Positions 1 to 42,249 of a stretch of 42,249 bases of DNA are shown piece by piece. The notes under the pieces were generated by a model. It did no database searches. It saw only the letters and a program-made list of their open reading frames with translations, and had not been told where the DNA came from. Both the position numbers and the translations under genes were made by a program. Source of the stretch: Chloroflexota bacterium (GTDB taxonomy: Bacteria > Chloroflexota > Dehalococcoidia > Lucifugimonadales > Lucifugimonadaceae); NCBI GenBank assembly GCA_002730795.1, contig PCAX01000029.1:1-42249 (forward strand), written 5' to 3'. The first letter of the stretch is position 1, and every line of letters starts with the position of its first letter.

Positions 1-2
1 AC

Positions 3-2912
3 TATGGTGGTTCATGTAGTGCGGCAGCACAACAAGGGGTTACTACTACCTGGGGTGGTGGATCAGGTGATTCTCTAGTAGAATGTCAGCTCAGCACCCA
101 CCTTGTTACCCCAATTCAGGGAACCATAACTGGTTCTGATGACTTTGGCGTCGGTGACAAGATATCGATACGATTGAGTGATGAAGCCGATACGAAAGTA
201 AACGTTGGTGCAACAACTGACTTTAAGTTCTATAGTGCAAACACCACCAGTCAACTGGCTGGATTACAGGTTGATAGTATTACCTTTAATGGTGATGGTA
301 CCAACGACGTCATAATAGCCGTTTCAAGAATTGGTGCGGTGACTTTCGATGACGCAGAGACTACTCCAAACAGTCATGCTTACTCAGGACTTGTTGACAT
401 TACGTTCACTTCATCTGCCAGGAACACTGCTATAGCAACGATGCAGAGCGTTGTGGCTGCTACAGCCGTAACGATTCCTCTTGTTGAGACCGATTACAAC
501 ACCGGTCGATTCGAGGGTAATATTCGAGTGCGTCAGCATAATATAACTAATAACGTTGTAGCTGCGACCACTCTCTGGGACCTTGACGGTGGAGTTAACT
601 GTGCCACGCTGCTGGCAAACTGTATAGCGACCCTTACCACATCAGACAGCCAGTCGATGGTGGCTATAAATGGTCCTATTACTCTTAAGTACACAGATGC
701 CCTAGCGGCTTCAGGTTCAACAGATGTGGCTCGATCAGCTACTATGAACATCGATACTACGCTCCCGACTGCTGAGATTACAGCACCTGCGAACAAGGCT
801 GAGATTCAAACTCGAACGCCGTCGTTTGCTGGAACGTTAGCTGATACGGAATCTGGTATTGACGTCAGTACTTTTGAACTGCATGTTGATAAGACTGAAG
901 ATGACACAATACTAACTAATTACAAGGACGTTATAGGCAGTACGGGAACCGTGAAGGCTACCGCAAACAAGTCCAACATTAACGTCACAACTTGGGTAGA
1001 CGGTGTAACCAGTAAATCCTGGACATACAACTATCCAGACGCTCTGCCTACTGACCTAACTGCAGGTGTAACAGTTAATGACACTGTTGACTTCCAGGTT
1101 TTAGTCAGGGACATGGCTGGTAACGTTGGGTATTCTGACTCGGATACAGCGACTACAAACGTTGATGGTGTATTCGCGAAGTTTGCCCCACACTGGGTGA
1201 AGATAGACCAGGTTATACCTACTCTGTCTGCATCTGTTACCGGTTTCGAGTATGACACGGGCAATAAGATAGATAAGAAAAATTCAAAATCACTCAAGGT
1301 TACTTTTGATGGTAACGTTGACGCTGACACTGTAGCGGCGGCTGATTTCTCTGTAACACTGGATACCGGTGGAGCAAAGGTTCCGACGACGTCTGTAGTG
1401 AACAACGCCGATGTGTATCTCCTTCTTGAAGATACAATACCGTCGAATGACACTCCGAAAATAACCATAGTTGGATCTATTTCGGACAAGGCCGGTAACG
1501 TTACCGATTCTGGTAGTGTCACCGCCACCGATGGAGTTCCTCCGGTACTAACCGTAGCAACTAGTGGTGGTTCAGGTCTTGGAGCAGCTGGTGAAGCCAC
1601 TGGTCCAGAAACCTTGACTAACAATAAGATGACTATCACGATCACATCCGATGAATCTTTGAACGGTAACCCGTACGTATGGGTAACTGAACAGGGTTAT
1701 GATGGTGGTGTGAACACTGATGCTAACTTAAACAACTACACTGCAGGTGAGGGTGGTACGGCTGCGCTAGGTGGTGGAGGCGGTTCAGCCATAGCTACAG
1801 CTAAGGGTGGAAACGTTTACTCCATTGAAGTGGACAATACCAACTCTTCAACCACAAATACTGAATCCAGGAAGATGGCTATACGAGTTCTAGCTACTGA
1901 CCTTGCTTCTAACGAAACAACGGCCGGTGGTGACATAGCTACCAGCACTTACACGTACGTGCTGGACTCGAAGGTAGGAGACATTTACGCTTCTCCAACC
2001 ACGACGACAAAGGACATGCCTTACATTCAGTTCGCATACGCTGATTCAGTTCAGACAAGCCTTGAGGATCGTGAGACCACTGCTCTGACCATAACTACTG
2101 CAACAGTAGATGAAGGAGCTGATGGTGTTGGACTCGTGGACATTGCCGCCGATCTCCAAGCGAGTGCGGACGGTATAACATGGTTCTACAAGCCTGCTGA
2201 GGCACTGAGTGTCGGCAAGCATCTCTTCTCCGTAAAGGTAAAGGATGCCGCGGGTAACGAAGACACTGATACTTTGACGGTTACAAAATCTGACAGGACA
2301 GACTTTAAGATGAGACTGTACGCAGGTTGGAACCTCGTATCCGTGCCTACAGATCCTTCGACTCCCGCAGTTGCCTCTGTGTTCAGTAACACAGGTGTGA
2401 AACAGGTTATAGCTTACTCTGCCACGACTCCTAAGCAGCCATGGAGAATCGCTTCTCAGGCTGACGGAGTATGGACGAGTTCAACCACTCCAGCGCTTGA
2501 GAATATCTCAGCGGGAGCAGGTTACTGGGTAGAGTCTTCGGACTTTGAAGATCAGGTGATTACACTTTCCGGCCCAACTGGCGCTGGTGATGTACGACCT
2601 GCCCTGGTTACCATTCCTGCAGCTGCTGGTTGGAACCTAATCGGTGTTGTTGACCAAGACAAGGACCAGAGCCAGAAAGCTGACTTTGGTACAACTCTGA
2701 ACGTACTTACTTTAGGTAGTGCCACAGCACAGAATTGGAAGCTATACGTAACAGGTGTTTCGGCGAGCAAAGCCTACATATACAAGGCTGCTTCTTCGGA
2801 ATTCGACCTACTGGATATCACGGGCGCCTCAAGTCCCGTTACAATCGGTGATGGTGCGTGGATCTACGTGAGCCCACAGGCCGATGGTTCATTGCCTGAC
2901 ATAGTTCCATAA
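3..2912 (+). CDS. Large secreted/surface-layer-like protein with Ig-like domains and a C-terminal GWNL-repeat module (5' end lies outside the window)
   Basis: ORF track starts at a TTG at 174, but the same frame is open back to position 3 (YGGSCSAAAQQGVTTTWGGG...), so the gene enters from the left. Ig/Big-like segments (PTAEITAPANKAEIQTRTPSFAGTLADTESGID) and two C-terminal AGWNL segments. Confidence 0.8.
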   Translation, partial: YGGSCSAAAQQGVTTTWGGGSGDSLVECQLSTHLVTPIQGTITGSDDFGVGDKISIRLSDEADTKVNVGATTDFKFYSANTTSQLAGLQVDSITFNGDGTNDVIIAVSRIGAVTFDDAETTPNSHAYSGLVDITFTSSARNTAIATMQSVVAATAVTIPLVETDYNTGRFEGNIRVRQHNITNNVVAATTLWDLDGGVNCATLLANCIATLTTSDSQSMVAINGPITLKYTDALAASGSTDVARSATMNIDTTLPTAEITAPANKAEIQTRTPSFAGTLADTESGIDVSTFELHVDKTEDDTILTNYKDVIGSTGTVKATANKSNINVTTWVDGVTSKSWTYNYPDALPTDLTAGVTVNDTVDFQVLVRDMAGNVGYSDSDTATTNVDGVFAKFAPHWVKIDQVIPTLSASVTGFEYDTGNKIDKKNSKSLKVTFDGNVDADTVAAADFSVTLDTGGAKVPTTSVVNNADVYLLLEDTIPSNDTPKITIVGSISDKAGNVTDSGSVTATDGVPPVLTVATSGGSGLGAAGEATGPETLTNNKMTITITSDESLNGNPYVWVTEQGYDGGVNTDANLNNYTAGEGGTAALGGGGGSAIATAKGGNVYSIEVDNTNSSTTNTESRKMAIRVLATDLASNETTAGGDIATSTYTYVLDSKVGDIYASPTTTTKDMPYIQFAYADSVQTSLEDRETTALTITTATVDEGADGVGLVDIAADLQASADGITWFYKPAEALSVGKHLFSVKVKDAAGNEDTDTLTVTKSDRTDFKMRLYAGWNLVSVPTDPSTPAVASVFSNTGVKQVIAYSATTPKQPWRIASQADGVWTSSTTPALENISAGAGYWVESSDFEDQVITLSGPTGAGDVRPALVTIPAAAGWNLIGVVDQDKDQSQKADFGTTLNVLTLGSATAQNWKLYVTGVSASKAYIYKAASSEFDLLDITGASSPVTIGDGAWIYVSPQADGSLPDIVP

Positions 2913-2946
2913 AGGATAGCTAAACAGGTAAATTGGAAGATTTACG

Positions 2947-2980
2947 AAAGGGGACACTTCCGCAAGGAAGGGTCCCCTTT
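2947..2980 (+). terminator. Strong hairpin, probable transcription terminator of the surface protein gene
   Basis: AAAGGGGAC-A-CTTCC-GCAA-GGAAG-G-GTCCCCTTT: 9 bp stem, one A/G mismatch, 5 bp stem, GNRA-type GCAA loop, starting 35 nt after the stop codon and followed by CTGCTTT. Confidence 0.85.
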
Positions 2981-3102
2981 CTGCTTTCACGGACAATCAG
3001 TAGTTATTGCGAAACTTGTAGGAAACTTACGGTGCGGTTTGTTTATATATAAGTGATAATCTAGTTATATATAATTTCAAAAACATATTTAAAATCAATA
3101 AT

Positions 3103-4236
3103 GTGATGAAAAAAGCAATCAGTTTTTATATTCTTATAATTTGTGTCGTGTCAGCAATAATAGCTGTATCAACTTCCATTACGGTGCAAGGAGCAGAAGT
3201 TCCTCAAATTACTTCGCTGATATTTTACGGAGGAGTTGAAATATCCAACGGAGACTCTGCCGATGGGTACAAGCTTACGGCGAAAATAGGAGACTATGAA
3301 ACGCAGCCTGTTATTGTTGGTGCTGATGGTCCTAGTGATAGATACTATGGACTTCTTGTTAACCCTCCGCAAGGCACGCACGTAGGTGACACAATTGAAT
3401 TTTGGCTTGAGGGTCAAATAGTTGCGGGCGAAACTGAAGTGTTCCTATATGAGAATCCTGATGGGTCGTATGATACTAATTGGGCACTTCCGCAACAAAG
3501 AGAATTCGACTTGTCTTTTTCGAATAAACCTGTAGCTACAGCCACTCCTACAGCTACTCCAACACTTACGCCTACTCCAACGGCAACCCCCGTTATTTTG
3601 AAACCGTCGTTCTACGAAGGGCGTGCTATAGCCCAATCTCAACCCGTTAATGATGGAATAGAAATTTACGCTAAAGTAGGTGATTATGTTTCCGACCCGG
3701 CAATTGTTCTGGACGGAAACTACTTTCTTACTGTGGACCCCGTAGATGAAAAATATTTTGAACTTAAAGTGGAATTCTACATTGCCAACATAAAAGCAAT
3801 TCAATCGGAGCCTTTTGCGTCCGATATTTACAGATCTGATTTTTTGTTAGTATTTCCCAGTGTCCCAGCATCAACTCCTGTCCCTACTAACACGCCAACA
3901 CCTTCGCCAGTTCCTACTGTAGCCCCAACGGCTACGCTGGTACCTACGAAAGTTCCACCGACATCTACTCCAACTGCTGAGCCTGATAGGACTCCCACTC
4001 CGACGGTAATCCCCACGATGACCGTGACACCAACAACAACCCCTACACCTGTTGTAGATTTGGCGGCAACTATAGTAGCTCAAAATAAAAAAATGGCTGA
4101 CATGGAAGAAACGGGTGGATTTTGTAGTGCCAATAGTGATGGTACAGCGAGTCTCGGTATGATTGGCTTGTTGTTTATCCCGTTGCTGTTAATCGGTCGT
4201 AATAAAATGGGTTATTGGTTGAGGAAGAATTCGTAA
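3103..4236 (+). CDS. Secreted protein with two related beta-rich domains, TPT-rich linkers and a Cys + TM + basic C-terminal tail
   Basis: N-terminal signal-like hydrophobic segment (MMKKAISFYILIICVVSAIIAVS), linkers TATPTATPTLTPTPTATP and VPTNTPTPSPVPTVAPTATLVPTKVPP, C-terminus GGFCSANSDGTASLGMIGLLFIPLLLIGRNK. GTG at 3103 or ATG at 3106. Confidence 0.75.
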   Translation: MMKKAISFYILIICVVSAIIAVSTSITVQGAEVPQITSLIFYGGVEISNGDSADGYKLTAKIGDYETQPVIVGADGPSDRYYGLLVNPPQGTHVGDTIEFWLEGQIVAGETEVFLYENPDGSYDTNWALPQQREFDLSFSNKPVATATPTATPTLTPTPTATPVILKPSFYEGRAIAQSQPVNDGIEIYAKVGDYVSDPAIVLDGNYFLTVDPVDEKYFELKVEFYIANIKAIQSEPFASDIYRSDFLLVFPSVPASTPVPTNTPTPSPVPTVAPTATLVPTKVPPTSTPTAEPDRTPTPTVIPTMTVTPTTTPTPVVDLAATIVAQNKKMADMEETGGFCSANSDGTASLGMIGLLFIPLLLIGRNKMGYWLRKNS

Positions 4237-4284
4237 GATATAGTGGAAGTGAAGGGGATGCGTTAATTGGGCCGTCGGACAGTG

Positions 4285-4899
4285 TTAGTTACTTTTATCC
4301 AGTAAAATTATTTGCCTAGACTCTGGTAGATTACTGCGAGTAAAGGTTATTTTCCCCGTACTGGCATTTTCTTGTGAACCTAATTCTGAAGCTAGGTTCT
4401 CTAAAATGTTCTGGTTATTACCCGATTCCTGATATTTCGATAAAATTATAACTTTTGGTTCTATTTCTCTTATGATAAATAGGATATTGTCACTATCAAT
4501 TAATTGTTCACTAGGTGAAATAATTAATATGTCGACCGTACCAATTTCTTTTATGGTTAAGTCATCAAATGTTGAAGAAGGCCAACCAAAAAAAGCTGTC
4601 TGTAATCCGTCAGTATCTACGTTAAAAAATGTATTAATAGATTTAGTTGACGAATCTAATGTTTTTCCGGCTGTAGGTATACCCTTAACACTAACGCCAC
4701 CTGCTTCATATTCTCCTGGACCCGTCAATATACTGTAATCGTCGGGTTGGATGATTTTTCCAGATTCATTACTGTATAGGCATATAAGATTGTGAGCCTT
4801 CACGTTTTCATCGATGATCTGTTTTGAAGGTTCAGTTAAAAGAGTAGATTTTTTTGATTCTATTATGAACGTTGAATCGCCCAGCCATCTGATATCCAT
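4285..4899 (-). CDS. MBL-fold hydrolase-like protein, apparently without canonical metal-binding residues
   Basis: MDIRWLGDSTFIIE...TGPGEYEAGGVSVKGIPT...VDILIISPS...EPKVIILSKYQ follows UlaG-like/MBL fold landmarks, but the expected HxHxDH is absent. Confidence 0.65.
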   Translation of the reverse strand: MDIRWLGDSTFIIESKKSTLLTEPSKQIIDENVKAHNLICLYSNESGKIIQPDDYSILTGPGEYEAGGVSVKGIPTAGKTLDSSTKSINTFFNVDTDGLQTAFFGWPSSTFDDLTIKEIGTVDILIISPSEQLIDSDNILFIIREIEPKVIILSKYQESGNNQNILENLASELGSQENASTGKITFTRSNLPESRQIILLDKSN

Positions 4900-5270
4900 T
4901 ATTCCCCCTTAAATACCCTAGCCTGCTTGTTTATATGGTTACTATTTTACTTTATCAATTCCCGTAAAAATATGAACTGTTGACTGTGTTAATATGGGGA
5001 CAATTATTGTACTTGTAATAAAAAAAGTGTTTTTGATTTAATCGTAATTGAGAACTAAAGGACGATTTATAAAAATATCTATGATTGTAATAATGTCACC
5101 TTGCAATATTAATATAGATGTTGATCGTGTTATTGAAAATAAATATATTAGAGCAACTAAAGATGTATACGTTATTCAGTACTTTAATATTTAACCCTAA
5201 AATTTAATATAATAATAAGCAGATATTTAAATTTGACAGTATTTTGGATAACTAAACTTAAACGAACTAA

Positions 5271-6383
5271 ATGACTACGGAAAAAAGAGATTACTACGAC
5301 ATATTGGGCCTCGATCGTAATTCGACGCAGGAAGATATAAAAAAAGCTTTTCGTAAGCATGCATTAAAATATCATCCCGACAGGAACAAAGAAAAAGATG
5401 CCCCAGAAAAATTTAAGGAAATTAATGAGGCATATCAGGTATTAAGTGATCCCGAAAAAAGGTCAATATACGACCAATATGGTCACGCGGGAATCAGCAG
5501 TAATTTTGAAGGTTTTGAAGGTTTTGGGGGTTTCGGAGATATTTTTGATGCCTTTTTTGGTGGATCATCTTCTGATAGTAGATCATCAAAAGGTAGAGAC
5601 CTTGAATTTGTTGTTAGTATTTCATTTGAGGAAGCTGCATTTGGAACCGAAAAAGAATTGGATATAAAGCGTAGAGAGAAATGTTCAGTTTGCAAAGGGG
5701 CAAGAGCAGAACCGGGCACCGAAATAACATCCTGCACAAGTTGTTCTGGTACAGGTCAGGTAACACGAGCTCAGAGAACAGTTTTTGGGCAGTTTCAGCA
5801 AATTACTACCTGTTCAACATGCAACGGAATTGGGCGGACTGTTGCATCGCCTTGTAAACACTGTGTAGGGAAAGGAACAGAATCTGTAAATAGACGAATA
5901 AAAATTCCTATACCCGCTGGTATCGACAATGGTTCTAGGATTCGTATGGAGTCGGAAGGCGAACCTGGATCAAATGGAGGATCCATAGGAGATTTGTACC
6001 TCTTGATTAAAGTTCTAAAACACCAATTTTTTGAACGTGAACGCAATGATGTTTTAATTAGTCTGGATGTCAATATTGTTACCGCAGCTTTAGGAGGTAC
6101 AGTGATCGTGCCTACTTTAGATGGCGAATATGATCTTGAAATCCCGCAGGGTTCTCAATCTGGGAGAATGATAAGATTGAAATCTTATGGCGTACCTTAC
6201 TTGGGAAGAAAAGGAAAAAGGGGGGACCAGATTATCACTTTATATATTATGACGCCTACAAAGTTGAATATGGAACAAAAGAAAATCCTTAAAGATTTTG
6301 GTGATGAATTAGGAATTGAGGGAGTCAACGATATTGATAATGACATTATTGACCGTATGAAGGGGGCTTTTAAGGGTCGCTGA
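5271..6383 (+). CDS. dnaJ: Chaperone protein DnaJ
   Basis: J domain with HPD (KYHPDRN), G/F-rich region, zinc repeats ([32 protein letters not shown]), C-terminal substrate-binding domain. Confidence 0.97.
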
Positions 6384-6400
6384 TTGGCTTTTATTTGCGA

Positions 6401-7294
6401 ATGAAAAATCACTGGATCGAGATTTCTGTCGATACCCCCCGTGAATATGTGGAGCCCGTGTACCATCTTTTTTATAAGTATAGTGGGGGAAAAGTCGCGA
6501 TTTTGGAATCAGGCGGATTTAATCCTGATGAAAAAGATGAAGTACCGGTGGTTAGTCATGTAAAAGTTATGGCTTGGTTGTTGGTAGGAAATTCAACAGA
6601 AAATGAAATCGGTTTAATAGAGATAGGTATTAGATTGATTGGGCACTTGTGTGATATAGGTCATATGAAACAACGAAATGTGTCTAACGAAGATTGGATG
6701 CACCAAGAATTTCCACCAATTAAGATTGGCAACCGACTTCTAATTACCTCTTCTAATATGAATGAGAGAGAATCCGATAGGGTGATAATTCCTCTAACAC
6801 CTGGATTGGCGTTCGGAACTGGCTATCATCCGACTACTCGAATGTGTTTAGAAGCTATTGAAGCCGAAATAAAATCTTTTGATAAGATTTTGGATGTCGG
6901 TTGTGGTTCAGGAATATTATCAATAGCAGCCTTGATGTTGGGAGCATCACATGTTACTTGTTTAGATGTGGATGAAGATTCGGTCAAATCAACACGTAAT
7001 AATATGGAGTATGCGGGGATCTCTGGAAAATTTGAAATTATTAAAGGTACATTACCTAATAAAAACGTACCAATTGGTAAATACAATATTACTGTAGCTA
7101 ATATTTCTGCGAGTGTTGTGATGTCAATGGCTAGGATACTTATTGAGACAATAACTGATAAAGGGGTACTTTTTGTTTCAGGTATACTCGATGAAAAATT
7201 TGAAGATGTTATTGTTTCGTTCGAAAAATATGGGAAAGTAGCCGATTCTAAACGAATTGACGATTGGAATCTACTAACAATAGTTCATTCATGA
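6401..7294 (+). CDS. prmA: Ribosomal protein L11 methyltransferase
   Basis: PrmA-type SAM motif DVGCGSGILSIAALMLGASHVTCLDVDEDSV and GTGYHPTTRMCLEAIE; located between dnaJ and rsmE. ORF track starts at TTG 6395; ATG 6401 preferred. Confidence 0.93.
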   Translation: MKNHWIEISVDTPREYVEPVYHLFYKYSGGKVAILESGGFNPDEKDEVPVVSHVKVMAWLLVGNSTENEIGLIEIGIRLIGHLCDIGHMKQRNVSNEDWMHQEFPPIKIGNRLLITSSNMNERESDRVIIPLTPGLAFGTGYHPTTRMCLEAIEAEIKSFDKILDVGCGSGILSIAALMLGASHVTCLDVDEDSVKSTRNNMEYAGISGKFEIIKGTLPNKNVPIGKYNITVANISASVVMSMARILIETITDKGVLFVSGILDEKFEDVIVSFEKYGKVADSKRIDDWNLLTIVHS

Positions 7295-8016
7295 AAATGC
7301 AAAGATTCTATACCGTTAATCAACTGTGCGAAAAAAAGAAGGTCCACTTTTCCACTGAACAGTCCAGACAAATATCGCGAGTATTAAGGATGGATAAAGG
7401 CCAAGAATTGTTATTGTTTAATGGTGATGGTACTGAATGGATCGCGGAAATTATTGACATTAGTTATACGTCCGTATCGGCAATGGTAAAGAAGTTTAAT
7501 AGGGAACAAATTCGCGGTCCAGATTTTTGTTTAGCAATAGGATTATGCAATATTGAACGTTTTGAAATAGCCATCGAAAAATGTACAGAACTAGGTGCTA
7601 ATAAATTCATACCTATGATTACAGAAAGAGTTCAGGGTTCATCAAAATTATCACTTTCTGAAAGAAGAATTAATCGATGGAGGAAAATAGCTATAGAAGC
7701 TTCCGAACAATCTGGTCGTTTAACCATTCCGGTTATATCAGAACTAAAAAAAGTCATTGATCTTGTTGGGTCGTGTTCAGATTGGGAGCAATTTTTTATG
7801 GATGAGTCCCAGAATTTTAATGGATTGGATGAATTTGGTGGAGATTTCACCTACCCTTTAATCGTTTATATAGGACCTCCCGGTGGATTTACTACACATG
7901 AGCTACAATTTTTTTTAAATAACGGTGTAAAAGAACTTTCGTTGGGTCCCAGAACTCTTAGGACAGAAACAGCCGCAATCTCAGTTTCAACACTATTAAA
8001 TCAGGCTTTTAAGTAA
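7291..8016 (+). CDS. rsmE: 16S rRNA (uracil1498-N3)-methyltransferase
   Basis: RsmE motifs KCTELGANKFIPMITERVQ, IGPPGGFTTHEL, LSLGPRTLRTETAAI. ATG at 7291 overlaps the prmA stop (ATGA). Confidence 0.92.
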   Translation: MKMQRFYTVNQLCEKKKVHFSTEQSRQISRVLRMDKGQELLLFNGDGTEWIAEIIDISYTSVSAMVKKFNREQIRGPDFCLAIGLCNIERFEIAIEKCTELGANKFIPMITERVQGSSKLSLSERRINRWRKIAIEASEQSGRLTIPVISELKKVIDLVGSCSDWEQFFMDESQNFNGLDEFGGDFTYPLIVYIGPPGGFTTHELQFFLNNGVKELSLGPRTLRTETAAISVSTLLNQAFK

Positions 8017-8022
8017 AAGAAT

Positions 8023-9027
8023 TTACAATTCTTCTCGGAGATTTCTGGCCATTAGATCCATTACTAGTTGGTTAGGTGGGAAATCTTCATATAAAACTTT
8101 GTATATGGAACTAATAATTGGCAATTCCAATTTGTTTTTTTGCATTATGCTGTAAGCGGAGGTCGTAGTATTTAAACCTTCGACAGTTCCTGAAATGTCT
8201 TCTAAACAACGTTCTATATTTAGCCCTTTTGCTAAATGATTACCAAAACGGTAATTTCTACTTAATTTTGAATAACAAGTTGTAATTAAATCACCTATCC
8301 CACTCAGCCCATAAAATGTTTCTTCTCGTGCCCCCTGTGACATTCCTAATGTTTTTATTTCGTTCAGCCCTCGGGTAATTAATGATGCTTTGGCATTGTT
8401 ACCTAAATTAGAACCGTCAGCGAATCCTGATGCAATTGCGATTATGTTTTTCAATGCCCCTCCATATTGAACCCCGATTAGATCGGTACTGGTGTAAGGT
8501 CGTAGAGTTGGGGAATTTAGGTATTTTTGGACTGTCTTTGCAGTGGATAAGTCAGTGAAAGCAACAGTTGTAAGAGCTAATTTTCCTTCCAATATTTCGC
8601 CGGATAGGTTGGGTCCTGAAATTGCACCCACCTGTCCTTTATTGATTATGCTATCGGATTCATCCACAATTACATCGGTCATTGTTTTGTTCGTTATATT
8701 TTCGAGCCCCTTGGTTGCCGATAGAATAATAGTACTTGATTTTAGGTATTTTGTTATGTGCTTTGTATTATTTCGTAAAGTTGGCGATGGTACAGCGAAA
8801 ATCACTAAGTCGGTATTGGGGATAATACGTTCATAGTCACTTGAGACTGTTAGAGAGCTGGGAATTTTATTTCCTGCGATATGACGACCAGTTTTACTGG
8901 GCGTGATCAGCCTATTTTCATCCCTGATGTTTCTTGTTAGGATAGTTACGTTTTTACCTTGGGATGAAAGTAATAATCCTAGTGTAGTTCCCCACGAACC
9001 TGAGCCAATGATCGTTGATCTATTCAT
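8023..9027 (-). CDS. gpsA: Glycerol-3-phosphate dehydrogenase [NAD(P)+]
   Basis: Rossmann IGSGSWGTTLGLLLSSQG, AVPSPTLRN, SATKGLE, GPNLSGEI, KNIIAIASGFADG, GLSGIGDLITTCYS. Confidence 0.96.
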   Translation of the reverse strand: MNRSTIIGSGSWGTTLGLLLSSQGKNVTILTRNIRDENRLITPSKTGRHIAGNKIPSSLTVSSDYERIIPNTDLVIFAVPSPTLRNNTKHITKYLKSSTIILSATKGLENITNKTMTDVIVDESDSIINKGQVGAISGPNLSGEILEGKLALTTVAFTDLSTAKTVQKYLNSPTLRPYTSTDLIGVQYGGALKNIIAIASGFADGSNLGNNAKASLITRGLNEIKTLGMSQGAREETFYGLSGIGDLITTCYSKLSRNYRFGNHLAKGLNIERCLEDISGTVEGLNTTTSAYSIMQKNKLELPIISSIYKVLYEDFPPNQLVMDLMARNLREEL

Positions 9028-9044
9028 TTACTTTGTCAATTTGG

Positions 9045-9656
9045 TTATTGAATTTTTCTTTCATTTCCACTAAATAAACGCCGAATATTTTCATGATGAC
9101 TCGCAAAGATTATTAGAGGAGCTGGTACCGCAAAAATCAAGTCCCAGGCATTAGCACCGTTTATTGAAAAAATAATTGTTAATATCATTATAATCATTCC
9201 GAAAGCAGATCCTATTATCGACCCCAAAGATGCTGTCCGTGTTATGGCAATTACAATTACCCCGATTAAAACTCCGACAATTGCGAGTGGATTAACAAGA
9301 AAAATTGCTCCTATGCCGGTCGCGACTCCCTTTCCACCTTTAAACTTACTGAAAACTGGAACAATGTGACCAATTATCGCTATTGACCCACATAATGGTT
9401 TAACCCATATGACATCAGTTAATATTGATGCAACAAAGACGGCTAATGCCCCTTTGAAAATATCGATTATTAGTACAGAGGCACCAGCAGAAGGCCCTAG
9501 AACCCTTAGGACATTCGTTGCCCCAGTGCTTCCGCTGCCGTGACCCCGGACATCTGTACGGTGCCATATTTTACCAATAATGATTCCTGTAGGTATAGAA
9601 CCTAAAAGATAGGCGATTACCAGAGAGAGTGCTATGTACAAAAGATCATTCATCAT
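9045..9656 (-). CDS. plsY: Glycerol-3-phosphate acyltransferase (acyl-phosphate dependent)
   Basis: Multi-TM protein with GSIPTGIIIGK, GSGSTGATNVLRVLG, GHIVPVFSKFKGGKGVATG. Confidence 0.95.
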   Translation of the reverse strand: MMNDLLYIALSLVIAYLLGSIPTGIIIGKIWHRTDVRGHGSGSTGATNVLRVLGPSAGASVLIIDIFKGALAVFVASILTDVIWVKPLCGSIAIIGHIVPVFSKFKGGKGVATGIGAIFLVNPLAIVGVLIGVIVIAITRTASLGSIIGSAFGMIIMILTIIFSINGANAWDLIFAVPAPLIIFASHHENIRRLFSGNERKIQ

Positions 9657-10968
9657 TTTTTGACGTGAATTGCATTACTAAAGGTGACCCGTCAAATCCA
9701 AACATTTTCCTTATTTTGTTTTCTAAGTATCGTCGGTAAGAAAAATGTATTAGGTGAGGATTGTTAGACGCTAATGAGAATGTTGGGGGAGCGGTTTTGG
9801 TTTGCGATATATTAAAAATTTTCGGCCTACGGTGACCTGAACCGGGTATGGGTTTTTCGCCCATTGCGTCAAATAAAGTTTTACTTAAATCAGAGCCGTC
9901 TACTTTTTTTGAATATTCTTTCCATACTCTAATTATAGATGGTATGATTTTTTTCACTCCAAATCCGGTTTCGGCAGATGTGAGCAGAATAGGAACTCCG
10001 GGGATAAATTTAAATGTATTGGTAACTTTACTTATTAATAATTCTGAGTCTATGTTCATGTTTTCAGATAAATCCCACTTGTTCAAAATAATTACACCCG
10101 CTTTTGAAGCTTGGTCTATAAAACCGCCGATATGCGTATCTTGGGCAGTTGCGATTTCTGTAATATCTAGTACCAACATGGCAACATGTGATTTCTCAAT
10201 CGAATTAAAAGTTCTTATGACGCTGTATTTTTCCAAACTTTCTTGGGTTTTTCCTCTTCTACGTAACCCTGCAGTGTCTATGAAGGTAAGAGATTGATTT
10301 TGGAAGGTGAATGTGGAATCTACTGCATCTCTCGTAGTTCCTGGCATAGGACTTACGATACTACGGTTAGAATCTGTAATAAGGTTGAAAAGTGCGGATT
10401 TTCCTACATTTGGGCGCCCTACGATTGCGATTCTTATCCCATTGGGTTCATATATTTCTTGGTCACGTTTTGGAATTAATTCAAATATTTTTTCAATTAA
10501 ATCAGTAATTCCGATATCGTGATATGCACTTATGGGGATTGGATCGGCAATGGCCATAGAATAAAATTCATTCAAACCAATTTCTCGGGTGGGGGAATCA
10601 ACTTTATTCACGGCGAGTACACAAGGTTTGCCACTTTTTCTAATAATATTAATAACGTCGATGTCTCCGCTAGTAACACCCTCCATTACATCGACAACCA
10701 TTATTATTGCGTCGGCAACCCTCACTGCTTCGGTAAATTGAAGATCGATTTCTGTTTTTAGAATTTCACTATTCGAATTGCCTGCAACACCAGCAGTATC
10801 AACCAGATCAAAGCGGTTACCAGACCAGTGTGTGTTGATCGAAACGCGATCTCTAGTAGTACCAGGTATGTCACTGACTATGGCTATCCTGCGTCCTGCT
10901 ATCCTGTTAAATAAAGTAGATTTACCAACGTTTTGACGGCCTATAATCGTTATGATAGGTAGCGACAT
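9646..10968 (-). CDS. der: Ribosome biogenesis GTPase Der (EngA)
   Basis: Two GTPase domains with P-loops GRQNVGKST and GRPNVGKSA, DTAG motifs, NKVD and NKWD, C-terminal KH-like domain. Confidence 0.97.
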   Translation of the reverse strand: MSLPIITIIGRQNVGKSTLFNRIAGRRIAIVSDIPGTTRDRVSINTHWSGNRFDLVDTAGVAGNSNSEILKTEIDLQFTEAVRVADAIIMVVDVMEGVTSGDIDVINIIRKSGKPCVLAVNKVDSPTREIGLNEFYSMAIADPIPISAYHDIGITDLIEKIFELIPKRDQEIYEPNGIRIAIVGRPNVGKSALFNLITDSNRSIVSPMPGTTRDAVDSTFTFQNQSLTFIDTAGLRRRGKTQESLEKYSVIRTFNSIEKSHVAMLVLDITEIATAQDTHIGGFIDQASKAGVIILNKWDLSENMNIDSELLISKVTNTFKFIPGVPILLTSAETGFGVKKIIPSIIRVWKEYSKKVDGSDLSKTLFDAMGEKPIPGSGHRRPKIFNISQTKTAPPTFSLASNNPHLIHFSYRRYLENKIRKMFGFDGSPLVMQFTSKNDE

Positions 10969-10994
10969 TCAGCATTCTGGATTAATTAAAAATT

Positions 10995-11900
10995 TCATTT
11001 CTGGTTCAACCATCCATCCATTAAAGCGACCTGTGCCCAAAGTCGATTCTCAGCTTGGTTAAATACTATTGAACGTTCATCATATAACAATCCTTCAGAT
11101 ATTTCTTCACCGTCATGGGCGGGCATATCATGCATAAACTTAACTGAAGGTTTTGCCTTTTTTAGTAGGTTTGGAGTAACTTGATAATCTTTAAAGTCTT
11201 CAGCCCTTTTTTTTATTTCACTTTCTTGTCCCATGCTTGTCCAAACGTCTGTGTATACAAAATCTGCGTTTTTCACAGCGATTATAGGTTGTTCCATCTG
11301 ATTTACTGATCCAGAGCCGTAATTTTTAATTGAACGTAAAACATCTTCCTTAAGACCATATCCGTTTGGAGAAGCTATGTTTAAAGTACCCCCTACCCCA
11401 GCTATCCCATACGCCAAGCTCTTTGCCACATTGTTTGCATCTCCAATAAAAGCCACTTTAATATCATGTAAATCGCTTTTTTTTTCGTAGATGGTTAATA
11501 AATCAGCTAGCGCTTGGCAAGGATGTTCACCATTGGATAATCCGTTTATAACTGGAATTTCTGACGCAGATGCGAAAGCGTCCAAACTACTATCTTCAAA
11601 TGTTCGAATGACGACCAAATCAGAAAGCCGTGATATCACATTAGCAATATCTTTTATGGGTTCTCTTTTACCAAATCCCACTTCTTCTGGGCCAAAATAA
11701 ATTGGATTACCACCCAGTAACTTTATGCCTCTCCAAAAACTTAATTTGGTTCTCAGAGATGGCTTTTCAAACAAGAGTACTATAGTTTTATCCCTCAACG
11801 ATGCGCTTGTTGCGCCGGATTTAAATTCCAATGCCCTATCAAGAGTGGGGATTATATCGTTTGATGGAAGGTCACTAAACCTTATGTAATTGTTTTTCAA
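10995..11900 (-). CDS. argF: Ornithine carbamoyltransferase
   Basis: EKPSLRTKLSF (STRT-type carbamoyl-phosphate motif), NGEHPCQALAD, FMHDMPAHDGEE in the HCLP position, NQAENRLWAQ. Confidence 0.88.
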   Translation of the reverse strand: MKNNYIRFSDLPSNDIIPTLDRALEFKSGATSASLRDKTIVLLFEKPSLRTKLSFWRGIKLLGGNPIYFGPEEVGFGKREPIKDIANVISRLSDLVVIRTFEDSSLDAFASASEIPVINGLSNGEHPCQALADLLTIYEKKSDLHDIKVAFIGDANNVAKSLAYGIAGVGGTLNIASPNGYGLKEDVLRSIKNYGSGSVNQMEQPIIAVKNADFVYTDVWTSMGQESEIKKRAEDFKDYQVTPNLLKKAKPSVKFMHDMPAHDGEEISEGLLYDERSIVFNQAENRLWAQVALMDGWLNQK

Positions 11901-11909
11901 TTGAGTAAT

Positions 11910-12326
11910 TTATGCCGGCTTAAATTTTAATAGGGTAATACCTTGTCCAGTGTCTACAAAAACAGGCTTAAGTTTCATTCCTATCTTTAGATTTTTTGGA
12001 TCAGGTTTAACATCAACTATGTTCGTGGGAATTATTGGTCCTTCCTTAAGTTTTATTAGGGCATTTATAAATGGCACATCGTTAGAAAAACTATAGTGGG
12101 GCGCTAGGTGAACTATGGCAAATGTGTAAAGAGTTGCATCCCCAGAAACTTTTACCCATTCAATTTCGCCATCAACGTTATACATAGAATGCGAACGTGG
12201 ATAAAATTGAAATTGCCCAGATGATTTACATTTCTGAATCCAAATTTCTCCCTTTTTAAGACCATTCCAATATTTATCAGATTCGGGCTGTGGGACAGGC
12301 ATAGGTTTTTCTTGATTGTTATCCAT
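11910..12326 (-). CDS. DUF35 OB-fold domain protein
   Basis: DKYWNGLKKGEIWIQKCKSSGQFQFYPR...EWVKVSGDATLYTFAIVH matches the rubredoxin-like/OB-fold DUF35 pattern; abuts the thiolase-like gene. Confidence 0.8.
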   Translation of the reverse strand: MDNNQEKPMPVPQPESDKYWNGLKKGEIWIQKCKSSGQFQFYPRSHSMYNVDGEIEWVKVSGDATLYTFAIVHLAPHYSFSNDVPFINALIKLKEGPIIPTNIVDVKPDPKNLKIGMKLKPVFVDTGQGITLLKFKPA

Positions 12327-12328
12327 TG

Positions 12329-13492
12329 TTAAGCATTTCCCAAAATTACGGTTGACGTAGATGAGAGCAATCCACCAGTTCCATGAGCTAATACCAAATT
12401 ACATTGAGGTACTTGACGTTCTCCCCCTTCTCCTCTTAATTGTCGCACAGCTTCAACCAGCGCGAATATTCCATACATTCCGGGATGAGTATAAGATAAT
12501 CCTCCTCCATTTGTATTTAATGGAAATTCCCCGCTTGGCGATGTCCGTTGATTTGCCACAAAATCAGCCCCTTCTCCTGGTTTACAGAATCCGAGATTTT
12601 CAAGTGAAACTAAAACTGTGTAAGTAAAAGAATCATATATCATCGTCAAATCCAGATCTTTATGGTGGATTCCAGCCATTTTAAGGGCTTGAGGTCCGGT
12701 TACTTTTCCAAAAGCTTGTGTTAGATCCGGCATCTGAGAAATCATTGAATGATCATGTCCTTCTCCGGCCCCCAAAATAGAAACACCACTTTTCCTACAG
12801 TTTTTTGCTCTTTCTGGGGTTGTAATTACAATTGCTGCTCCTGCATCTGTTACTAAACAGCAATCCAACAAGTGAAATGGCCACGATATCCATTTGGAAT
12901 TGTGGTAGTCATCAAAATTCATTGTTTTTTCATAAAAATAGGCCTTTGGATTTAAATTAGCCCATTTACGTGTAGATACTGCTATTTCTGACATAGCTTG
13001 CCTGGTTTTATCCTCACCATATTCGTACATGTATCTGCTGCAAGCCAGAGAATATGATGCAGGAGGCCCAATTATTCCATAAGGGTATTCATACTGAACC
13101 ATTGGAATTCCTGGGTCCTTCGGAACGGGAGCCCTGTCTGAACGGCCCGATTGTCCGTGGGTAATTAGGGCTACTTCGCAATAACCAGCAGCTATTGCAG
13201 CTAAGGCGTGAGCTACATGTATTACGAATGATGATCCTCCTACAGACGTAGAATCCGTATATTTAGGTTGTAATCCAATATATTCGGCAACATCTAAAGT
13301 TGACCAACCCGCAGTAAATAACCCGTCAACGTCAGATAATTCCATGCCGGCATCGTCGAGGGCGTTTATCGCTGCTTCAGCATGTAGGGCAAGGGGAGAC
13401 TTATCGGGCACTTTGCCTATTTCATTTGATTCATCTACTCCAACGATTGAAGCTTTACCGGATAGATTTTTTAGTCTTTTAAAATTTGCCAA
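12329..13492 (-). CDS. Thiolase-fold protein of the lipid-transfer/SCP-x-like group
   Basis: ALHAEAAINALDDAGMELSDVDGLFTAG, SVGGSSFVIHVAHALAAIAAGYCEVALITHG, GGGLSYTHPGMYGIFALVEAVRQLRGE, HGTGG. Confidence 0.85.
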   Translation of the reverse strand: MANFKRLKNLSGKASIVGVDESNEIGKVPDKSPLALHAEAAINALDDAGMELSDVDGLFTAGWSTLDVAEYIGLQPKYTDSTSVGGSSFVIHVAHALAAIAAGYCEVALITHGQSGRSDRAPVPKDPGIPMVQYEYPYGIIGPPASYSLACSRYMYEYGEDKTRQAMSEIAVSTRKWANLNPKAYFYEKTMNFDDYHNSKWISWPFHLLDCCLVTDAGAAIVITTPERAKNCRKSGVSILGAGEGHDHSMISQMPDLTQAFGKVTGPQALKMAGIHHKDLDLTMIYDSFTYTVLVSLENLGFCKPGEGADFVANQRTSPSGEFPLNTNGGGLSYTHPGMYGIFALVEAVRQLRGEGGERQVPQCNLVLAHGTGGLLSSTSTVILGNA

Positions 13493-13503
13493 AATATTTT
13501 CTT

Positions 13504-13830
13504 CTATTTTACGGGTGAATAGGGTGTAGGTATTAATATTTGATTACGTACATTCTTTACTATAATTCCGTCAGCATGGGATTCCTCAAAGACTTTTTGC
13601 CATTCAGGATCATTTCTAAAATTTTCCCATGATTTTGTTCTATGGGCTGCATCTTTGAATCCAAGTATGTAGGTGAGTTCATTACTGTTGGGACCAACAT
13701 CTGTTACCCAATATCCAATGTTAGTTATACCCTGTTTTTCGAACAATTTCATGGTGTGATTGGCAAAACGATCATGTAGATTTGATAATTTTCCGGCGAA
13801 GCATTCGTAGATTCTTAGTTCGTATATCAC
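13504..13830 (-). CDS. NIPSNAP family protein
   Basis: MIYELRIYECFAGKLSNLHDRFANHTMKLFEKQG...GYWVTDVG...TYILGFKD...ENFRNDPEWQKV is typical of NIPSNAP/dimeric alpha-beta barrel proteins. Confidence 0.85.
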   Translation of the reverse strand: MIYELRIYECFAGKLSNLHDRFANHTMKLFEKQGITNIGYWVTDVGPNSNELTYILGFKDAAHRTKSWENFRNDPEWQKVFEESHADGIIVKNVRNQILIPTPYSPVK

Positions 13831-13940
13831 ATTTACCTTCCTTTGATTGGAATAAAAACATATGATTCATCTGGACAATTTCACTTTGAGTTATGTTCAA
13901 ATAAATACTTAGTTTATTGAATACAGACTTGTCGATTTAG

Positions 13941-14777
13941 TCAAGTACTAAGAATGATATTGTCGATAAGTCTCGCCTTACCGATTCTAACTGCTAAAAC
14001 CAAGATATTCCCATTTTCCAAAAACTTATTTGGTTTAAAGGAAACACTATCAACTATTTCCAGATAATCTATTTCCATTAACGGGTCTCTAGTTAAATAT
14101 TCCTTTACTGATTTAATTACTTTTTCAGATTTTATAGTTCCGTTTTTTTCGTAACTATCTCCTAAAAGTAACGATTTATATATTTTGGAAGCAGATGTAC
14201 GTTCCGCTGTATTCAAATATTGATTTCTTGTACTAAATGCTAATCCGTCAACATCTCTTATTGTTGGAATTGTAATTATTTCTACTTTTAATCCTAAATC
14301 ACGAATAAGATTTTTGATCACTTGTAATTGTTGAGCGTCCTTTTGCCCAAAAGATGCTACATCGGGGCTGACTAGTATAAATAACTTTGTAACTACAGTT
14401 GCTACGCCAATAAAATGCCCTTCCCTCGAAGCGCCTTCAGATATTCTTCCTAGGATACCTGGATCTACAGTAGTTGAGTCTTTTTTGGTATATATTTCTT
14501 CAACGGAGGGAACAAAAGCAATATCCACCCCGTTTTTCTTAAACACCGTAAGATCATCGTTTTCATTGTGCGGATACGAATCAATATCTTCCGCTCTGGA
14601 AAATTGGGTAGGATTCAAGAATATTGAACCTACCAGAAAATCAACCTTTGGGCGAAGAGTTTCAAAATGTGCAACGTGTCCCTTGTGTATACCTCCCAAG
14701 GTCGCCACTAATCCTACGGAACCTTTTAAAGTTTTCCGTAATGCCAGCATTTCGACCGAAGTTCTTATAACTTTCAA
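13941..14777 (-). CDS. panC: Pantothenate synthetase (pantoate-beta-alanine ligase)
   Basis: VATLGGIHKGHVAHFE, SIFLNPTQF, FGQKDAQQLQVI, STRNQYL. TTG start. Confidence 0.95.
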   Translation of the reverse strand: MKVIRTSVEMLALRKTLKGSVGLVATLGGIHKGHVAHFETLRPKVDFLVGSIFLNPTQFSRAEDIDSYPHNENDDLTVFKKNGVDIAFVPSVEEIYTKKDSTTVDPGILGRISEGASREGHFIGVATVVTKLFILVSPDVASFGQKDAQQLQVIKNLIRDLGLKVEIITIPTIRDVDGLAFSTRNQYLNTAERTSASKIYKSLLLGDSYEKNGTIKSEKVIKSVKEYLTRDPLMEIDYLEIVDSVSFKPNKFLENGNILVLAVRIGKARLIDNIILST

Positions 14778-14792
14778 AGCAATTATTTTTAC

Positions 14793-15623
14793 CTAATCAT
14801 TTTTCTTGTCTTTAGACCAAGAAAAACTTTGTTCGTGCCCAGGAAATTTCCTACCGGTAACTTCGTCCGAATAATTTTGTAGAGCCCGTTTTACGATTGA
14901 GGACAAATCAGCATAATTTCCTGAATGTTTTGGACGGAAATCAGGGTCCAACCCCAATATGTCATGGAAAACTTGAACTTGCCCATCACAATGGATTCCC
15001 GCCCCTATACCTATTGTTGGTATGTCAAGATTGCTCGAAATTTCTTTAGCTAATTCTAAAGGTATTAGTTCCAAAACTATTGAAAATACCCCGGCTTCCT
15101 GTAAGGATACTGCGTCTCGCAACAATTGATTAGCGGTAAATTTTGATTTTCCTTGGACTCGGTACCCCCCGAGTTGATGTACTGATTGGGGTGTTAAACC
15201 GATGTGACCCATCACCGCCACTCCAGACTCCGTCAACTTTTTTACTATTGGTGCTACTGATAGCCCCCCCTCCAATTTAACGGCTTGAGCCCCTCCTTCT
15301 TGTATTAATTTCCCGGCGTTTTTTAAAGTTGTATTGGGATCTATTTGGTAACTAAGAAACGGCATATCGGCAACCACAAGACATCTTTTCGTCCCACGTA
15401 CCACGGCAGAGGTGGCTCTTACGATATCTTCAACTGTTACCGGGATGGTCGAATCAAAGCCTAGAACAACTTGTCCCATGCTATCTCCAACCAGGACCAT
15501 AGGTATATTAGTCGTGTCTATTATCTTTGCAGCAGTATAGTCATAAGCAGTAACCATTGCTATTGGTTCTTGTTTGAGTTTCATCTGTTGGATTTGATGA
15601 ACAGTAATTCTTCGTGCGGTCAT
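14793..15623 (-). CDS. panB: 3-methyl-2-oxobutanoate hydroxymethyltransferase
   Basis: MVTAYDYTAAKIID, VGDSMGQVVLG, GGAQAVKLEGG, GHIGLTPQSVHQLGGYRVQGK, GIGAGIHCDGQVQVFHDILG. Confidence 0.97.
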   Translation of the reverse strand: MTARRITVHQIQQMKLKQEPIAMVTAYDYTAAKIIDTTNIPMVLVGDSMGQVVLGFDSTIPVTVEDIVRATSAVVRGTKRCLVVADMPFLSYQIDPNTTLKNAGKLIQEGGAQAVKLEGGLSVAPIVKKLTESGVAVMGHIGLTPQSVHQLGGYRVQGKSKFTANQLLRDAVSLQEAGVFSIVLELIPLELAKEISSNLDIPTIGIGAGIHCDGQVQVFHDILGLDPDFRPKHSGNYADLSSIVKRALQNYSDEVTGRKFPGHEQSFSWSKDKKND

Positions 15624-15704
15624 CGTGTCACTCCATTTTGGTCGGACGCACCAAGGCTGCCCGCCTGTTTTGTTTCACGGAAAATGTAATTAATAGCTAT
15701 TTTA

Positions 15705-16624
15705 CTAGAAAGTATCTAAACTTTTTTTTATCGACCTCACCAAATATGTAAAAATTTCATTATATTCTGCTTCGGACATAGATCCTTGTTCTTTAGCTAT
15801 ACGTAGCGAAGCCAGAGCTATCGAGCTATAACCCATAGCGATGGTAGGGTCGTAGTTTTGTAAAGCATTGGTATGAAGTTTTACTGTATTGTAATCACCT
15901 CTCACATAAGGCCCAGTAAGTGATTTAGGTAATCCTTTTTCAAATATTTCATTTAAAGTTGTTTGCACAAGTGGAATAAGCATTTTTATAGAATCTTCCC
16001 TTTTGATGTCCAAACTTTGTAATATTTCTGAGGATAATCCCAAGGATCCTGCAAAAAGTCCGCATGAAAGTACGGCAGCCGAGTGATATAGTGCCCGTAA
16101 TGCGCTGGGTATATAAAAGGGAGTGCTTTCAAATGACCTGACGAATTTATCTAGCCATTGATAAACGCTTTTCGAATCAGATTCAATTGCAAACGATATT
16201 TGTCTAAACTGTCCGTAAGAAGTTTTTGAAGGAAAAGTTTGGAGAGGATGAATCGCTCCAGTTTCTGCTCCTGATTTTTTTGCACGATTTAATACAGAAA
16301 GAGGTAAAGCTCCTGAACAATGCAGGGCAACTTGTCCTTTTACCCATTTTATGGATTGAGAAATATCTTCCACAATCGAGTCTGTACCTGTTATAAAAAT
16401 ATAGTTAGCATTTTCAGCAGCTTTGTTCGGATCTTCAGTAATAAATATTTTAGGTCCAAGAATTTCAGCCAGCCATTTTCTTTGTTCTAGTGAACGAGCA
16501 TGGACCGATATTAGAGGATATTTTGAATTCTTTAACGCCATCGCAAGGCTACTACCCAGCTTTCCAGCCGAGATGATAGAAATTGAGTTTTTGTTGAGAT
16601 CAACTTTTGGGTTTTTATTTGTCA
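15705..16624 (-). CDS. Rossmann-like and DUF2520 domain protein; candidate ketopantoate reductase
   Basis: ISIISAGKLGSSLAMALKNS N-terminal Rossmann, ALHCSGALPLSVLNRAKKSGAETGAIHPLQTF, GPYVRGDYNTVKLHTNAL. Immediately upstream of panB-panC. ATG at 16624 preferred over TTG 16646. Confidence 0.82.
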
Positions 16625-16678
16625 TTTTATTTAAATTGACCAACACTATTACGTGTTGGTAATATCAGCCATTTCAGA

Positions 16679-16697
16679 TTGTTTCAGTGCGAAACAA
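16679..16697. promoter_or_regulatory. Inverted repeat TTGTTTC-N5-GAAACAA in a divergent promoter region
   Basis: TTGTTTC AGTGC GAAACAA, perfect 7-bp arms, between DUF2520-panBC (minus) and the GGT-family gene (plus). Confidence 0.5.
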
Positions 16698-16709
16698 CAC
16701 GTATAAAGG

Positions 16710-16733
16710 TATCTACACGGTTATCTACACGGT
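16710..16733. repeat. Perfect tandem 12-bp repeat (TATCTACACGGT x2)
   Basis: TATCTACACGGT TATCTACACGGT read directly from the sequence. Confidence 0.85.
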
Positions 16734-16841
16734 AACGAGTCTACCAAACACATCTTAGTTAAACATTTTAAAGGGGTTAACAATTGAGGTGTGTAAATGC
16801 TTTTTGATTTATCTTAACTATAGCCAGTTAAAAAGGAGAAT

Positions 16842-18461
16842 ATGATGTCGTTTTTTAATTCACGAAGGTCCCCTATAGTTGCCCGTCATGGAGCTGTTGC
16901 TACCAGCCAACCTTTAGCGGCGCAATCAGGGTTAAAGATAATGATGGATGGTGGCAATGCTGTAGATGCTGCCGTCGCAGCTGCAGCGACTTTGAATGTT
17001 GTAGAACCGACTTCCACTGGCATCGGTGGTGATATGTTCGCCCTTATTTGGGATATCATAGAAAAAAAAGTTGTAGCCTTAAACGGTTCTGGTAGGTCCG
17101 GTTCAGGGGCTAATGTTAAAGAATTGAAGGATCTGGGGTATAGTGATTTTATCCCAAAAGAGGGTGAAGGGTGCCATTTTTCCGTGAGTGTTCCAGGGAC
17201 GGTACATGGGTGGGAAACAGCCCTTACTGGCTATGGAAGGATGTCGTTGAATGAGGTTTTGAAATCAGCGATACATTATGCATTAAATGGATTTGGTGTT
17301 TCAAAAATTGTTTCAAATGGTTGGGAAAATGGGGAAGAAAAATTAACTTACAGACCGTCTGGATTGGAATTATTACCTAATGGAAAAGCTCCAAGACATG
17401 GTGATTATGTCAAATTGCCAGAGCTCGGACGTTCGTTGGAAATAATTGCTGACGGGGGAAGTGAAGCATTTTACAGTGGCGATATTGGAAAGAAGATAGT
17501 TGATTTTATTGGGGCAGAGGGTGGTTGGCTAACACAAGAAGATCTCGACTCACATCATTCGGATTGGGATAACCCCATTTCAACTAAATATAAGGATATT
17601 GATATTTGGGAGTGCCCCCCAAATGGCCAAGGAATAGCGGCTCTTATCGCTTTGAATATAGTTGAAGGATTTGATATAGCATCTATGGGATATCAATCGG
17701 TTGAAGCTTACCATCACTTAATTGAATCTATGAGGTGTGGTTTTATGGATGCGCTTCAATATGTCGCGGATCCTAGAGTATCTGAAGTTCCAATAGGTCC
17801 CCTACTTTCGAAAGATTATGCATCGCAACGAAGATCCGAAATTAAATCAGATTCTGCCAACCCTTCAATTTCCTACGGAAATCCAATGGGTGGTTCCGAT
17901 ACGGTTTATGTTACAGCCGTCGACGGTGACGGGATGGCTTGTTCATTAATAAACAGTTTATACGCTGGATTTGGTTCCGGACTGGTAGTGCCTACTACAG
18001 GGATAGCCCTGCAAAATAGAGGGGCTTTGTTTTCACTGGACCCAGATCATCCTAATTATTTACAACCTCGTAAAAGGCCTTACCAAACTATTATTCCAGC
18101 TATGGCTACGCGCGATGATGAGATGTGGTTGAGTTTTGGTGTCATGGGAGGATTTCAGCAGCCGCAAGGTCATTTACAAGTGGTTTCGAACATGGTTGAT
18201 TTTAATTTGGATTCTCAACAGGCTTTGGACTCTCTAAGATTTAAAATAGATGTTGAAGACACGCAAAATGTTATGGTGGAGGATGGTCTTGATCCGAACA
18301 TAATACGCGATCTTGAACGCCGCGGGCACAACATTATGCTCCAGACTGGGATTGAAAGAGTTGGGATGGGCGGTGGTCAGATAATTTCTCGCGATCCCGA
18401 ATCAGGTGTTTTAACAGCAGGTTCTGAACCGCGTAAAGATGGGGCGGCTGTGGGTTGGTAG
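16842..18461 (+). CDS. Gamma-glutamyltransferase-family (Ntn hydrolase) protein
   Basis: GGNAVDAAVAAAATLNVVEPTSTGIGGDMFALIWD, GSDTVYVTAVDGDGMACSLINSLYAGFGSG (conserved Thr position), PYQTIIPAMA. RBS-like AAGGAG upstream. Confidence 0.92.
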   Translation: MMSFFNSRRSPIVARHGAVATSQPLAAQSGLKIMMDGGNAVDAAVAAAATLNVVEPTSTGIGGDMFALIWDIIEKKVVALNGSGRSGSGANVKELKDLGYSDFIPKEGEGCHFSVSVPGTVHGWETALTGYGRMSLNEVLKSAIHYALNGFGVSKIVSNGWENGEEKLTYRPSGLELLPNGKAPRHGDYVKLPELGRSLEIIADGGSEAFYSGDIGKKIVDFIGAEGGWLTQEDLDSHHSDWDNPISTKYKDIDIWECPPNGQGIAALIALNIVEGFDIASMGYQSVEAYHHLIESMRCGFMDALQYVADPRVSEVPIGPLLSKDYASQRRSEIKSDSANPSISYGNPMGGSDTVYVTAVDGDGMACSLINSLYAGFGSGLVVPTTGIALQNRGALFSLDPDHPNYLQPRKRPYQTIIPAMATRDDEMWLSFGVMGGFQQPQGHLQVVSNMVDFNLDSQQALDSLRFKIDVEDTQNVMVEDGLDPNIIRDLERRGHNIMLQTGIERVGMGGGQIISRDPESGVLTAGSEPRKDGAAVGW

Positions 18462-18505
18462 ATGTGTAAAGGGTTTATTATTACCTAAAATTTCTATTTA
18501 ATAAG

Positions 18506-18521
18506 AATATTATATAATATT
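18506..18521. promoter_or_regulatory. 16-bp perfect palindrome upstream of an HTH regulator
   Basis: AATATTATATAATATT is self-complementary; ends 42 bp before the GTG start at 18564. Confidence 0.5.
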
Positions 18522-18563
18522 ACAGTATTATTAGGAATATTAAGGAATATAGGTGTAATTAGG

Positions 18564-19481
18564 GTGAATGGCATCAAAGTCAGGGATATAGCGGCTCGTC
18601 TGAATGTTAGTGAAAAAACTGTCTATAAATGGTTAAAAAACGGGATTTTGCCTGCCACGCGTTTGGGGAAAACATGGATCGTCACGGAACAATCGTTGGT
18701 GACATTATTAAATCCTGCAAAAAAAGATCAATATCAAGAAGAGACAAAAAAACTCGGTGACCATCTAGAGGTCAACCCAAGGGATACCGATAAATTGGCT
18801 TTAGAGAAGTTTTTTTCACTTATGAACGGGTCATTTAATGCTGGTATAGAAGCCATATTGGGTCCTAGGTCATCTGATCCTGACACCTCCAAGATCATCG
18901 GTAAGGAACTCGAATTATGTGGCAAGGAAATACGACTAATGGGAGTCGGATTGAGGGAATTTTTTGGTGAAAGGGGGCATACAGGGATTTTGCGGTCCAT
19001 GGCAGATGATGATAGAGATGTGTCACTCAAGGCGATTTTAGTAGATCCGGTAGGAAAATTTGCCCGGGCGCGCTCCGTTTTGGAGGATGGTGTTCGGTTT
19101 CATGACGAAGAACGTTTTCGCATAGGATCCCTTTATAGTGATTCCTGGCGGAGTTTAAATGTTATTGTGGCCCTAAAGAACAAAGCTGATCAAAGTAATA
19201 AATTTAAAATGGATGCAAGGTTCGTTGATTATTGGCCGTCTGTTTATATGGTTATGACTGATAATTGTTGTTTTGTTGAGACCTATCATTTTGGTAAACC
19301 CGATGATGCTATTGACGGTTCCTCAATAGATGGAATTGTTCCAATTATACGAGTGTCAAAAGTTAGCGAGTATTACAAAGTGTTACGACACCATTTTGAT
19401 TATGTCTGGTCTGGAATCAACCACCATATTTCCGTCCGTTCATTAAGTGAAGTTGCCCAGTCAATGGAAGTCAACATTTGA
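18564..19481 (+). CDS. Excisionase/MerR-like HTH protein with a C-terminal effector-like domain
   Basis: N-terminal KVRDIAARLNVSEKTVYKWLKNGILPATRLGKTWIVTEQSL (HTH); C-terminal GKEIRLMGVGLREFFGERGHTGILRSMADDDRDVSLKAILVDPVGKFARARSV resembles DUF5919-type segments. Confidence 0.75.
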   Translation: MNGIKVRDIAARLNVSEKTVYKWLKNGILPATRLGKTWIVTEQSLVTLLNPAKKDQYQEETKKLGDHLEVNPRDTDKLALEKFFSLMNGSFNAGIEAILGPRSSDPDTSKIIGKELELCGKEIRLMGVGLREFFGERGHTGILRSMADDDRDVSLKAILVDPVGKFARARSVLEDGVRFHDEERFRIGSLYSDSWRSLNVIVALKNKADQSNKFKMDARFVDYWPSVYMVMTDNCCFVETYHFGKPDDAIDGSSIDGIVPIIRVSKVSEYYKVLRHHFDYVWSGINHHISVRSLSEVAQSMEVNI

Positions 19482-19617
19482 AGGGTTTAGAAAACTTAGG
19501 AAGTGATTTCGATAAATTTGTAGAAAATGTTCCTGATTGTTCTTATTGTTTTTTAGTAATGTTTTTATTGGTGTGTTTTATATGTGTATAAAAAATAGAA
19601 TAGATTAGAGGGATCAC

Positions 19618-20691
19618 ATGGGAAAAATAAATGTAGCTATTATAGGCGCTGGAAACTGCGCGTCATCACTCGTACAGGGGTTGTACAAATACGCTGAGGT
19701 GGACGAATCATCTGATCCAGTTTCGGGTGTTATGCATAACGTATTGGGAGGTTATGCCATAGGGGACGTTAATATAGTTGCTGCTTTCGATGTTGATGGT
19801 GAAAAGGTTGGTAAAGATTTATCCGAAGCCCTTTTTACCAAAAACAACAATGCAGTTAAATTCCATGATGTACCAAATGTTGGTGTTACTGTTGATAGAG
19901 GGATGACTCATGACGGTATAGGAGAATACCTTAAAGACGTTATAGAGAAAGCCGAAGGATCAACATCAGATATTGTCGGTATATTGAGAGAGAGAAAAGT
20001 GGATGTGGTTATCAATTACCTTCCCGTAGGTTCTGAGCAGGCGACCAAATGGTATGTTGAGCAGGTCTTAGCTGCCGGTTGCGCTTTCGTGAATTGTATA
20101 CCGGTTTTCATAGCGAAAGAACCATACTGGCAAAAAAGATTTGTTGACAAGGGGTTACCAATAGTTGGGGATGATATCAAATCTCAAGTGGGCGCCACTA
20201 TCGTTCATAGAGTACTCGCCAGATTGTTTGAAGATAGGGGTGTAAGGTTGGATAGGACATATCAATTGAATTTTGGTGGTAATACGGACTTTTACAACAT
20301 GTTAGAACGAAGCAGATTGGTTTCCAAAAAAATATCCAAGACCAATGCTGTTCAATCACAACTAGAAAAAGAACTTCCTACGGATGACGTACATATAGGT
20401 CCATCCGACCATGTTCCTTGGCTTGAAGATCGTAAGTGGGCTTATATCAGATTGGAAGGAACATCGTGGGGCGATCAACCTTTAAACATTGAATTAAAAC
20501 TTGAAGTAGAGGATAGTCCAAATTCTGCTGGTGTAGCTATAGATGCTATTAGGTGCGCCAAGATTGCAATGGATAACAATATAACTGGTGCGTTAGAGTC
20601 CCCATCAGCGTATTTTATGAAGTCTCCTCCACACCAGATGCGGGACGACGATGCCAGGAGAGCTGTAGAAGATTTTGCTTCTGATAACTAA
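19618..20691 (+). CDS. ino1: Inositol-3-phosphate synthase (myo-inositol-1-phosphate synthase)
   Basis: [82 protein letters not shown]. Confidence 0.93.
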
Positions 20692-20797
20692 TGAATTCAA
20701 CGATTTAACAGTAAACTGTGGTCTATGGAGTTGGAGTTAGAATATAAACAAAACTTTTAATTTCGTTACAAATGTTTGTAATTTGTAAGATAGACTT

Positions 20798-21952
20798 TTG
20801 AAAATAGCTCAAATATCTCCATACGATTTTGCCTATCATGGTGGTGTTCAAACCCATATTGCCAATTTAGCTTTTGAGCTCAAAAGGCGGGGCAACGAAA
20901 TAACCATCTTGGCCCCATGCTCTAAAAGTCAACCCGTTACATCTGTTGAAGGATCGGATTTTATATCTTTTGGTCGATCCATCCCGATACCTGTAGGAGG
21001 CTCTATAGCGAGGATTTCTCCTTTGATTTGGGGTGACCGGAAACTGAAAACTATACTGGAACAGAGAAACTTTGACATCATTCACATACATGAACCATTT
21101 GTTCCCGCCATTTCTTTCATGGCGTTGAACATGGCAAAAGCACCTGTCGTGGGAACTTTTCATTCATATAATGATAGTAAAACCTCAGGGTATAATTTTT
21201 TGAAACCTTTCTTGTTGAAATCTTCTGGAAATATGGCTGCCAAAATTGCAGTTTCTGAACCAGCAAAAAACTATATTAGTAAGTTTTTTGCTGGTAAGTA
21301 CCATGTCATACCAAATGGCGTGGACACAAAATTTTTCTCCAAATCGAGGGCATATCCATCTTTTTTTGATCGTAAATCGGTCAACTTATTATTCGTAGGG
21401 AGGATTAATGAATCTAGGAAGGGACTCAGATGGCTAATAGGGGCATATTCAATTTTGAAATGGAGAAATTCAAATATTAAACTCGTAGTTGTCGGTGGGG
21501 GTGTGCCTGACGGTGAAACTTATAGGATTATGGGAGAAAGATGTTTGGATGATATTGTGTTTACAGGACCAGTTTCGGATGACGAGTTAGCAAGTTATTA
21601 CCAGCATGCAGATGTTTTTTGTGCACCTAATACTGGAAAGGAAAGCTTTGGTTTTATTATTATTGAATCGATGGCTTCGTCTACTCCGATTGTTGCCTCT
21701 GATATTCCGGGGTTTAACTCAGTTATGGAAAATAACGTGCAAGGATTATTCGTTCAACCAAAAAGTGAAATTGCCCTAGCAAATGCAATAAATAAGATGA
21801 TTGAAGATCCCGCTATGAGGATCAAGTTTGGTATCAACGGGCGAAATACGGCCGCACTTTATAGTTGGGATAAAGTGGTGGATAGAATTTTGGGCGTTTA
21901 TGAAAATGCCCTCATGTTAGACAACTCAAGGCCATTTGACAGTAAGGTTTAG
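20798..21952 (+). CDS. GT4 glycosyltransferase, PimA-like
   Basis: MKIAQISPYDFAYHGGVQTHIANLAFELKRRGNEITILAPCS, HEPFVPAISFMALNMAKAPVVGTFHS, IPNGVD, GKESFGFIIIESMASSTPIVASDIPGF. TTG start. Confidence 0.9.
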   Translation: MKIAQISPYDFAYHGGVQTHIANLAFELKRRGNEITILAPCSKSQPVTSVEGSDFISFGRSIPIPVGGSIARISPLIWGDRKLKTILEQRNFDIIHIHEPFVPAISFMALNMAKAPVVGTFHSYNDSKTSGYNFLKPFLLKSSGNMAAKIAVSEPAKNYISKFFAGKYHVIPNGVDTKFFSKSRAYPSFFDRKSVNLLFVGRINESRKGLRWLIGAYSILKWRNSNIKLVVVGGGVPDGETYRIMGERCLDDIVFTGPVSDDELASYYQHADVFCAPNTGKESFGFIIIESMASSTPIVASDIPGFNSVMENNVQGLFVQPKSEIALANAINKMIEDPAMRIKFGINGRNTAALYSWDKVVDRILGVYENALMLDNSRPFDSKV

Positions 21953-21963
21953 AATAACAAAAA

Positions 21964-22551
21964 ATGATATCTATTAGATTAAAATTGCGTAGAATTGTTT
22001 CTAAATGGTTTGAAAATCCTATCGTAGACCTTTTGGTATTTTTAAAACTTCCCCCCTCTTTAATCACCGTTTTTGGACTAGCCCTTGCCTCAGTTGGAGC
22101 CTATTTCTGTTACAAGGGTAACTTTCTTGTGGCAGGGATAATCGTTTTTATAAGTGCAATTTTCGATATGCTTGATGGAGGAGTGGCCCGAAAAACAAGC
22201 AATGTAACGACCAAGGGAGCTCTACTCGATTCGGTTACTGATCGATTGAGTGAATCCGTAATTCTTATAGGGATCGGGGCATATTTTTTGGACCAAGCAA
22301 ATAACACTTTGGTTATTTTGACCATGATAGCTCTTGTAGGCTCGTTGATGGTAAGCTATATCAGAGCAAGGTCCGAAGGATTGCAAGTTCCGGCAATGGG
22401 AGGTATTTTAACCCGACCAGAAAGAGTCATCATTGTAGTTTTGAGTTTGATAATAGGTTTCCCGAATTATGGTATTTGGATATTGTCTGTTGGCACTCCA
22501 ATTAGTGCTTTACAAAGAATGTTTTTATCATGGCGCTCAATGAACCGGTAA
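21964..22551 (+). CDS. CDP-alcohol phosphatidyltransferase (candidate phosphatidylinositol-phosphate synthase)
   Basis: Complete CDP-alcohol phosphotransferase motif DGGVARKTSNVTTKGALLDSVTD = DG(x2)AR(x8)G(x3)D(x3)D; multi-TM. Confidence 0.92.
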   Translation: MISIRLKLRRIVSKWFENPIVDLLVFLKLPPSLITVFGLALASVGAYFCYKGNFLVAGIIVFISAIFDMLDGGVARKTSNVTTKGALLDSVTDRLSESVILIGIGAYFLDQANNTLVILTMIALVGSLMVSYIRARSEGLQVPAMGGILTRPERVIIVVLSLIIGFPNYGIWILSVGTPISALQRMFLSWRSMNR

Positions 22552-22560
22552 ACTAAAAAT

Positions 22561-23937
22561 TTGGGTAGCATATTGAGATTCAACCATATTTTTCTAGCCA
22601 TAATTGTCGTTTTATTGACCTTTTGTTTGCTTGGGTTGCCTACAGTTAATGCAGACGAAAAACCCGAAAACCTTGAAATTTTATCCTCTAGCGTGACCTC
22701 TGAATTTCCAAATGGGATTTCGTTTACCGCCGATTTTTCTTCTAATCAGAAATTGGAAGAAATAAAAATTTATTTTAAATCAGGTCCCCAATCGACTGTC
22801 CAATATGCTTATATGGACCTAAAAGAATTGAATGGAAAGATTACTGGAGAACTTTTTTACAGGACTAATTCTGGGGATCGTTATTTGCCTCCTGGTACCA
22901 CCGTTAATTATTGGTTCATTGGAATCACCGAATCTGGTCTGGAGATGAAAACAGAATCAAATAGTTTTATATACAACGATTCTAGATATGAATGGAATGA
23001 ACTATCGTCAGGCCCTGTCACTATTTTATTCCATGGACCTATGAAAACTAGGGCAGAGAGACTGAGTGATGCAGTTACCAAATGTTTGGAAATTATGGGT
23101 CCGATTACAGGGGCTGAGATAGAAACTCCAATAACCATGACTTTGTATAATAACAACGCTGAAATGATTGGGGCAGTACAATCTCGGAGTATGGCAACTA
23201 GTCGTGAATTAATTACCGAAGGACAGGCCTTTTATTCTGAAAGTGTAGTGTTAGTGTTAGCTGGTCGACGAGATATAGGTACGGCTACCCATGAGATAAC
23301 TCATATTTTAGTAGGTAGGGCGGCAGGGTCGTCCGGTCAAGTACCATTATGGTTGAATGAAGGTTTAGCCGAATACGGTAATATGGATAAGTCGATATCT
23401 TATAATAGGTTTTTAGAATGGGCCATGGACACTAACAGACTTCTGCCTCTAAGTCATTTGAATCGATTTCCTGGAGATGCTAATTTGACTCTCGTAGCCT
23501 ATGGTCAGGCTAGGAGTGTTGTGGATTACATGATTACTAAATATGGTACCGATAATATGGCAAATCTATTGTCATTGTTAAAATCTGGTCGGGGAATAGA
23601 TTCATCGTTGGAAGAAGTTTACGGGATTGACTTGGAAAATCTCGAGTCGGACTGGAGAGATTCTATAGGCGCCCCACCATATGTTCCTCCCAAACCCAAA
23701 ACAACTGACCTGCCTGCAGCAGAACCTACTCCGGGTTATAAGCTTTTTACTTTGTCTCCGGACAGTGAAGGTACAGATGTTTCTATGTCTCCTATAGAGG
23801 AAGATGCACTGGAAAATAACCTTCAAAGTAAAAAGCTCGAAGGAGCCTGTACTACTGGTGGTAGATCTGACCTGGCGTGGATTGGTTTGTTACTTATGAT
23901 ATTTTGGGCTTATGGCAAAACGAAACGTAGAGCGTGA
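22561..23937 (+). CDS. Secreted gluzincin (peptidase MA-like) metallopeptidase with a Cys + TM + basic C-terminal tail
   Basis: Signal-like N-terminus; HEITHILVGRAAGSSGQVPLWLNEGLAEY (HExxH + downstream Glu); C-terminus GACTTGGRSDLAWIGLLLMIFWAYGKTKRRA. TTG start, 9 bp after the preceding gene. Confidence 0.85.
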   Translation: MGSILRFNHIFLAIIVVLLTFCLLGLPTVNADEKPENLEILSSSVTSEFPNGISFTADFSSNQKLEEIKIYFKSGPQSTVQYAYMDLKELNGKITGELFYRTNSGDRYLPPGTTVNYWFIGITESGLEMKTESNSFIYNDSRYEWNELSSGPVTILFHGPMKTRAERLSDAVTKCLEIMGPITGAEIETPITMTLYNNNAEMIGAVQSRSMATSRELITEGQAFYSESVVLVLAGRRDIGTATHEITHILVGRAAGSSGQVPLWLNEGLAEYGNMDKSISYNRFLEWAMDTNRLLPLSHLNRFPGDANLTLVAYGQARSVVDYMITKYGTDNMANLLSLLKSGRGIDSSLEEVYGIDLENLESDWRDSIGAPPYVPPKPKTTDLPAAEPTPGYKLFTLSPDSEGTDVSMSPIEEDALENNLQSKKLEGACTTGGRSDLAWIGLLLMIFWAYGKTKRRA

Positions 23938-23984
23938 TTATCCTTTTTTGACCTATAGACGAGTGAGGACCTGAAGGTACTAGA

Positions 23985-24845
23985 TCACTTATCCACTTTT
24001 CTAGATAAATTAAGAATTTTATTGAGAGTTCCGCCTAAAATTTCTTTCTTGTCATTATCGGTAACGAAATCACAATAAGTTCTGAAGGCTTCAAGAGATT
24101 GTCTATATGTCATTGATTTTCGAACGACAGGGAAGTCCGACCCCCAACACATTCTGGTACCAAATGCTTGATAACACTCTTCATAGATGTATTTTGTGTC
24201 TTTGTAAGGAAAATTCCAGTCTTTTTTTTGATCGGTGACATAATGAAACCCGGAAAGTTTCAAATGAATGTTTGGATATTTTGACGATTCTAAAACATTC
24301 TGTAAGTTTTTATTAGCATCTTTACCATGAGCTTTCAACCCGGACATGTGGTGACAAAGAATGTTCAATTTAGGGTGGCGTTCGGCTACTTTTCGTACCT
24401 CATTTTGGTGGTGGGGACCCATGGCAATACTAGCGATGATTTTTGCTTCTTCTGCTAATTTAAAAAAATCCCTACCATCCTGAGAATTCATCCAATCCCC
24501 ATTGTCCGCCTGTGCAAGATAGTGAGTAAAGGCTTTCATGGGCCATTTATTTATTGCAGATTCCAAGCGCCCAGCAGCACCTTTGGTGTGGTATGTTTCC
24601 GACCAAAATGAGTCAACATCGGCAAATTGATCCAACCTATCGGGATATTTTTTTACGGCACTTGCAACGTAATCATTGTTTTCTTTGTTTCTAAAAATTT
24701 GCGCACAAACTATTGTGGCTTTATTAACCCCTGACAAGTCCATTCGGTTAATGAGAGTTTCCACAGAACCATGAGTTTTTGGGTATGGTGGTTCCGGCAG
24801 GTATGGCCAATAAGACCAAGAATGGCAATGTGAATCGATTATCAT
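23985..24845 (-). CDS. Amidohydrolase (amidohydrolase-2 family)
   Basis: MIIDSHCHSWSYWPYLPEP, NILCHHMSG, HLKLSGFH, RMCWGSDFPV. Confidence 0.88.
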   Translation of the reverse strand: MIIDSHCHSWSYWPYLPEPPYPKTHGSVETLINRMDLSGVNKATIVCAQIFRNKENNDYVASAVKKYPDRLDQFADVDSFWSETYHTKGAAGRLESAINKWPMKAFTHYLAQADNGDWMNSQDGRDFFKLAEEAKIIASIAMGPHHQNEVRKVAERHPKLNILCHHMSGLKAHGKDANKNLQNVLESSKYPNIHLKLSGFHYVTDQKKDWNFPYKDTKYIYEECYQAFGTRMCWGSDFPVVRKSMTYRQSLEAFRTYCDFVTDNDKKEILGGTLNKILNLSRKVDK

Positions 24846-24971
24846 AGGTTAAATTGTAAACTCTTAAAAAATTTAATAGCTTTGACACACTATTGCAACA
24901 TTTACGAAACATATTTTAATTAGGATGTAGGTATATAACATTTTTGCACATTACTAAGGAGGATAACAATT

Positions 24972-26186
24972 ATGGATTCAGGACATACCGCATGGGTTTT
25001 GGTGGCGTCGGCATTTGTATTTTTGATGACACCCGGACTTGCATTTTTTTACGGCGGCCTAGTTAGGGCAAAAAATCTCGTAAACACAATCATGCTAAGT
25101 TTTATGTCGATAGCTGTTGTGAGCATAATTTGGGTACTTTGGGGATATACACTTTCTTTCAGTGATGGAGGACCATTACAGAGATGGGTTGGTGGATTGA
25201 GCGAATTTGGTTTGTCCGGAATAAGTACTGACGCAAATGACGGGTATTCTATCCTTGCATTTGTTGCATTTCAGATGATGTTTGCGATTATCACTCCTGC
25301 ACTTATAACAGGTGCACTTGTGGAAAGGTTTAAAATATCAACATACCTAGTGTTTCTACTTTTATGGATTACACTGGTTTATGCACCTATTTGTCACTGG
25401 GTATGGGGTGGAGGATGGTTGAGTGATCTAGGTGCGCTGGATTTTGCAGGCGGAACAGTTATACACATAAATGCAGGTGTTGCCGCTGTAGCAGCCGCAT
25501 TTCTTCTTGGTAAAAGGCGAAATCCAGGTCGTCAACCAAATAATGTTCCTTACGTAGTTCTTGGAGCAGCTATTCTATGGTTCGGTTGGTTTGGTTTTAA
25601 TGCTGGCTCTCAATTGGCTGCGGATGGTATTGCCTCTAGTGCATTTCTTGTTACTAATACAGCAGCCGCGACAGCTGCTTTAACTTGGGGGGTAGTATCC
25701 CAAATAAAGAACGGTAAAATGGGCGCTGTAGGCGTCGCAACAGGAGCGGTTGCTGGTTTGGTGGCGATAACCCCTGCTGCCGGATTTGTGGGAATATATG
25801 GGGCATTGGCTATAGGTTTGGGGGCCGGTGTTCTTTGTTTCTTTGCCGTTGACCTTATTAATTCCACAGGACTTGATGATGCCCTCGATGTTTTTGCAGT
25901 TCACGGTATAGGCGGAATTTGGGGCGCTATTGCAACGGGAATTTTTGCAGTTGAGGCAATCGGAGGAACAGCTGGACTGATAGAAGGTAATTGGGAACAG
26001 GTTCTGATCCAATTTTACGCGGTTGCCGCTACGTTAGTGTATTCCGGTATTGTAACGCTTGTAATTCTAAAGATACTTGACCTAATTCCTGGCTTAGGTT
26101 TGCGAGCTAGTGAATCCGATGAAAATATTGGCCTTGATATTTCTCAACACGGAGAACAAGCAAGCGTAGATGATGGAGCAGATTAA
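24972..26186 (+). CDS. amt: Ammonium transporter
   Basis: Multi-TM; FYGGLVRAKN, HWVWGGGWLSDLGALDFAGGTVIHINAGVAAVAAAFLLGKR, AVHGIGGIWGAIATGIFA. RBS AAGGAGG upstream. Confidence 0.97.
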   Translation: MDSGHTAWVLVASAFVFLMTPGLAFFYGGLVRAKNLVNTIMLSFMSIAVVSIIWVLWGYTLSFSDGGPLQRWVGGLSEFGLSGISTDANDGYSILAFVAFQMMFAIITPALITGALVERFKISTYLVFLLLWITLVYAPICHWVWGGGWLSDLGALDFAGGTVIHINAGVAAVAAAFLLGKRRNPGRQPNNVPYVVLGAAILWFGWFGFNAGSQLAADGIASSAFLVTNTAAATAALTWGVVSQIKNGKMGAVGVATGAVAGLVAITPAAGFVGIYGALAIGLGAGVLCFFAVDLINSTGLDDALDVFAVHGIGGIWGAIATGIFAVEAIGGTAGLIEGNWEQVLIQFYAVAATLVYSGIVTLVILKILDLIPGLGLRASESDENIGLDISQHGEQASVDDGAD

Positions 26187-26207
26187 CTAAAACAAATGGA
26201 CCAGAAA

Positions 26208-26239
26208 AGCTATGGGGTGTTAAATTAGATCCCATAGCT
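26208..26239 (+). promoter_or_regulatory. Intercistronic hairpin between amt and the PII gene
   Basis: AGCTATGGG-N14-CCCATAGCT, perfect 9-bp arms, just upstream of the AAGGAG RBS. Confidence 0.55.
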
Positions 26240-26258
26240 CCAGCATAAGGAGAAAAAT

Positions 26259-26603
26259 ATGGTCAAAATAGAAGCTATAATACGTCCGGAACGAGTCAAT
26301 CAAGTCGTTCAAGCTCTTGAAGATATAGGGTGCAAAGGGTTCCACTTCGTTAATGTTACCGGACAGGGTCAACAGCAAGGTGTGGAAGTCTTCACCGGTC
26401 GCGGAGCTACGACCACCAGTAGGTCTTCCTTGCCTAAAACTTTACTAGTGACGGTTGTTAAGGATGACCAAAAGGACTCGGTGGTTGAGGCTATAATTGA
26501 ATCTGCACGAAGCGGTAATATTGGTGACGGGAAAATTTTTGTATCGTCAGTTGGAGAGGTTATACGAGTTCGAACCGGAGACAGGAACGAAGACGCCTTA
26601 TAG
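26259..26603 (+). CDS. PII family nitrogen regulatory protein with an atypical T-loop
   Basis: MVKIEAIIRPERVNQVVQALEDIG...LPKTLLVTVV...SGNIGDGKIFVSSVGEVIRVRTGDRNEDAL; adjacent to amt. Confidence 0.93.
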   Translation: MVKIEAIIRPERVNQVVQALEDIGCKGFHFVNVTGQGQQQGVEVFTGRGATTTSRSSLPKTLLVTVVKDDQKDSVVEAIIESARSGNIGDGKIFVSSVGEVIRVRTGDRNEDAL

Positions 26604-26642
26604 GGTTTTTCGGAATTTGCACTTAATTAACCTCAATAATTT

Positions 26643-26710
26643 AGGGGTTGCAAATAGATATGGCTGTGCTGAATAGATAGTATTTATGTTCAAGCGTGTT
26701 TGCAACCCTT
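26643..26710 (+). ncRNA. Structured element or terminator downstream of the PII gene, 12-bp stem enclosing 44 nt
   Basis: AGGGGTTGCAAA ... TTTGCAACCCTT: 10 bp WC plus G-T and A-T closing pairs, followed by TATATTTTTA. Confidence 0.5.
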
Positions 26711-26744
26711 TATATTTTTAAGAAATATGATGGAATTAAAGTAT

Positions 26745-26821
26745 AGGAGCGTAGCTCAGTTGGCTAGAGCACCGGTTTCCAAAACCGGCGGTCGGGGGTT
26801 CGAGTCCCTCCGCTCCTGCCA
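26745..26821 (+). tRNA. tRNA-Trp (anticodon CCA)
   Basis: Acceptor AGGAGCG/CGCTCCT, anticodon arm CCGGT-TTCCAAA-ACCGG, T-loop TTCGAGT, encoded 3' CCA. Confidence 0.95.
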
Positions 26822-26850
26822 AATAATGGCAAAACGCTTGTTAATGGTGA

Positions 26851-26937
26851 GCCGGGGTGCTGAAACAGGTAGACAGGCTACGTTGAGGGCGTAGTGCTCG
26901 TAAGGGCGTGTGGGTTCGAGTCCCACCCTCGGCACCA
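26851..26937 (+). tRNA. tRNA-Leu (anticodon GAG)
   Basis: Acceptor GCCGGGG/CCTCGGC, anticodon arm CTACG-TTGAGGG-CGTAG, long variable arm, T arm GTGGG-TTCGAGT-CCCAC, encoded CCA. Confidence 0.95.
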
Positions 26938-26946
26938 CAAATATAA

Positions 26947-27022
26947 GGCGACGTGGCCAAGTGGCTAAGGCGAAGGTCTGCAAAACCTTTATTCGCGGGT
27001 TCGAATCCCGCCGTCGCCTCCA
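26947..27022 (+). tRNA. tRNA-Cys (anticodon GCA)
   Basis: Acceptor GGCGACG/CGTCGCC, anticodon arm AAGGT-CTGCAAA-ACCTT, T arm CGGG-TTCGAAT-CCCG, U discriminator, encoded CCA. Confidence 0.95.
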
Positions 27023-27067
27023 CTATCAAATCTTACCAACACGATTTATTTTTACAGTTAGGTATTT

Positions 27068-27535
27068 ATGTTAAAAATTGTCACGATTTTAATTATCTCC
27101 GTCATATTTTTTTCTTGTTCAAATAATGAAACATCTTCAATTGCAATTGGTTTAATAGATGAGCGAGAAAAGCTTACATGTAAAGAATGTGACCTAGTTG
27201 ATGTGCTCCGCGTGATTGATGGCGACACTATAGACACCAGCCTAGGAACAATTAGATTGTATGGTGTTGATACACCTGAAATTGACGAAAAATGTTTTCA
27301 GTTGGCTAAAACGGAAACTGAACGTCTTGCTGGATATAGGATACGTATCGAAAATGGGCCTAGGGCAAAAGACCGTTATGATAGGAAACTTGCATACGTT
27401 TATACTGAAAATGGGGACAGTATTGACGGTAATCTTATCGAAAAGGGATTTGCCAAAGCTTGGGAAAAAGACGGACAGCATCGGAATTATTTAATGAATT
27501 TGGAAAAATTCGCTTCCAAAAACTGTGTATGGTGA
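27068..27535 (+). CDS. Thermonuclease (SNase-like) family lipoprotein
   Basis: Lipobox-like ISVIFFSCSNN; VIDGDTIDTSLGTIRLYGVDTPEI, RYDRKLAYVYTENGDSIDGNLIEKGFAKAW. Confidence 0.9.
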   Translation: MLKIVTILIISVIFFSCSNNETSSIAIGLIDEREKLTCKECDLVDVLRVIDGDTIDTSLGTIRLYGVDTPEIDEKCFQLAKTETERLAGYRIRIENGPRAKDRYDRKLAYVYTENGDSIDGNLIEKGFAKAWEKDGQHRNYLMNLEKFASKNCVW

Positions 27536-27544
27536 ACAATAGGA

Positions 27545-28948
27545 CTAAACCGGTGGATGTAATTCGTGAAAATCCGTTGCTTTTTCAAATGCATTTCCAA
27601 CTTGTATTAGTGTTGGTTCTGAAAGGTAGTGCCCTATAAATTGTATGCTTAATGGTAGGCCGTTACCATCTAAACCCGAGGGCAATGATATTGTAGGTAG
27701 TCCACAAAAATTGGTGGGAACGGTGAACCGACTATTCCATGGGTCCCTTTTCGTATTGACGGGTCCGTATTGTTCTCTATCGTTTACGGGGTAGGCCGCT
27801 TTGGCCGTGGACGGGCATGCAAACACGTCAATATTTTTCATAAATTGGTTGATTTCCCCGGAACATTTTTGCCTTTCTATGTTTGCCTCGGCGTATTCCT
27901 TTCCGGAGTACTTGTTACCAGTTTCTAACCAATGTTTAAAAAACGGTCCATATTCATTCGCTTTTGATGGAAAGGTGTCACCGTGATTTGAAGCTGCTTC
28001 AGTTGCACAAATTATTTGCCATGCATCCATATAAGTTCTTAAATTCTTAGGCATTTTTATTGGAACAATGGTGGCACCTAATTTCTCCATTGTTTTTACC
28101 CCGTGGTAAATTGATTCAGCAAATGTTTTTTCCATATCTTCGTTTGTGTAATGTTCATCGTAACCTATTCGTAAACCGTTTACCCCGGCGTCAGCTGTTG
28201 CAAGCATATTGGGGACAGGATGAGGTAAGGAGGTTTTATCGTTTGGGTCTGATCCAGATATTGACTGTAATATAATTCCGGCGTCTATGGACGACCGTGT
28301 TAAAGGTCCAACATGGTCTAAAGATTGGGCTAAATCCATAACACCGAATCTGCTTACCCTACCCCAGGTAGGTTTGAGTCCGACAGTCCCACAAACCGCC
28401 GAAGGATGACGAATTGATCCCCCAGTGTCAGTACCTATTGTTCCGAAAGCCATACCAGACGCAGTTGCACATCCAGAACCACTTGAGGAAGCTCCCGACC
28501 AATGACTTGGTTTCCACGGATTTTGAGGTATGTCAAATTTTGGATTGTAAAAGCTCATGGCTCCTTCCGTAAGGTTTAATTTTCCGATTATTATTGCCCC
28601 CGCTTCGCGGAATAATCTCACTACAGTTGAATCATAAGTCGGAATGTTATTAGAAAAAACGGCAGAGCCACCCATGGTTCTAACACCTGCTGTATAACAA
28701 AGGTCCTTAACGGCGATGGGAATCCCATGTAAAAACCCTCGGTAATTCCCATTTGAGATTTCAATGTCAGCTTTTTTTGCATCCTTAAGAGCTTGGTGGG
28801 GCATTACTGTGGCATAAGCCTTTAAATGTATATCCAATTCATTGATACGATCTAATTGTGATTGCACTAAATCGACAACGCTTAATTTTCCAGCCAATAA
28901 TAAACCAGAAATTTCTTCTATAGTTTTGTAATGAAAATTTGGTACCAA
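27545..28948 (-). CDS. Amidase-signature family amidase (GatA-like)
   Basis: AVKDLCYTAGVRTMGGS, HWSGASSSGSGCATASGMAFGTIGTDTGGSIRHPSAVCGTVGLKPTWGRVS (Ser-cisSer-Lys triad). Confidence 0.93.
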   Translation of the reverse strand: MVPNFHYKTIEEISGLLLAGKLSVVDLVQSQLDRINELDIHLKAYATVMPHQALKDAKKADIEISNGNYRGFLHGIPIAVKDLCYTAGVRTMGGSAVFSNNIPTYDSTVVRLFREAGAIIIGKLNLTEGAMSFYNPKFDIPQNPWKPSHWSGASSSGSGCATASGMAFGTIGTDTGGSIRHPSAVCGTVGLKPTWGRVSRFGVMDLAQSLDHVGPLTRSSIDAGIILQSISGSDPNDKTSLPHPVPNMLATADAGVNGLRIGYDEHYTNEDMEKTFAESIYHGVKTMEKLGATIVPIKMPKNLRTYMDAWQIICATEAASNHGDTFPSKANEYGPFFKHWLETGNKYSGKEYAEANIERQKCSGEINQFMKNIDVFACPSTAKAAYPVNDREQYGPVNTKRDPWNSRFTVPTNFCGLPTISLPSGLDGNGLPLSIQFIGHYLSEPTLIQVGNAFEKATDFHELHPPV

Positions 28949-29132
28949 TTATTTATTAACCTCTATCTACAAAGGAATTTACAACAGTAGGTGCTGAAAA
29001 ATTTTGAGCGCATGAATATTGCTATATTCGTTAAAGTGTAACCATCAATAATACCCTTCTGGTAGTAATATGGACTTACCGTGAATTTTACACCCAACAA
29101 ATTTTCATTAAATACGTATGTAATAGTGCCTT

Positions 29133-30038
29133 GTGACTGAATGGATACTACCCGCGTTACTCAGCCCATTCCTTTTTTCCATAGTCACCCTGGTTGATAA
29201 ACGCATACTCTCGCATTACAAATTAAATCTGTCCAGTTTTAATTTATTTGTTGGTTTAAGCCAAGGCATTATTGGGGTAATAATCTTATTTGTTTATCCC
29301 ATTGGGTTCGTGGATTGGAGCGTGTTTTTCCGCGGTACACTTACTGGAATTATTCAGGGAGTGGCTCTAATAATTATGTTTTGGATGTTAAAACGGGAGG
29401 ACCCTACTCGCGTTATGCCTATTATGCAAACAAGTCCTCTTTTTGTTGCACTCCTTGCGTGGCCTTTTTTTGGAGAAATGCTAAGTTTCATTCAGTGGGC
29501 AGCGGTAATTATAGCGATTTCGGGTGGTATTTTAGTATCTATCGGAAGGCGTCGCTTTGAAGATAAAACAACTATTAGACCCATTTTTTTCCTTTTATTC
29601 ATTAGTGCTGCGTTAATTGGAATTTCACAGTTGGTAATCAAATCAATTACTACGGATTTGATTAGCCTGCACATAGTTGCATTGCGCGGAATTGGACTTT
29701 GTACCATGATGTTTTTTGTGTTTGGGCGAAAAGATTCGGCACACGATTTATTTAATTTTCTTAAGTTTCCAAAAAGGGCAGTGTTGTTGATTTCTGTGGA
29801 AGGTATAACGCCATTTATATGCCATTTGCTCACTACATTTGCCATATCCATTGGACCAGTTAGTCTTGTAGCCACTATGTTTGGGGTAAGGCCGATTTTT
29901 GTTTTTCTGTTAAGTTTATTAGGGGCTAGGTTTATGGCAAAATTCGTTTATGAAAAATTTTCCAAAAATGAACTGAAAGTTAAGTTATTGTCCTCGGTAG
30001 CAGTTTTCTTGGCCATTGCTCTTATGTCTTTCGGCTAA
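29133..30038 (+). CDS. EamA/DMT family transporter
   Basis: About ten hydrophobic segments in two halves; FWMLKREDPTRVMPIMQTSPLFVALLAWPFFGE. Confidence 0.8.
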   Translation: MTEWILPALLSPFLFSIVTLVDKRILSHYKLNLSSFNLFVGLSQGIIGVIILFVYPIGFVDWSVFFRGTLTGIIQGVALIIMFWMLKREDPTRVMPIMQTSPLFVALLAWPFFGEMLSFIQWAAVIIAISGGILVSIGRRRFEDKTTIRPIFFLLFISAALIGISQLVIKSITTDLISLHIVALRGIGLCTMMFFVFGRKDSAHDLFNFLKFPKRAVLLISVEGITPFICHLLTTFAISIGPVSLVATMFGVRPIFVFLLSLLGARFMAKFVYEKFSKNELKVKLLSSVAVFLAIALMSFG

Positions 30039-30196
30039 AAACCACATTGAAGATAACTTGGTCTTCGGCAGTAACCAAATATTGAACAGTTTTATTTGCG
30101 AGATCCTATTTTCATAGTTAATTACATGATATAAATTACTGATATTCTTGTATAGCTGTCTAATTAACGCATGCAATTACAACATGGAGGTTATTT

Positions 30197-31042
30197 ATGT
30201 CGGAAAAAAAACGGGTTCTTGTTACTGGCCTAAGCGGAGTAGTTGGAACAGCCATTAGAACAGAATTTGAAAATCGATATGAACTATCTTCATTATCAAG
30301 ATATGGCACTAAGGGCATTGATGAAGAGCATAATTTCAAGGGTAATATTGCTGAAATCGAGACATTACTTCCAGCATTTAGAGACCAACATACTATTGTG
30401 CATCTTGCGGCTGATCGTAGTGCCACGGCGGATTGGGAATCAGCACTCCGAAACAATTTTATCGGTACGTATAATGTCTTTGAGGCAGCAAAAATTTCAG
30501 GAGTTAAACGCGTCGTGTTTGGGAGTTCTCAGCACGCAGTTGGTGGTAACTATCTAGATGAACCATATTGCCACATTATGAATGGTGAATTTGAAAAAGT
30601 TTCTCGTCCTTATCCTCTATTGGATGAAAATATAAGAATTAGGCCTTCAGGGTATTACGGAGCTTCAAAAGCCTATGGAGAGTCACTAGGTAGCTACTAT
30701 AGTGACCACCATGGATTGTCGGTGATTAATATACGCATAGGTTTTACTATTTCGACAGATGATCCGGGATTTGGTGGTGGAGCCCTAGCCCTATGGCTAT
30801 CTCATAATGATACTTCGCAAATACACGCCAAGGCGGTTGATGCCCCCGATTCGATTAGGTATACAACGGTTTATGCTATGAGTAACAACTATTGGTCAAT
30901 ATTTTCGTTAGAAAAAGCAAGAGATCAATTAGGTTACGAACCAGTGGATGGGGCAGGTAAAGACCTGAATCCTGATAGCAAAGGTCATGAACGGGATAAA
31001 ACGGAGTATAAGCAACATTATGAAGATCCTGAAACTTACTGA
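30197..31042 (+). CDS. NAD-dependent epimerase/dehydratase (extended SDR)
   Basis: VLVTGLSGVVGTAI, IVHLAADRSATADWESALRNNFIGTYNVFEAAK, SGYYGASKAYGE (YxxxK). Confidence 0.9.
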   Translation: MSEKKRVLVTGLSGVVGTAIRTEFENRYELSSLSRYGTKGIDEEHNFKGNIAEIETLLPAFRDQHTIVHLAADRSATADWESALRNNFIGTYNVFEAAKISGVKRVVFGSSQHAVGGNYLDEPYCHIMNGEFEKVSRPYPLLDENIRIRPSGYYGASKAYGESLGSYYSDHHGLSVINIRIGFTISTDDPGFGGGALALWLSHNDTSQIHAKAVDAPDSIRYTTVYAMSNNYWSIFSLEKARDQLGYEPVDGAGKDLNPDSKGHERDKTEYKQHYEDPETY

Positions 31043-31092
31043 CCGTAATTTGATCAAATTAATAAAAGAAACCTAATCGAAGGAGAGCGAAA

Positions 31093-32715
31093 ATGACTAA
31101 AACGGTAGGAAATGTTTTCTCTTCGGAACTCAAGTCTCAAGGAGTAAAACGTATTTTCGGGATACCAGGTGGTGGAAGTTCAGTTGATTTAATTGATGCA
31201 TGCTCTAAAGAACACATAACATTTGAGTTGGTTCAGCAAGAAAGTTCTGCCGCGATTATGGCTGTGGTTTCTGGAGAATTAACTTCATCTTTGGGAGCAT
31301 GTATTTCAATTATGGGACCGGGAGCTGCTAATCTAGCATCTGGTGCTAGTTATGCCTACCTTGAAAGGCATCCGTTGCTAGTTTTTAGCGAATGTTATGG
31401 TCCAAAAATTTCGCCATCTATGACTCTTCAGAAAATTGATCACCAGTCATTATTTAACTCAGTCAGCAAAGGTTCAAACGTTTTAGATGAAACGAGAACG
31501 AAATCCTGTTTGACTGAAGCTGTTTTGACCGCAAAAACCGAGCGACCCGGTCCATATCATATCGACATTCCAAATGCACTATTGACCTCAGATTACTTGG
31601 GGACTTCTGATGATCTAAATGATTGTAGCGACTCGGATAGTTCTGATGTATCGACTGTTACTCAAATTGTCGATACTATAAATTCTTCTGAACGTCCCCT
31701 ATTGGTTATTGGTCCTATGGCTGTAAGGGAGAGTTTGGGTCATTTATTGGTTGATTTAATTGAAAAAGCAGGTATAGCTTTTATGGTTACGTCAAAAGCT
31801 CGCGGAATAATCACTGAAGACCATCCACTATATGCTGGTATAGTGTCCGGAGTTTATGCGACGAATACTTTTGAGGCTGGGATGATTAGCCGTTCAGATT
31901 TAATTATTGGCGTAGGTTTAGATCGATCCGAATTGTTGTCGGGATGGCAACATGACCAACCATTTATTGAAATCGATTCAATTTATATAGAGGAAAACGA
32001 AAAAATTACACCACCTATTTTTACGACTTATGGTCAAGTATCTGAAGTAATAAAAGGAATAACTGATGGGGTAATTAATAAAAATCGTTGGCCTTTGAAA
32101 TTCTTGAGCGAATACTGGTCTAATGTTCGGGGGAATTTACGTATTAATTCAAATACATTTAATTCCGGAGCAGTAATAGGTCTGTGTAGAGAATTGTGCC
32201 CAGATGAAACGATTCTTTGCACTGAAGCCGGCGTTTACGGACGGGTTGGATTATATGCCTGGAAAGTAAGAGGAAACAGAACTTATTTTGATTCTAGCGG
32301 GGCTAATACCATGGGATTTTCTATTCCAGCAGTGATTTCGGCATCACTGGAATTACCTGATCAGAAATCTATAGCCTTTGTTGGGGATGGAGGTTTTATG
32401 ATGAAAATATCTGAATTAGAAACTATAGCCCGGATGAAAACGAAACCTATTATCATTGTGTTTAATGACGGGACTTTAGGTATGATACGAATAAAGCAGA
32501 AGCAAAAAGGATTATCTAGGGATGGGGTAGACCTTTATCAGCCGAATCTAGTGAAAATAGCCGAAAGCTTTGGGGGTAGAGGACGGTTGGTGCATGACAT
32601 TTCGGAATTTAAAACCGCTTTGGACCAGGCTCTAAAAAGTGACACATTTGAAATAATAGACTTACGGTTTGATCCTGATATTTACGCAGCTGATATTCCG
32701 CTAATTAGAGGTTAG
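31093..32715 (+). CDS. Thiamine-pyrophosphate-dependent enzyme, acetolactate-synthase-like
   Basis: RIFGIPGGGSSVDL, LVQQESSAAIMA (cofactor-activating Glu), MGPGAANLASG, GDGGFMMKISELETIARMKTKPIIIVFNDGTLGMI. Confidence 0.9.
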   Translation: MTKTVGNVFSSELKSQGVKRIFGIPGGGSSVDLIDACSKEHITFELVQQESSAAIMAVVSGELTSSLGACISIMGPGAANLASGASYAYLERHPLLVFSECYGPKISPSMTLQKIDHQSLFNSVSKGSNVLDETRTKSCLTEAVLTAKTERPGPYHIDIPNALLTSDYLGTSDDLNDCSDSDSSDVSTVTQIVDTINSSERPLLVIGPMAVRESLGHLLVDLIEKAGIAFMVTSKARGIITEDHPLYAGIVSGVYATNTFEAGMISRSDLIIGVGLDRSELLSGWQHDQPFIEIDSIYIEENEKITPPIFTTYGQVSEVIKGITDGVINKNRWPLKFLSEYWSNVRGNLRINSNTFNSGAVIGLCRELCPDETILCTEAGVYGRVGLYAWKVRGNRTYFDSSGANTMGFSIPAVISASLELPDQKSIAFVGDGGFMMKISELETIARMKTKPIIIVFNDGTLGMIRIKQKQKGLSRDGVDLYQPNLVKIAESFGGRGRLVHDISEFKTALDQALKSDTFEIIDLRFDPDIYAADIPLIRG

Positions 32716-32719
32716 CGTT

Positions 32720-33808
32720 TCACTTAAATGTTAGGATTGACCTAGCTACAAGTCCTTTATTCATATCTTCGAACGCTTCATTAACCTCTTCCAACGGCCT
32801 GTATTTAGTTATTAAACCGTCAAGATTTAAACGACCGGTTTTATACAAGTCCAATAACCACTGAAAATCTACTCTTGGCCGTGCCGTTCCGTGATAGGCA
32901 CCGATCAGTCCACGGTCCATTAGTAAATCTGTGCAGTCTATTGATATTTTTGCATCCGGGGGTTGAACTCCAACCATAACGGCCGTTCCGCCTGGGCGGG
33001 TGGATTTAAAGGCCTGACTTAAAATATCTGGAAATCCTACCACTTCAAAAGCGTAATCAACACCGCCTTTTGTTATTTCGGTTATTGCTTGGACGGGATC
33101 TTCTTTTGCTGAATTTACAGTGTGTGTGGCACCCATTTCTTTGGCTTTTTTAAGTTTAAATTCGTTATTGTCAATCGCAACAATTGTGGATGATGAAGCA
33201 AACACGGACCCTTGAATAACATTGAGTCCTACTCCACCGCACCCAAAAACCGCGACGGATGACCCTTTTTCAACTTTCGCACGATTAACAACGGTACCGA
33301 CTCCAGTTATTACCGCACATCCTATGAGACAAGCTTTTTCAAGTGGCGTATCGTCGGATACTTTAACGACTGTATCGGCTGGGACAACCGTTTTTTCTGT
33401 GTAGGTCCCTACGCCATTTGACTGGTATATCGGGTCACCGTTTTTACTGAATCTGTTGGTACCATCTGGCATGGTGACAGTGCGTCCATATGTTTCACAA
33501 AGGGTTGGAATACCGTTGGTACAATTTCGGCAAAAACCACACATAGCATCCATCGAAAAAATTATCTTGTCACCGGGTTTAATTGATTTAACTCCTGGAC
33601 CGATTTTTTCTACGATACCAGAGCCCTCATGACCCATTACAAGTGGCAATTTCCTCGGTTTTATATGCCCGTCAACGTAGTGGTAATCACTGTGGCAAAT
33701 ACCTGCTCCAACCAGATCGACTAAAACTTCTCCGTCTTTTGGGTCTTGAAGGTCTACTTCTTCAACCAAAACAGGTTTATGAGGTTCAATGAGTATTGCA
33801 GCCTTCAA
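32720..33808 (-). CDS. Zinc-dependent alcohol dehydrogenase (MDR)
   Basis: GICHSDYHYVDGHIKPRKLPLVMGHEGSGIVEKIG, CGFCRNCTNGIPTLCETYG structural zinc lobe, VAVFGCGGVGLNVIQG. Confidence 0.93.
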   Translation of the reverse strand: MKAAILIEPHKPVLVEEVDLQDPKDGEVLVDLVGAGICHSDYHYVDGHIKPRKLPLVMGHEGSGIVEKIGPGVKSIKPGDKIIFSMDAMCGFCRNCTNGIPTLCETYGRTVTMPDGTNRFSKNGDPIYQSNGVGTYTEKTVVPADTVVKVSDDTPLEKACLIGCAVITGVGTVVNRAKVEKGSSVAVFGCGGVGLNVIQGSVFASSSTIVAIDNNEFKLKKAKEMGATHTVNSAKEDPVQAITEITKGGVDYAFEVVGFPDILSQAFKSTRPGGTAVMVGVQPPDAKISIDCTDLLMDRGLIGAYHGTARPRVDFQWLLDLYKTGRLNLDGLITKYRPLEEVNEAFEDMNKGLVARSILTFK

Positions 33809-33845
33809 TTTTAGTTGTCCTTTCGTAATATAAAAAAAATTTTAT

Positions 33846-34550
33846 TTATCGCTCAATTATCCCTATCTCAGGACCATGTCGTATAGGGTCGTCGTGTCCT
33901 CCACCAACCATCATTGCGTCTGAATACCAGAGTACCCCGTCTTTAATGGATAACCCGTGGGGTGCTGGAGCGTCTTCTTCGAAAACTAATCGTTCCCTTT
34001 CTATGCCTGTTTCAATATCATATTTGATGATTATTTTATCTGATGTGTGAGCACACCAAATTCCGTCTCCATCTCTAGCCAGACCATGTAACCGTTCGCT
34101 AGTCACTTTGTGGCGAGCCAATATTTTCATATCATCAAACGGATCACATAAAATCAAAGCTTTTGGATTAAATGCAGTTACCCACAATTTTCCGTCGTCC
34201 CATTCGATACCATGAATTCCTCCTCCATCAGGTGTTCTCCATCTGTTTATGAACTGCCCTGTCATTATATCCAGTTGATATATCCATCCTATATCGGTGT
34301 CAGTCGCTCTTTTTTCTCTGAATTTTGTTTCGCCGTTTGAGGCGGTCCAAAGGAATCCTCCTCCTACTGTAATTCCAGACCCATTTTCTGTTGGTGTGTG
34401 AATTATCCGCGATAGGTATCCCTCACTGTTTATGATGAAGACTTTATCGGTTTGTTGATCCATAACGTAAAGTTCATCATCAGACCATTGAAGTCCATTT
34501 GGCATGCGGCAAGGGGGAGAATATTTTTGAACGGCTTTTACTTTTTTCAT
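33846..34550 (-). CDS. SMP-30/YncE-like beta-propeller protein
   Basis: MPNGLQWSDDELYVMDQQTDKVFIINSEG, GIHGIEWDDGKLWVTAFNPKALILCDP, LHGLARDGDGIWCAHTSDKIIIKYD: repeated propeller blades. Confidence 0.75.
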   Translation of the reverse strand: MKKVKAVQKYSPPCRMPNGLQWSDDELYVMDQQTDKVFIINSEGYLSRIIHTPTENGSGITVGGGFLWTASNGETKFREKRATDTDIGWIYQLDIMTGQFINRWRTPDGGGIHGIEWDDGKLWVTAFNPKALILCDPFDDMKILARHKVTSERLHGLARDGDGIWCAHTSDKIIIKYDIETGIERERLVFEEDAPAPHGLSIKDGVLWYSDAMMVGGGHDDPIRHGPEIGIIER

Positions 34551-34719
34551 ATCGACAGTGTTACCTCTGCTAGGTTTTTTTGTTTAATTTATCCCTTTAT
34601 ATGGAAAATTTCATTATTTTGTTAATACTTTTTTGTTATTTGTTATTTTCACCTTGTCTTTGTAGGTTACACTTTTTATTTGTTGCCATCGTTGATTTTA
34701 TTAATTTGTAGGTACTTAA

Positions 34720-36207
34720 ATGAAAAAAATATTAATTATGGGATGTACTCAAGAAATATCTTCCTTTAATCCCGCTCCTTGTCGGTATGATTTTTTTGAA
34801 ATATACAGAGCAGATGAAGTGCGAAAATTTAATACTGGAAGAAATAGCTATATCGGTGGTGCGATAGAAGAATTAAATAAAATACCAAATTTGGAATGTA
34901 TATACACCTATCACGCTGAAGGTAGTGCTTCAGGACCATTAGAACATTCTGCCTTTTTGAAAATAGTTGAAGAATTTTTAGAACCTATAAAAAAATATTC
35001 AGACAATGTAGATGGGGCGTATATTTCACTTCATGGTGCCATGGGTACAACCGAAGAATTGGATCCGGAAGGATATCTTTTAGAGGAAGTAAGAAAGATT
35101 TTAGGTAATAAAATCCCAATTGTGATATCTCTTGATTTACATGGTATATTGACTTCAAAAATGTTAGAAAATGTGAATGGGGTCGTCTCTCTTCATACGT
35201 ATCCCCATGTAGATTTTTCCGATACTGGCCGACGTGCAGCAAAAATGCTAAAGAAGATAATTATTGACGGTGTGACTCCCGTAGCGGCACGCGTTAAGAT
35301 CCCAGCAATTGTTAGAGGTAACGAACTCATAACAGAAACTGGCCTCTTTGGAGAACAGATAAGATATGCCAAAAATATTTCATCGGATAAAGAAGTACTA
35401 TCTGCGGGTTTTTTAATAAGTAATCCTTTTACCGATGTTCCGGAACTTTGTAGCCAATCATATGTTTTTACTGATGGAGATAGAAATTTAGCTTCAACAA
35501 GTGCACTTAGAATGGCAACTGACTTTTGGCCCAACCGATCTAAATTGCAGGGTAATTTTGTTTCTCTAACTAAGTCTGTTTCTTTGGGTTCAACCATGAA
35601 AGGGCCAATAGCTTTCACGGATGCTGCTGATGCACCTAGTTCAGGCGCTCCTGGTGATAGTAATGCAATTTTAGTCGAAATGGTTAAACAATCATACCCG
35701 CACTCGGTTTTGGGTTCTGTAGTCGACCCTAAAGCTGTGGAAATTGCTAATGAAAATGAAATAGGAAATCAAGTAAAAATATCAGTCGGTGGCTTACTGG
35801 ATTCCCGACATTCTCCTTTGGAACTCGATTGGGAAATAATTTCGCATTCGAATTCACCATTTATTTTAGAAAGATGGGCGTTTAAACAAGACCCCGGTCC
35901 TTCTGCGGTGTTGAAAAGTGGAAGTATTACGCTTGTCGTTATGACAAATCCAGTCATACAAGTCGACAGATCTGTTTATTTCGCTAATGGGTTAGACCCC
36001 CGTGATTTTCACTCAACGATAGTGAAATCGCCTCATTGCGAACCTGAATTTTTTGATGATTGGGTAGAAGAAAATTTTAACGTTGATGCTCCTGGATCCA
36101 CGAGTGCTAACCTACCTACTTTGGGTCATGTTAATTGCCAGAGACCAATGTACCCATTGGACTTAGATGCTGATTTTAATCCTGTAGTAGAATTTTTTTC
36201 ACGATAA
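34720..36207 (+). CDS. M81 family metallopeptidase (MlrC-like)
   Basis: DGAYISLHGAMGTTEELDPEGYLLEEVR, IPIVISLDLHG, LHTYPHVDFSDTGRRAAKM, FTDAADAPSSGAPGDSNAIL. Confidence 0.92.
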   Translation: MKKILIMGCTQEISSFNPAPCRYDFFEIYRADEVRKFNTGRNSYIGGAIEELNKIPNLECIYTYHAEGSASGPLEHSAFLKIVEEFLEPIKKYSDNVDGAYISLHGAMGTTEELDPEGYLLEEVRKILGNKIPIVISLDLHGILTSKMLENVNGVVSLHTYPHVDFSDTGRRAAKMLKKIIIDGVTPVAARVKIPAIVRGNELITETGLFGEQIRYAKNISSDKEVLSAGFLISNPFTDVPELCSQSYVFTDGDRNLASTSALRMATDFWPNRSKLQGNFVSLTKSVSLGSTMKGPIAFTDAADAPSSGAPGDSNAILVEMVKQSYPHSVLGSVVDPKAVEIANENEIGNQVKISVGGLLDSRHSPLELDWEIISHSNSPFILERWAFKQDPGPSAVLKSGSITLVVMTNPVIQVDRSVYFANGLDPRDFHSTIVKSPHCEPEFFDDWVEENFNVDAPGSTSANLPTLGHVNCQRPMYPLDLDADFNPVVEFFSR

Positions 36208-36233
36208 TTTTTATATTAGATATGTGATTATTT

Positions 36234-37112
36234 ATGGAAACTAATTTTCGATTTATTCAATTAGCAGATCCTCAATTTGGGCAATTTGCCCATTTAAGTG
36301 GTATGTCAGACCACCAAATAATGACATACAAAAGAAGTAATCTGAAAGTCGATAAGGAATCCAAGTATTATCATTTGGAGAATGAAACTAGGTTATTTTC
36401 CAAAGCGATATCGATCGCTAATGAACTGGAAGTGTCTTTCGTCGTGATTTGTGGTGATATGGTAAACACTCCAGGGAACCGGGAACAGATACATGCGGTA
36501 AAGACCATAGCAAAACAATTGAAAGCAAACATACCAGTTTTTTGGGTTCCAGGTAATCATGATGTAGGAGCAGATACAGAAGTTCCAACGATTGAGAGTC
36601 TTATCGAATATAGAAAAGAATTTGGCGAGGATTATTTTTCATTCACACATAACGGATACAAGTTTTTGGTAATAAATAGTGTGGTTTTAGCCCATCCTGA
36701 ATTGGTGATTGAAGAATGTTTAGACCAAATGAAATTTATAGAAGTAGAAATGAATGAAGCTAAAGACAAAAATATTCCCACTGTCGTTTTCACCCACCAC
36801 CCACTCTTCCTAGATAATGCTAATGAAGGGTCTATGGAGCCAGAGTGGGCCCCAAGTCCACCCGGTAAGGCAGGATACTGGACTATTCCAAATCCTACAA
36901 GATCGGATCTTATAGATCTTTTCGAGCGAGGAAATGTTCAGGCGGTTTTTGCAGGGCACTGGCACAGAAACAATTATGCCCGAAACGGCAAAATGGAGAT
37001 GATTACATCCGGTCCAGTTGGGTATCCTCTTGGTGAAGATCCGTCAGGCTACAGAATAGTGAAAATAAACAACAACCAAATTAGTCATTCATACCACAAA
37101 TTAAACCAGTAA
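36234..37112 (+). CDS. Calcineurin-like metallophosphoesterase
   Basis: QLADPQFGQF, VICGDMVNT, WVPGNHDVG, VVFTHHPLF, FAGHWHRNN. Confidence 0.92.
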   Translation: METNFRFIQLADPQFGQFAHLSGMSDHQIMTYKRSNLKVDKESKYYHLENETRLFSKAISIANELEVSFVVICGDMVNTPGNREQIHAVKTIAKQLKANIPVFWVPGNHDVGADTEVPTIESLIEYRKEFGEDYFSFTHNGYKFLVINSVVLAHPELVIEECLDQMKFIEVEMNEAKDKNIPTVVFTHHPLFLDNANEGSMEPEWAPSPPGKAGYWTIPNPTRSDLIDLFERGNVQAVFAGHWHRNNYARNGKMEMITSGPVGYPLGEDPSGYRIVKINNNQISHSYHKLNQ

Positions 37113-37124
37113 TCGTCATTATTT

Positions 37125-39029
37125 TCAGGTGGTGAGTAATTTGATGCAAGAAGGGTATTTTTGCCCTACATAGACTGTGTTTTTAGCTTTGATAGTTTTT
37201 GTGTGTTTTCCAAGAGGTTCGCCTGTATTTGGATTGATGTCGAACCTAGGGAAATTGCTCGAGGCTATTTCTAGTCTTAATCTGTGTCCCTCCACAAAAA
37301 GATTAGCTATTGGAGGTAATTCTATTTTTACTTGACATACATCTCCAGGGTTCATGAATTCTTCACGGGCAAATCCGTTTCTAAATCGAGTTCTAATTAT
37401 CGAATCTGCTAAAGGCAAATGAAACCCTTCAGGAAATTCATCCGACTTAGGATATATGTCTAATAATTTTGCGGTGAAATCTGTATCAACCGCCGACGAA
37501 GATACATAAAGGATGACATTGACCGGACCGATTACTTCTACGTTTTCTTTAATTGGTTTTGTTTGAAACGTCAAGACGTCTTTTCGTTCAAATGATAATA
37601 AGAGTGGTTGGCTTGCTCCCACTGTTGTTGCTCTTTCCCTTTGATGTAGAGGTCCATCTGGGATTAAAGAGACCATTCTCGCTCGCTGTGGAACATATGA
37701 TGCGTCCATGTTTTTTGGAATTTCGAGCCATTTATAAAAACCGGTGACATTTGCCGATATTGTTGGTACAGGTTTACTTGGGTTATGTACCCAGGAAAAT
37801 GAGTCTTCTTCTTTTTGGTCCGCATAAAAATCCAAGTTGCTATCGGGGTTAAGAAACAATATTCTTTCTCTTACATCAGACGGTGGCCATGAATTTCCCG
37901 TTTTCCATATTCCACCGTGGTTTATATTTATTTCGTTTGTTTTCCGACCATCGCCTCCTCCCATACGAAATATTTGAACAGATGGTTCAAGTTCAATTTT
38001 ATTTTCTATTCCCTTTAACCACCGGTCGAACCACTTTAACCGGTGATAATTAAGAGTTTCGTCACCCCATTTTGCCTCGGGACCAAATTCTACTTCCCCA
38101 GTGAATGAAGAGCCTTTACCCCGCATGGTTACGTGGTTCCATGGACCTATGATAAGCTTCTGCATCGACGAATTTTTTTGTTGCATTTGAACAAATTGCT
38201 CTGAAACATCTGCAGTGAATGGATCATACCAACCTGTACTGTAGACGGCAGGTATATCAGCCATTTTTTTGAAATGGTTGGTCTGATCAAGTGATTCTTT
38301 TGACCACCAGTCATTATAGATACCGTCCCGATAATAATGCATTAGAACCTTTTCCAGATTCGACACTTCCTTTATAGGAGTACTTCCTTCGTAAAAAGGA
38401 GTTTTAAAAATTTCTTCTTTTAAATTAATGGCGCCCTGTTCAATTGTTTTTATCGCCTCTTCGTCACCAATAATTTCTTGAGAATCATATCCATGTAGAT
38501 ACAGAGCTCCGTACATATGCAAAGCCATTGCCCCGCCTTGCCGGGCTTCCCATTTAAATGCATTGGTAGGGGCTACATCAACCCAAAGGGCTTTTAAGCT
38601 TGGAGGACGGTATATTGATGCCATATTTTGGACAATACCACCATGGGAAGCACCAACCATACCAACGTTTCCGTTGGACCAACTTTGAGATGCTATCCAC
38701 TCTACCGTGTCGTATCCGTCAATTCCTTCTTTTTCATTCGCTGTGTGATAGTAATCACCTGTACCTTCCGAATCCCCTCTACCTCTGAGGTCTTGTAAGA
38801 TCACTACATACCCATTACGCACAAAAAATTCTGCCACTGGTTTTACCCATATAACCGGGTTCGTTTTATCGTATGAAGTTCTTCCGAGAATAGTTGGATA
38901 TTTTCTTTTTATTGGATTTCCATTTATATCGGCTGGTCTATAAATGTCGGTCGCCAATTTTATTCCGTCTCGCATGGGTACCATGAGGTTTTTGGATATA
39001 TTAATAATTGAAGTAATTTGTTTGGACAT
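37125..39029 (-). CDS. CocE/NonD family hydrolase (X-Pro dipeptidyl-peptidase S15-like)
   Basis: MVPMRDGIKLATDIYRPA, QDLRGRGDSEGTGDYYHTANEKEGIDGYDTVEWIASQSWSNGNVGMVGASHGG, STGWYDPFTADVSEQF, C-terminal jelly-roll. Confidence 0.93.
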   Translation of the reverse strand: MSKQITSIINISKNLMVPMRDGIKLATDIYRPADINGNPIKRKYPTILGRTSYDKTNPVIWVKPVAEFFVRNGYVVILQDLRGRGDSEGTGDYYHTANEKEGIDGYDTVEWIASQSWSNGNVGMVGASHGGIVQNMASIYRPPSLKALWVDVAPTNAFKWEARQGGAMALHMYGALYLHGYDSQEIIGDEEAIKTIEQGAINLKEEIFKTPFYEGSTPIKEVSNLEKVLMHYYRDGIYNDWWSKESLDQTNHFKKMADIPAVYSTGWYDPFTADVSEQFVQMQQKNSSMQKLIIGPWNHVTMRGKGSSFTGEVEFGPEAKWGDETLNYHRLKWFDRWLKGIENKIELEPSVQIFRMGGGDGRKTNEININHGGIWKTGNSWPPSDVRERILFLNPDSNLDFYADQKEEDSFSWVHNPSKPVPTISANVTGFYKWLEIPKNMDASYVPQRARMVSLIPDGPLHQRERATTVGASQPLLLSFERKDVLTFQTKPIKENVEVIGPVNVILYVSSSAVDTDFTAKLLDIYPKSDEFPEGFHLPLADSIIRTRFRNGFAREEFMNPGDVCQVKIELPPIANLFVEGHRLRLEIASSNFPRFDINPNTGEPLGKHTKTIKAKNTVYVGQKYPSCIKLLTT

Positions 39030-39216
39030 TTATGGATTCCCAATGTTGTTTCTATACTTAACTGAATATTTAACGATCATTAATAAAACTATAAACGTGG
39101 AATAAATTATGGAACATATAGTAAAAAACATATAAGTAATCATTTTTTATGTTTAGTCATTTATCCCTAGGTGTAGAATTTAGATGACAACCAAAAATAT
39201 AATAAGTTACTAATCT

Positions 39217-39354
39217 ATGAATTTTAAATTTTTGTTTCAGCTATGGGTGTTAGGCACAATTATATTTGGTCCCGCTACCCTTATAATTATTGGGGTTCTC
39301 TTTCTCCACCGAAGTCGGGACGCCAGTTGGATTTTCTTCAATAGCCCATTTTGA
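39217..39354 (+). CDS. Small single-TM protein candidate (45 aa), not in the ORF track
   Basis: Manual translation: MNFKFLFQLWVLGTIIFGPATLIIIGVLFLHRSRDASWIFFNSPF*; below the 60-aa cutoff, in an otherwise unassigned 333-bp gap. Confidence 0.45.
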   Translation: MNFKFLFQLWVLGTIIFGPATLIIIGVLFLHRSRDASWIFFNSPF

Positions 39355-39362
39355 AGTTATAA

Positions 39363-40379
39363 CTACATTTCTATAATCATTTGTCCTTCATTTGTGGGTT
39401 TCATAAGTCCCTCAAACACGCTTTGTATGTCGTCCAATTTGGAGTATTTGTTTTCACCTACCATGAGGTCAACATTAATTGCCCCTGACTTCATCAAATT
39501 AAGGGCTGTGTGCCAGTTTTCCGGGCGAGATCCCCAACTTGCCTTGAAAAACATTTCGCGCGCCATCCAATCAGCCGGTCGTAGAGGCATATCTTCCCAT
39601 GGAACTGCAACGAGTACAACCTGCCCATTTCTTTTTACAGTTTCAAATGCCTGGTCAAGAGTTGCTGGGAATCCTGCACAATCAAAAACTACATCTGGTC
39701 CGATACCAGCAGTTGCCTTAACTATTTCTGTTGATATATCACAATCTAAATGAGAGTATACGGCCGACGCCCCAAGTTTTTTTGCCAAATTTTGTCGGAG
39801 GTCTGATGGTTCAGATAAATAAACTTCCGAAGCTCCAGCTGCTACCGCGGATTGTAAGACCAGTAAACCGATGGGACCTCCACCAATTATTCCAACGGAA
39901 TCCCCAAGCTTAAGATTTGAATTTCTTATTGCGCGTACAGCAACAGCTGCTGGTTCACACATTGCAGCGGCCCTATCCGAAACCCCGGAGGGTATGTTGA
40001 TAGGTTGCCATTCCTCCATTAGTATGTACTCAGCATACGCTCGGGTTTGAGTTTGTATAAAACCCATTTTCCGGTAATTGTATCTTGGATGAGAATATAC
40101 TGGAGGTTCTTCTCCTGGAGGTGGCTCACCACCTCCACCCACAACTCGGTCCCCTTCCTTCCAACGTTTCACATCGTTACCAGTTTGTACGATGGTTCCC
40201 GTGAATTCATGTCCCAAAACTGTTCCAGGAGGTGCTAGATCGTACATGAAAGCGTGAACGTCAGTTCCACATATTGCTGATAGACCGATCTTTACCAAAA
40301 CCTGGGTTGGTTCCGGTTCTGGGATGGGGATATCCTGAACATTAAATTTTTGTTTTCCAGAGTAAACAGCAGCCTTCAA
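39363..40379 (-). CDS. Zinc-type medium-chain dehydrogenase/reductase
   Basis: LSAICGTDVHAFMYDLAPPGTVLGHEFTGTIVQTG, VGIIGGGPIGLLVLQSAVAAGASEVYLSEPS. Confidence 0.9.
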   Translation of the reverse strand: MKAAVYSGKQKFNVQDIPIPEPEPTQVLVKIGLSAICGTDVHAFMYDLAPPGTVLGHEFTGTIVQTGNDVKRWKEGDRVVGGGGEPPPGEEPPVYSHPRYNYRKMGFIQTQTRAYAEYILMEEWQPINIPSGVSDRAAAMCEPAAVAVRAIRNSNLKLGDSVGIIGGGPIGLLVLQSAVAAGASEVYLSEPSDLRQNLAKKLGASAVYSHLDCDISTEIVKATAGIGPDVVFDCAGFPATLDQAFETVKRNGQVVLVAVPWEDMPLRPADWMAREMFFKASWGSRPENWHTALNLMKSGAINVDLMVGENKYSKLDDIQSVFEGLMKPTNEGQMIIEM

Positions 40380-40607
40380 AATTCCAACCTCATTTTGTAT
40401 GTGTCATTGATAGATTTATATAACATTCAAACTCATATTTAACTACTTGTAAACAAATATCAGTTTGAATTAAGTAAAAACGGTGAAAGTTTGTAAGTCT
40501 ATACCGTTGAAAAAGATGCGGTAAATTCAAGTGAACATCTAAAAGTTGGCAAACAGTATTTTTTGTTTTTATTTAAGTAACTTTTGCACTTATAATTAAA
40601 AGTTATA

Positions 40608-40627
40608 GCGATCAAAAGCGATCAAAA
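40608..40627 (+). repeat. Tandem 10-bp repeat GCGATCAAAA x2 abutting the MMPL start codon
   Basis: GCGATCAAAA GCGATCAAAA read directly; the last A is the first base of ATG at 40627. Confidence 0.8.
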
Positions 40628-42249
40628 TGAAAAATTTCATTGCCACCCTTTCATCACGTCCAAGAAATGCTCTATTTACCTTAATAGGGTGGTTCGTGCT
40701 TTTTGGCATCGTGGCGACTGTTGCGCCTCCGCTCTCTGAAGTTACAACTAACCAACAAGAAGAATTTTTGCCCGTTGGGGCCGAATCCGTTCGTGCCATC
40801 AACCTTGAAAGAGAAAAATATCCGGTTGGAGGAGGGATTCCAGCGATAGCGGTTTTTCACAGTCACGATGGATTTGATGATAAAGAGCTAGAAGCTATAA
40901 AATCTTTTGTAGATTTTCTTGAATCTGATGAAAAACCTGAAATGATAAGCGGCGTATTATCTATTTTTCGCTATCCGAAATTTGCCGCTTCTTTGATTTC
41001 TCCCGATGGGGACACCATGACCGTTTTAATTAATGTTAATGGAGAGCCATCCAACGATGATTTTCAAGAAACGATAGACACGATAATAGAAAAAGCCCAT
41101 GACGTTGGTGCATTCGTTGAAATTGATGTGGGAGTAACAGGCCCAGCCTCAATCATTACTGATGCTATTAGAGTCTTTAAATCAATAGATTTTCAAGTTA
41201 CGACTGTTACCGTAATCATTGTTTTATTGATTTTATTTATTATTTATCGATCCCTTGGGTTGGCACTTGTTCCTCTTTTATTGGTTGGAACTTCGTTGTT
41301 GATTGCGCAGGGTCTTGCAGCACTGGTTGCGGATAATTTCGGGCTTCCAGTAAACCAGCAAGTAACATCTATAATGTCTGTTCTTCTTTTCGGAGCTGGT
41401 ACTGATTACGTGTTATTTATTATTTCTAGATACAGGGAAGAACTTAATAACCATGCCAACAGATTTGGAGCTATGGCTGAAACAATGAGACGTGTAGCTC
41501 CGTCAATCATGGGTTCTGCTGGGACCACTATAATCGCCATGTTGTTATTAATTTTTTCTTTATCGGGTTCATTTAAAACTATGGGACCTATGTTGGCCTT
41601 GGCGATAGGTGTGGTTCTTTTGGCAGGCTTAACCGTTATGCCGACGACAATAGTTTTGATGGGGAAATGGGCATTTTGGCCAGTAAGTGTAGAATCTAAT
41701 ATCAAACGAGCAACGACCACAGGTATTTGGCATTCGGTTGGACGTATTGTTTCTACGAAGCCTAAGATTGTTTTCGTCACCACTACTGTAATTCTTATTT
41801 CTGCTGCTATACCAATTTTTTACATGGTTCCAAGTTTTAACTTTCTTGATGGTTATCCTGACGATGCGGAATCGAAGGTTGGATATAAACTGATGCAAAA
41901 AGGCTTTCCGGCAGGAGAGCTTTCACCCACAATGGTTTTTATAACTACGGAATCTGGTAATATCGTTGATCAACTCGGTGTTATAGAACAGATTGCCACG
42001 ACTATAGAATCGATGGATGGTGTTAGTCGAGTATCCGGAAGAAGTAGGCCAAATGGTTATGTCGTTCCTGAAGATTCCGACGAATTTATGATGGGATTAC
42101 GTTTTAATTCGCAAGATGGTTCTACCACTCGGCTTGAAGTAATATTTGATGAAGATCCTTACTCTGAACAGACTCTGATTAAAATATCTGAAATAAGAGA
42201 CGATATATCCGGTATTTTAGAATCATCTAATTACAATGGTGTTGAAGTT
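40627..42249 (+). CDS. MMPL/RND family transporter (3' end outside the window; absent from the ORF track)
   Basis: Manual translation MKNFIATLSSRPRNALFTLIGWFVLFGIVATVAPPLSE...SIMSVLLFGAGTDYVLFIISRYREEL...RRVAPSIMGSAGTTIIAMLLLIFSLSGSFKTMGPMLALAIGVVLLAGLTVMPTTIVLMG; 541 codons open to the window edge. Confidence 0.92.
   Translation, partial: MKNFIATLSSRPRNALFTLIGWFVLFGIVATVAPPLSEVTTNQQEEFLPVGAESVRAINLEREKYPVGGGIPAIAVFHSHDGFDDKELEAIKSFVDFLESDEKPEMISGVLSIFRYPKFAASLISPDGDTMTVLINVNGEPSNDDFQETIDTIIEKAHDVGAFVEIDVGVTGPASIITDAIRVFKSIDFQVTTVTVIIVLLILFIIYRSLGLALVPLLLVGTSLLIAQGLAALVADNFGLPVNQQVTSIMSVLLFGAGTDYVLFIISRYREELNNHANRFGAMAETMRRVAPSIMGSAGTTIIAMLLLIFSLSGSFKTMGPMLALAIGVVLLAGLTVMPTTIVLMGKWAFWPVSVESNIKRATTTGIWHSVGRIVSTKPKIVFVTTTVILISAAIPIFYMVPSFNFLDGYPDDAESKVGYKLMQKGFPAGELSPTMVFITTESGNIVDQLGVIEQIATTIESMDGVSRVSGRSRPNGYVVPEDSDEFMMGLRFNSQDGSTTRLEVIFDEDPYSEQTLIKISEIRDDISGILESSNYNGVEV

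Follow-up and report, generated by a model that had tools for sequence, protein, structure and literature searches.

C-terminal signals of the Cys type that are handled by CPBP proteases are an already known kind, and for the CPBP protease MrtX the processing of such a signal was shown experimentally to be Cys-dependent (PMC11980579). The GlyGly-CTERM tails of the rhombosortase system comprise a Gly-rich motif, a transmembrane (TM) helix and a basic end, but Cys is never present in their signature motifs (PMC3237569). In archaea, artA is located near pssA, and lipid anchoring that depends on ArtA requires PssA and PssD (PMC7157517). Candidatus Lucifugimonas is a monoderm with an S-layer-like coat and no peptidoglycan synthesis, which is missing from SAR202 genomes (PMC10444878); sortase-type linkage to the wall is therefore closed to it. 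The absence of peptidoglycan in the cultured member raises the question of how surface proteins are held in SAR202. The open-access literature yielded no publication in which a Cys-type signal of this kind is named for Chloroflexota.

SAR202 bacteria occur in the ocean in large numbers. The window analysed here (the whole stretch of 42,249 nucleotides) corresponds to contig 29 of a genome of 1.49 Mb with 72% completeness, whose named relatives are SAR202/Dehalococcoidia MAGs and Candidatus Lucifugimonas marina JH1073 (family Candidatus Lucifugimonadaceae). It encodes two proteins with an N-terminal signal peptide and a Cys-containing C-terminal tail. The exported stalk protein P0001 (3103..4236, + strand, as translated; the ATG at 3106 is a better start than 3103) contains, besides the signal peptide and the tail, two beta-type domains with Thr/Pro linkers between and after them; it has no match in Pfam and no meaningful match in NCBIfam. 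Its tail, GGFCSANSDGTASLGMIGLLFIPLLLIGRNKMGYWLRKNS, contains the Cys as residue 341 (nt 4123-4125), and the signal is located at 4114..4236 on the + strand (GGFCSAN..., TM at about 4159-4197, basic end). A preliminary description of this DNA had reported the Cys, the TM segment and the basic end, all of which are present in the translation, although the tail that it quoted stopped nine residues short of the C-terminus. The second protein, P0002 (22561..23937, + strand), is exported and belongs to the HExxH peptidases of the MA superfamily (Peptidase_MA_2, PF13485, E=5e-29). Its C-terminus is GACTTGGRSDLAWIGLLLMIFWAYGKTKRRA, with the Cys as residue 430 (nt 23848-23850) and the signal at 23842..23937 on the + strand (GACTTGG..., TM at about 23872-23916, KTKRRA end). 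Both tails share an architecture, as proposed for them earlier. They comprise a GG-x-C-S motif, a spacer of approximately 8-12 residues, a single TM helix and basic residues at the end. As a separate feature of the window, three tRNA genes are arranged in a row (26745-27019; Rfam).

The tails resemble several described signals and match the model of none. LPXTG is absent from both tails, as had been noted for that of P0001, and SAR202 genomes lack the synthesis of peptidoglycan, the acceptor in the sortase system; the PEP motif is also absent from both tails. No obvious named motif had been recognized, and the tails do in fact score under the cut-off of every NCBIfam and Pfam model. The nearest of these models is MYXO-CTERM (TIGR03901), whose likeness had been pointed out from the architecture. 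The SAR202 tails share with the MYXO-CTERM/MrtX system a short Gly-rich motif in which the Cys is invariant, a TM helix, a basic cluster at the end, a location on exported proteins and a CPBP protease as the likely partner, but they could not be filed as MYXO-CTERM, since the P0001 tail reaches 12.7 bits and the best relative's tail 19.3 bits against a cut-off of 20. Moreover, MYXO-CTERM has dozens of clients in Myxococcota, whereas SAR202 has about two per genome, in a monoderm host of the Chloroflexota whose CPBP protease is not a Mrt member by cut-off. JDVT-CTERM/MrtJ and Synerg-CTERM/MrtS are likewise Cys-type signals with a CPBP partner, with few clients in the JDVT case; the SAR202 matches to them are, however, sub-threshold (JDVT-CTERM E=0.049, one tail), and the SAR202 enzyme and target genes are not neighbours. 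The best reading is that the signal is a new, narrow, unnamed C-terminal anchoring signal of the Cys type, akin to MYXO-, JDVT-, Synerg- and CGP-CTERM.

Orthologs of P0001 occur in most genomes of the family and those of P0002 in 69 of 76. Among the C-termini of unique orthologs from this family, the tail Cys is kept in 52/56 P0001-family and 47/51 P0002-family proteins; loss of the Cys in orthologs had been named beforehand as an observation that would speak against a signal. The four P0001-family proteins without Cys all represent a tandem paralog of genus g2, and the P0002-family losses concern genomes G008 and G046 and two genomes of g5. A Gly is located at position -2 from the Cys in 51/52 P0001-family and 42/47 P0002-family tails, the following position is mostly Ser or Asn, and the last 14 residues contain on average 3.9 K/R. 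In the tandem paralog of g2 (tail GGFNATLPLAIILVLLL) the Cys stretch is gone.

The similarity of the tails was assessed in a non-circular way, with a profile trained on the tails of one family only and run on the tails of the other. The P0002-only profile detected 31/56 P0001 tails at E<=1e-3, and the P0001-only profile 13/51 P0002 tails, while at 0.05 both profiles recognized 0/528 C-termini of other ORFs from the own genome, 0/2140 shuffled tails and 0/15 tails of a paralogous peptidase family; one signal is therefore common to two unrelated families. The pair of the window itself is a weak case (E=0.018 for P0001 with the P0002 profile and E=0.28 for P0002 with the P0001 profile). That only these two proteins of the own genome have the tail might suggest that the likeness reflects chance or shared ancestry. 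This is extremely unlikely: no relation of P0001 to the peptidase is detectable outside the tail, and the tails exceed chance because orthologs in both families keep the Cys, Cys amounts to only 0.04% of residues outside the tail in P0002-family proteins, and the profiles match across families with no match to the background, shuffles or paralogs. This reading was accordingly rejected, and we are confident that the tails are a true signal shared by the P0001 and P0002 families.

The number of proteins carrying the signal is small. The tail profile, run on the whole own genome, matched only P0001 and P0002 at E<=10, and in a 383-kb sample of this genome (338 ORFs) these two alone combine a signal peptide with a Cys/TM/basic tail; this survey of C-termini covers 26% of the genome and complements the six-frame profile searches. 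In the genomes of the family, profile searches found 1-4 tagged proteins each, about two as a rule and nearly always P0001 and P0002; rare extra clients are an exported protein of 955 aa (G046) and a protein of 691 aa (G070). The many C-terminal matches that a genome scan had been predicted to give did not appear, and a broad clientele was rejected. Of the lineage-specific sorting signal postulated in the preliminary description, the shared tripartite Cys signal, conserved in orthologs of unrelated exported proteins, stands, while the large clientele does not. Outside the family the tail profile is weak across the class: at least six further genomes among the 393 searched have matches, mostly P0002 orthologs, whose tails read GGC where readable and which belong to three other families of the same order.

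The candidate processing enzyme is P0003, a CPBP/Rce1-like protease (PF02517; 79.9 bits against a cut-off of 22.4). A single strong CPBP gene occurs in 67 of the 76 family genomes and in 26/26 good genomes, the catalytic motifs EExxxR, FxxxH and HxxxN are intact in 40/40 unique proteins, and trpA is located directly downstream in 59/64 loci. All matches to Mrt models are below cut-off (MrtJ, 47.5 of 75 bits; Mrt_core, 37.2 of 100; MrtS, up to 46.3 of 130). One g4 subclade has lost the gene in seven genomes (G009 and G013-G018), where ftsH is joined directly to trpA and no CPBP match occurs elsewhere; the sister genomes G010 and G011 retain it. The SAR202 subclade with this clean loss is a streamlined one. 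G012 has no CPBP match either, but it is not counted among the seven because trpA is missing as well. A g4 CPBP too diverged to be detected was rejected at the usual place, where ftsH and trpA abut. A first profile had suggested that CPBP was lost together with the tail in g4, which was wrong: it missed the diverged g4 tails, and these carry the Cys. In the CPBP-less subclade the Cys is kept in P0001 of G009, G012, G013, G017 and G018 and in P0002 of G012, G017 and G018; CPBP is therefore unnecessary for retention of the Cys. Conversely, CPBP is present in g5, yet P0002 has no Cys there. The presence of CPBP thus fails as a tracker of the signal. By script, a proline in the middle of the P0001 TM helix was counted in 41/43 proteins of the CPBP clade (of the two others, one is an artefact of the count) vs. 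1/5 CPBP-less ones; this link comes from one clade and therefore represents one evolutionary event.

In the mechanism that we propose, P0001 and P0002 would be exported by Sec and held by the C-terminal helix, and the invariant Cys, predicted just outside the membrane, would most likely be modified, with lipidation on balance the favoured modification; the analysis identified no acyltransferase. The single-copy CPBP beside trpA would then probably remove the helix in most of the family, leaving a lipid-anchored surface protein; CPBP proteases are widespread and serve other functions too, and we put this cleavage forward tentatively. Modification of the Cys may proceed without CPBP and cleavage with it, a two-step model that fits the loss of the proline, as other readings may. 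Lipidation and cleavage would thus be separable as two steps in the natural deletion of one subclade. That the tails are one Cys-type surface-anchoring signal, with the Cys lipidated and the helix then cut by CPBP in most of the family, is on the whole a reading that we hold with slightly less than even confidence. Alternatively, the tail may be a permanent single-helix anchor from which nothing is cleaved, the Cys serving only as a modification site (e.g., for S-acylation) or in a disulfide. The persistence of Cys tails without CPBP agrees with this, as does that of the TM helix and basic end where the Cys was lost (P0002 of g5 and G046, the g2 tandem P0001 paralog and 15 P0002 paralogs). A conserved GG-x-C-S motif, a fixed spacing and a mid-TM proline are, however, more than an anchor needs, and paralogs in the same genomes anchor plainly without any of them: the paralogous peptidases, which have 24-30% identity with P0002 and likewise terminate with a TM helix plus basic residues, contain the Cys in 0/15 proteins. 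A permanent anchor is, in our view, rather unlikely.

Two other kinds of enzyme were weighed against the CPBP protease. A rhombosortase-like rhomboid could cut the tails at the Gly-rich motif, which contains GG; the tails of CPBP-less genomes are notably Gly-rich (GGGCSDGGGSSS). An ordinary rhomboid is indeed present in single copy in 63/76 genomes (26/26 of the good set), including the CPBP-less G009, G014, G017 and G018, so that a rhomboid-like gene, the search for which had been recommended, is as widespread as the CPBP gene. However, rhomboids are near-universal (14/14 control genomes) and the distribution cannot single this one out; it was dropped as a discriminating candidate. In addition, the rhombosortase model (cut-off 84) gives the own rhomboid 47.6 bits, no better a match than that to GlpG (45.3 bits); the protein also has a DnaJ-type zinc finger, and the GlyGly-CTERM motifs lack the Cys that the SAR202 tails keep; cutting by a rhomboid is improbable. 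The zinc finger (CxxCxGxG; TIGR02349, E=1.8e-5) follows the rhomboid domain in this protein (L002:1345-2202, own genome C12). An enzyme akin to exosortases and archaeosortases, or another one that went unrecognised, is a still more doubtful candidate; it might use an inositol-type phospholipid supplied by the operon next to P0002. Such an enzyme would be in line with the archaeal arrangement, since genes for a CDP-alcohol phosphatidyltransferase and a GT4 glycosyltransferase always adjoin P0002 where the contig reaches; mere adjacency, however, shows no link, and exosortase signals are not known to contain an invariant Cys. The ArtA system with PssA/PssD resembles the SAR202 one in that it serves surface proteins in cells devoid of peptidoglycan and a CDP-alcohol phosphatidyltransferase gene adjoins a component of the system, but the SAR202 tails have no PGF motif and the adjoining enzyme is one of the inositol-phosphate type.

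The tails lie in two conserved gene blocks, the same ones across genomes, and in several genomes the same contig carries P0001 and P0002 at a distance of 20-30 kb. The P0002 block (19618-23937) begins with an inositol-phosphate synthase (19618..20691, + strand; PF01658; TIGR03450, 514.7 bits against a cut-off of 638; synteny), followed by the GT4 glycosyltransferase (20798..21952, + strand; family matches and synteny) and, directly before P0002, the CDP-alcohol phosphatidyltransferase (21964..22551, + strand; PF01066). The last is nearest to (archaetidyl/phosphatidyl)inositol phosphate synthases, at scores below their cut-offs (NF040950, 144 bits vs. 180; NF045883, 128 vs. 170). This order is conserved across 33 loci to the extent that the contigs cover it, except that g2-type genomes have the synthase elsewhere, with the other three genes still together. 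One may speculate that SAR202 anchors the peptidase and an S-layer-associated stalk via the Cys signal to a lipid from this inositol-phospholipid operon; we regard this as very unlikely, but if true it would represent an inositol-lipid surface anchor in bacteria. The two-client Cys signal would in any case be a simple, testable anchoring system in the cultured Candidatus Lucifugimonas marina.

The other block contains, upstream of P0001, a large secreted Ig-like protein (174..2912, + strand; C-terminal part in the window; weak Big_13/Big_5 matches) with no tail of its own. It adjoins P0001 in 34/54 loci (short flanks) and is a candidate S-layer-like partner of P0001, which would tether it. In L. 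marina the full-length homolog is 988 residues long and acidic (114 D/E vs. 56 K/R); it has a signal peptide but neither a Cys nor a terminal anchor.
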